From NCBI GenBank assembly GCA_025457915.1, contig JALOTL010000026.1, forward strand, positions 1 to 42,121: a stretch of 42,121 nucleotides of DNA, written 5' to 3'. Position numbers and translations under genes: made by a program. Below are positions 1 to 42,121 of this stretch, piece by piece. Position 1 is the first letter of the stretch. Every line of letters begins with the position of its first letter. This stretch comes from Spirochaetota bacterium. GTDB lineage: Bacteria > Spirochaetota > UBA4802 > UBA5550. The notes beneath the pieces are model-generated. The model was not told where the DNA came from. It was given only the letters and a program-made list of their open reading frames with translations, and did not search any database.

Positions 1-246
1 ACAGAGGTAGAGATCCAGGACCAGCGGAACGGCCGCGGCCTCCGATTCCATAATGATCTCGGCCTCGATCAGGCCTTCCCCTATTGCCGTGATGACCGCT
101 CCGTACTCCATGCCTTTTTCATCCCTGAGTCCGAGCCTGTCGCCGATTGCGACGCGTCTCACCCTCGCGAGGTGGTGGAAATCCTCGCCGGCTATCCGGC
201 ACAGCCTGCCTTCGATCTGCGATGCTTTTATGAAAAAGAGGGGCAT
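1..246 (-). CDS. rsmE: RsmE-type 16S rRNA (uracil-1498-N3)-methyltransferase, N-terminal part
   Basis: The 82 visible residues are the start of an RsmE-like SPOUT methyltransferase, which methylates U1498 of 16S rRNA using SAM. The protein begins MPLFFIKASQIEG and carries the PUA-like domain signature GEDFHHLARVRR at residues 20-31, the family's G-E-x-x-H-H-L-x-x-V-x-R pattern. The SAM-binding knot domain lies beyond the left edge. The ATG follows the stop of the LolA-like gene with no gap (TGA then ATG), so the two are probably translationally coupled. The gene is the last visible member of a minus-strand cluster. The family call is fairly sure, but the catalytic domain cannot be checked here. 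Confidence 0.85.
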   Translation of the reverse strand, partial: MPLFFIKASQIEGRLCRIAGEDFHHLARVRRVAIGDRLGLRDEKGMEYGAVITAIGEGLIEAEIIMESEAAAVPLVLDLYLC

Positions 247-1017
247 TCAGTCACCGAGCTTTTCAGACCTGAAAATCTCCCTGCCGAACTTCTGGCCCTC
301 GTCGTATTCATCGAAGCTCATGATGGATACGGTCCCCTGCCTTATGTTCATCATGTCGTACTGGAGAGGCTGGATCCTTCCGTCCTTCTCCCTGGTTTTA
401 ACCAGGGTCATGAATTTAAAAATGGCCCTGTCCCTGTCGTGGAAGTCTATCCTGAGGGGCAGGTATTTGTCCTTGGTGACGTAGAGGGTAAGCTGTCCGT
501 ATTCGCCGCCCTTGAAGACCGGGACGAGCTTTAGGCTGTACGCGTCGTTACCCTGGACCACGGCCTCGCCGGTGATGGTGGCGGTATAGTTGCTCTGGAG
601 GTCGGCGTTCGAGATGTCTATGAAATAAAAGTTGGTCGCCAGAATTGGATCGTATTTATCGATCCCCCTTTTATGATAGAGTTTGAGGGCGTGCATGTTG
701 TAGACCCAGACATCCTCCCCGCCGAGATTGAAAAGGACCTTCAGCTGGTCACCCCTCTCCCTGCTGGAAAAAATGAAGAGGAAGTCCTCCTTTGCAATGC
801 TGGCCGTAAACTTTATGCTGGTTGATTTCCCATCCGGGGTTATATGCTTTATTTTGCCCCTGATCAGTCCCTGCGGGTATTCCATGATTTTATCGACCCT
901 GGCCAGTATCCCCTGGGCCGTAAGTTCGATCTTTCTTTCCTCCTGCGCGCGGCCGGAAAAAACGGCCGCGAAAACCGCCACCGAGGCAATAACATATATA
1001 TGGAATAATCTTTTCAT
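247..1017 (-). CDS. LolA-like outer-membrane lipoprotein-sorting protein (periplasmic)
   Basis: A 256-residue secreted protein with a signal peptide (hydrophobic residues 4-20, likely cleavage after GRA near residue 24). The mature part looks like the LolA/LolB half-barrel fold of the 'outer membrane lipoprotein-sorting protein' type: GQLTLYVTKDKYLPLRIDF about two-thirds through and an AQGILARVDKIMEYPQG opening helix are typical. Such proteins carry lipoproteins or other acylated cargo across the periplasm. It sits between aroH (55 bp upstream) and rsmE (no gap). A second, clearer LolA-type protein lies at 12904-13512, so this one may have a different cargo. The shine-dalgarno is weak. The fold call is moderately sure; the substrate is unknown. 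Confidence 0.75.
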   Translation of the reverse strand: MKRLFHIYVIASVAVFAAVFSGRAQEERKIELTAQGILARVDKIMEYPQGLIRGKIKHITPDGKSTSIKFTASIAKEDFLFIFSSRERGDQLKVLFNLGGEDVWVYNMHALKLYHKRGIDKYDPILATNFYFIDISNADLQSNYTATITGEAVVQGNDAYSLKLVPVFKGGEYGQLTLYVTKDKYLPLRIDFHDRDRAIFKFMTLVKTREKDGRIQPLQYDMMNIRQGTVSIMSFDEYDEGQKFGREIFRSEKLGD

Positions 1018-1072
1018 GATTTTGAACGCCGATCACGGCAATTATTAATTATCAGGAAATAACCGGAGGATT

Positions 1073-1471
1073 TCAATCTTTTTTTGAGGTATAGTACCTG
1101 TCGCTTTTATCAGTTTCAAGATCCGGCCTGAGCCTGACCGCCCCGTAAAGATACACATGCACCATTTCTTCCTGCTTCCTGTCGGAATTCACGTGGAGCA
1201 GGACCCTTATGCAGCCCTGGAGGCTTCCCGGGACCGGTATCTCCCTGGTGCAGAAAAGAGGGGTATAAAGCCATCCCATCTTCCTTGCCGCGACCGCCGG
1301 GAATTCCGCGTTTACATCGTCCGTCACGGAAAAAATCGCCGAAGCCACGTCCGCCTGTATCACGCCGTTCTTCTGTATTATCGACTCCAGGAGCTCGGTC
1401 GTCCTGGAAACGATCTCCTCCCTGGTATTGGATTCCACGGTTGTGGCCCCCCTGATCCCCCTCACTGCCAT
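1073..1471 (-). CDS. aroH: Chorismate mutase, AroH type
   Basis: A 132-residue monofunctional chorismate mutase that converts chorismate to prephenate for tyrosine and phenylalanine. It matches the Bacillus AroH trimer family rather than the AroQ helical family. The N-terminal VRGIRGATTVE carries the active-site Arg7. Glu77, Arg89 and Tyr107 fall at the positions of B. subtilis Glu78, Arg90 and Tyr108. The C-terminus keeps the VVxLRPDL-like strand (AVRLRPDL). The ATG lies one base after the aroA stop, and its ribosome-binding site (AAGGAGAG) is inside the end of aroA, so it is co-translated with the preceding shikimate-pathway step. All catalytic residues are present. Confidence 0.93.
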   Translation of the reverse strand: MAVRGIRGATTVESNTREEIVSRTTELLESIIQKNGVIQADVASAIFSVTDDVNAEFPAVAARKMGWLYTPLFCTREIPVPGSLQGCIRVLLHVNSDRKQEEMVHVYLYGAVRLRPDLETDKSDRYYTSKKD

Positions 1472-1472
1472 T

Positions 1473-2741
1473 TCATTCTCTCCTTACGTCCGCGCCAGTT
1501 TTTTTCATTAAATCAAAAAAATTCGGGAACGTCACGGATACGGATTCAGCCGTGTCGACGACCGTTTCCCCGGGGGATGCGATCCCGGCGACGGAAAGGG
1601 CCATCGCAACCCTGTGGTCGCCGTGCCCGTCGACCCTCGCCCCCCTTAGCCCGCCGCCCCTGATTACGAGTCCGTCCGGCATTTCCTCAATGTCGGCCCC
1701 CATTTTCCCGAGCTCCGAATGCATCACGCTTATCCTGTCGGTTTCCTTGAGCCTGGCCTGCGCCACGTTTACAAGCCTTGTCTCCCCGGCGGCAAAACAG
1801 GCCGCGACCGAGAGTGCGGGGAGCGAATCCGGCATGGCGTTCAGGTCGAAGGTCCCGCCCTTCAGGCCGCCGCCCCTGATTCTGATGCCGTCCTCCTCGA
1901 TGTTCACCGCGGCCCCCATTTTTTTCAGGATATTTACGACTTCCTTGTCGCCCTGGGTGTCGTTGAAGTCGAGTCCCCTGAGCATGAGTTCCGACCCGGA
2001 GATGGCCGCGGCTACAAGAAAAAACGTGGCCGATGAAAAATCCGCCGGGACCCTCGCGTTGAAATTTCCATAAGACTGGTTCCCGGTAATTGAAAACGAC
2101 CTGTATTCGTTGTTCACGTACCTTATGCCGAGCCTGTCCAGCCATGAAAGGGTCATGGCGACATACGGCTTCTCGTTGAGAAGCGGCACTGAAATTTCAG
2201 TGTTCCCGGTTGCCAGGGGCGCGGATATCAGCAGGGACGTGAGGTACTGCGATGTGACGGCCTCTATGCCCGTCGAACCGCCGGATATCCTTCCCTTTAT
2301 TACAAGGGGCGGCTTTCCGTTTTCCCTCGTGGACCACGCCCTGCCCCCCAGGTCGTTGATTGATCCCAGGAGGGAGTCCGCCGGCCTGTTCCTTATCTGT
2401 TCATCGCCGGTAAACACGGTGTACCCGTCCGCGAGCGAGGCCAGCCCAATCCCTATGTACAGCGAGGTCCCGGAATTACCGACGTCTATCACGTCGTCCG
2501 GGACGGACACCGAGCCCCCCGTGCCTTTCACGGTCCATTCATCGGACCTGATTCCGATGCGGGCGCCGAACTTCTCTATCATGCCGAGGCAGGACCTCGT
2601 GTCGGACGAGTCGAGCGGCTGTCTGATGACGGACTCGCCCCGGCCCAGCATGCCGAACACCAGCGCACGTATCGTGTGCGATTTCGACCCCGGGATATCT
2701 ATGGCCCCGCCGATTCCCGACGGCCTTACGGAAAATTTCAT
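1473..2741 (-). CDS. aroA: 3-phosphoshikimate 1-carboxyvinyltransferase (EPSP synthase)
   Basis: At 422 residues this is a normal-length EPSP synthase, joining PEP to shikimate-3-phosphate. Visible motifs in order: PGSKSHTIRAL (E. coli Lys22/Ser23/Arg27 equivalents), GNSGTS, SQYLTSLLI, MPDSLPAL (the catalytic Asp313 region), RLKETDRI (Arg344) and GDHRVAMAL (His385-Arg386). One oddity is that GNSGTSLYI has Tyr where E. coli GNAGTAMRP has the PEP-contacting Arg124. Otherwise the enzyme looks complete. The start overlaps the upstream methyltransferase-like gene by four bases (ATGA), and aroH follows after one base, so the shikimate genes form one transcription unit. The function call is firm; the Tyr substitution deserves a check. 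Confidence 0.93.
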   Translation of the reverse strand: MKFSVRPSGIGGAIDIPGSKSHTIRALVFGMLGRGESVIRQPLDSSDTRSCLGMIEKFGARIGIRSDEWTVKGTGGSVSVPDDVIDVGNSGTSLYIGIGLASLADGYTVFTGDEQIRNRPADSLLGSINDLGGRAWSTRENGKPPLVIKGRISGGSTGIEAVTSQYLTSLLISAPLATGNTEISVPLLNEKPYVAMTLSWLDRLGIRYVNNEYRSFSITGNQSYGNFNARVPADFSSATFFLVAAAISGSELMLRGLDFNDTQGDKEVVNILKKMGAAVNIEEDGIRIRGGGLKGGTFDLNAMPDSLPALSVAACFAAGETRLVNVAQARLKETDRISVMHSELGKMGADIEEMPDGLVIRGGGLRGARVDGHGDHRVAMALSVAGIASPGETVVDTAESVSVTFPNFFDLMKKTGADVRRE

Positions 2742-3517
2742 ATCCTGACCGGCTCGTATTTCTTGCGCCTGAACAGTCCCGTGTAGTACGAAATGCTCAA
2801 CCTGCCTTCATTCAGGCCGTAGAACTTCCTGAACCCGTCGCCCTCTCTCTCGAGAATGCCGGCCGGATCGCCGGCGCCGCCGTACAACCCGGAGCAGTAT
2901 TTTATCTTTTCCAAGATATTCTCGTCGAATTTCTCCGTACCTCCCTTTATGAACTTGAACTCGTTCAGGTCCAGCACTGTTTTGAGGTCGTCCTGAAGGT
3001 AGTAGTCGTTGTGCAGGGGCAGCATGCTCCTGACCAGGTCGTCGTAAACGCCCTCCAGGTCCTGGTCATCCAGGACTATCATTCCCAGGAAAAGGATCCC
3101 CTCAAACTGGAGGCACCTCCTGAACTCGTCGATCACCCTTCCCGTTTCCAGTATATCGAGGTAATCGATGCACACGAGGAGATCGGCCGCGTAATAATCG
3201 ACCGGAAGGGAATTGAAGTCGCCGTTGATGAACCTTATCTTTTTCATGACCGGGTCGTCCCCGTGCCTTGAAGTGAATTCCATTATCACCTTTAAAGACG
3301 GGTCGACCACCACGATGTACGATTCGAATTGCGCGGCCAGGTCGTAAACCAGATCGCCCCTGCCAAGCCCGGCCTTGACCACGACGCCCGGATTGTATGT
3401 CTTCATGACGTCGAACAGCTTTTCCCTCAGCATTTCACGGCGCGATTCCGGCTCAAGAAAAACTCCGTTATCGAAATCGAATTCGATAAATTTTATGATT
3501 TCTCCAGTTCTTTCCAT
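2738..3517 (-). CDS. Class I SAM-dependent methyltransferase-like protein
   Basis: A 259-residue protein with a Rossmann-type methyltransferase layout. A glycine-rich loop (VVVKAGLGRGDLVYDLA, about residues 45-61) is followed by an acidic residue ending strand 2 (YIVVVDPSLK), a motif-II-like GDFNSLPVDYYAADLLVCID and a motif-III-like FEGILFLGMI. No feature identifies the substrate, and the SAM loop is K-A-G-L-G-R-G rather than the usual E-x-G-x-G-x-G, so it may be a non-catalytic relative. It is the first gene of the cluster leading into aroA with a four-base overlap. Its co-transcription with aroA/aroH does not by itself imply a role in aromatic synthesis. Confidence 0.6.
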   Translation of the reverse strand: MERTGEIIKFIEFDFDNGVFLEPESRREMLREKLFDVMKTYNPGVVVKAGLGRGDLVYDLAAQFESYIVVVDPSLKVIMEFTSRHGDDPVMKKIRFINGDFNSLPVDYYAADLLVCIDYLDILETGRVIDEFRRCLQFEGILFLGMIVLDDQDLEGVYDDLVRSMLPLHNDYYLQDDLKTVLDLNEFKFIKGGTEKFDENILEKIKYCSGLYGGAGDPAGILEREGDGFRKFYGLNEGRLSISYYTGLFRRKKYEPVRI

Positions 3518-3742
3518 GGGTTGTATGGGACTCCTGCCGGGCGATAATTTCAGGGATTAAACGTCATGTCTTACTATCAGCGCAACAATTTTTTTTCAAG
3601 AAATAATTTAAACGCTCCGCCGGGCAGCAAGCCAAGGAGATTCCACTTAAACTGGCAGAAAAATCCGTCTTGACGATGGGGTGCAGTTTAGCCTTTACCG
3701 GGATGATGCTGCCGTTTTGACGATTATTCTGTAGAATTATTA

Positions 3743-3770
3743 TTGACACTTGCCGGTCTACGATTATTAT
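3743..3770 (+). promoter_or_regulatory. Candidate sigma70-type promoter for thiC
   Basis: The -35 box TTGACA (3743-3748, perfect) and -10 box TATTAT (3765-3770, five of six) are separated by 16 bases. Transcription would begin near 3777, giving a thiC leader of roughly 258 bases that contains several hairpins. I found no better promoter nearer to thiC. Confidence 0.6.
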
Positions 3771-3773
3771 TTA

Positions 3774-3827
3774 CCCTTTGTTAAGGGCACCGGCAAGCCC
3801 GGATTTGTAAAGATACAAATGACCGGG
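3774..3827 (+). other. Two hairpins at the start of the thiC leader
   Basis: A small hairpin CCCTT-TGTT-AAGGG occupies 3774-3787. A strong one follows at 3798-3827: CCCGG plus ATTTGTA pairs with TACAAAT plus CCGGG across an AAGA loop, with a two-base bulge. The second is not followed by a run of T, so it is not an obvious terminator. The TPP-riboswitch core sequences (CTGAGA and the GAACCTGATC segment) are not present here. Confidence 0.45.
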
Positions 3828-3839
3828 AATTTCATTAAT

Positions 3840-3956
3840 GGGCGCCTCTATAAATTAGATTTTTCATTATTAAACCGCTGAAAAAATCCAATTTATACAT
3901 TGATAATGCCCACAGGGGAACGTCCTGATTCGATTATCGGAGGTTCCCCTGATAAT
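3840..3956 (+). repeat. Two-hairpin palindromic repeat, family C, copy 1
   Basis: An intergenic element with two hairpins. The first (3851-3895) pairs TAAATTAGATTTTTCA with TGAAAAAATCCAATTTA. The second (3914-3950) pairs AGGGGAAC with GTTCCCCT. Nearly the same sequence returns in inverted orientation at 41322-41436, and a half-copy of the first hairpin lies at 10423-10466. Differences between copies tend to fall on both sides of a stem, so folding appears conserved. It lies inside the predicted thiC leader. It encodes no protein, so it could be a MITE-like or REP-like element moved in trans. Confidence 0.7.
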
Positions 3957-3982
3957 CATCCCGGGGACTGAAAATAAAAAAT

Positions 3983-4010
3983 AGCCTCCGGGATTTTCGC
4001 CCGGCTTTTT
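3983..4010 (+). terminator. Candidate intrinsic terminator or attenuator just before thiC
   Basis: CCGGG (3988-3992) can pair with CCCGG (4000-4004), or AGCC plus GGG with CCC plus GGCT around a three-base bulge, followed directly by TTTTT. It ends about 24 bases before the thiC start. It is either the end of a leader attenuator or a terminator for transcripts coming from the left. The stem is short, so confidence is modest. Confidence 0.4.
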
Positions 4011-4034
4011 AACTTCCGAGGACGCGATCAGCAA

Positions 4035-5300
4035 ATGAACATATTTACCAAGGCAAAAAATGGCACTATGACGCCCGAGGTCGGGTTCGTAGCCGGAAAG
4101 GAGGGCCTCGACGCTGCGCGCGTCATGGAAGGCTTCGCCGGCGGAGAAATCGCTATATTTAAAAATTCCGCCAGGAAAATCGATCCCGTAGGCGTCGGCA
4201 GGGGGCTCAGCACCAAAATCAACGCGAACATAGGCACGTCCCCCGACATGTTCGACGCGACCCTCGAGCTTGAAAAACTCAGGGTCTCGGTCGAGGCAGG
4301 AGCGGACACGATAATGGACCTTTCGACGGGAGGGGACCTGCCGGCCATAAGAAGGCAAATCATCGGGAACTGCGGGGTCCCGCTCGGCACCGTCCCGCTG
4401 TACGAGGTCGCGGTCGAAATGAAAAACAGAAAGAAATCCGTGATCGACATGGAAATTGAGGATTTTCTCGGCGTTATAAGAAAGCAGTGCGAGGACGGGG
4501 TCGACTTCATGACCATCCATTCCGGGATCACGCGAGAATCGCTCGCGTCTCTCAAGTCCGGCAACAGGGTGATAGGGATCACCAGCCGCGGCGGATCCAT
4601 CATTGCCGAATGGATAAGCGTCAATAAAAAGGAAAACCCGCTTTACGAGCATTACGACGAGATACTGGACATCCTCGCGCCGTACAACGTCGTGGTGAGC
4701 CTGGGCGACGGCCTCAGGCCGGGGGCGATAGCGGACGCGGGCGACAGGGGCCAGATCCACGAGATGATAATCCTGGGCAGCCTCGCAAGAAGGGCCCGCG
4801 AAAAGGGCGTCCAGGCGATAATCGAGGGTCCCGGCCATATGCCGCTTGACATGATTGCCGACAACATGAGGCTCGAAAAGTCCATTTGCGACGGCGCCCC
4901 GTATTACGTGCTCGGACCGCTGGTTACGGACGTCGCACCCGGGTACGACCATATAACGTCAGCCATAGGAGGCGCGATAGCCGCGGCGAGCGGCGCGGAC
5001 TTCCTCTGCTACGTGACCCCCGCAGAGCACCTTCGTCTCCCGACCGTGGAAGACGTAAGGGAAGGCGTGATCGCATCGAAGATCGCGGCCCACGCCGGCG
5101 ACATAGTGAAGCTCGGCAGCAGGGCCTCCGGATGGGACCGCGACATGTCGAAGGCCAGAAAGGAGCGGAACTGGGAAAAAATGTTCAGCCATTCCATAGA
5201 TCAGAAGAGGGCGCGGGAATACAGGGGAGCGTCCCCCTCGCAGCAGGAAGACCAGTGCTCCATGTGCGGCGAGTTCTGCGCGATAAAAAGACAGTATTAA
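4035..5300 (+). CDS. thiC: Phosphomethylpyrimidine synthase ThiC (radical SAM)
   Basis: A 421-residue ThiC, the radical-SAM enzyme that rearranges AIR to HMP-P for the thiamine pyrimidine. Recognisable blocks are NANIGTSP, DLSTGGDL, the active-site stretch SLGDGLRPG, EGPGHMPLDMI, GPLVTDVAPGYDHI and LCYVTPAEHL. The C-terminal cluster motif has cysteines at 408, 411 and 415 (CSMCGEFC), spacing CX2CX3C; E. coli ThiC has CX2CX4C. I believe the shorter spacing is common in the short anaerobe/archaeal ThiC branch but cannot verify that here. The close paralogue BzaF (5-hydroxybenzimidazole synthase) cannot be excluded, but no cobamide genes are nearby. No TPP riboswitch is visible. The start codon has only a weak GAGG 13 bases upstream. 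Confidence 0.9.
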   Translation: MNIFTKAKNGTMTPEVGFVAGKEGLDAARVMEGFAGGEIAIFKNSARKIDPVGVGRGLSTKINANIGTSPDMFDATLELEKLRVSVEAGADTIMDLSTGGDLPAIRRQIIGNCGVPLGTVPLYEVAVEMKNRKKSVIDMEIEDFLGVIRKQCEDGVDFMTIHSGITRESLASLKSGNRVIGITSRGGSIIAEWISVNKKENPLYEHYDEILDILAPYNVVVSLGDGLRPGAIADAGDRGQIHEMIILGSLARRAREKGVQAIIEGPGHMPLDMIADNMRLEKSICDGAPYYVLGPLVTDVAPGYDHITSAIGGAIAAASGADFLCYVTPAEHLRLPTVEDVREGVIASKIAAHAGDIVKLGSRASGWDRDMSKARKERNWEKMFSHSIDQKRAREYRGASPSQQEDQCSMCGEFCAIKRQY

Positions 5301-5314
5301 ACCAGGAGGGAGAT

Positions 5315-6133
5315 ATGCCCGGGGACAAAATATATTACGATTCCTACAAGGAGGACAGGGACCTGATCCTCGAATACAACCAGGTCAAGCTCGACGACGC
5401 CAACGTCGTCAACATTCTCGGCGTGGGGATAGACAACGTAACAAGGACTCAGGCGGTGGTCAAGGTCATGGACATGATCACGAACGGAGGCATACACCAT
5501 GTCATGTCGTTCAACCCGTACAAGATCCAGAGGGTCAGGGGCAACCTCGACCTCAACGTGATTTCCGGTCTCGCGGACATGAGGATTGCGACAGGGTCCG
5601 GCGTTAGATGGGCATCGAGGGTGCTGAAGAACCCGCTAAAGGAAACAATATCCCTGCTCAGCTTCATGATGGACATCGTCAGGATAGCCGAGATAAAGGA
5701 ATTCTCCATATTCCTCGTGGGGGGAAAGCCAGAGGTCGTCGAGCAGGCCTTTTTCAACATCCGCAAATCGTTTCCCAAGATCAGGATCGTGGGCAGGCAC
5801 GGAGGCTATTTCAGCCCCGACAGGGAAAAGTCGGTCGTGGAGGCCATGAGAAAATCCGAGGCGAACATCATATTCGTGGGCCTTGGCTTCCCCAGGGAGG
5901 ACAAATGGATCCACAAGATAAGGGGTGAATTCAAGAACACGGTCTTTATAAGCGTCGGGGGATGCATAGATATAATATCCGGCCAGGTGAAAAAGGCGCC
6001 GGCATTCTTCATGAGCAGGAACCTGGACTGGTTTTACAGGATAATAACCAAGCCCTGGAGACTGGGAAGGTTTCTCAGGGTGGTTTTCTTTTTCATCAGG
6101 ACAGTGCTGAAAAGGATATTTTCAAGGTCGTGA
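5315..6133 (+). CDS. WecG/TagA/CpsF family glycosyltransferase
   Basis: A 272-residue GT26-family enzyme; relatives transfer ManNAc or ManNAcA to undecaprenyl-linked GlcNAc in envelope polysaccharide synthesis. Family blocks are NILGVGIDNVTRTQAV near the start, VMSFNPYKIQRVR, FLVGGKPEVVEQA, VGLGFPREDKWI, and SVGGCIDIISGQVKKAP followed by NLDWFYRIITKPWRL, the family's conserved C-terminal block. The ATG at 5315 is chosen because AGGAGGG lies five bases upstream. The C-terminus is basic and hydrophobic (FLRVVFFFIRTVLKRIF), fitting peripheral attachment to the inner membrane. It follows thiC by 14 bases, so it is probably co-transcribed although functionally unrelated. It converges on the zinc-ribbon gene with a three-base gap. 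Confidence 0.88.
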   Translation: MPGDKIYYDSYKEDRDLILEYNQVKLDDANVVNILGVGIDNVTRTQAVVKVMDMITNGGIHHVMSFNPYKIQRVRGNLDLNVISGLADMRIATGSGVRWASRVLKNPLKETISLLSFMMDIVRIAEIKEFSIFLVGGKPEVVEQAFFNIRKSFPKIRIVGRHGGYFSPDREKSVVEAMRKSEANIIFVGLGFPREDKWIHKIRGEFKNTVFISVGGCIDIISGQVKKAPAFFMSRNLDWFYRIITKPWRLGRFLRVVFFFIRTVLKRIFSRS

Positions 6134-6136
6134 AGG

Positions 6137-6370
6137 CTACCTCTCGGGCTTGTTCTCGCCGTATTTTCCCTTGACGGCCCTTGTGTCCCTTGCCTTCTGC
6201 AGTTCGGTGTTGGAAACAGAGCACCTGCCGAGCGTAAAATTGGAGACCTGCTCCGAAGCGCCGCAGGTCCTGCACCTGATCACGGACTTGCCGCTGTTGC
6301 TCCACTCCATCATTTCCACGTAACGGGAGCCGCAGACCACGCAGAATATTGCCGACACGAAATTGTTCAT
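6137..6370 (-). CDS. Small zinc-ribbon protein
   Basis: A 77-residue protein with two knuckles, CVVCG (Cys10, Cys13) and CRTCG (Cys33, Cys36), spaced as in zinc ribbons, plus a lone Cys50. The C-terminal third is basic and probably disordered (KARDTRAVKGKYGENKPER). Nothing identifies a family or partner. Its ATG lies three bases after the stop of the GAF-PP2C phosphatase gene, so the two are almost certainly co-expressed and may act together, but that is inference only. A nucleic-acid-binding or protein-adaptor role is typical for isolated zinc ribbons. Confidence 0.6.
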   Translation of the reverse strand: MNNFVSAIFCVVCGSRYVEMMEWSNSGKSVIRCRTCGASEQVSNFTLGRCSVSNTELQKARDTRAVKGKYGENKPER

Positions 6371-6373
6371 ATT

Positions 6374-7654
6374 TCAGCTCACTTTAATCGCGATTATTGA
6401 TATATCTTCCTTTCTACCGCTTTCCCCGGCGTAATCGCCGGCAAAAAGCACCAGAGAATCAACCAGCGCCGCCGGATCGGCGAAATCTTTCTGGAGAAAC
6501 TCCATCACCCTCTTCAGCCCGAGGTGCTTCCCGGACCTGTTCCTGATATTGAGTATCCCGTCCGAGATGACGAGAAAGCAGTCCCCCGGCTGCAGCCTCA
6601 CGAGGATGCTCTTGTCTTCATCCTCCGCGGCCTCCCCTATCTTGCCCAGCCTCAGGTACCTGGCGACCCCGTCCCTGAGCAGAATGGGATACGCCACGCC
6701 GGTGTTTGAAAAATGCACCGACCTGCCCGTAACGTCGACGATCCCGTAAAAAATCGAAAGCCGCGCGGACGGATTTGAGTCGTCCAGAACCGCTCTCCTG
6801 AGGGTCCTGACCACTTTCAGCGGGCTCTTCCCGCCGATCATGGATATCGCCCTGAGGGACCCGGCCACCATGGACGCGTGGAGTCCGCCCGAAATGCCCT
6901 TTTCGTGGATGTCGCCCAGCGACACGGCCAGTATATCATCCCCGAGCCTGAATATCCTCTGGAACTCGCCCCCGATCTCCCTTGCCGGGACGGACCTTGC
7001 GACTATCCTCATGTCCCCGACGGTCATGTCCGTGTCGGGTATCAGGGACTCCTGGACCGACCTTGCGGACTCGAGCTCGATCCTCATCCTCTCTTCCTCG
7101 ATGGCCTTCTGGAAATATATCGCGTTCTGGACCGCGAGGGCCACCTGCTCCGCGAAAACGTTGAACAGGCGCATATCGTCGTCGTTGAATTCCGGCCTGT
7201 TGACCGGGTTTATCGCCTGTATGACCCCCAGGAGCTTTCCCTTGTAGAGCAGCGGGGAGCAGAGGATGGAACCAGTCCTGAACCCGGTGACCTTGTCGAA
7301 CTCGGGGTCGAACCTCCTGTCGGAATAGGCGTCGTTCACTATCACGGGCTTCCTCATCTCAGCGGTCCATCCCGCGACGCCCTGCCCCACCTTTACCCTG
7401 TATTTTTCAACGAGCTCGTCGCCCGCCTCTCCAAGCGCCACCTTGAAGACCAGGTCGTCCGTTTCCTCCTCGTAAAGAAGAAGGGTGCTGGCCTCCGTCT
7501 CCATGATCTCCTTGATTATTTCCATGATTATCGTGAGGAGTCTTACTATGTCGAGGGTGGAGTTGATTATCCCGTTTATCTGCACCAGCCTGGTCAGGTT
7601 GTGTATTTCCCTTTCAAGGTTGGCCAGATCGTATTTTTTCTGCTTTTTGAACAA
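6374..7654 (-). CDS. GAF domain plus SpoIIE-type PP2C serine/threonine phosphatase
   Basis: A 426-residue signalling phosphatase. An N-terminal coiled segment is followed by a GAF sensor domain (about residues 35-185; VGQGVAGW, CSPLLYKGKLLGVIQAIN) and a linker helix (EERMRIELESARSVQESLIP), then an RsbU/SpoIIE PP2C domain. Metal-site motifs are GGE (228-230, where Asp is usual), GDIHEKG (247-253), SDG (364-366) and KEDIS (415-419). Such enzymes usually dephosphorylate anti-sigma-factor antagonists; no STAS or kinase gene is visible here. I chose a TTG start at 7654: GGAG lies five bases upstream, and the strong promoter at 7700-7728 would begin transcription near 7693, downstream of the alternative TTG at 7696. 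The Glu for Asp change may alter metal affinity. Confidence 0.85.
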   Translation of the reverse strand: MFKKQKKYDLANLEREIHNLTRLVQINGIINSTLDIVRLLTIIMEIIKEIMETEASTLLLYEEETDDLVFKVALGEAGDELVEKYRVKVGQGVAGWTAEMRKPVIVNDAYSDRRFDPEFDKVTGFRTGSILCSPLLYKGKLLGVIQAINPVNRPEFNDDDMRLFNVFAEQVALAVQNAIYFQKAIEEERMRIELESARSVQESLIPDTDMTVGDMRIVARSVPAREIGGEFQRIFRLGDDILAVSLGDIHEKGISGGLHASMVAGSLRAISMIGGKSPLKVVRTLRRAVLDDSNPSARLSIFYGIVDVTGRSVHFSNTGVAYPILLRDGVARYLRLGKIGEAAEDEDKSILVRLQPGDCFLVISDGILNIRNRSGKHLGLKRVMEFLQKDFADPAALVDSLVLFAGDYAGESGRKEDISIIAIKVS

Positions 7655-7699
7655 AACCGCTCCGGTATTTGCCGTATATTGTGCTGAAACAATCAAAGT

Positions 7700-7728
7700 A
7701 ATACAGACGCTGATGTTAAATATGTCAA
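7700..7728 (-). promoter_or_regulatory. Sigma70-type promoter for the GAF-PP2C gene
   Basis: Reading the minus strand, TTGACA (7728-7723) and TGTATT (7705-7700) are 17 bases apart. The expected start of transcription near 7693 falls about 40 bases ahead of the TTG start codon at 7654 and decides between the two possible starts. Confidence 0.55.
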
Positions 7729-7797
7729 CTCTATTTTCTGATATGTGGTTCCGGCATTATCAATTGTCTGCTGATAAAAATATACGCAATATCTCTT

Positions 7798-7986
7798 TTC
7801 CTTCCATATCTCCTCCATCTGCCCCTATCCCCTGTTTCCATATAAATTTCAGGGATCTGGAGATATGGGGATAGTTGAGATGAGGGGATGGGGAATGGGT
7901 TTTTAAAGAAAATACGAACTTAACTCTCTTATCTCCCTATCTCATCCGTCCCCCTATCACCTATTTTCTTATAAATTTCAGGAGAT
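7798..7986. repeat. Palindromic repeat family B, copies 1 and 2
   Basis: Two related, degenerate copies of an intergenic repeat. Copy 1 (7798-7890) has a CT-rich arm (CCCCTATCCCC) and a GA-rich arm (GGGGATAG) around a core containing CATATAAATTTCAGG. Copy 2 (7926-7986) repeats the CT-rich arm and the TTATAAATTTCAGG core but lacks a good right arm. Better preserved copies lie at 10481-10586 and, partially, 11990-12042. No gene is visible between 7697 and 8145 apart from these repeats. Confidence 0.6.
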
Positions 7987-8145
7987 TAATGGATATTGTG
8001 GCAGTGGAAATCCGGATAATGAACGGAAAACATCCTTCAACTGCGATTTAAATCTGAAGATACAAAACTGACACGTATCCAGAGGGGTGTCTAATTATTA
8101 TGTACAATTTTTAAAAGTTTTATGTAAAAATTTTATTTAAAGGGC

Positions 8146-8172
8146 TTGACAATTGGTTTTCAGGTTTATAAA
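8146..8172 (+). promoter_or_regulatory. Candidate promoter for the FadL-like porin gene
   Basis: TTGACA (8146-8151) and TATAAA (8167-8172) are 15 bases apart, a little short but with near-consensus boxes. Transcription from here would give a leader of about 190 bases before the start codon at 8374. Confidence 0.5.
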
Positions 8173-8221
8173 ATTTCGGCCAGTATTTATTTGTGACAAA
8201 TTCCCATTAAGTATTTAATTT

Positions 8222-8286
8222 TGATGAAGCTACACAAAACCGGTCTTAAAACCGGTAAGGCATAATGTGTAAAATTTTATCATCAT
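8222..8286 (+). other. Folded 5' leader of the porin gene
   Basis: Three nested stems can be drawn: TGATGA (8222-8227) with TCATCA (near 8279-8284), TACACA (8231-8236) with TGTGTA (8266-8271), and a central hairpin ACCGGT-CTTAAA-ACCGGT (8239-8256). I do not recognise it as a known riboswitch class. It could act as a 5' stabiliser, a thermosensor or a protein-binding site. It is drawn by eye, without energy calculation. Confidence 0.4.
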
Positions 8287-8373
8287 TGTTAAATACGATA
8301 AAAAAGAAAAGAATTTGTTACAGAATAATTTATCCCGATTTTAACGGGACAATAAAATCAGGAGGATTTTATC

Positions 8374-9762
8374 ATGAAAAAGTTTTTAGCAATGGCCGGG
8401 GTGGTCATGTTCGCTATCGCCTTCGTCGCTGGAGACGTGTTCGCAGCAGCTGAAGCCTACAACTTCGCGAACTCGGTCGAATACACCAGGACTCAGAGCA
8501 GGAACGCGACCACCGCGACCGTGGATTCCGTGTACTACAACCCCGCGGGTCTTGTCAAGCTCGGAGACGGCCTGTATCTGCAGATCGCAGACCAGATGGG
8601 CATGAAAAAGTTCGCCCACAGGTACAGACCATACAACAGGGAATACTCCGACAAGGTTTTTATTCCATTGATACCTAACGGCGCAGTTGTCTATAAAAAA
8701 GACCGTGCTGCGATCTTCGGTTCCATGGATGTTCCCGCTGGCGGCGGAGAAATCAGCGTTGAAGACAAATATGTCGGCATTCCAATGGCTACTACAGGTT
8801 TCTCACACAAACTTCAAGCTCTAGGAGTCGGCGTTGTTGGCCTTGATGCTGCAAGTCATTCCCTTAGCTTTACCGGTGCCAATATCACCAAGCTATGGGC
8901 GAAAAACCTGTGGTCAAGGATGACGGCCGGCGGATCTTTCCTGCTGACCGATAGCCTGGCTTTCACGGGCGGCATCAGGCTCGCGCAGATGTTCGACTGG
9001 AGAAAGGGATGGGCCAATTTTACACAGGGTGGCATACCTACTTTCGTCAGAGGGCAGGTACTCGATCAGTATACAAGGCTGACTGGATTCAACGGCTTCT
9101 TCGGAACAATGTTCATCCCAACCGAATCCGTCAAGATCACGGCCCTGTACAACACTGAAAACGTGGCAAGGGGCACAATGATTGACTATGGGTATAAAAA
9201 CTTCCTGCCGGAAAAATACAGAAAATCAGCAGCTGAAAAATCACTTCCGGCTTATGTAGCAGTCGGTCTCGCTGTTAAACCGGCTGAAATAGTCGAAGTC
9301 CAGGTTTCTTTCGACTATGTATTTTCGGGTGAGGTTAAACTCGGTTCAGGATATACCCCCAACCTGACCACCCACTCGCTTGACTACACGGCATATCCAT
9401 ATGCTGTTTATGATACGCTTGTCGGCGTGGCCAAAGGCTATTATCTGAACAAAAAGCAGAAAGACCAGATGAGACTCGGCGTCGGTTTCGAGTTCTTCCT
9501 CGGAAAACTCAAACCCAGCATTGGTTTCTCTCTCATAACCCCGAATACGAGATCTACGGTATGGAACCAGGACATGCTGGTCAAACCGGAGCTCTTCGAA
9601 TTCGCGGTCGGTCTTGGTTTGCAGTATGCTATCACGGACAATATGTCCATCGACATCGCTGCCGCCAAACATTTCTACAGACAGGAAAAATACGGGTTCG
9701 GATTGGCCAGGCTTTCAAGGGACATCACGAACTTCGGTCTCGGTCTGACGACGAAAATCTAA
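8374..9762 (+). CDS. FadL/OmpP1/TodX-family outer-membrane transporter
   Basis: A 462-residue outer-membrane beta-barrel of the FadL family, which moves long-chain fatty acids or other hydrophobic compounds across the outer membrane. A signal peptide (residues 1-24, cleavage after VFA) is followed by an N-terminal plug region. The family hallmark SVYYNPAGLVKL lies at about residues 52-63, equivalent to the NPA motif of FadL. The rest alternates amphipathic strands and ends GLGLTTKI. The ATG is preceded by a perfect AGGAGG. The gene stands alone between a promoter and leader upstream and a strong terminator downstream, as expected for an abundant porin. Substrate specificity cannot be read from the sequence. 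Confidence 0.85.
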   Translation: MKKFLAMAGVVMFAIAFVAGDVFAAAEAYNFANSVEYTRTQSRNATTATVDSVYYNPAGLVKLGDGLYLQIADQMGMKKFAHRYRPYNREYSDKVFIPLIPNGAVVYKKDRAAIFGSMDVPAGGGEISVEDKYVGIPMATTGFSHKLQALGVGVVGLDAASHSLSFTGANITKLWAKNLWSRMTAGGSFLLTDSLAFTGGIRLAQMFDWRKGWANFTQGGIPTFVRGQVLDQYTRLTGFNGFFGTMFIPTESVKITALYNTENVARGTMIDYGYKNFLPEKYRKSAAEKSLPAYVAVGLAVKPAEIVEVQVSFDYVFSGEVKLGSGYTPNLTTHSLDYTAYPYAVYDTLVGVAKGYYLNKKQKDQMRLGVGFEFFLGKLKPSIGFSLITPNTRSTVWNQDMLVKPELFEFAVGLGLQYAITDNMSIDIAAAKHFYRQEKYGFGLARLSRDITNFGLGLTTKI

Positions 9763-9783
9763 CGATTTTGAAAAAAGTATATA

Positions 9784-9818
9784 AAAGAAAGGCGGCCTAC
9801 AGCCGCCTTTCTTTTTTT
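9784..9818 (+). terminator. Rho-independent terminator after the porin gene
   Basis: A 13-bp perfect stem, AAAGAAAGGCGGC with GCCGCCTTTCTTT, closes the loop CTACA and runs into a T tract. It ends the porin transcript about 20 bases after the stop codon. Confidence 0.92.
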
Positions 9819-9853
9819 GCTTCAATATTTCATCTTAAATGATAAGTCCGAGT

Positions 9854-10120
9854 TTATTCGTAATGCGTCCACATTCTTATGATTTTTACGGCCTTTTCTT
9901 CTTTCAATACCTGATATACAAGGCGGTGCCGGATATTGATCCTTCTCGAGTAGGCGCCCGCAAGGTCACCCAGCAATTTTTCATACGGCGGCGGATTCTG
10001 AAACGGATTTTTCTTTAAAATTTCAATAAGGACCATCACCTTATCCTTCAGGCCGGCCCTAGCTGCTTTTTTCGAATCCTTTACCGCCTGTGCTGTAAAA
10101 TAAACTTTGAAATTCACCAA
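9854..10120 (-). CDS. yoeB: Txe/YoeB-family toxin, ribosome-dependent mRNA endonuclease
   Basis: An 88-residue toxin of the RelE/YoeB fold that cuts mRNA in the ribosomal A site. The strand YSRRINIRHRLVYQV is the family hallmark and carries the catalytic Arg region. The C-terminus, IIRMWTHYE, holds the His-Tyr pair equivalent to His83-Tyr84 of E. coli YoeB (there GHYDD). It overlaps the antitoxin gene by seven bases and is read after it, the usual order for YefM-YoeB pairs. Both partners look intact, so the module is probably active. Its location next to repeat arrays fits an accessory, mobile neighbourhood. Confidence 0.93.
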   Translation of the reverse strand: MVNFKVYFTAQAVKDSKKAARAGLKDKVMVLIEILKKNPFQNPPPYEKLLGDLAGAYSRRINIRHRLVYQVLKEEKAVKIIRMWTHYE

Positions 10121-10356
10121 TCAAGATCCCCGGAACATTCATCCAGAGGCGTTTTCAGTCCTTTCCTGATGGACTCACGCATGCGCGGAATGGAAAGAAG
10201 GTATAAAGTTTCCTGTATATTGTTCCAGTCTTCCTCTGACAACAAAACAGCATTCATTCTTTTCCCGGTTATATGTATGGGCTGATGTGATGCATTGGCT
10301 TCATCAATAAGCGCGTACAAACTGCCGCGCGCCCTGGTGGCGTTTATTGTTTTCAT
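10114..10356 (-). CDS. yefM: YefM/Phd-family antitoxin
   Basis: An 80-residue antitoxin and autorepressor. The N-terminal part (MKTINATRARGSLYALIDEA) is the DNA-binding Phd fold, ITGKRMNAVLLSEEDWNNIQETLYLL is the family core, and the acidic C-terminus (PLDECSGDLDW) would wrap the toxin. I chose the ATG at 10356 over one 33 bases earlier because GAGG lies six bases before it and the promoter -10 box at 10374-10379 leaves room only for this start. The YefM-YoeB complex normally represses its own promoter. Confidence 0.92.
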   Translation of the reverse strand: MKTINATRARGSLYALIDEANASHQPIHITGKRMNAVLLSEEDWNNIQETLYLLSIPRMRESIRKGLKTPLDECSGDLDW

Positions 10357-10373
10357 TTGTACCTCTTCAAACC

Positions 10374-10412
10374 AAGATAGCGTACGCAATAACGAACGTC
10401 AAGTCGTTTATT
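10374..10412 (-). promoter_or_regulatory. Toxin-antitoxin promoter with candidate operator
   Basis: On the minus strand TTGACG (10402-10397) and TATCTT (10379-10374) are 17 bases apart. An interrupted inverted repeat AATAACGA ... TCGTTTATT (about 10388-10412) overlaps the -35 box, a natural place for the YefM autorepressor to bind. The operator assignment is inferred from position. Confidence 0.55.
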
Positions 10413-10422
10413 AACGGTTCCA

Positions 10423-10466
10423 TAAATCAGGTTTTTCATTAAGAATCCACTGAAAAAACCAATTTA
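10423..10466. repeat. Palindromic repeat family C, half-copy 3
   Basis: Only the first hairpin of the family C element is present: TAAATCAGGTTTTTCA pairs with TGAAAAAACCAATTTA. Compared with copy 1, the pair A-T inside GATTTTTC/GAAAAAATC has become G-C (GGTTTTTC/GAAAAAACC), a compensatory change. It lies upstream of the toxin-antitoxin promoter. Confidence 0.6.
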
Positions 10467-10480
10467 CATAAAATAATAAT

Positions 10481-10586
10481 TTATCTCTTATCCCCCCATC
10501 TCCCCGATCTCCCTATCCCCTATTTCCATATAAATTTCAGGGGTTTGGAGATGTGGGGATGGTAGAGATCGGGGAGATGGGGATTG
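10481..10586. repeat. Palindromic repeat family B, copy 3 (best preserved)
   Basis: An 18-bp perfect inverted repeat, CCCCATCTCCCCGATCTC (10494-10511) with GAGATCGGGGAGATGGGG (10565-10582), encloses the core CATATAAATTTCAGGGG. The inner CCTATCCCC and GGGGATGG arms extend the pairing. It runs straight into tandem array A1. Confidence 0.75.
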
Positions 10587-10587
10587 A

Positions 10588-10950
10588 TTCCAGGCGCTCG
10601 TTTCGACTGCACTTCGACAGGCTCAGTGCTAGCGCTCAACGAGCGGATTGGATATAATCGCTCCCCGAGCATAGCCGAGGGGAGCTGATGCCCGACAGGC
10701 TCAGTGCTGGCGCTCAACGAGCGGATTGGATATAACCGCTCCCCGAGCATAGCCGAGGGGAGCCGATGCCCGACAGGCTCAGTGCTGGCGCTCAACGAGC
10801 GGATTGGATATAACCGCTCCCCGTGCATAGCCGAGGGGAGCTGATGCCCGACAGGCTCAGTGCTGGCGCTCAACGAGCGGATTGGATATAATCGCTCCCC
10901 GAGCATAGCCGAGGGGAAGCGGAAGCCAGACGAGCGGCTATATTGACGGA
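10588..10950. repeat. Tandem array A1: four 78-bp units
   Basis: Four units of exactly 78 bp begin at 10616, 10694, 10772 and 10850 (each at GACAGGCTCAGTGCT). Each holds the hairpin GCTCCCC ... GGGGAGC around GAGCATAGCCGA and the segment GCGCTCAACGAGCGGATTGG. The unit ends with a GATGCC or GAAGCC spacer. Since 78 is divisible by three, the array is open in several frames and produces repetitive spurious open frames. The flanking start, CCAGGCGCTCGTTTCGACTG, is shared with array A2. Confidence 0.88.
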
Positions 10951-10996
10951 TCATCCAATGTCATTCCGCGTCCGTATGGCCGTTTTAGCCCCACCC

Positions 10997-11082
10997 TGTC
11001 ATTTCGAGTGGAGCGAGAAATCCTTCCCGATGCATAGCATATGGTTAAGATTTCTCAGTCGCTGCGCTCCTTCGAAATGACA
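10997..11082. repeat. Large palindromic repeat D (TGTCATTTCGA type)
   Basis: TGTCATTTCGA (10997-11007) pairs with TCGAAATGACA (11072-11082). GGAGCG and GAGAAATC on the left pair with GATTTCTC and CGCTCC on the right, leaving a bulge. I recall similar TGTCATTTCGAG elements scattered through many bacterial genomes as intergenic repeats. It holds no gene. Confidence 0.7.
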
Positions 11083-11130
11083 AAGACGGGAATCATTCTG
11101 CTTGTTATAAAAAACTGTATACGCATCATA

Positions 11131-11856
11131 TCATTTTTTTGTATCCGTCTTTTTCTTTACAATGCTCTTGCCCTTCAGGATTTTGCCGGATTTCCTTTCG
11201 ACCTCGTAAAGGGCCTTCCTCGCGTCGCTGTTCTCCGGATCAAGCTCAACGGCCTTTTTAAGGCTGGCTGCCGCGTTCGCGGGCGAGCTCTTCGCCTGGG
11301 AGAGCCCCAGGTAATAATAAGCCCGTGAATCGTTCCTGCCCGCGGCCACTGCCCTGCCGAGGACGTCCGCGGCCTGCGCGGTTTTGCCTTTTTCATAGAG
11401 CGAGGCGCCGTAATAGAAAAGCGTACCGGGCCTTTTTCCGGGGTCCCTGTCCCTGAAAACCGCGGCCACGTCAATGTAAAGGCCCTCTTCGAAATAAACG
11501 CCGACGGCCTCCTCCAGCTCCGCCGGATCGAGAGCGTCGCGCTCGACCGACAGCAGGTACAGGTCAGCTCCGGCCCTTTTTTTGCCCAGCCTGATCATGT
11601 TTGTCCCGGAAATCCTTTTTGCCTCCCTGCTTTCCGGAAAAAGGACGATTATCTTACGCGAATATCCTTCCAGTTTTTCATGCTCTCCGTTTTTCAGAAG
11701 GACCCGAGCCTTTTTAAGCATCGAGGCAAGGGTTTCGTGCCTGTAGTCGATATGGTAGGATTTAAGGTAAAACCTGTACATGTCGCCGCTTTTAAAGACC
11801 GACAGGGCCATCAGGCCGGCGAATAATATGAAATACGGCATCTTCGTGCGTTTCAT
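11131..11856 (-). CDS. Membrane-anchored TPR protein
   Basis: A 241-residue protein with one N-terminal membrane segment (about residues 7-21, preceded by basic residues) and helical repeats. At least two TPR units are clear near residues 145-215: GTLFYYGASLYEKGKTAQA and SRAYYYLGLSQAKSSPANA, each with the W/L-G-Y-A-F-like spacing. An earlier helical region (ARVLLKNGEHEKLEGYSRKI) is probably another repeat pair. The C-terminus is very basic (KGKSIVKKKTDTKK). It is likely a periplasmic-facing scaffold, but no partner is evident. It stands between repeat arrays with no neighbouring gene in the same transcript. Confidence 0.72.
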   Translation of the reverse strand: MKRTKMPYFILFAGLMALSVFKSGDMYRFYLKSYHIDYRHETLASMLKKARVLLKNGEHEKLEGYSRKIIVLFPESREAKRISGTNMIRLGKKRAGADLYLLSVERDALDPAELEEAVGVYFEEGLYIDVAAVFRDRDPGKRPGTLFYYGASLYEKGKTAQAADVLGRAVAAGRNDSRAYYYLGLSQAKSSPANAAASLKKAVELDPENSDARKALYEVERKSGKILKGKSIVKKKTDTKK

Positions 11857-11989
11857 CGGATTCCCCGCTGTAAAATGAATTCCATGAGATGATATACATC
11901 CGCGGTATTATTTCAAATGATTTTTATTAAACAGGATTATAATCGTTTATTCAGTGCGGCATATAAAAACATTTATCCTGACATACCCA

Positions 11990-12345
11990 TTATACCTTTA
12001 ACTTCCAGGGGTTTGGGGATATGGGGGATGAGGGAGTTTTATTCCAGGCGCTCGTTTCGACTGCACTTCGACAGGCTCAGTGCTGGCGCTCAACGAGCGG
12101 ATTGGATATAATCGCTCCCCGAGCATAGCCGAGGGGAGCTGATGCCCGACAGGCCCGGTGCTGGCGCTCAACGAGCGGATTGGATATAACCGCTCCCCGT
12201 GCATAGCCGAGGGGAGCAGAAGCCTGACAGGCCCTGTGCCGGCACCCGACGAGCGTATTGGGTTATCCCGCTCCCCGTGCATAGCCGAGAGGAAGCGGAA
12301 GCCCGACAGGCTCAGTGCAGGCGCTCAACAGCGACTATGTGCAGA
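11990..12345. repeat. Tandem array A2 with a truncated family B repeat at its head
   Basis: A shortened family B piece (TTCCAGGGGTTTGGGGATAT) leads into the same junction, TTCCAGGCGCTCGTTTCGAC, seen at array A1. Units then begin at 12070, 12148, 12226 and 12305 (spacing 78, 78 and 79). Units three and four are more diverged. A short inverted segment, GCTGGCTGAGCGGAGTCGAA, follows near 12360. The B-plus-A composite was therefore duplicated as a block or inserted twice. Confidence 0.82.
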
Positions 12346-12402
12346 AAAGTGATTTTTCCGCTGGCTGAGCGGAGTCGAAGCCAGCGAAGGTTAAAAATTA
12401 AT

Positions 12403-12687
12403 ATGCCATACATGTATATACTTGAATGCGCTGATGGTACATATTATACCGGAAGCACGTGGAATCTTGAGAAAAGGATTAACGAGCATCAAAATGGTAA
12501 AGGAGCCAAATATACCAGCCGCAGGTTTCCAGTGACTCTAGTATATTTCGAACAATTTATCAGCATACGGGATGCTTTTAATAGAGAAAAGCAGATCCAA
12601 GGCTGGAGCCATGCGAAAAAGTCGGCTTTGATTGAAAAAAACCATATAAAGCTGCATGAATTATCCGTATGCAAAAATAAAACGTAG
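12403..12687 (+). CDS. Small GIY-YIG domain nuclease (UPF0213/YhbQ-like)
   Basis: A 94-residue single-domain GIY-YIG protein. The motif pair is Tyr3-Met-Tyr5-Ile and Tyr15-Thr-Gly17. The catalytic Arg25 and His29 (EKRINEHQNGKGAKYT) and the metal-binding Glu62 (FNREKQIQGW) are all present, so it should be able to nick DNA. I start at ATG 12403, where the domain begins; the frame is open further left only because it runs through repeat array A2. It is bracketed by array A2 upstream and another A-type unit directly after its stop (12688-12762), so gene and repeats may form one mobile unit. It is sometimes misnamed UvrC because of the shared domain. Confidence 0.85.
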   Translation: MPYMYILECADGTYYTGSTWNLEKRINEHQNGKGAKYTSRRFPVTLVYFEQFISIRDAFNREKQIQGWSHAKKSALIEKNHIKLHELSVCKNKT

Positions 12688-12762
12688 CAGGTGCCCGATA
12701 AGCGGATTGGATTATCCCGCTCCCCGAGCATAGCCGAGGGGAAGCGGAAGCCAGCGGAATAA
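12688..12762. repeat. Single A-type repeat unit after the GIY-YIG gene
   Basis: GATAAGCGGATTGGATTATC, the hairpin GCTCCCC ... GAGGGGAAGC and GGAAGCCAGCGG repeat the body of the 78-bp unit. It begins within a few bases of the nuclease stop codon, so A-type repeats lie on both sides of that gene. Confidence 0.75.
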
Positions 12763-12903
12763 ATAAAAAATGTCTAAAAAACCGTTAATTCAGGGCAAGA
12801 ATAAATACTTTACATCCTAAAAACGCCTTGATAAAAAATGTTCAAAAATAAAAATGACACGGATTCCGGGCCTAAATCGTATATTTATCAGAGGATGCTG
12901 AAA

Positions 12904-13512
12904 ATGAAACTCATTGGAAAAACCGCATTGATAATTATTCTTCTTACCGCTTCGGGCGCGCATGCCGTCACGGGCGACGAGGCGCTCGCGAAGTTCAGGG
13001 GAAGGATGGGCGGCATTGGAAAAATGACCGGCATAATATCCTGGACGGCGCACAGCGGGCAGACCTTCATCGGCAGCTTCAAGTACATGGCCCCGGATAA
13101 AATCTATGTGAAATTTTCCAACCCCCAGGGAAAAATAATCGTATCCAACGGCAGAAGACTCTGGGTATACAGCCCGGGGAGCAACATCTGCGGCGTACAG
13201 GACCTTGCCCAGGGATCGACCTCGGGCGGCATAGCCGGAATGACGAAAGACTACAACGCCATCGTGACGTCGCAGGGTTCGGGCGGATATACGGTCAAGC
13301 TCAAGAACAACGCCCAGCATTACACGGAAATTGTCCTCATCCTGGATTCTTCATTCTTCCTTAAAAAGGCCGTGTTCAAGGGCAAGGAGGATGAAAGCTT
13401 CAGCTTCACCATCACGAACGTCAGCATGACCGCCGGTGTAATGCGGAGCCTTTTCGATTTCAGCGTCCCGTCGAACGCCCAGGTCGTGAAAAACCCGCTT
13501 AACATCAAGTAA
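12904..13512 (+). CDS. lolA: LolA-family outer-membrane lipoprotein carrier
   Basis: A 202-residue periplasmic carrier. A signal peptide (1-21, cleavage after AHA) is followed by the LolA pattern: a helix with KFRGRMGGIGKMTGIISW, then GSFKYMAPDKIYVKFSNPQG, IIVSNGRRLWVYSP (the conserved 'dG..lW.Y.P' hairpin) and DSSFFLKKAVFKG. LolA takes lipoproteins from LolCDE to the outer membrane. I start at ATG 12904, nine bases after GAGG, because the signal peptide begins there; the frame is open 66 bases further left without a ribosome site. It leads a run with a beta-barrel gene (11 bp gap) and comEC. No LolB is visible. Confidence 0.85.
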   Translation: MKLIGKTALIIILLTASGAHAVTGDEALAKFRGRMGGIGKMTGIISWTAHSGQTFIGSFKYMAPDKIYVKFSNPQGKIIVSNGRRLWVYSPGSNICGVQDLAQGSTSGGIAGMTKDYNAIVTSQGSGGYTVKLKNNAQHYTEIVLILDSSFFLKKAVFKGKEDESFSFTITNVSMTAGVMRSLFDFSVPSNAQVVKNPLNIK

Positions 13513-13523
13513 CGGAGAAAATA

Positions 13524-14117
13524 TTGGCAAAAATTTTCCGCACCGCCGCAATTCTTTCAGCCGTCCTTTTTTCCTGCGCGGCAGGGCTATCGGCACAGGA
13601 AGAAAAAAGGGGCGAAACCAGGGACCTGATCTTCACGTATATCGGCCCGGTGGCAGGATACGGCTTCAACCGCATCACGTACAAGGACTGGTTCTCGGCA
13701 TACCAGGGAGTTAAAAAATTTCCGGGCCAGTACTACACCGCGGGACTCACATTCAATGTCTACGCCAGGTACTTTGCGGGCGATTTCGCCTTCTCCTTCA
13801 TGAACAACAAAAACGACAAATACCCTGTCAGGAACATGTTCATTTCATCGAACGCGAGGGTTCTCATAAACCTGGGCGAAACATTTTTCATCGCCCCGGG
13901 AGGCGGCGTTTACTTCGAAACGCCCCCGGCCAGCAGAAAATACAACGGAAGCGCCGGCATCCAGGGATCTGCCGCGCTTGGCCTCAACACCACGTTCAGC
14001 ACGAAACTCTACGCGGATGTCCACGTCAGGTACGGCTCGTTCGGCCTCGGCAGGGACTCGACCAAACTCTCATACGGAATCAGCGCGGGATTTGTATACA
14101 AGGTCGGAAGGATGTAG
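13524..14117 (+). CDS. Outer-membrane beta-barrel protein
   Basis: A 197-residue protein with a signal peptide (1-24, cleavage after LSA) and a mature part of alternating aromatic/hydrophobic strands: LIFTYIGPVAGYGF, YYTAGLTFNVYARYFAGDF, FFIAPGGGVYFE, LYADVHVRYGSFGL and LSYGISAGFVYKVGRM. An eight-stranded OmpA/OmpX-size barrel is likely. The function is unknown. The start is a TTG at 13524 with GGAG seven bases upstream, within the 11 bp that separate it from lolA. Its end probably overlaps the start of comEC. Confidence 0.72.
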   Translation: MAKIFRTAAILSAVLFSCAAGLSAQEEKRGETRDLIFTYIGPVAGYGFNRITYKDWFSAYQGVKKFPGQYYTAGLTFNVYARYFAGDFAFSFMNNKNDKYPVRNMFISSNARVLINLGETFFIAPGGGVYFETPPASRKYNGSAGIQGSAALGLNTTFSTKLYADVHVRYGSFGLGRDSTKLSYGISAGFVYKVGRM

Positions 14118-16077
14118 CCGTTTCTCCGAAAGCCTGCTGATCCCGTCCCTGTTCCTGATGCTCTCGACCGCCGCGGCCGCCGTTTCTTCGTACTCATTCT
14201 TTCTGGACGATAAAATTCCGCCTTGCGCCGGGCCGGCCCTTTTCATATGCGCCATGGCCATTCTGCCGGCCATCTGTAAAAACACGGCCGGGAACCGCAC
14301 CCGGAACGCCTTGATTATCATTTCCATCGCGGCCGTCTGCTGCGCAGCAACCTCATTCAGGGTAAGGGACCTTTCAGACGGAAACGGCGCCGATATTTCC
14401 CATGGCGGATATGAAGGGAAAATCGAATCCGTATCATCGGGGAGGTACGCTTCGGAAACCCTCATTACCTTCCGGAAAACCGGATCGGGTTCCCGCACCT
14501 GGAAGGCGGCATCATTCAATGCGGATGAACCGCTCCTGCGGCAGGGCTGCATGATAAAATTCGAAAAAATAAAACCGCTCGACTGCGGGGACTTCGCATT
14601 GCACTTGAAAAGAAGGGGCATACATTATTCAGCGGACCTTTCCGGAGGCGGATACGCGATAACGGGGGCTCCCCCGGAACCGTTCAGGGAAAGGACCAGG
14701 AGATGGATATCGCGCAACAGCGACAGGCTCTTTTCACAAAAAACATCCGCCATGGTGAAGGCCCTCTATTTCGGAAATCCCTCGCATATAGACGGCGGGA
14801 CCGTCCAGGACTTCAAACGCGCCGGCGTTCTGCATGTGCTGGCCGCGAGCGGGGACCACGTGGGAATCATCGCTTCAATCGTTTTCGCGCTGCTGGGCGC
14901 GTTCAGGTCCGGAAAAAAGACGGTGCTGGCCGCGACGGTCGTCATCCTCCACTTCTATCTCTACCTGACCGACCTGCCGGTATCCCTCATGAGGGCCGGG
15001 ATCATGTACACCGTCTTTTCGGCCCAGACGATTTTCGACCTTGACAGAAACGCCCTCAACGCGCTTTTCCTGAGCGCGGCCGCGATAACAGCAGCCTTTC
15101 CTTACGAGATCTTTTCACTCGGCTTCCAGCTGAGCTTCAGCGCGACCCTCGGCATACTCCTCTTCCACAGGGAGTACATGAAATCCTTCGGATGGGCGCC
15201 TTCGAAGATATCCGCGGGGATATCGGTCTCCCTTTCAGCCCAGGCCGCGGTCATCCCCATCCTCGCCCTCCGCACTGGAGAGCTCAACCTGGCCGGGACG
15301 CTTTCAAACCTGGTAGTAGTGCCGCTCGTCTCGCTGGTTCTGGTAACCTCCATGATTTCAAACGCGGTTTCCATCGCATCAGGATTTGCCGGCGGAGTCT
15401 TCGCGGCGGCCACGGACATCCTCAACGACGCCAGCCTCCGGGCCGTAGGACTGTTTGCCGGACTCAACGGCCACTTCTACATCGACGGAGCGGCATTTCT
15501 CCTGATGGCCCCGCTCGCGCTATGCCTCGCGCCGCTACTGACGCGCGGTCCCAGCCGCAGGGCGGCCTCGGCCGCAGTCGTCGCCGGCATCGCCGCCTGC
15601 TGGCTTCTCATGGAATACGGCCAGGCTGCCCGCCCGGAAAAAAAGATGGAATTTCTGAATTCCGGAAAAACACTGGTGGCGATAGAGGGCCGCAGGGCCT
15701 TCGTCATCGGTCCGATCCCCGGACCCATAGCAGGCGAGGAAACCGCAGGCCACCTGAACCGTTCCGGAGTCGCGTCGACCCGCGCTTACATTACCGCGAC
15801 GGATGATGATTCGATATCGGGATATGTTGCACTGATAAAAACCGCAAGGGTCGATTACTGCGCGCTTTCATCCGGCTTCAGGCTGAACGGGCGCACGAAA
15901 AGGCTTTTCACGGCCCTCGAAAAAAACGGCATTAAACTCGATATTACCGCTTTCGGTTACGCGAACACGCCCCACGGAGCAAACGGCAGCGGGAAGGAAC
16001 GCCTAATCCGCGAATATGGAAAAATCCGCAGCCGGTCTTCCGGTAAAAATCCCGAAAGCATGATTTCCATCCCATAA
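14092..16077 (+). CDS. comEC: ComEC/Rec2-family DNA-uptake membrane protein with degenerate C-terminal domain
   Basis: About 661 residues. The N-terminal part has two or three membrane segments and an OB-like region (DUF4131: YEGKIESVSSGRYASETLITF). The central Competence domain has many helices and the family signature VLHVLAASGDHVG (canonical L-x-H-L-L-A-I-S-G-x-H-V-G). ComEC forms the inner-membrane channel for transforming DNA. The C-terminal third resembles the usual metallo-beta-lactamase domain, but the expected H-x-D-x-D-H motif reads ITATDDDSIS at about residues 567-576, so the metal-binding His residues are gone. The start is uncertain: a TTG at 14092 keeps the first membrane helix whole and overlaps the barrel gene by 26 bases, while an ATG at 14158 would cut it. 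Confidence 0.8.
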   Translation: MYTRSEGCSRFSESLLIPSLFLMLSTAAAAVSSYSFFLDDKIPPCAGPALFICAMAILPAICKNTAGNRTRNALIIISIAAVCCAATSFRVRDLSDGNGADISHGGYEGKIESVSSGRYASETLITFRKTGSGSRTWKAASFNADEPLLRQGCMIKFEKIKPLDCGDFALHLKRRGIHYSADLSGGGYAITGAPPEPFRERTRRWISRNSDRLFSQKTSAMVKALYFGNPSHIDGGTVQDFKRAGVLHVLAASGDHVGIIASIVFALLGAFRSGKKTVLAATVVILHFYLYLTDLPVSLMRAGIMYTVFSAQTIFDLDRNALNALFLSAAAITAAFPYEIFSLGFQLSFSATLGILLFHREYMKSFGWAPSKISAGISVSLSAQAAVIPILALRTGELNLAGTLSNLVVVPLVSLVLVTSMISNAVSIASGFAGGVFAAATDILNDASLRAVGLFAGLNGHFYIDGAAFLLMAPLALCLAPLLTRGPSRRAASAAVVAGIAACWLLMEYGQAARPEKKMEFLNSGKTLVAIEGRRAFVIGPIPGPIAGEETAGHLNRSGVASTRAYITATDDDSISGYVALIKTARVDYCALSSGFRLNGRTKRLFTALEKNGIKLDITAFGYANTPHGANGSGKERLIREYGKIRSRSSGKNPESMISIP

Positions 16078-16104
16078 AATAAGAGCATCCCGCCGCTTTA
16101 TGTG

Positions 16105-16133
16105 TTGACTCTCCTGAAGGACCGGTTAATAAT
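16105..16133 (+). promoter_or_regulatory. Promoter of the HDOD regulator gene
   Basis: TTGACT (16105-16110) and AATAAT (16128-16133) are 17 bases apart. Transcription would start near 16140, about 50 bases ahead of the TTG start at 16191. Confidence 0.55.
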
Positions 16134-16189
16134 ATTAACAGGCGGGACCTTTTAAGACCGCTTAATCTATAAATAGAAGGACCGATTAA
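16120..16189 (+). promoter_or_regulatory. Three direct repeats GACCGNTTAA
   Basis: GACCGGTTAA (16120-16129), GACCGCTTAA (16156-16165) and GACCGATTAA (16180-16189) are spaced 36 and 24 bases apart. The first overlaps the promoter -10 box and the last abuts the start codon at 16191. They may be binding sites for a regulator of this operon, possibly on the RNA; the arrangement is seen, the role is inferred. Confidence 0.45.
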
Positions 16190-16190
16190 A

Positions 16191-17660
16191 TTGTACGACC
16201 CCTCGGTACTTGCTGACAGGTTCTACTCTGAAGGAGTGATCAGCATCGGCTTCCAGTATCCCTCCGACGATACCTTCGAAGCGATCAACACCCTCATTGA
16301 AATCGTACTATCCGGTAACGACAGGCTGTTCCTGCTGGATACGGCGCTGACTGCCGTCAGGGAAATAATATTCAACGCCGTCAAGGCCAACCTCAAGAGG
16401 GTGTACTTCCGCAAGCTCTCGCTCGACATAAATGACCCGTCGGATTACTCCAGGGGAATGGAGGGGTTCAGGGACATAGCAAACGATTTCTCCCTCCTCC
16501 ACGACGAACTCGCCAGTACCGACCGGTCCGTGATTTTCAGGATGGCCAGGGGGCGCGGAAAGATAGTTTTCGAAATCATCAACAATTCTGAAATACTGAA
16601 AAACGAAATGGAAAGGATCACGGTGCGCATCCGGAAAGCGCGGGAATGCTCCAATTTCGCCGAGGCTTACGAAACGGCATACGACCCTTCGGAGGGCGCA
16701 GGGCTGGGGATCATCCTGATAATGCTCCTGATGAGAAACGACGGCATCGATCCGGAAAATTTCAGCGTATCGTCAAAATCGGGAAAGGCGGTAAGCGTTT
16801 TCACCCTGCCCCTCGAGGTCAAGAAGGCCGAGATCACCACCGCGATCAAGGAAAAGATACTGGACGACATCGACACCCTGCCGACCTTCCCGGAAAACAT
16901 AATGGAGCTGCAGGCCCTGTGCGGCCAGCACGACGTGTCGTTCGACCTCATTTCCTCGAAGATAATGCTTGATCCGTCCCTCGCGGCGGAGGTGCTTAAA
17001 ACGGCGAACACGGCCGGGTTCATAACCTCCAAGCGGATAGACAGCATAAACGAGGCGGTGATTATAATAGGACTGAAAAACCTCCGCATGATCCTCATGG
17101 CTTCCGCCTCCAGGAAAATAATCAGCAGGCGGTTCAAGAGGTTCGAGCAGGTATGGGACCATTGCACGAAAACCGCATCGCTGGCGAGATTCATGGCGAT
17201 TCATTACGGTCTGGCCAGGATAGCGGACAGCGCGTTCGTCGCCGGTCTGCTCCACGACATGGGGAAGATAGTGATCCTATCGGCCGACCAGGCCCTGATG
17301 GAAAAAATTTCCGATATCACGGGAAACAGGAGGCTCAGGTCCAGCACGATCCTGGAAGAGGTCGCGATAGGAATCAGCCACTCCGAGATAGGCGCCATGA
17401 TGGCGAAAAAATGGAATTTCCCCGAGGACCTCGTGGATGCCTTAAAAAACCACCATTCCCCCCTGCTCGCGAACAAAAGAAACAGCGCGATGGTCATGAT
17501 AGTCTACCTGGCGAACATACTCACCATGCACGGCAAAAAGGGATTCAACCCGCACATAATCGAGTCGCAGGTGATGGACAGGTTCGGGCTCAAACGCGAC
17601 AGGATCGCCGAAGAATTGAAAAAAATAATGGACAGGTTCGAAAGGATGAGGTCCCGGTAA
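16191..17660 (+). CDS. GHKL-ATPase-like domain fused to an HDOD signalling domain
   Basis: A 489-residue protein. Residues 1-210 resemble a histidine-kinase-type ATPase module without a kinase core: an N-box-like helix REIIFNAVKANLKR (57-70) and a glycine-rich SEGAGLGI (167-174). Residues 215-430 are an HDOD domain, with LPTFPENIMELQAL, IIIGLKNLRMILMASA, the HD pair at 355-356 (LLHDMGK) and HH at 421-422. HDOD proteins act in bacterial signalling; direct enzymatic activity is unproven for most. The fusion suggests an anti-sigma-like or sensor ATPase driving the HDOD part. The start is TTG with AGAAGG nine bases upstream. It precedes the MptE-like gene by four bases. The N-terminal call is less sure than the HDOD call. 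Confidence 0.78.
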   Translation: MYDPSVLADRFYSEGVISIGFQYPSDDTFEAINTLIEIVLSGNDRLFLLDTALTAVREIIFNAVKANLKRVYFRKLSLDINDPSDYSRGMEGFRDIANDFSLLHDELASTDRSVIFRMARGRGKIVFEIINNSEILKNEMERITVRIRKARECSNFAEAYETAYDPSEGAGLGIILIMLLMRNDGIDPENFSVSSKSGKAVSVFTLPLEVKKAEITTAIKEKILDDIDTLPTFPENIMELQALCGQHDVSFDLISSKIMLDPSLAAEVLKTANTAGFITSKRIDSINEAVIIIGLKNLRMILMASASRKIISRRFKRFEQVWDHCTKTASLARFMAIHYGLARIADSAFVAGLLHDMGKIVILSADQALMEKISDITGNRRLRSSTILEEVAIGISHSEIGAMMAKKWNFPEDLVDALKNHHSPLLANKRNSAMVMIVYLANILTMHGKKGFNPHIIESQVMDRFGLKRDRIAEELKKIMDRFERMRSR

Positions 17661-17664
17661 GAGC

Positions 17665-19401
17665 ATGGGCTGCTACATCCTGGAAAAAACCCGTTCCGGA
17701 CACCCGACCCTGGTATACAGGAACTCTTCGGACGTCAGGCTTCACTCGGCTTACGATCCGGTCAGGGAATCGGAGAGGGCCGTCTCTGCATTCGTCCGCG
17801 GAAGGGCGAACGTGATCATGGTGTCCGGCTGCGGCCTGGGCTATCACGTCAGGGAGCTGAGGCGGACGCACCCCGACGCGAGGATCATCATCGTGGAGCG
17901 GGACGAGGAGGCGGCCCTGATCGCGGTGAAGGAATGCCCCGGCAACCTGGACGGCTCCGACATCGTCCACACCGCGGGCCAGCTCGCCGCCGTTTTCGAC
18001 GAAATAAGCGCGGCGGAGATAAAGGGCATATCCCATTACGTGCACAGGCCGTCATACCAGATTTTCCCGGATTTTTACGACGGCATGTACCGGGACGCCG
18101 GCAGGATCATCACCTCGAAAGCGAGCGACCTGCTGACGAGGTTCGAGTTCGAGGAAAAATGGATATGGAACATTCTTTCGAACCTCCACCTTGTATTTGA
18201 AAGCGGCAGGGCCGCGGATCTCTTCGGCAGGTTCAGGGGGTATCCAGGCGTAATAGTGTCCGCCGGACCCTCGCTGAGGAAAAACGCGCGACTCCTGGGC
18301 GGCATCAGGGACAGGGCGCTCATAGTCTGCGTTGATACGGCAGCGAAGGTCCTCGATAAAATCGGCATCGTCCCGCACCTGATAATGACCCTTGACGCGC
18401 AGAAAAACAGTCTCCGGCATTTTCTCGGTCTCAGGGCGGAAGGGGCGATGCTGATAGGCGACGTGGTCTCATGCCCCGCCGTAATGGAAAGATACCGCGG
18501 CGAAAGGATATTCAGCACAACCGCCAAGTATTACTCGGATAAAAGCGGAGCGGAGAAAAGGGAGACGACTCCACTGATGGACTGGCTTGAAAAATTCATG
18601 CCGCCGCTCGGCGACATACAATCCGGCGGCTCGGTGGCCACAAGCGCGTTTGACCTGCTGCTCAACCTGGGATGCGACCCGATCGTGCTGGTCGGACAGG
18701 ACCTGGCCTATACGGGAAGGGAGATCCACTGCAGCGGCACGCACCATAACGACGACTGGCTACCGACTACCACCAGGCTCCATAACCTCGACACCATCAA
18801 CCAGAGGGTCGTCCGTAAAAGAAAGATAAAACACCTTGAGGCTTACGGCGGTTCCGGGAGCGTGATATCCGACTTCGTTCTCGACCTCTACAGGGGATGG
18901 TTCGAGGACTCGGCCGGCAAGGTGCCGGTAAGGGTGGTGAATTCCACTGAGGGCGGCGCGAGGATCGGGAACACGGCTGAAACGCCCCTCGGGAACGCAT
19001 TGGACGGTCCCCGGAAAAACGCCGCGACGCCCGGGGAAATCCTCCAGGCCGCAGCTGGAAAAAAATCCGACCCCGGCCCGATGATCAGGGAGCTTGAAGC
19101 GGCCATGGAAGGCCTTTCCGCACTGAGCGTCATTTCATCCGGGGAAAACGTCCCGCACGAGGAAAAATCTGGGGCTATCGAGCGTTTCATCGACGAGAGG
19201 GGCCTCGGGCCCGTCCTGGGGCCCATGCTTAGAAAAACGCGCGCCTACCTTGCCAGGCAGGACCTGGAACGGGAACGGGAATGCCGAATATTCAACGACG
19301 ATGTGGCGTCAGCCTCGAAAAAACTGGCCTTGCTCCTGTCGGAAAGCATTAAAAGGCTTAAAAGCATAAAACCCGCGGGCGGAATCGGCCAGAATCGATG
19401 A
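17665..19401 (+). CDS. MptE-like (DUF115) family protein, possible flagellin glycosylation factor
   Basis: A 578-residue protein of the DUF115 / Maf superfamily, named after the archaeal 6-hydroxymethylpterin pyrophosphokinase MptE and also containing motility-associated factors that transfer nonulosonic acids to flagellin. The hallmark VIVSAGPSLRKN lies at 196-207. SGGSVATSAFDLL and VLVGQDLAYTGREIHC are further conserved blocks. The N-terminal region (VIMVSGCGLGYHVREL, IIIVERD) is a Rossmann-like domain common in bacterial members. In a bacterium, a sugar-transfer role is more likely than pterin synthesis, but no flagellin gene lies in the window. It is co-transcribed with the HDOD regulator, four bases upstream. 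Confidence 0.78.
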   Translation: MGCYILEKTRSGHPTLVYRNSSDVRLHSAYDPVRESERAVSAFVRGRANVIMVSGCGLGYHVRELRRTHPDARIIIVERDEEAALIAVKECPGNLDGSDIVHTAGQLAAVFDEISAAEIKGISHYVHRPSYQIFPDFYDGMYRDAGRIITSKASDLLTRFEFEEKWIWNILSNLHLVFESGRAADLFGRFRGYPGVIVSAGPSLRKNARLLGGIRDRALIVCVDTAAKVLDKIGIVPHLIMTLDAQKNSLRHFLGLRAEGAMLIGDVVSCPAVMERYRGERIFSTTAKYYSDKSGAEKRETTPLMDWLEKFMPPLGDIQSGGSVATSAFDLLLNLGCDPIVLVGQDLAYTGREIHCSGTHHNDDWLPTTTRLHNLDTINQRVVRKRKIKHLEAYGGSGSVISDFVLDLYRGWFEDSAGKVPVRVVNSTEGGARIGNTAETPLGNALDGPRKNAATPGEILQAAAGKKSDPGPMIRELEAAMEGLSALSVISSGENVPHEEKSGAIERFIDERGLGPVLGPMLRKTRAYLARQDLERERECRIFNDDVASASKKLALLLSESIKRLKSIKPAGGIGQNR

Positions 19402-19524
19402 GCAATGAACCCCGTTTTTTCATTCCCTGAATCGATTGCATTTTTCTTCTTTTATGATATATATTATTAACAGAATGATTCCGATAATATTACAGATGCC
19501 AAAACATATCCAAATTCCGTTAAA

Positions 19525-20379
19525 ATGATGAAAAAAGCACCTTTAATCGCGGCAATCCTGGTTTCAATCTGCGCCCAGGTACATCCCGCAAACAACACCG
19601 TCACTGGAGTCGACTGGAAAAAAGGCGTTGTGACCGCCTTCGGCGAGTCGGAAATCCATTTCGACGGCCAGGGTACGCCGATAGACCCGGAAATCATGGA
19701 AAAAAGCACGCTGAACAGGGCCAGGCTGGATTCCTACAGGAAGGCCAGGGAAAAGGCGCTGCAGGGGCTGTCGAAATCACTTAAAACCATCAGGGTGGAC
19801 GCGGAAAAAACCCTGAGGGTCCTGATCAAAGACGAGGTCGACACCCAGGAGAGGCTCTTCGATATCATAGAAAAAAAGGCCAGGGTATACGAATACCCCC
19901 TGGATTTCCACAGGAGCGGATGCAGGGCTGAACTGAAAATCGGGGACATCATATCCGCCATACCATACAGGTATCCATCAAATGAATTTCCATCGATGGA
20001 CGACAATCCCATACCGACCAGGTATACCGGCCTCATAATCGACGCGAGGGGCCTTGGAATAAAGCCCATGATATTCCCGTCAGTATATAATGAAAACGGG
20101 CTGGAAATATACGGCAGGCAGTATATCGATGTCAGGACGGCGGCTTACCGGGGCACGGTGGCTTACGTTTCCGACGAGAAAGAGGCCATGAAGAACAAAA
20201 AGGCCGGCGACAGACCGTTTTATACGGCCGCGATAAGGGAGCTGAACGGTTGTCCGGTAATTTCATACAAAGCCATGAAAAGAATGTACAGCCACAGGGA
20301 CAACCTGGAAAGCCTTAAAAAATGTAATGTCGTGATAATCGTCGACAGGGACAGGATCCTGAAATCCGTACACCGGTGA
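19525..20379 (+). CDS. Secreted protein with LPP20/FlgT-like features
   Basis: A 284-residue protein with a signal peptide (hydrophobic residues 6-20, cleavage after HPA near 22). The middle part resembles LPP20-type envelope proteins: SYRKAREKALQGLSKSLKTIRVD is the usual helix with 'A...A...L'. YTGLIIDARGLGIKPMIFPS then leads into GLEIYGRQYIDVRTA and KCNVVIIVDRD, a layout I associate with spirochaete LPP20-like proteins. There is no lipobox, so it is probably periplasmic and soluble. No ribosome site is obvious. It is followed after nine bases by a membrane protein and then a TPR protein, probably a three-gene envelope unit. The biochemical role is unknown. Confidence 0.6.
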   Translation: MMKKAPLIAAILVSICAQVHPANNTVTGVDWKKGVVTAFGESEIHFDGQGTPIDPEIMEKSTLNRARLDSYRKAREKALQGLSKSLKTIRVDAEKTLRVLIKDEVDTQERLFDIIEKKARVYEYPLDFHRSGCRAELKIGDIISAIPYRYPSNEFPSMDDNPIPTRYTGLIIDARGLGIKPMIFPSVYNENGLEIYGRQYIDVRTAAYRGTVAYVSDEKEAMKNKKAGDRPFYTAAIRELNGCPVISYKAMKRMYSHRDNLESLKKCNVVIIVDRDRILKSVHR

Positions 20380-20388
20380 GGGCTGGAC

Positions 20389-21120
20389 ATGAACCTTCTT
20401 TATAGAATAACCTCGAAGTTTATGAGATCGACCTCCAGGGGCTTTGAATTGATCGACCGCAGGACGGCCGATATGATAAAAAATTCCTTCTACTTCTTCA
20501 TTTTCGTCCTCTGTGTGGGCGGAATTATCATGGGCGTAAAATGGGGAAAAAACGCCGCGCAGATCAAAAGCCCTCCTCTTGCAGGCACCACGAACGAGGT
20601 GTTCGACCTGGACATCAGCAGGGAAAAGGACGACGGGAGCTTCAGGAACATGCTCGAGAGCGAGGCCATCAACGAAATGAAGAACCCCGCACCTGCAAAA
20701 AACAAATACCCCGCGAAGGAAAGGCTGGAGCCGGACCTCGACAAAGGCATAGTTGAACCTGAAAAGGACAGGAAAGCCCGGGTCGGCGAAATGGACATAA
20801 GGGACCGCATAGCCGAGGGGGAATACAGGCCGTCCCTTGCCGATAAATCCGACGTTAAACAGCTCAGGAGGGAAACCAGGCCATACGAGGGAGGAAGGGA
20901 GACCATAATCAAGGAAGGCGGCGACAGGATACCCCTCCTCGAAAAAAAGAAACATGACATGAGCATGGAAAAAGAAGGCGTCGACCTTCTTGAAAAAAAG
21001 ACCAGGGATAAAAGCCTTGACAGCGACGTGGACATACTCGAAAAAAAGAAGGATATTAAAAGAGGACCGAAAAGGCAGCCGCAGCCGATTCTGAAAGACC
21101 GGGGAATAATCGGGAATTGA
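20389..21120 (+). CDS. Single-pass membrane protein with long charged tail
   Basis: A 243-residue protein with a basic N-terminus, one membrane helix (about 32-50) and a 190-residue highly charged, probably disordered tail. The tail contains repeats of the pattern LLEKKK-x(n)-D: IPLLEKKKHDMSMEKEGVD, LLEKKTRDKSLDSDVD and ILEKKKD, roughly 18-residue spacing. I recognise no family. The ATG has GAGGG six bases upstream, and the stop overlaps the next TTG start by four bases, so translation is coupled to the TPR protein. A tether between the inner membrane and a periplasmic partner is plausible but unproven. Confidence 0.62.
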   Translation: MNLLYRITSKFMRSTSRGFELIDRRTADMIKNSFYFFIFVLCVGGIIMGVKWGKNAAQIKSPPLAGTTNEVFDLDISREKDDGSFRNMLESEAINEMKNPAPAKNKYPAKERLEPDLDKGIVEPEKDRKARVGEMDIRDRIAEGEYRPSLADKSDVKQLRRETRPYEGGRETIIKEGGDRIPLLEKKKHDMSMEKEGVDLLEKKTRDKSLDSDVDILEKKKDIKRGPKRQPQPILKDRGIIGN

Positions 21121-21989
21121 AAAAAACCGCAGCACTAATAATCTTGATGTTGTCCCTGCCGCTCCTGGCGAAAGATTCGAACCGGACAGAAGACATCATC
21201 AACAATATACTCAACGAAACCCCGGAAAAGCAGTCGGTTAAACCGTCTCCCGGAGAACTGAAAAAGGCTGAAGGGGACAAAAAGCCCGATGATAAACCCC
21301 AGCCCGAAAAAAAGACCGCGCCGAAAAAGGACTCGCCGGTTGTATCCAACGCGGAGGAAGTCCTGCTTAAAACCGGGATACAGTTTTACAACAGCGGACT
21401 CTATCCCCATTCGATGAAAAACTTCAAAGAACTGGTTGAAAAGTACCCCCAGAGCCCTCACAGGGACAGCGCCAGGGTATGGATCGGCAAGATACTGATA
21501 AAGCAGTACAACTACGACGAGGCCATCAAGGAATTCTCGTCAGTACCGGACGGTTCGGGCGAATACCCCCTGGCCCTCTTCTTCATTGCCGAGAGCAACA
21601 TGCTCAAAAGGGACTATATATCCGCGATCGAATACTACCAGAGGGTGTTTTCACGATTCCCGGAACACGAGCTTGCCGACAACGCGCTCCTGAACATGGG
21701 CAGGCTTTACCTTAACACCCAGAAGGGGACCCAGGCTCTGGACGCGGCGACCAAACTCATCAAGTATTATAAAAACAGGGAGACCCTCCCGGACGCGTAT
21801 TATCTGCTCGGCAGGATATTCGAGAAGGACCCCACCCTGAAGGATTATGAAACCGCGAGAAAGGTATACAAGCTTTTCATCAAAAAGGCCGAATCCGGGG
21901 TCGAGCCTTTCAGCAAATCGCCGCTCACGAAAAGGGTAAAGGCCGACCTTCTTTACCTGGAAAAAAGACACTTCAAGCAGGAAAATTAA
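21117..21989 (+). CDS. Secreted TPR / YbgF-like protein
   Basis: A 290-residue protein with a signal peptide (1-18, cleavage after LLA), then a charged Lys/Pro-rich linker (about 40-75, KPDDKPQPEKKTAPKK) and four or five TPR-like helix pairs from residue 80: LLKTGIQFYNSGLYPHSMK, ARVWIGKILIKQYNYDEA, LALFFIAESNMLKRDYISA and NALLNMGRLYLN. This is the layout of CpoB/YbgF and BamD-like scaffolds in the periplasm. The start is TTG, overlapping the previous stop (TTGA). A strong hairpin follows after 24 bases. It is the last gene of the rightward envelope cluster. Confidence 0.72.
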   Translation: MKKTAALIILMLSLPLLAKDSNRTEDIINNILNETPEKQSVKPSPGELKKAEGDKKPDDKPQPEKKTAPKKDSPVVSNAEEVLLKTGIQFYNSGLYPHSMKNFKELVEKYPQSPHRDSARVWIGKILIKQYNYDEAIKEFSSVPDGSGEYPLALFFIAESNMLKRDYISAIEYYQRVFSRFPEHELADNALLNMGRLYLNTQKGTQALDAATKLIKYYKNRETLPDAYYLLGRIFEKDPTLKDYETARKVYKLFIKKAESGVEPFSKSPLTKRVKADLLYLEKRHFKQEN

Positions 21990-22012
21990 TTCATTCTGCA
22001 GGATAAATAAAA

Positions 22013-22034
22013 CGGCCGTCCTTTAGGACGGCCG
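22013..22034. terminator. Shared hairpin terminator between converging genes
   Basis: CGGCCGTCC (22013-22021) pairs with GGACGGCCG (22026-22034) around a TTTA loop. It sits between the converging TPR gene and fusA. A/T-rich flanks lie on both sides (AAATAAAA left, GATTTATTT right), so it may act in both directions. Confidence 0.75.
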
Positions 22035-22044
22035 CCTGATTTAT

Positions 22045-24126
22045 TTACTTCGCCGACTTGGCCTTTTTCTTTTCCTGTACCTCTTTCAGCACCTTCTCCT
22101 GAACTTCCTTGTTCACCGGGACGTACTTGAAGAACTCCATCGAATAGTTGGCCCTTCCGCTTGAAAGGTTCCTGAGCTGCGTGGCATAACCGAACATCTC
22201 CATAAGCGGCACGAACCCGTTGAGCTTCTGCGCGCCCTTCCTGTACCTTCTCATGGATTCTATCCTGCCCCTTCTCTTGTTCAGGTCCCCGACTATGTCC
22301 CCGATGTAATCGTCCGGAGTATTTACCTCTATCTTCATCATCGGCTCGAGAAGCAGCGGGTTGGCCTTGAGGAAGCCGTTTTTAAAGCACACGGATCCGC
22401 AGGTCCTGAACGCCATGTCCGACGAGTCCACCGGGTGGAAAGTGCCGTCCAGCAGGGTCACCTTTACGTCGACGACCGGGAATCCCGCGAGGACCCCGTC
22501 CGCCAGGGTCGCCTCTATTCCCTTCTTTACGGACGGGATATATTCCATCGGAATGGCTCCGCCCTTGATGTGGTCCACGAACTCGAAGCCCTTGCTGTCG
22601 TTCGGCTCTATCCTCATGACGGTATGCGCGTACTGGCCGCGGCCCCCGGTCTGCTTCACGTGCTTGTAATTGGACTCGACCTCCATCGTTATGGTCTCCC
22701 TGAAAGCGACGGACGGCTCGCCGATAAGGGCCTCAACGTCGAACTCGTGCTTCAGCCTGTCTATTATTATCTCGAGATGAAGCTCGCCCATTCCGGCTAT
22801 TATGGTCTCGTTGGTCTCTTCGTCTACCCTTACGTTGAACGAAGGGTCCTCCATCGACAGCTTTCTCAGCCCGTTGGAGAGCTTCTCCTCGTCCCTCTTG
22901 GAAGAAGGAGAGATCTTCAGCTCGATGACGGAAGGCGGTATGAATATTGATTCAAGGAAAAGCGGGTGGTCCTGGTCGCACAGGGTGTCACCGGTCTTGG
23001 TGAATTTCATCCCGATCAGTGCGATGATGTCGCCGGGGCCGGCCTGGCTGACCTCTTCCCTCTCCTTCGCGTGGATCCTCAGTATCCTTCCTATCCTTTC
23101 CGGCTTTCCCTTCGTGGAATTGAGCACCTGCATGCCGCTTTTTAGCTCTCCGGAATAAATCCTTATGAAGGTCTGCTGGCCCACGTACGGATCGTGGATG
23201 ATCTTGAACGCGAGGGCCGCGAACGGGTCCCTGGTAGAAGGGTGCCTCGTATGCGATTTTTCAGGATCGTCAATATCGCAGCCCACGACCGAACCCTTGT
23301 CGATCGGCGAAGGAAGGTAGTCGATGACCGCGTCGAGGAGAAGGTGCACGCCCTTGTTCTTGTAGGCCGAGCCGCAGAATACAGGCGTGAAGAGCAGCTT
23401 GATAGCGGCATCCCTGGCCGCGCTCTTTATGAGCTCGACCGGCACCTCTTTTTCAGCAAGGTAGAGGTCCATTATCTCCTCGTTATAGTCTGCAAGCTTC
23501 TCCAGCAGGTACTTCCTTGCCTCTTCGCTCTTCTTCACGTATTCGTCCGGTATGTCGGTCTCTTCTATTTCATAATCTTTGAAAATCTTCGCCTTCATGG
23601 TGATGATGTCGACCACGCCGATAAAGTTCTCCTCGGCGCCTATGGGCACGTGGAAAGGAACAGGGTTCGCGTCAAGGTGCTTGTCCATCTGGCTGACCGC
23701 CTCCGCGAAATCGGCGCCGATCCTGTCCATCTTATTGACGAAGGCCACCCTCGGGACCTTGTACCTGTCGGCCTGGTTCCAGACCGTTTCACTCTGTGGC
23801 TCGACCCCGGAAACGGCGCAGAAAAGCGCGACGAGGCCGTCGATGACCCTCAGGGACCTCTCCACCTCAACGGTGAAATCGACGTGCCCCGGGGTGTCTA
23901 TGATATTTATCTGGTGGTCCCTCCATGCGCAGCTTATGGCGGCGGAGGCTATGGTTATCCCCCTCTCCTGCTCCTGCTTCATGAAGTCCATTGTTGCCTG
24001 TCCGTCATGGACCTCGCCCATCTTCCTGGTCGTACCGGTGAAAAAAAGCAGCCTCTCGGTGAGGGTGGTCTTTCCGGCGTCTATATGGGCCGCGATGCCT
24101 ATGTTTCTCAAAGATTGAAGCGACAT
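22045..24126 (-). CDS. fusA: Translation elongation factor G
   Basis: A 693-residue EF-G with all five domains; it drives translocation and, with RRF, recycling. GTPase motifs: AHIDAGKT (13-20), [12 protein letters not shown] (switch I), DTPGHVDF and NKMD. Later hallmarks are [25 protein letters not shown] (domain IV) and [18 protein letters not shown] (domain V). The C-terminus is a Lys-rich tail (EKKKAKSAK). It stands alone, not in an rpsL-rpsG-fusA-tuf operon, so it may be a second EF-G paralogue. The [12 protein letters not shown] form of the P-loop helix differs from the GKTTTTERIL of many housekeeping EF-G proteins. Whether it is the main or a specialised EF-G cannot be told without the rest of the genome. 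Confidence 0.93.
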
Positions 24127-24259
24127 TTTATTTCCTCTTGAATGGTGATTATTGCCGCATCCGGTCCACCCGCAGCGGCAATGGCGGCATATTTCTTTAA
24201 GGGTGACTATGTGTCAATATTTTTTTATTAAACGCAGAGAAAGGCGCAGTGGCGCGCGG

Positions 24260-24748
24260 TCATTTCTTTTCGTCTTCGTTCAGTATCCCGAGGGTATCGA
24301 GCTGCACCTCGGCATGGTGCGCGTAGCTCGAGTCCGGATGGTACTGTATTATTTCCTGGAAAATCTCGACCGCCCTGCCGTCGTATCCCATCTTCTTGTA
24401 GCAGATCCCTATCTTGAAATAGGCCTCGACCCCGGCCTCGGTGCTGGTGAACTCCTCGTAGAGCGCCCTGTAGTTTTTGATCGCCCTGAGGTAGTCGAGC
24501 CTTTCGAAGTACAGGTCCCCGATCAGCCTGAAAGCCTCGTCCCTGTGGATGCCGTTGTTGAAGATCTCCAGGTACTCGCTCAGTTCCTCCACGGCCTTGT
24601 CATGCATGCTTATCCTTATGAACCTTTTAGCGTTCTGGAACTTCAGGTCATCCGACACCCTTTCCAGGCTCTTCGTCCTGTCCTGGGACATCATAGCCGA
24701 GGGAAGCAGCAGGAGTGAAACCATCAGGAACACGAGTTTATTTTTCAT
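24260..24748 (-). CDS. Small secreted TPR protein
   Basis: A 162-residue protein with a signal peptide (1-21, hydrophobic LVFLMVSLLLLPSAM) followed by three TPR-like units: AKRFIRISMHDKAVEELSEY, AFRLIGDLYFERLDYLRAI and AYFKIGICYKKMGYDGRAV. The size and pattern resemble BamD/YfiO or CpoB fragments, but no lipobox cysteine is present. It lies between mntP and fusA in the same direction, with gaps of about 70 and 130 bp, so it may be transcribed with either. The role is unknown beyond a periplasmic scaffold. Confidence 0.68.
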   Translation of the reverse strand: MKNKLVFLMVSLLLLPSAMMSQDRTKSLERVSDDLKFQNAKRFIRISMHDKAVEELSEYLEIFNNGIHRDEAFRLIGDLYFERLDYLRAIKNYRALYEEFTSTEAGVEAYFKIGICYKKMGYDGRAVEIFQEIIQYHPDSSYAHHAEVQLDTLGILNEDEKK

Positions 24749-24817
24749 ATCTGGGCCGCCTGTAAAAAGTCTTTCAGGTATTATGTCGGATTGTATCCGG
24801 CAGATATTTAGCTTTTT

Positions 24818-25381
24818 TTACTGGAAAAAAATGTGTTCCGCAAGGATCTTCAACCCGATAGCTATCAGGATCACTCCGCCTGCCGCCTCCGACTTCTTTT
24901 CGAAGAAATCCCCGGTCCTGCATCCTATGAAGTACCCCGCGAAAGAGACCGCGAAGGTCACGGCCCCGATGACCAGGACCGGCAGCATGATAGTCTCGGC
25001 GAGGAACCCGTATCCAACGCCCACCGCCAGCGCGTCGATGCTGGTCGCCAGCGCCAGCAGAAAAAGCGTCCGGTAGCTCGTCGGGTCGATGGCCCTGGAC
25101 TCTCCCCGTTTAACCAGGGATTCGTAAATCATCTTTGATCCTATGGCCGTGAGGATCACGAAGGCGATCCAGTGATCCACCCCTGAGATCGCGTCCCTGA
25201 AGCCCACCGCGGCGAGCCATCCGATCACCGGCATCGCGGACTGGAACACGCCGAAAAATACGGCCATCCTGAACGCGTTCCCCGCCCTGTTGTCAGCCGT
25301 GCAGACGCCGCCCGAAACGGACACGGCGAAAGCGTCCATGGAGAGTCCCAGCGCGATCAGCAGCGTCGTGGCCGGGTCCAT
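24818..25381 (-). CDS. mntP: MntP-type manganese efflux pump
   Basis: A 187-residue inner-membrane protein with six predicted helices and the internal two-fold repeat of the MntP (YebN, DUF204) family. Each half has the Asp motif: LSMDAFAVSVSGG near residue 16 and SIDALAVGVGYGF near residue 115. The family exports Mn2+ and protects against manganese overload. MntP genes are often under the yybP-ykoY Mn2+ riboswitch, but the ten bases between this gene and its upstream neighbour leave no room for one, so it is probably expressed with the glycosyltransferase and membrane protein ahead of it. Confidence 0.9.
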   Translation of the reverse strand: MDPATTLLIALGLSMDAFAVSVSGGVCTADNRAGNAFRMAVFFGVFQSAMPVIGWLAAVGFRDAISGVDHWIAFVILTAIGSKMIYESLVKRGESRAIDPTSYRTLFLLALATSIDALAVGVGYGFLAETIMLPVLVIGAVTFAVSFAGYFIGCRTGDFFEKKSEAAGGVILIAIGLKILAEHIFFQ

Positions 25382-25391
25382 ACCCGCTCCC

Positions 25392-26135
25392 CTACCTTAC
25401 GACCGCGTCCGCGGCTTCCCTGAATGGGCTCAGCCTGGCGGCAATCGAAAAAAGGTACGGATAATCCGTCTTCAGGTGGCCCATGTATGCGATCCATTCA
25501 ACCAGCAGGAGGCCGTACGCTCGGGCGATGTCGTTCTTCAGGTGGTTCAGGTCGCTCTCCGGCAGGGAGCCGAATCCGCTCCGGTGGTGAAGCTCGTCCG
25601 ACACGTGGAAAACCGCCCAGAGAAGGTCGGTGAAATCGTCGTGTTCCAGCAGGTTGGGATTTTCCAGGAGCCTCAGCATATCGTCCCTCCGGTCCCTGAG
25701 GAACGCGGCAAGATCTTCAAGCGACCCGGGGTCCGGCTCCGGCGCCCCCCCGTGCGAGCGCGCAAACTCCTTCATCCTCGCGAAATCGTCCTTTTTCCAG
25801 CCCTCGATGTTTTTCATCCCGGACAAAAGAGACTGCCGCGCGGCGTCCATGCCGACGAACCTTCTTATGAGCTCGGTCCCCACCTCGTTGAAAAAAACGC
25901 CTATCAGCATGTTGAGCTTCTTGAGAAGGGACTCCTTTTCCTTTTTCCGGAGAAGCCTGTCGATGATGAGCATCACCAGCAGGACCTGTACCGGGACGAA
26001 GGCCAGGTCCTGGAGCATGTAGAACTCCGTGTCCTCGATCTTGTTGAAGACATGTATCTGGAAAAGATAAACCAGGCCCGATGACAGGACGAGCGATGCC
26101 GCGAGAATCACGTACCACCTGTGCTTTTTCATCAT
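25392..26135 (-). CDS. Membrane protein with two N-terminal helices, unknown function
   Basis: A 247-residue protein with two membrane helices (about 8-25 and 43-60) and a cytoplasmic, mainly helical domain rich in charged residues. KKEKESLLKKLNMLIGVFFNEVGTELI begins it. LLENPNLLEHDDFTDLLWAVFHVSDEL and ARAYGLLLVEWIAYMGHLKTDYPYLFSIA dominate the C-terminal half. The HVSDEL/LLVEW/YPYLFSIA pattern recalls a group of conserved membrane proteins I cannot name with certainty. Its start overlaps the end of the glycosyltransferase by four bases, so they are coupled. No catalytic motif is visible. Confidence 0.6.
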   Translation of the reverse strand: MMKKHRWYVILAASLVLSSGLVYLFQIHVFNKIEDTEFYMLQDLAFVPVQVLLVMLIIDRLLRKKEKESLLKKLNMLIGVFFNEVGTELIRRFVGMDAARQSLLSGMKNIEGWKKDDFARMKEFARSHGGAPEPDPGSLEDLAAFLRDRRDDMLRLLENPNLLEHDDFTDLLWAVFHVSDELHHRSGFGSLPESDLNHLKNDIARAYGLLLVEWIAYMGHLKTDYPYLFSIAARLSPFREAADAVVR

Positions 26136-27286
26136 CGCTTTTCCTCCGAACGGTCCCCGACGACGCCGTAATATATTTCCTCAAGCTTCCTGACGGAATT
26201 TTCCATGCGGAAATGCGAGGCCCTTTTCAGGTATTCAGCGCGCGCCTTTTTCAGCTCCGCGCGGTGCTCCACCCAGTAATCTATCTTCGCTGTAAGGTCC
26301 GCGGGATCGTTGCACCTGAAAAGGAAATTTTCCGTAAGCGCGAACCTCTTCGCGGCGCTCGTGCCTGAATTCGAAATGATGGGCGGGAGCCCGCAGCCCA
26401 TGGCCTCGAGCACGGACATGCTTTCCAGCTCCACCTCGGACGGATGCACGTAAAGGTCCGCCGTGTTAAGGAACCTGATAAGCTCCTTCTCCGTGATCCA
26501 TCCGAATACCGGAGGATTGGGAAGCCTGGAGCCCAGCTCCTCGAGCCTGTCTTTTATGGGGCCCTGTCCCGGGCACACCAGCTGAATGACGTCCCTGTAC
26601 TTCGACCTCGAAACGGCCTCGATGAGAACGTCGTGCCTCTTGTCTTTTGCCAGCCTGCCGACGGTAAGTATCATGAACTTGCCCCTGAACCTCGCATCCC
26701 TGGAGGCCTTTGCCGGTCTGAACTGGGGAAGTATCCCGTTGGACACAACTATCCCGGGGACACTGAGGCCGCGGCGCTTGAGCTCCTTCTCGGCAAAGGG
26801 GCTGGGACAGACGACGACGCTCGACCTGTTGTAAACCATTTTGATGAAAAACCGGTACATCCAGTTTATCACGGTCCTGGACCTGATCCCGATGTTGTAG
26901 CAGATATTTTCCGGCTGGACGTGGAACGAAGCCACCACCGGCACTCCCATTTCCCCGGCAATGGTAATCGACCTGATCGCGAGCAGGAACGGAAGCTGGA
27001 CATGGACCAGGTCCGCGCCCTCGAAGGCCTTTCGCAGGACCTTCGTGCTGGGCCAGGCGAATATGAACTTCATCCTTTCCATTACGCGCCTTACAAAAGG
27101 GAGATAAAAACTAGGAAGAACCGCCTTGCCCGGCATCTCCCTGCCGGTGCTCACCACCAGGACGCTGTGCCTCTTCCTCAATTGCTCCACGAATCTCTGC
27201 GTCGACAGTATCCCGCCGCCGTTCGGCTCGTCGAACACGTCGATCACCATCGCTATCCTTAGCCTTTTATCCTTTTTAGAAGACAT
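26132..27286 (-). CDS. GT4-family (GT-B fold) glycosyltransferase
   Basis: A 384-residue retaining glycosyltransferase of the GT-B fold. The N-terminal domain has the glycine-rich acceptor loop DVFDEPNGGGILSTQRF and an inner-membrane-facing basic region. The C-terminal domain has ILTVGRLAKDKRHDVLIEA, HPSEVELESMSVLEAMGCG and LPPIISNSG, the E-x7-E nucleotide-sugar signature of GT4. It most likely acts on an envelope glycolipid or polysaccharide. I start at ATG 27286, eight bases after AGGA, where similarity begins; the frame is open 330 bases further but would run into the divergent ABC-F gene. It overlaps the membrane-protein gene by four bases. Confidence 0.86.
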   Translation of the reverse strand: MSSKKDKRLRIAMVIDVFDEPNGGGILSTQRFVEQLRKRHSVLVVSTGREMPGKAVLPSFYLPFVRRVMERMKFIFAWPSTKVLRKAFEGADLVHVQLPFLLAIRSITIAGEMGVPVVASFHVQPENICYNIGIRSRTVINWMYRFFIKMVYNRSSVVVCPSPFAEKELKRRGLSVPGIVVSNGILPQFRPAKASRDARFRGKFMILTVGRLAKDKRHDVLIEAVSRSKYRDVIQLVCPGQGPIKDRLEELGSRLPNPPVFGWITEKELIRFLNTADLYVHPSEVELESMSVLEAMGCGLPPIISNSGTSAAKRFALTENFLFRCNDPADLTAKIDYWVEHRAELKKARAEYLKRASHFRMENSVRKLEEIYYGVVGDRSEEKR

Positions 27287-27440
27287 TGCCTCATTCCTGA
27301 AGTTTTTTATGCTCCACATCTGTAATTTTCCGGCGGTCCAGTCAAGCAGGAAAAAACAAAATCCCTCCCTCCCGGTCCGGCCGGACAAATATTTCATTGA
27401 AAAAAGACGGCCGTTCGCGGATACTGGCCGCGGTGGAAAA

Positions 27441-29276
27441 ATGCTTAAAATAATAAACCTCTGCAAGTCTTTCGGAAAACAGAAACTGTTCGACGGCGTG
27501 ACCTTCAACGTGAACACCAGGGAAAGGATCGGGCTGGTCGGAAGAAACGGGCACGGCAAGACCACCCTCCTGAAGGTCATAATGAACGAGGAGCAGCCCG
27601 ACTCCGGAGAGGTCATGATCCCGAAAAACTACACCGTCGGATACATGACCCAGGCCCTCGACTTCACCGGGGAAACCCTCATCGACGAGGCGTGCCGCGG
27701 CCTCCAGGACCACATGGCCGGGGACAGGTGGAGGGCCGAAAAAATCCTTTTCGGACTTGGATTCACAGCGGAGGACATGAACAGAAAGCCGGCTGAATTC
27801 TCCGGGGGTTTCCAGGTGAGGATCAGCCTCGCGAAGGTGCTGATCGCCGAGCCGAACATGCTCCTCCTGGACGAACCCACCAATTACCTGGACATCCTGT
27901 CCATCAGGTGGCTGACCGGGTTCCTGCGGGGCTGGCCGGGAGAGATCATACTGGTCACGCACGACCGCTCATTCATGGACAGCGTCATCACCCACACGGT
28001 GGGCATACACAGGAAAAGGGCCAGAAAAATAGCCGGGGGCACCGACAAATACTACGAGCAGATCCTCCGGGACGAGGAGGTCTATGAAAAAACCAGGCTC
28101 AACGATGAAAAAAAGAGAGGCGAGGCCGAGCAGTTCATAAGGCGGTTCAGGGCCAAGGCCAGGCTCGCGGGACTCGTACAGTCCAGGATCAAGGCCCTCC
28201 AGAAGCAGGACAGGCTCGACAGGCTGGAAAAAATAAAAATGCTCGACTTCTCGTTCGGCTACAGGGACTTCCCGGGCAAGGTGCTGCTGACAGCGGACTC
28301 CCTTGCCTTCTCCTACGTAGAGGGAAAGCCCGTCGTGTCGGATTTCAGCATATCGATAAGAAAAAGCGACAGGATAGCGGTCATAGGAAAAAACGGCAGG
28401 GGCAAGACCACCCTCCTCCGCCTGCTCTCGGGCGAGCTCGTGCCGGGCGGCGGCACGATGTCATCGCACCCCGAGACCTCGGTCGGGTACTACGTCCAGA
28501 CGAACACACTCAAGCTCAACGAATCACTGACCGTCGAAGAGGAGATAGCCGCCACGGGATGCGAAAGGCAGACGGCCAGGGACATCAGCGGGGCCATGCT
28601 CTTCAGCGACGACGACGCCCTCAAGAGGATATCAGTGCTGTCGGGGGGCGAAAAGAGCCGGGTACTGCTAGGGAAAATAATAGCCTCGCCGGCCAACCTC
28701 CTCATGCTCGACGAGCCGACCAACCACCTCGACATGGAGTCGAACGACGCGCTCCTGGCGGCCATCGACGAATTCCAGGGAGCCGTGGTGATAGTCACGC
28801 ACAACGAGATGTTCCTGCGGACGCTGGCAAACAGGTTCGTCGTCTTTCAGGGCGCCGGCATCAGGATCCACGAGGGAAGCTACGACCACTTCATAGAAAA
28901 GATCGGATGGGAGGAGGAAAGGCAGAAATCCGCGGACAGGACCGCGGAACCGGACAGGCCCAACAGGAAGGACGTCCGCAAGCTCCGGGCCGACATCCTG
29001 GCGAGAAGGTCCAGGTCCATGAAGCCGCTGGAATCCGAGATGTCCTCGGTGGAGAAAAGGATACAGGACCTGGAAAACGGGCTGGACGCCTTGAACGGCG
29101 AAATGATAAGGGCGTCGGAAACGGGCGACGGAAAGGAGATTTCCCGCCTCTCGAAGGGAATCCACGACACCAGGGCGGAGATCGACTCCCTTTTTGAGCG
29201 GCTGGACTGCCTGATCAACGAACACGAAACGCTTACCGCCGGTTTCGAATCCGAGCTCTCCCTTATCCCCGAATGA
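27441..29276 (+). CDS. ABC-F family ATPase (Uup/YdiF-like), ribosome-associated
   Basis: A 611-residue soluble protein with two ABC ATPase domains and no membrane part. Domain 1: Walker A GRNGHGKTT (34-42), signature FSGGFQVRISLAK, Walker B LLLDEPTNYLD. The linker (about 245-300, AEQFIRRFRAKARLAGLVQS) matches the ABC-F P-site tRNA-interaction motif. Domain 2: GKNGRGKTT, LSGGEKSRVLL and LMLDEPTNHLD. A C-terminal coiled coil (about 525-600) is typical of Uup-type members. ABC-F proteins act on stalled or initiating ribosomes, and some give antibiotic resistance. The ATG at 27441 has GGTGG seven bases upstream; the frame is open further left only in the shadow of the divergent glycosyltransferase. 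It converges on the next gene with a four-base gap. Confidence 0.9.
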   Translation: MLKIINLCKSFGKQKLFDGVTFNVNTRERIGLVGRNGHGKTTLLKVIMNEEQPDSGEVMIPKNYTVGYMTQALDFTGETLIDEACRGLQDHMAGDRWRAEKILFGLGFTAEDMNRKPAEFSGGFQVRISLAKVLIAEPNMLLLDEPTNYLDILSIRWLTGFLRGWPGEIILVTHDRSFMDSVITHTVGIHRKRARKIAGGTDKYYEQILRDEEVYEKTRLNDEKKRGEAEQFIRRFRAKARLAGLVQSRIKALQKQDRLDRLEKIKMLDFSFGYRDFPGKVLLTADSLAFSYVEGKPVVSDFSISIRKSDRIAVIGKNGRGKTTLLRLLSGELVPGGGTMSSHPETSVGYYVQTNTLKLNESLTVEEEIAATGCERQTARDISGAMLFSDDDALKRISVLSGGEKSRVLLGKIIASPANLLMLDEPTNHLDMESNDALLAAIDEFQGAVVIVTHNEMFLRTLANRFVVFQGAGIRIHEGSYDHFIEKIGWEEERQKSADRTAEPDRPNRKDVRKLRADILARRSRSMKPLESEMSSVEKRIQDLENGLDALNGEMIRASETGDGKEISRLSKGIHDTRAEIDSLFERLDCLINEHETLTAGFESELSLIPE

Positions 29277-29280
29277 CGCG

Positions 29281-31380
29281 TCAGCCGATCCTCATCCTTG
29301 CGTCCAGTGCGACAACGCCTGATCCGTCCTCAAGGATCCTCACAGGATTAATATCCAGTTCCTTTATCTGCGGGAAATCCGACATCAGGTGCGTGACCCT
29401 CTCGATCATGCCCGCGTAGCCGGCGATGTCCCCGGCCCCCCTGCCACGCGCTCCCCTGAGGATCGCGTATGATTTCAGGTGCATGAGCTTTTCCGATATC
29501 TCCTCTAAAAACGAGGGGCAGAACAAGCTCTTCACGTCCTTGAAAACCTCTATGTATATGCCGCCGAACCCGAAAAAAACCACCGGCCCGAAGGACACGT
29601 CGCGATTTCCCCCGATGAACATGTCGTATCCCCCGGCTGCCATCTTCATGACCCTGACGCCGTCGAACCTGGCGTCCTTTTTATAAGCCGCCAAACTTGA
29701 GCGGATCCTTTCAAAGGCGGCCTCCGCGCCGGACCTGTCCGCTATCCCCACCACGACCCCGCCCGCCTCCGACTTGTGAACGGCGTCCGGGGAGGAAACC
29801 TTCATGACAACGGGATACCCTATTTTTTCCGCCAGCGCGGACGCCTCCTTCGCGCTCGCAGCAAGGCCGGACTCTGCGGGCCTTATCCCGTACATCGCCA
29901 GCAGTTCCAGCGCCTCCTCTCCGACGATCCCGTTCCTTTCAGAAATCCATTTTTTCGCGGCCTTATCGTCGATCCCGTCCGGCCTGGCGCAAACGACCTC
30001 CGGCCGCGACTTTTTCTGATAATAATCGTACTGTTTTTTGAGCGCCCTTATCATCTCGCCCGGGCTGTCGAATATCGGCATGCCAATGCTCTGCTTGATG
30101 CGGGATATGGTCCTGGCGAGCCCGAAAAGACAGGCTGCTATGGGCTTGCCTGACGAGAGGATGGCGCCAATCGCGTCCTTGGACAGGTCGGTGTGGAACA
30201 TCCTGTAAAAGACGTCCTCGCCCCTGGGCATATGCGGCCACTGGCTGACGTAGATGGCGCCGTCGATGTTTTCGTTATGCATCACCGTGTAGAGTATGTG
30301 GGCGGTCATCACCGGGTCGTAGATGTCCCCCATGTCGAGCGGGTTTGAAAAATTGATGACGCCGGCGTTCGAAAACTTTTTAAGATCATCGTAAAACTGC
30401 CTGCCGGGATCGGCGAAATCGAACCCAATGGCCTCGCACTGGTCGGCCATCATGACCGTGAACCCGCCGGCCGGGCTCATCACCATCAGCCTCTTTCCCC
30501 TTAGCGGCGGCAGTTTGAAGGCCTTGGCCACGGAAATGATCTCCCTGAACTCGTCAATCCTGATTATCCCCGCCCTTTCGAAGGCGGCGTTTATGATGTC
30601 GTCGTTGTTCTTGAGGGCCGCGGTGTGGCTCATCGCGGCCTTTCCGCCCGCGTCTGTCACGTTCGACTTCAGTATTACCACCGGCTTGTTTATGCCGGAG
30701 CAGATCCTGACCAGGTCCTCGCCCCTGGGTATGCTCTCAAGGTACATGAAGATAATCTCGGTGTCCGGGTCCCGGCCGAAATACTCGAGGAAATCCACCT
30801 CGTCGAGCATCAGCTTGTTCCCGATGCTTGCGAACTTGGCCATGCCGATGTTCTCGTCCGTCAGGAAATTCCACAGCATCAGGCCCACGCCGCCGCTCTG
30901 CGATATTATCGAAAGACCGCCCTTCGGCGGGCTGTATGAAGGAACGAAGGGAAGGCAGAGGCCGTTGGAGGTATTTGCGATGGTGACGCCGTTCGGGCCC
31001 ACGAAAAGCATGCCGTGCCCTTTCGCCTTCTCCAGGGCCATGACAGCCAGCTTCGCCCCCTCCTCTCCGAGCTCGTTGAACCCGCCGGACGGAATGGCCA
31101 TTCTTTTGATGCCGAACCTGCCGCATTCGTCTATGGAATCCGGTATGAACCTGGCTGGAATGAGCGCAAAGGCAAGGTCAGGGACTATCGGAAGCTCGAA
31201 GATGCTCCTGTACATCCTGATGCCGTTGACATGGACCTCATTGCCGGAGGGGTTCACGCCGAATATCCTCCCCATATAGCCCCACCTGATGAGGTTCTCG
31301 AGGACCAGCCTCGGAATGTTGCTCGGCTTCGAAGAAAGACCGATGATCACTATGGATTCGGGATAAAACAGTTTTTCCAT
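29281..31380 (-). CDS. Acyl/acetyl-CoA synthetase (ADP-forming), alpha-beta fusion
   Basis: A 699-residue NDP-forming acyl-CoA synthetase. The order is a CoA-binding Rossmann domain (FYPESIVIIGLSSKPSNIPR at the start, IFGVNPSG), a succinyl-CoA-ligase-like domain (SIISQSGGVGLML, the phospho-acceptor His252 in AAMSHTAAL), then an ATP-grasp beta domain from about residue 480 (GYPVVMKVSSPDAVHKSEAG, FGFGGIYIEVFKDV, KELDINPVRI). Such enzymes make ATP from acetyl-CoA or other acyl-CoA in fermenters and archaea, or run in reverse. Substrate choice cannot be read here. A related class is the PatZ/Pka protein acetyltransferases, which share both parts but add a GNAT domain absent here. A structured 444-bp region lies upstream. 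Confidence 0.88.
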   Translation of the reverse strand: MEKLFYPESIVIIGLSSKPSNIPRLVLENLIRWGYMGRIFGVNPSGNEVHVNGIRMYRSIFELPIVPDLAFALIPARFIPDSIDECGRFGIKRMAIPSGGFNELGEEGAKLAVMALEKAKGHGMLFVGPNGVTIANTSNGLCLPFVPSYSPPKGGLSIISQSGGVGLMLWNFLTDENIGMAKFASIGNKLMLDEVDFLEYFGRDPDTEIIFMYLESIPRGEDLVRICSGINKPVVILKSNVTDAGGKAAMSHTAALKNNDDIINAAFERAGIIRIDEFREIISVAKAFKLPPLRGKRLMVMSPAGGFTVMMADQCEAIGFDFADPGRQFYDDLKKFSNAGVINFSNPLDMGDIYDPVMTAHILYTVMHNENIDGAIYVSQWPHMPRGEDVFYRMFHTDLSKDAIGAILSSGKPIAACLFGLARTISRIKQSIGMPIFDSPGEMIRALKKQYDYYQKKSRPEVVCARPDGIDDKAAKKWISERNGIVGEEALELLAMYGIRPAESGLAASAKEASALAEKIGYPVVMKVSSPDAVHKSEAGGVVVGIADRSGAEAAFERIRSSLAAYKKDARFDGVRVMKMAAGGYDMFIGGNRDVSFGPVVFFGFGGIYIEVFKDVKSLFCPSFLEEISEKLMHLKSYAILRGARGRGAGDIAGYAGMIERVTHLMSDFPQIKELDINPVRILEDGSGVVALDARMRIG

Positions 31381-31543
31381 GTCGACACCTCCGTGACATC
31401 ATGTTATCCGCTTCCGCGGGCATATCTTTGAACCGGGGCCATAAATCATAACCCCGCGGGTTTTTCAGCAGTCCGACCGCAACAGGGCTGTTTTAAAACG
31501 GAAATCTTATCTTAACCGAATGATAAAAAATAGCAATAAAAAT

Positions 31544-31607
31544 TCAGGGGCCGTCGGCACGTGACGGTATTTAAGTGCAACACCCCTGACCGGCACAAAA
31601 AGCCGGT
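31544..31607. other. Candidate structured RNA or palindromic element
   Basis: Three stems fit together. TCAGGGG (31544-31550) pairs with CCCCTGA (31583-31589) and encloses CCGTC (31551-31555) with GACGG (31563-31567). A hairpin, ACCGGC-ACAAAAA-GCCGGT (31589-31607), stands beside it. The strand is undecided: on minus it would lie in the leader of the acyl-CoA synthetase, on plus ahead of the small lipoprotein promoter. I recognise no riboswitch class. Apart from this and the lipoprotein promoter, the stretch 31381-31824 shows no gene. Confidence 0.35.
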
Positions 31608-31766
31608 ATCCCGGGGCTTCAAATACCTCATCCCGCCCTTTTAACAAAATTCGGATCCGGAAAGAAACATCCTTTCTTTAATACTAATAACTTTTTTTTA
31701 GAATAATGAGTTATCGACAATAACGCAGAATATGCCCATATTTTTGTATTTATATAAATTTTTTTA

Positions 31767-31795
31767 TTGACTAAGAAATATAGGACAAATTATAT
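31767..31795 (+). promoter_or_regulatory. Promoter of the small lipoprotein gene
   Basis: TTGACT (31767-31772) and TTATAT (31790-31795) are 17 bases apart in very A/T-rich DNA. The transcript would start near 31802, close ahead of the AGGAG ribosome site and the ATG at 31825. Confidence 0.6.
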
Positions 31796-31824
31796 GTAAC
31801 AAATTATTTTCAGGAGAAGATATA

Positions 31825-31992
31825 ATGAAAAAGTTTGCTACAGTGATTATTATCGCTCTTGTCGCCTTTACATTCGGCTTCGTATCTTGCTCAAGCGAAC
31901 AGCCTAAAGAAGAAAAGAAAGCTGATGCAAAAGACGCAAAAAAAGCTGACGCAAAGAAACCAGCTCCCGCGCCGGCAAAAAAGACCAAGTAA
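31825..31992 (+). CDS. Small alanine/lysine-rich lipoprotein, 55 residues
   Basis: A short protein with a signal sequence (MKKFATVIIIALVAFTFGF) and a lipobox-like V-S-C at residues 20-22, so Cys22 is probably lipid-modified. The mature part is only 34 residues, almost wholly Lys, Ala, Asp, Glu and Pro (KKADAKDAKKADAKKPAPAP). The lysine-rich end could contact peptidoglycan or anionic surfaces, a role like that of Braun lipoprotein, though no Lpp-type heptads are seen. A near-consensus promoter, good AGGAG site and strong terminator frame it closely, the pattern of an abundant monocistronic message. It is easily missed because of its size. Function is unknown. Confidence 0.75.
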   Translation: MKKFATVIIIALVAFTFGFVSCSSEQPKEEKKADAKDAKKADAKKPAPAPAKKTK

Positions 31993-32010
31993 TTTAACTA
32001 CTTATTCTTT

Positions 32011-32047
32011 AAAAAAAGAAGGATGTTTTGATACATCCTTTTTTTTT
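32011..32047 (+). terminator. Rho-independent terminator after the small lipoprotein gene
   Basis: AAGGATG (32019-32025) pairs with CATCCTT (32034-32040) around TTTTGATA; the stem is extended by A-T pairs and runs into nine T. It lies 27 bases after the lipoprotein stop. Confidence 0.88.
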
Positions 32048-32120
32048 GGGGAAAGGCCGCAGGCGGGTCCCGTTTGTAAAATTGTTGACATTGTTCCCGT
32101 AATTCATTTACTTATTTGCG

Positions 32121-33383
32121 ATGGTTTACATGAAAAAAAAGCATATATTCTTGGTTCTTCTGCTCCTGGCGGTACCTTCCCTTTCCTTCGCCAGGGAGGC
32201 GCGCGTATACTTCACCGGCGACATAATCATGCACATGCCTATAAGGACCGCCGCACTCTCGTATAACGTGACGGACAGGAAGAACAGGACGCTCAACAAC
32301 AGGGGCTTCGATTTCCTTTTCGAAAGAATAGGAGACAACCTGAGGGACGCGGACATAGCCGTGGGCAACATGGAGTTCCCCATCCTGCCGCCGTACAGCA
32401 GCAGGCCGGTGAAATTCAACTGCGAACACGAGATCCTCGGGGCGCTCAAAAAAGCCGGGTTCAACCTGCTGAATTTCGTCAACAACCACATCCTGGACCA
32501 GGCGGAGGCGGGCGTAATAAGCTCCCTCAGGTTCCTGAATGAATACAGGATGGACTTCGTCGGGGTCAATTCAAGCGAGGGGCTGGCCAGGGCCGGGATT
32601 GTGAAAAAGGTCAGGGGCATCAGGATAGGATTTATCGCCTATACCGGCATACTTAACTACCCCAGGCCGAAAAAACAGGAAGGCTTTTATATCAACTGGC
32701 TTTACGATACGGACAAGGTCAGGAAGGACATCGCGGACATGAAAAAGCGCTGCGACTACCTGGTAATGATAGTGCATACGGGGAAGGAGTATGTCCAGGA
32801 GCCCATGGCCTGCGACAGGAAGATACTGAAAAGCTACGTAGAGGACGGTGTCGACCTTGTGATAGGACACCACCCCCACGTACTGCAGCCGGCGGAAAAA
32901 ATCATATCAAGGGACGGCAGGAACTGCTACATATTCTACAGCCTGGGGAATTTTATTTCAAACCAGCAGACCAGGCTCACCGCGGACTACAATAACGGCC
33001 TGGGCACCAGGGATTCCATCATCGTGAAGCTCATCATGAAAAAGGCCTTTTTCTCGAGCAGGATAACGTTCAGGTTCGAGGTCGAGCCGATCAAGACCAT
33101 CAACACCCACGACGCTAAAACAGGCAGGCGCGTGATCCAGACCATGAGCCAGCTTGATTCGATAGAGCAGATGAAAGCCCGGTACGCGAAGGCAGACGCG
33201 AACGAAAAAAGGACCATAGAAAGGCAGATGCAGCAGCTCAAGTCCAAGCTGGACCTCATGGAGCGGGTGCTGCACCGCTACGGCAGGGTCCCGGAAATAA
33301 TGGTCGTCAGGAACGACATGCCGGCGGGAAGTACGGTCATCTCAACAGCGCGCCGCAAAGATTCAGTGAATCCTTCAAATTAG
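32121..33383 (+). CDS. CapA/PgsA-like metallophosphatase-fold protein, secreted
   Basis: A 420-residue protein with a signal peptide (hydrophobic residues 8-22, cleavage after SFA) and a CapA-type calcineurin-like domain. Motifs: FTGDIIMH (31-38, metal Asp and His), VGNMEFPI, NNHILDQ (121-127), HTGKEY (219-224, where HWGxEY is usual) and GHHPHVLQPAE (249-259). A C-terminal helical region (about 345-385, SIEQMKARYAKADANEKR) looks coiled. CapA proteins act in poly-gamma-glutamate capsule synthesis, but many homologues have other, unknown envelope roles. No capB or capC is nearby. The frame begins at ATG 32121; a second ATG nine bases on (32130) is equally possible. Its 3' end overlaps the converging RtcA-like gene by 47 bases. 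Confidence 0.82.
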   Translation: MVYMKKKHIFLVLLLLAVPSLSFAREARVYFTGDIIMHMPIRTAALSYNVTDRKNRTLNNRGFDFLFERIGDNLRDADIAVGNMEFPILPPYSSRPVKFNCEHEILGALKKAGFNLLNFVNNHILDQAEAGVISSLRFLNEYRMDFVGVNSSEGLARAGIVKKVRGIRIGFIAYTGILNYPRPKKQEGFYINWLYDTDKVRKDIADMKKRCDYLVMIVHTGKEYVQEPMACDRKILKSYVEDGVDLVIGHHPHVLQPAEKIISRDGRNCYIFYSLGNFISNQQTRLTADYNNGLGTRDSIIVKLIMKKAFFSSRITFRFEVEPIKTINTHDAKTGRRVIQTMSQLDSIEQMKARYAKADANEKRTIERQMQQLKSKLDLMERVLHRYGRVPEIMVVRNDMPAGSTVISTARRKDSVNPSN

Positions 33384-34308
33384 GGTCAACGCTCCCGGGC
33401 ACCCGGCTCCCAGATAGAAAAAGATAAGGCAGGATCTCCCTCATAACGAACGGCGGGAATTCTCCCCGCGCCGAAAAGTCCCTCGCGGAAACCAGTGTCC
33501 CGGAAAACGCCGCAGCGTTTTTTTCCTCGTCGTATACCAGGTCGCCGGCCTCGTTGAAGAACACCGCCTCGCGCGAAAAGATGAATGGTATGCCGCCGGC
33601 CCTCACGCATACCTGGACCGAATTCCCGAAGCCCGGAGAGTCCATCACCTCCAGCACCGCGGTCCTGTCCGCCCCGATCCCGAGCCCGGACATTATCATC
33701 CCCCTCTCCGAGGCGGCCACCCTGCCGTCGATCCGCGAAATTATTATCTTCGCCCCCTCGACCGCGGCCGGGCCAAGGCCCCCGAAGTCCCAGGGCGCCG
33801 CCTCAGATGGGTAAACCCTCGACTCCAACGATCCCCCGCCGGAATTGTAGAACCCGAATTTTTTCAACGAGAGGCTGGCGTAAAACCCGATCTTCTCGAG
33901 GAGCGCGAGAAGGGTCTCCTTCACGAAAGCCGTGGAATACGAAAGGTGCGAATGAGTGACCCCGCCTATCCTGACGACGCTCCTGAAATCGTTGAAGAAA
34001 AGCGCGGGCATGACGAAGAGAAGAAGCTCGACCGCGGAGGAGTTGTTCCTGGTTTCGAATTCAATGTTCCCGGGGCCCAGTCCGCGCGGCTCGAACACGA
34101 TTGAGCCGGACCCGAGCGAGAGCTTTCCCGCGCCGGTACGCTCGACAAGGTCCGAGATGTCAAGGAAGAGCGGCATGTACTCCGGCCTTTCCGAGAGAAA
34201 GGCGCCGCCGCCGGCTATTTTCAAGGGCCTTTTCTTTAAAAGAGACAGGGAGAGTGCCTGCCTGATTGCAGTCCAGTCAATCCCCTCGAATTCCAGCCCG
34301 ACGATCAC
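33337..34308 (-). CDS. Divergent RNA 3'-terminal-phosphate cyclase (RtcA/RCL1)-like protein
   Basis: A 323-residue member of the RtcA/EPT-like fold. Resemblance to RtcA lies in [14 protein letters not shown] near the N-terminus, [20 protein letters not shown] (RtcA has 'GGT.....P..d.....') and [11 protein letters not shown] around residues 151-161, the position of the RtcA signature R-G-x-x-P-x-G-G-G-x-L. Arg and Pro of that signature are replaced. The C-terminal segment, where RtcA carries its adenylated His, reads [20 protein letters not shown] with no His, so cyclase activity is doubtful and a binding role like that of eukaryotic RCL1 is possible. It overlaps the end of serS by four bases and is thus translated with a tRNA synthetase. 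Confidence 0.68.
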
Positions 34309-35567
34309 TTCAGGTACGGCCTGAGGACTTCCGGGACATCGAAGACGCCATCGGCGGTCTGGTAGTTCTCCATGACCGCGGCCAGGGTCCTGCCCGCAGC
34401 AAGCCCGGACCCGTTGAGGGTGTGCACGAGGGCGGGCTTGTCCCCGCCGCCGTCCTTTTTGTACCTGATCCTTGCCCGCCTCGCCTGGTAATCCAGGAAA
34501 TTAGAGCAGGACGAAATCTCCACGTACCTGTCCAGCCCCGGCATCCAGGCCTCGATGTCGTAAGTCTTGGTGGAGGAAGCCGAGGTGTCGCCGCTCGAGA
34601 GGAGCACGACCCTGTAGTGGATGTTGAGCCTCTTCAGCACCTCCTCCGCGTTGGCGGTGAGCTTCTCGAGCTCGTCGAACGAGGTCCCGGGCTCGACGAA
34701 CTTCACGAGCTCGACCTTCTGGAACTGGTGCACCCTTATCAGGCCCCTGGTGTCCTTTCCCGCGGCGCCGGCCTCCCTCCTGAAGCAGGAGGACTGCATG
34801 GTGACGTACACCGGGAGGTCCTTCTGGTTTAAAATCTCGTCCCTGTACAGGTTCGTCAGGGTGACCTCCGCGGTCGGTATGAGCGACAGGCCGTCCCTGT
34901 CTATGCGGTAGTATTCGTCCTTGAACTTGGGGTACTGGCCGGTGCCTGTCATGCTGGCGTCGTTGACGATGAACGGGCCGAAAATCTCCGTGTACCCGTG
35001 CTCTACGGTATGGAGGTCCAGCATGAAGTTGATGATCGCCCTCTCCAGCTTCGCGGCGAGTCCCCGGTAGACGTAGAACCTCGCGCCGGAAATCTTTACC
35101 CCCCTCTCGAAATCGAGGATGCCCATGTCTGTCCCCAGGTCGTAGTGCGGCTTCGGCTGGAAGCCGAACGAGGGCTTTTCGCCCCATGTCCTCACGACCA
35201 CGTTGTCCTTATCGCTTTTGCCGAAGGGAACGGATTCATCCAGGATATTGGGAAGGTTGAGCAGTATGTCGTTGAAGGCCCCGCTCATCGCGTCAGCCTT
35301 CTCCGCAAGGTCCTTGATCTTTTCAGCTATGCCGTCGACTTCCTTTATCAGATTGGACGCGTCGCCGCCGGTTGACTTGACCTTGCCGACCTCCTTCGAG
35401 ACCCTGTTCCTTTTCTCGCGGAGGGCGTCGGACTCTGATATCAGGCCCCTCCTCTCGCCGTCGAGCTTCATCAGGCCGTCGATGTCGACCGCCCCGGCCA
35501 TGTTTCTCATTTCCAGCAGCTTCTTTATAGCATCTGGATTTTCTCTGACAAGTTTTGGATCTATCAT
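34305..35567 (-). CDS. serS: Seryl-tRNA synthetase
   Basis: A 420-residue class II synthetase charging tRNA-Ser. The N-terminal long coiled-coil arm spans about residues 25-105 ([40 protein letters not shown]) and grips the long variable arm of the tRNA. The catalytic core shows motif 2 ([20 protein letters not shown], then HQFQKVE) and motif 3 ([20 protein letters not shown]). Length and layout are standard. The RtcA-like gene follows with a four-base overlap. About 130 bp separate serS from the HIT-protein gene upstream, enough for its own promoter. Confidence 0.95.
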
Positions 35568-35698
35568 TAAGGCACTCTCCGGGAAAAATTTGGCCGGCGG
35601 GTCCGCGGCGGACGCCCCCGGTCAGGATCTGTTCGGGTTTTCCGACAGCCAATAATTTACCAGCACCGGCGTTTTTTTGTCAAGATGTTACTGGACAA

Positions 35699-36127
35699 TC
35701 ATTTAAGCTTTTCAGCGGCTTCATCCAGCGATTCGGGAGAAGCGATCCTTGACAGCTCCTTCGGAGCTTCCTGGAACTTTTCCATTGCGTTGTAGAAGCG
35801 GTCGAGCACGTCGCCCTCGTGCGAGGGGATCAGGAATATATGGGTATGCGGGATGCGCTTTCCGCGCGCGTACATGCAGATGAAATCCGAACCGAAAATC
35901 TTCATCAATTTATTGGCCGCCCTGTGGGCGAGGGTGAACAGCGCCGCGTTCTCTTCTTCCGTCATCTGGTGCCACCACGGGACATGCCGTTTTGGTATGG
36001 CAAGGCAGTGCCCGCTTGAAAAGGGATGTATGTCGAGTATCACCATGGCCAGCTCGTTTTCCATGATTACCCTGGCCGGGGACTTCCCGGAGATTATATC
36101 GCAAAACACGCATGGTTTATCGCACAT
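35699..36127 (-). CDS. HIT-family nucleotide hydrolase/transferase
   Basis: A 142-residue histidine-triad protein. The N-terminal CVFCDIISGKSPARVI is the family's C-x-x-C opening (with Cys2 and Cys6 nearby, it may bind zinc). GHCLAIPKRHVPWW precedes the triad. The triad reads His94-Thr-His96-Ile-Phe98 (PHTHIFLIPS), so the third His of H-x-H-x-H is Phe while the nucleophilic middle His96 is kept. Typical substrates are AMP-lysine, AMP-NH2 or Ap4A. The gene starts 69 bp after the dynamin-like gene and precedes serS, same direction. Whether the loss of the third His reduces activity is unclear. Confidence 0.86.
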   Translation of the reverse strand: MCDKPCVFCDIISGKSPARVIMENELAMVILDIHPFSSGHCLAIPKRHVPWWHQMTEEENAALFTLAHRAANKLMKIFGSDFICMYARGKRIPHTHIFLIPSHEGDVLDRFYNAMEKFQEAPKELSRIASPESLDEAAEKLK

Positions 36128-36196
36128 CGAATTACCCTCTCTTGAAATGAATATAATGCGGCCCCGGACATGCAGCTGCCGATTTAGCGCGTCGGT

Positions 36197-37819
36197 CTAA
36201 TCTTCAAGATGCATATTGATGTCCGCAACCGCACCAAGAAGATCATCGGTATCGCTCCTGTTTCCTGTCAATACAGTTTCAACGGTGGCCAGCTCGTTTA
36301 CGATGAACCTGTATGTCTGGTTTTTCAGGTCCTCTATTCCCCTGTTCACTATTTCCGTAAGATCGGAAGTGATGCGGTGCAGGTTTTTATTGATCTCATA
36401 TGGTATCTGGCTTCTAAAATGCCTGCCGAATATTCCGCGATATAAAAACATGGGGAAAAGGAACCAGAACATGTCAAGGTGGAACTCGCTGGCGCGGCTG
36501 ACCCTGACGTCCGGGTCGCTTATCTCCCTGATCTCGACAACCCATTCCTCGGACCTGATTTCAATGCCGAGAACGGACCTGATGCTCTGGTTCAGCCTTT
36601 CGCGGAAGGAACGGCAAAAAAAAGCGAAATGCCTGTGGGCATCTTCAAGAAGAGCCACAAGCCCCGGCCGTTCCGCTTCCACGATTTTTTTTATCTCCTC
36701 CCTGAGAACGGCTTCAAGCCATTTTTCATATTTCCGCGACACCCTGAACAGGTTTCCGCCCCATGAACCGTATTCACCGACGAACATCCTGCCGACCCCA
36801 TCTTCAAGGCCAGGCCGGTACGGCTTCACCATGCCGTAAATCCTTTCCCTTGTCTGGCTCAGGAAACCGGTTGTCACAAGCAGAAGTTCGTTACGCACGT
36901 AATCCACGCTCAGTCTTTCGCTCAAGATGAGCCCTTTCAGATTTTCCCGCTCGGCATCGGATTTTTTCGAGACCTCCAGTGCGAGCTCCAGATAACTCAG
37001 GCATGCAACGGCGAGGGAATGGATTTTATACTTCAATATTTTATCGAATTCAGCGCCAAAATCTTTCATCAGCGGCCTGAACAGTTTTTCACCGAGCTCA
37101 TTATTATACAGACCGGTATTGATTTTCGATGAAAAGCGATAGATGGGAAGCCGGCGGTTAATCGTTTTCCGGATCGACCGGTCCATGAAATCGATGATCT
37201 CATTTATCTGCGGCCCGTCGAACAGGTCGGCCTTCGTAAGCAGCACGATGATGTCCGGGCTGTATTTTTCAGCCTCTTTAATAAGAAGTATCTCGCTTTC
37301 GGACAGGGGCCTGTCAGCGCTTATGGCGACGATTGCGACCCCGATCTCGGGGGCCCATTTTTCAGTTACCTCGCTGTTGTGCCTGAAGATGCTCCCGAGC
37401 CCGGGCGTGTCGACGAACCGGAGCCCCCTGTATGGCTTCAACTCCGGCAATTCGACATCGACCCAGAGCACGTTTTTTTTATTTTCCGGGTTCCTGGACT
37501 CCGACACGTATTCATCTATATCGGACAGGGCCGTCTCGCACCTTCGCCCGTCGAAAAAAGTCACGACGGTCTTTTCAATATCACCGAAGGCCATCCTCGT
37601 AATGACGGAAGTGAGGGGAATGACGCCGGTGGGGAGAATGTTTCTTCCGAGAAAACCGTTCAGAAACGAACTCTTACCGGCCTTGAACTGCCCCAGCACG
37701 GCCACATCTATGACCTTGTTCTGAGACAAAAGATGGTCGACGGCCTCCAACTGACGGTCCAGAGACCGAATCCGGTGCCTTTCGCACTCCTTTTTTATGA
37801 TCGCCAGTAAATCTTCCAC
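36197..37819 (-). CDS. Bacterial dynamin-like GTPase
   Basis: A 540-residue large GTPase of the dynamin family. G1 is GQFKAGKSS (43-51), G2 the Thr in VIPLTS (66-71), G3 DTPG (137-140) and G4 TKAD (195-198). The rest is helical, as expected for the neck and trunk of dynamins. A hydrophobic stretch at 448-465 (FWFLFPMFLYRGIF) could be the membrane-inserting paddle. Bacterial dynamins remodel or protect the inner membrane, and some defend against phage-induced lysis. The gene begins 24 bp after a two-helix membrane protein, which follows enolase by 35 bp, so it may belong to the fluoride-controlled transcript. Its arginine codons are mixed, intermediate between the two styles in the window. Confidence 0.85.
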   Translation of the reverse strand: MEDLLAIIKKECERHRIRSLDRQLEAVDHLLSQNKVIDVAVLGQFKAGKSSFLNGFLGRNILPTGVIPLTSVITRMAFGDIEKTVVTFFDGRRCETALSDIDEYVSESRNPENKKNVLWVDVELPELKPYRGLRFVDTPGLGSIFRHNSEVTEKWAPEIGVAIVAISADRPLSESEILLIKEAEKYSPDIIVLLTKADLFDGPQINEIIDFMDRSIRKTINRRLPIYRFSSKINTGLYNNELGEKLFRPLMKDFGAEFDKILKYKIHSLAVACLSYLELALEVSKKSDAERENLKGLILSERLSVDYVRNELLLVTTGFLSQTRERIYGMVKPYRPGLEDGVGRMFVGEYGSWGGNLFRVSRKYEKWLEAVLREEIKKIVEAERPGLVALLEDAHRHFAFFCRSFRERLNQSIRSVLGIEIRSEEWVVEIREISDPDVRVSRASEFHLDMFWFLFPMFLYRGIFGRHFRSQIPYEINKNLHRITSDLTEIVNRGIEDLKNQTYRFIVNELATVETVLTGNRSDTDDLLGAVADINMHLED

Positions 37820-37843
37820 AGCTTGAACACCGGTTTTAGGATG

Positions 37844-38056
37844 CTAAATAAAAATCTTTCCTACTAAAAAAAATACAAGAATAACAGCGCCGACTGTCAT
37901 CAAAAAACCCAGTGCGGCGATTTCCAGGGACATGATGATCCTTCTTTTCCGGGTTATTGCCGGGAAATGCTGGTATCCTTCATAGGCATTGAGGAAAGCC
38001 GCGATTCCGCCGACGGCTCCGAAAACGGTCCCTATGACAGAAAGCATGGGGATCAT
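37844..38056 (-). CDS. Small two-helix membrane protein
   Basis: About 70 residues with two membrane helices (about 4-23, IGTVFGAVGGIAAFLNAY, and 45-67, AALGFLMTVGAVILVFFLVG) joined by a basic loop (PAITRKRR), both ends probably outside the cytoplasm. I use the ATG at 38056, the first after the enolase stop; a TTG at 38083 close behind GGGAG would add nine residues. I recognise no family. Position between enolase and the dynamin gene suggests it could be a membrane partner of either the GTPase or the antiporter, which is inference from order alone. Confidence 0.62.
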   Translation of the reverse strand: MIPMLSVIGTVFGAVGGIAAFLNAYEGYQHFPAITRKRRIIMSLEIAALGFLMTVGAVILVFFLVGKIFI

Positions 38057-38091
38057 ATCCAAATTCAACAGTACTGAGTCCAATCTCCCTT

Positions 38092-39369
38092 CTACTTCAA
38101 AAATGGATTTACAAATAATGCCTGGCCGCCCATATCCCGCTCGATTTCCAACAGACGGTTGTACTTGCAAATGCGCTCGCTGCGGCAGGCCGAACCGGTC
38201 TTGATCTGTCCGCCCCCCATGGCCACGGCAAAGTCGGCCATGAAGCTGTCCTCGGTCTCGCCCGAACGGTGGGAAATGACATAGCCCCAGCCCGCCTTAC
38301 GGCACAGGCTGATCGCCTCGATGGTCTCCGTGACCGTTCCGATCTGGTTGAGTTTGATGAGTACCGCGTTACAAGTTTTTTCTTTTATTCCGCGCGAGAT
38401 GAATTTCGTATTCGTGACGAAAATGTCGTCGCCTACGATCTGGACCATTCCGCCGAGCGCGGCAGTATGCTCCTTGAAGCCGCTCCAATCGTTCTCATCG
38501 AGACCGTCCTCAATGGAAATAATATGATATTTATCAACCCAACCCTTGTAAAAGGCCGTCATCTCCGCGCTTGTTTTATTCCCCTGGCCGGATTTCGAAA
38601 GAACATAGGTGCCTTTTTCAAAAAAAGAACTCGCCGCCGGATCGAGAGCAAGGGCTATGTCCTTCCCCGGTTCATATCCCGCAGCCATGATCGCCTCGAT
38701 TATCACCTCGCAGGCTTCGTCGTTGCTCTTGAGATCGGGTGCGAAACCGCCTTCGTCGCCGACCCCGGTTGAATAGCCCTTTTTGCCCAGTATTTTTTTC
38801 AGGGCATGGAAGGTCTCGGCGCCGTAACGGAGCGCCTCAGCGAAAGTCGGCGCGCCGACCGGCATGACCATGAACTCCTGGAAATCAACGCTGTTCTCCG
38901 CATGCTTACCGCCGTTAAGGATATTCATCATGGGTACGGGAATGCGGTATGAACCCGTCCCGCCGAGGTAAGCGTACAAGGGCAAGTCTGCCGCAATGGC
39001 GGCCGCTTTCGATAACGCCATGGACACGCCCAGGATAGCATTGGCCCCGAGCTTGCCTTTATTGGGTGTTCCGTCGAGCTCTATCATGAGCCGGTCGATC
39101 TCCGCCTGTTTCGACGGGTCCATGCCGATGATCTTCGGAGCGATTATGTTGTTTACATTTGCGACCGCCTTCAAAACGCCTTTACCGTCATAACGTTTTT
39201 TATCACCGTCACGGAGCTCAACTGCCTCGTTTTCACCGGTTGAGGCCCCGGACGGCACCGACGACGAGATGCTGATGCCGTTATCGAGGGTCATAAAAAC
39301 CCTGACGGTGGGGTTCCCCCTTGAATCCAGTATTTCAATCGAATTGACTTCTTTAATTCTGCTGCGCAT
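38092..39369 (-). CDS. eno: Enolase
   Basis: A 425-residue enolase (2-phosphoglycerate to phosphoenolpyruvate). All key blocks are present: [33 protein letters not shown] (general acid/base Glu), [10 protein letters not shown] (metal Asp), [11 protein letters not shown] (metal Glu), VGDDIFVTN (metal Asp), [13 protein letters not shown] (catalytic Lys and family signature) and SHRSGETED. Enolase is the textbook fluoride target: Mg2+, phosphate and F- lock its active site. It lies 23 bp behind the antiporter gene, with GGAGG seven bases before its ATG, downstream of two fluoride riboswitches. Arginine codons are mostly CGN (13 of 16), unlike thiC. It may be an extra, inducible copy; whether another eno exists elsewhere is unknown. 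Confidence 0.95.
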
Positions 39370-39392
39370 ATCGAATCCTCCAAAAAAATAAT

Positions 39393-40640
39393 TTATCTTT
39401 CTTTTTTGCTCTTCAGATAATCATCGAGACCGCTGTCCTCCCAAGTGTCCGATATTGTATCGAGCTGGGGGACCTCCTCGTCCGCCATTGGCGCTTTCAG
39501 CAAGTGTTCCGGCAAAAAGGCCATATTCGCAATGAGGGTCGGAACTACGGCGCTCGCGATGATGGCCGCGATTAAAAACGAGTACTGGTCCTGGCTTACA
39601 ATCCCGTGGTTTAGTCCGTAAAGGGCGGATATCGACCCGAAGGTGAGGCCCGTCGACATAAGCAGTGTGTAGTACCAGCGTTCCTTTTTGCTCTCGCGGA
39701 ACCTCCCGATCACGGGATAGAGGCCGAATATTTTCGAAGCGACCTTGCCCGCCAGGAGCGCCAGGAACACAAGGGGGGCCGCAAATATGGCCGGGATGGA
39801 AACAAGGAATCCCGCGCGGAGGAAATATATAGGTGTGAGAAATCCGATGGTAAGGGTCCTGAGACGGCGAATGAAAAATTCATCGCGGGATACCGTACCG
39901 GCGAGTATCATTCCGACGATGTACGCGGGCAGGACGGCCTCGCTCCCAGCCCAGAGAGCCAGGGTGCCGAGAGCAAACAGGACAAGAACGATCCACTTGG
40001 TCCGTATGGCAGCCGTGCGATTCCCGTACATACGCGTCAGGCGGGCGGTGAGCGGAGGCATTACGAAAACAACCGCGACGCAAACCACTATGAAAACCAA
40101 CGTTTTCCAGTTAAACGGGGCGAAAATCAAACCAAGGGCGATTACCGTACCCAGATCGTTTATGAAGCAAGCGCCGAGAATTCCCTTGCCGTATTCTGTT
40201 TTGTTAAACCCGTATTCAAGCATGACGGCATACACGACTGCCATGGATGTTGTAGAGAGCGCAACTCCGGCGAGAAGGCTTGCCCGCACATCCCAGCTCA
40301 GGACATAATATGCCAAAACCGTGCATCCCAAAAAGGGCGCGAGAAAACCTAAAAGGCCCACTACGGAGACCTCTTTCATTTTTACTTTCAGGGACTCGGG
40401 GTCGAGTTCCGCCCCGGCGAGAAACGTGAGAAGGATGGCACCGGAACCGGAAACGAACTTGATCCATTCGGAGTTCGGGTGCAGGATTTCAGGATCGGCG
40501 AAACGCGAAACGATGTACCCTGCCAGGGCGCCCACACATATTTCCATGAGAGCCATGGATATTTTCAGACGGTTTGCGAGAATGGTGGATACCACGGCAA
40601 GACCGAGCCAGACTGTAGCGATTGTAAAAATTTCAAGCAT
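39393..40640 (-). CDS. CPA2-family cation/proton antiporter under fluoride riboswitch control
   Basis: A 415-residue integral membrane protein with 11-13 helices of the Na+/H+ exchanger (KefB/CPA2) type. [10 protein letters not shown]-like N-terminus, [34 protein letters not shown] and [15 protein letters not shown] (Asn-Asp in the ion-binding helix) are family features. The C-terminal tail of about 35 residues is acidic ([20 protein letters not shown]) and soluble; no TrkA-N domain is present. The ATG has GAGGT eight bases upstream. Two fluoride aptamers precede it on the same strand, so it is probably induced by fluoride and may help expel F- or restore pH and cation balance when HF enters. 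The transported ion is not known. CGN is used for 13 of 16 arginines. Confidence 0.88.
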
Positions 40641-40675
40641 GGGGTTTCACCTCAAACAATAGTATTTTATTTTCT

Positions 40676-40700
40676 GTGCGGTCATATCCGGGACTCGCAC
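40676..40700 (-). promoter_or_regulatory. Hairpin between fluoride aptamer A and the antiporter gene
   Basis: On the minus strand GTGCG-A-GTC pairs with GAC-CGCAC around CCGGATAT, eight pairs with one bulged A. It is not followed by T, so it is not a terminator. Its GAGTC (40696-40692) can instead pair with GACTC (40716-40712) in the aptamer's pseudoknot strand, so it may be part of the switch. Confidence 0.4.
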
Positions 40701-40707
40701 TGTTAAT

Positions 40708-40757
40708 AAAGGAGTCATCAGCCCTGCCGGGCGGTTATGGCGAACCCCATCGCCAGA
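40708..40757 (-). promoter_or_regulatory. Fluoride riboswitch aptamer A (crcB motif)
   Basis: Read on the minus strand, GGCGATGGGGTTCGCC is followed by the conserved ATAACC linker, hairpin GCCC-GGCA-GGGC and TGATGACTCC. This matches the fluoride (crcB-motif) riboswitch in order and in its invariant bases. The pseudoknot is GGGGT (40748-40744) with ACTCC (40715-40711). It ends about 70 bases before the antiporter start codon, so it would directly control that gene. The match was made by eye against remembered examples from Thermotoga and Bacillus. Confidence 0.92.
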
Positions 40758-40823
40758 ATCGACCAGGCATGCAATTTTTTGAAGCCGTTCCATAATCTTC
40801 CCGATCATCTCTGACAAGGGCCC

Positions 40824-40857
40824 AAACAACAAAAACCCCCTTCTTTGCCGAAGGAGG
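40824..40857 (-). terminator. Intrinsic terminator between the two fluoride aptamers
   Basis: On the minus strand CCTCCTTC pairs with GAAGGGGG (one G-T pair) around GGCAAA and is followed by TTTTTGTTG. It lies about 45 bases downstream of aptamer B and ahead of aptamer A. It fits the expression platform of B, stopping the transcript when fluoride is low. Confidence 0.75.
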
Positions 40858-40899
40858 TTTATTCCTAAATTTCAACCGCCATCCCGGCAAACGTCTTTC

Positions 40900-40948
40900 C
40901 CAGGAGTCATCAGCCTTGCGGCGGTTTCGGTGAACTCCATCACCGATG
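40900..40948 (-). promoter_or_regulatory. Fluoride riboswitch aptamer B (crcB motif), upstream of aptamer A
   Basis: Minus strand: CGGTGATGGAGTTCACCG, linker AAACC, hairpin GCC-GCAA-GGC and TGATGACTCC. The pseudoknot GGAGT (40938-40934) with ACTCC (40907-40903) is perfect. AACCGCC (40926-40920) is also perfectly complementary to GGCGGTT (40880-40874) just downstream, an alternative pairing that would undo the aptamer. A terminator follows, then aptamer A, so this is a tandem arrangement. Confidence 0.9.
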
Positions 40949-41022
40949 CTTGATACTATTTTGTTATAATAAAAATATACTAACGTGCTTAATAATGCAA
41001 TAAACAATATATTATCCCATTA

Positions 41023-41067
41023 AGTCAAGTTGTAAAATATTAATTTATGCCTAAATTTAATTTGACT
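41023..41067. promoter_or_regulatory. Divergent promoter -35 boxes between the minus and plus fluoride aptamers
   Basis: TTGACT occurs on the minus strand at 41028-41023 and on the plus strand at 41062-41067. The minus-strand -10 is uncertain (TTTATT 18 bases on, or the A/T-rich TATTATAAC nearer to aptamer B). On the plus strand TAATGA at 41083-41088 is a candidate, just ahead of aptamer C. The region is very A/T-rich, so the exact boxes are tentative. Confidence 0.4.
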
Positions 41068-41097
41068 TTCATCTATTTTTTTTAATGAAATAATAAA

Positions 41098-41147
41098 TGG
41101 CGATGGAGTTCGCCTTGTAACCGCGTATCTCCGCTAATAACTCCTAC
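41098..41147 (+). promoter_or_regulatory. Fluoride riboswitch aptamer C, plus strand, no fluoride gene visible downstream
   Basis: TGGCGATGGAGTTCGCC, linker TTGTAACC, hairpin GCG-TATCTC-CGC and TAATAACTCCTAC reproduce the crcB-motif order, with GGAGT to ACTCC pseudoknot complementarity intact. The linker is two bases longer than in aptamers A and B. It points away from the antiporter. Its nearest downstream frame is a 139-codon gene of unknown function starting 300 bases on. Confidence 0.85.
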
Positions 41148-41321
41148 ATTGAAAAATTATTAAACTATACTTCGGAAAAATTCCCGGAATTGATTCCCGA
41201 GAATAATGGTTTTTTTATTTATGGTGCAGTATCAATCATGATTACATGAATTTCATTCAGCTATTATTTTTGTTATAATAATAGGATAAAAAAATCAGGG
41301 TATAAATCCGCATCAACCATT
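41148..41321 (+). other. A/T-rich gap after aptamer C with a possible terminator
   Basis: No gene is visible. CTTCGGAA can pair with TTCCCGAG (one mismatch) around the inner palindrome AATTCC-C-GGAATT (about 41170-41198), with TTTTTTT eight bases further on. This could be the expression platform of aptamer C, although the T run is farther from the stem than usual. Confidence 0.35.
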
Positions 41322-41436
41322 GAAAATAAGGGAACATCTAATAATCAAATCAGGATGTTCCCTTGCGGTCATTTTTAATGTATAAATTAAATTTTTTCAG
41401 CGGTTTTATAATGAAAAATCTAATTTATAGAGGTAT
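41322..41436 (-). repeat. Two-hairpin palindromic repeat, family C, copy 2 (inverted)
   Basis: The reverse complement of this stretch matches 3840-3956 over its length. The long stem is AAGGGAACATC (41328-41338) with GATGTTCCCTT (41354-41364), 11 bp without mismatch. The second hairpin is at 41383-41427. Compared with copy 1, the second pair of the first stem changes from G-C to A-T on both sides. It separates aptamer C from the next plus-strand gene. Confidence 0.7.
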
Positions 41437-41448
41437 CCATAAACGACT

Positions 41449-41868
41449 TTGATAAAAAAACATGATATGAATAAAAAAATAACAGCGATTCGAATGGCTG
41501 CATATAAAACCCTTCACCTGGTATTCGTTAAACATATCACCCTCGACAGGTATATGATCGTGGAATCGGAAAATGACGGCGGTACGCCCGTACTTGCGGA
41601 TTATCTTTCATTTCACCAACATGAAGCACTGATCCGAGTCAAGGACGTCGGCAGTAATGTCATCTATCTCCTCAGTCCCGAACAATTCAGGAAGTCTCTG
41701 ATCGATACGATGATGAAACAAGATCCTTTAATTGAAGAAAAATTACGCTTATGGTTTCCTTTCCTGTGGAATGAGGAAACCGGAGATGATTCCGGAAGGT
41801 ATGATTCAATTCTTAGGCAATTAAATGAACTTTCAGAAATATATGAAAATTCCGGGAAGGAAAAATAA
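41449..41868 (+). CDS. Protein of unknown function, 133-139 residues
   Basis: A hydrophilic protein without signal peptide or clear motif. It reads MNKKITAIRMAAYKTLHLVF from the ATG at 41467; a TTG at 41449 would add six residues. Neither start has a good ribosome site. The middle contains GGTPVLADYLSFHQHEALIRV and the C-terminus LRLWFPFLWNEETGDDSGRYDSILRQLNEL. I recognise no family. It lies 300 bases downstream of fluoride aptamer C, beyond a family C repeat, so it may or may not be under fluoride control. Being A/T-rich like its surroundings, it may be part of a recently acquired segment. Confidence 0.5.
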   Translation: MIKKHDMNKKITAIRMAAYKTLHLVFVKHITLDRYMIVESENDGGTPVLADYLSFHQHEALIRVKDVGSNVIYLLSPEQFRKSLIDTMMKQDPLIEEKLRLWFPFLWNEETGDDSGRYDSILRQLNELSEIYENSGKEK

Positions 41869-42083
41869 ATTTTATAAAAAATCGTTCAACCGATATAAAA
41901 ACATTCCTTGAGCGTAATAAACATCAAGCCTGGTAATATTAATAGAACTATTTCAGGCTATATATATTACCCTTGATTTTTGATTTTATATTTTTAAATG
42001 TTTAATCCCTGCTTCCCCCCGCCGTGAATGAAAAATATTGAAATAAACCCGTCCATCAGGGCATCTTTATGCAGGAGTTCGCG
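41869..42083. other. A/T-rich intergenic stretch, nothing recognised
   Basis: I see no gene, tRNA or convincing terminator here. It is short of G and C except near its right end, where AGGAG at 42073-42077 serves the next start codon. Confidence 0.4.
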
Positions 42084-42121
42084 ATGTTATGTTCCGATAA
42101 ATATAATGGGCTGAGGCGGCA
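42084..42121 (+). CDS. Possible start of a gene cut by the right edge
   Basis: An ATG at 42084 follows AGGAG with six bases between, an ideal spacing, and the frame is open to the edge (MLCSDKYNGLRR). Only 12 codons are visible, so the product cannot be named. Confidence 0.3.
   Translation, partial: MLCSDKYNGLRR

Follow-up and report, generated by a model that had tools for sequence, protein, structure and literature searches.

Tandem fluoride aptamers predicted to gate transcription and translation of an antiporter-enolase operon in a Spirochaetota bacterium

The stretch of DNA analysed here, 42,121 nucleotides of a Spirochaetota bacterium (contig JALOTL010000026.1, below called the window), carries two complete fluoride aptamers in series ahead of an operon that begins with a cation:proton antiporter and an enolase. 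From folding models we regard it as probable that the pair forms a tandem fluoride ON switch with one ligand and two mechanisms, in which the first aptamer in the RNA (B) would gate transcription of the whole operon and the second (A) would gate translation of the antiporter only. The effect of A would be confined to the antiporter because the enolase gene has a ribosome-binding site of its own, a GGAGG read from the sequence. A terminator/antiterminator for B and a sequestration of the start for A are both predicted, and both do better than controls when judged by folding, by shuffled sequences and by other start regions. The original prediction had proposed two sequential switches, one on transcription and one on translation or RNA stability; a transcriptional and a translational switch in series is the best-supported reading, with an output for A that is not the GAGTC hairpin first suggested.

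Results

A scan of the window with Rfam placed two RF01734 aptamers on the minus strand, A at 40702-40763 (55.3 bits, E 8.9e-13) and B at 40894-40953 (54.3 bits, E 1.9e-12), each more than 20 bits above the gathering score of 34 bits, which bears out the proposal of two tandem fluoride aptamers. A third aptamer, C, which the original prediction did not mention, lies on the opposite strand 136 bp from B, and all three fall within 452 bp. With 55.3, 54.3 and 52.0 bits against 34, A, B and C carry the conserved aptamer sequence and the P1/P3 structure of the family. Inspected by eye, the pseudoknot between the P1 loop and the 3' strand is perfect in B and in C (GGAGU/ACUCC in both), and in A it contains one G-U pair (GGGGU/ACUCC). 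The three sequences differ in stems, loops and linkers and are therefore not a duplicated piece of assembly. Beyond them, we found no fluoride aptamer in the genome (3.66 Mb, 96% complete).

In the minus-strand RNA the order is B, a terminator-like hairpin with a U-tract, A, and then the antiporter start codon at 40640. The 130 nt between the aptamers (40764-40893) hold no intervening gene and stay below the 300-nt limit used for tandem arrangements, both aptamers being on the same strand. A 61-aa frame with a TTG start (40647-40832, minus strand) begins after the terminator of B and spans A, and its stop overlaps the antiporter ribosome-binding site; this frame is probably spurious, a product of chance, and if it were translated, aptamer A would be disturbed. 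The genes of the operon are as follows.

39393-40640, minus strand: CPA2-type cation:proton antiporter, 415 aa, first gene of the operon (PF00999, E 1.2e-36; TIGR00932 below its cut-off)
38092-39369, minus strand: enolase, second copy in the genome, with its own strong ribosome-binding site (PF00113, TIGR01060)
36197-38170, minus strand: 108-aa protein (p108) and dynamin-like GTPase (PF00350 for the GTPase), later genes of the operon in the order also seen in relative G018

A HIT protein follows the GTPase, and the other enolase copy of the genome lies on contig C28. Na+/H+ antiporters and enolase are both established genes of fluoride riboswitches, and enolase is an enzyme that fluoride inhibits (PMC11139923), so that A and B precede genes of the fluoride response. 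Neither CrcB/Fluc nor a CLC protein was detectable in the genome of the window, and the antiporter operon is therefore the only riboswitch-linked fluoride response that we found there. Among 46 genomes of the order, a fluoride-linked antiporter (10 genomes) and a CrcB above the cut-off (11 genomes) never occur together, a mutual exclusion with a chance probability of 0.045 if relatedness is ignored; the antiporter may replace the CrcB exporter in this order. In several genomes of the order (loci L005, L011-L014, L017 and L018) the gene for the dynamin-like GTPase, which in the window lies at 36197-37819, comes immediately after a fluoride aptamer, and in others it is part of an antiporter-enolase operon; it looks like a recurrent gene of the fluoride response.

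The elements that would make up the expression platform of B are listed here, all on the minus strand.

40894-40953, minus strand: fluoride aptamer B, first in the RNA (RF01734, 54.3 bits)
40920-40926, minus strand: AACCGCC, strand of B and partner of GGCGGTT when no ligand is bound (exact 7-base complement; minimum free energy fold)
40885-40891, minus strand: TTTGCCG, outer antiterminator strand (exact complement of CGGCAAA; forms before the terminator in stepwise folding)
40874-40880, minus strand: GGCGGTT, predicted switching strand, paired with the aptamer when ligand-free and with AACCTCC of the terminator when ligand-bound
40831-40860, minus strand: intrinsic terminator of B with U-tract (11-pair hairpin at 40860-40833, then TTTTT)

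The two sequence features originally noted for B, a terminator behind the aptamer and an exact 7-base complement of AACCGCC downstream, are thus present, the former as an 11-pair terminator-like hairpin (40860-40833) with a U-tract and the latter as GGCGGTT at 40880-40874. In the free fold of the B segment the AACCGCC/GGCGGTT pairing and the terminator form together, and the whole segment folds better than every one of its dinucleotide shuffles (z -3.9, 0/200 as good). When AACCGCC is kept by the aptamer, stepwise folding instead gives an antiterminator made of TTTGCCG/CGGCAAA and GGCGGTT/AACCTCC (-16.3 kcal/mol), which forms ahead of the emergence of the terminator's 3' arm and is predicted to persist until the RNA has reached about 40838, after which the terminator is the more stable; the models contain no energies for pseudoknot or ligand. 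A complement as long as AACCGCC/GGCGGTT arises in 4.6% of shuffles and the antiterminator duplex (-17.6 kcal/mol) is matched by 2.9%, and since each is unremarkable alone, the case for the platform of B rests on their combination.

Taken together, we infer for B a three-state ON attenuator of the textbook type. In the absence of fluoride, AACCGCC of B would pair with GGCGGUU, leaving AACCUCC free for the terminator, and transcription would stop. With fluoride bound, B would hold AACCGCC, UUUGCCG and GGCGGUU would pair with CGGCAAA and AACCUCC as the antiterminator, and the polymerase would read through.

For A, the elements considered were these.

40702-40763, minus strand: fluoride aptamer A, second in the RNA (RF01734, 55.3 bits)
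40739-40750, minus strand: AUGGGGUUCGCC, loop and P1 strand of A, complementary to the antiporter start region (duplex -21.5 kcal/mol)
40676-40700, minus strand: hairpin between A and the start codon, lacking a U-tract and probably a spacer (from the fold; its GAGTC complement is at chance level)
40638-40653, minus strand: start codon ATG of the antiporter with its ribosome-binding site GAGG; predicted sequestered strand GGUGAAACCCCAU at 40651-40639

There is no terminator at A, as originally noted. The hairpin whose GAGTC had been thought to pair with the pseudoknot strand was dropped as the output of A: the GAGTC/GACTC complement does exist in 40700-40676, yet a 5-base complement occurs there in 51% of shuffles. 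The predicted fold pairs AUGGGGUUCGCC (40750-40739) with GGUGAAACCCCAU (40651-40639) through 8 contiguous pairs and 4 more past a bulge. The paired stretch runs from the end of the ribosome-binding site across the spacer into the start codon, of which it takes up the first two bases. As a duplex this pairing reaches -21.5 kcal/mol, a strength attained by 1 of 5000 shuffles and by none of 175 start regions drawn from part of the same genome (mean -9.7, best -19.5 kcal/mol).

The probability that the AUG is unpaired is 0.008 in the free fold and 0.47 with aptamer A locked. Locking A does not make the GAGG, which the pairing covers only in part, any more accessible (0.38 to 0.28), and any effect of A would therefore run through the spacer and the start codon. 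One strand serves both P1/pseudoknot and start pairing, which makes the sequestered and the aptamer states of A mutually exclusive. By about 13.6 kcal/mol the models favour the sequestered fold over the locked aptamer, the latter computed without pseudoknot or ligand, and A would therefore have to work kinetically. These models predict that the output of A is its loop strand, pairing with the ribosome-binding region and start codon of the antiporter. On a read-through RNA free of fluoride, AUGGGGUUCGCC would pair with GGUGAAACCCCAU and hide both; with fluoride bound, the AUGGGGUUCGCC strand would be held in P1 and the pseudoknot and the start would be freed. Translational control by A would thus operate through the AUGGGGUU/AACCCCAU pairing.

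Several families of the order contain antiporter homologues (identity about 70-82%) that are preceded by a fluoride aptamer. Relatives use a single aptamer; G018, from the family of the window's genome, shows the gene order of this operon after one aptamer. Three relatives (L008, L020 and L021) have a start region, GGAUUCCAUG or GGACUCCAUG, that resembles the pseudoknot strand GACUCC of the aptamer itself, and its pairing with AUGGNGUCC exceeds all 175 controls in strength; in L016 the start pairing falls in the top 1-2% of controls. The antiporter leaders L026, L027 and L031 were searched for the start pairing and it was not found. Across the window and L008, L020 and L021, 36 of the 36 pair cells are standard, the single bulged A of the window being left out, and two pairs differ on both sides between the window and the other three (A-U to G-C and C-G to U-A). 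Sliding the pairing partner breaks the pairing. Covariation over the four sequences does not beat a shuffle control (66/500), and we take the two apparently compensatory changes as supportive only. A hairpin stands between the single aptamer and the start in these relatives, in some followed by a U-tract.

Aptamer C occupies the divergent side of the locus.

41090-41153, plus strand: fluoride aptamer C, divergent (RF01734, 52.0 bits)

Its variant GCUAAUAACUCC is also present in L018, and the second of the changes occurs alone in several others, so C is not obviously dead. The first sizeable frame downstream, at 41464-41868 on the plus strand (134 aa), begins about 310 nt away and has neither a Pfam or NCBIfam match nor a relative in 44 neighbouring genomes. 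A platform was sought for C and the fold is no better than shuffles (z -0.24).

To place the arrangement, 393 genomes of the phylum were searched with RF01734, and no other pair lies within 1 kb. The next closest, in genome G016 (contig C48, locus L083), consists of two same-strand aptamers 1.4 kb apart that flank the antiporter gene, one before and one behind it. A pattern for two spaced aptamers gave one match in 84,980 species genomes, a coding sequence without an Rfam match, and none in two scans of viral contigs; the pattern, with its narrow spacing and a TTTT between the aptamers, makes the species-genome result a weak negative. Among plasmids, 48 records matched, and in those listed the match is only as long as one aptamer. 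The plasmid L098 of Methylocystis sp. MJC1 does carry three separate aptamers, but these are 2.4-2.9 kb apart, spread over 5.6 kb in the surroundings of an antiporter, a crcB and an enolase gene. At a further locus (L082, G015:C65), the genes after a fluoride aptamer at 4401-4461 on the minus strand begin with a partial match to CrcB (contig positions 20129-20359); next come a fragment matching the C-terminus of enolase only, p108 and the GTPase; the enolase gene there is possibly broken.

The description of tandem fluoride aptamers as rare was fair. Sherlock and colleagues in 2022 searched RefSeq 80 (44,270 named species) and environmental sequence, excluding gaps above 300 nt, and Table 3 of that survey puts fluoride among the classes not found in tandem (PMC9481103). 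The main text of a 2025 study of contiguous riboswitches deals with fluoride only in passing (PMC12452182).

Discussion

Whether the two aptamers act in series depends on their sharing one RNA, which we consider likely. A promoter between them was looked for, and the standard scan (9 of 12 matches) reports no site there. At the lower stringency of 8 of 12 matches, one weak candidate appears at 40817 on the minus strand, TTGTCA-17-TATGGA, and such sites number 2 where shuffles lead one to expect 0.84. This would suit two independent transcripts, with B attenuating an upstream start and A served by its own promoter between the terminator of B and A, the two working in parallel rather than in series. 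However, the candidate agrees with the -10 hexamer at just 3 of 6 positions, the final T not among them, and several better candidates lie upstream of B, so that we hold this arrangement to be quite unlikely. An adjacent pair acting cooperatively on a single platform, as in glycine riboswitches, was rejected, as B and A are separated by a terminator that has switching strands of its own.

Another reading is that only B switches and A is a bystander, either the relic of the ancestral single riboswitch, its terminator lost, or a copy on the way to being lost itself, its complementarity to the start having no regulatory effect. The missing terminator would fit this, given that the single aptamers of relatives have hairpins before the start, with or without a U-tract, as would the one G-U pair in the pseudoknot of A. 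Yet A scores as high as B (55.3 bits), the A-to-G difference that creates the G-U pair also creates a G-C pair with the start region, and the start pairing beats 175 of 175 control start regions; we therefore think it unlikely that A is idle. A might also act on RNA stability or transcription, for instance by access of Rho or an RNase, rather than on translation initiation. Such a role would fit the coupling of translation to decay in bacteria and the open stretch that the leader has from the hairpin to the start. No positive sequence evidence points that way and the strongest alternative pairing extends as far as the start codon, which makes this explanation highly improbable.

A tandem switch in which B gates transcription and A gates antiporter translation is thus the reading we favour. 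In the relatives one aptamer may serve both levels, and in the window each of the two aptamers seems to have one of these outputs. A tentative scenario, drawn from few genomes and somewhat short of an even chance in our estimation, is that a single-aptamer leader combining a terminator-like hairpin with start sequestration, as in L008, L020 and L021, was split over two aptamers, one for transcription of the operon and the other for translation of the antiporter alone, and that the divergent transcript carries a third fluoride aptamer.

The steeper response that had been suggested for two gates is predicted only to a modest degree: in a minimal model of simple, independent gates with equal affinities, the 10-90% range narrows from about 81-fold to 40-fold. 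Steepness is therefore less telling than a reduced leak and an additional gate on a single gene, and the benefit is likely to be a very low leak of the antiporter together with a reversible late shut-off of translation on finished RNA after fluoride falls. The locus offers a compact test of what a second gate for the same ligand provides, be it a steeper response, a lower leak or gene-specific control within an operon. As the predicted start-sequestering strand is the conserved aptamer loop itself, it also suggests a simple, testable translational design for fluoride switches. One clear natural tandem fluoride case would change Table 3 of the 2022 survey (PMC9481103).

Among known systems, the transcriptional crcB riboswitch of Bacillus cereus (RF01734) has in common with B the aptamer sequence and structure and, as predicted for B, an ON response by escape from an intrinsic terminator. 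It differs in that the terminator of B would be reached through a separate switching strand that pairs with AACCGCC, and in the window the leader goes on to a second complete fluoride aptamer. Two fluoride riboswitches, from Pseudomonas syringae and Burkholderia pseudomallei, have been used as translational controls (PMC13273304), and A resembles them in that no fluoride-dependent termination is expected and control would lie at translation; in the predicted competitor of A, the start codon is itself the partner of the P1-loop/pseudoknot strand. Tandem riboswitches with two mechanisms are a described kind (PMC9481103). The SAM-II/SAM-V tandems share with the window a single ligand and have the order predicted here, transcriptional first and translational second, but they are OFF switches built from two aptamer classes, whereas the window has predicted ON switches of one class for fluoride. 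Pseudo-cooperative tandem TPP riboswitches likewise place two complete riboswitches of one class in series before one operon (PMC9481103); both of their units are described as termination decisions, while the second unit of the window appears to be translational. Finally, an engineered double fluoride riboswitch from Nitrosomonas europaea and Burkholderia thailandensis was strongly repressing in E. coli and could be induced about 25-fold (PMC8814607); like the window it sets two fluoride riboswitches in series, though it was built in the laboratory from two species and the pair in the window is natural.
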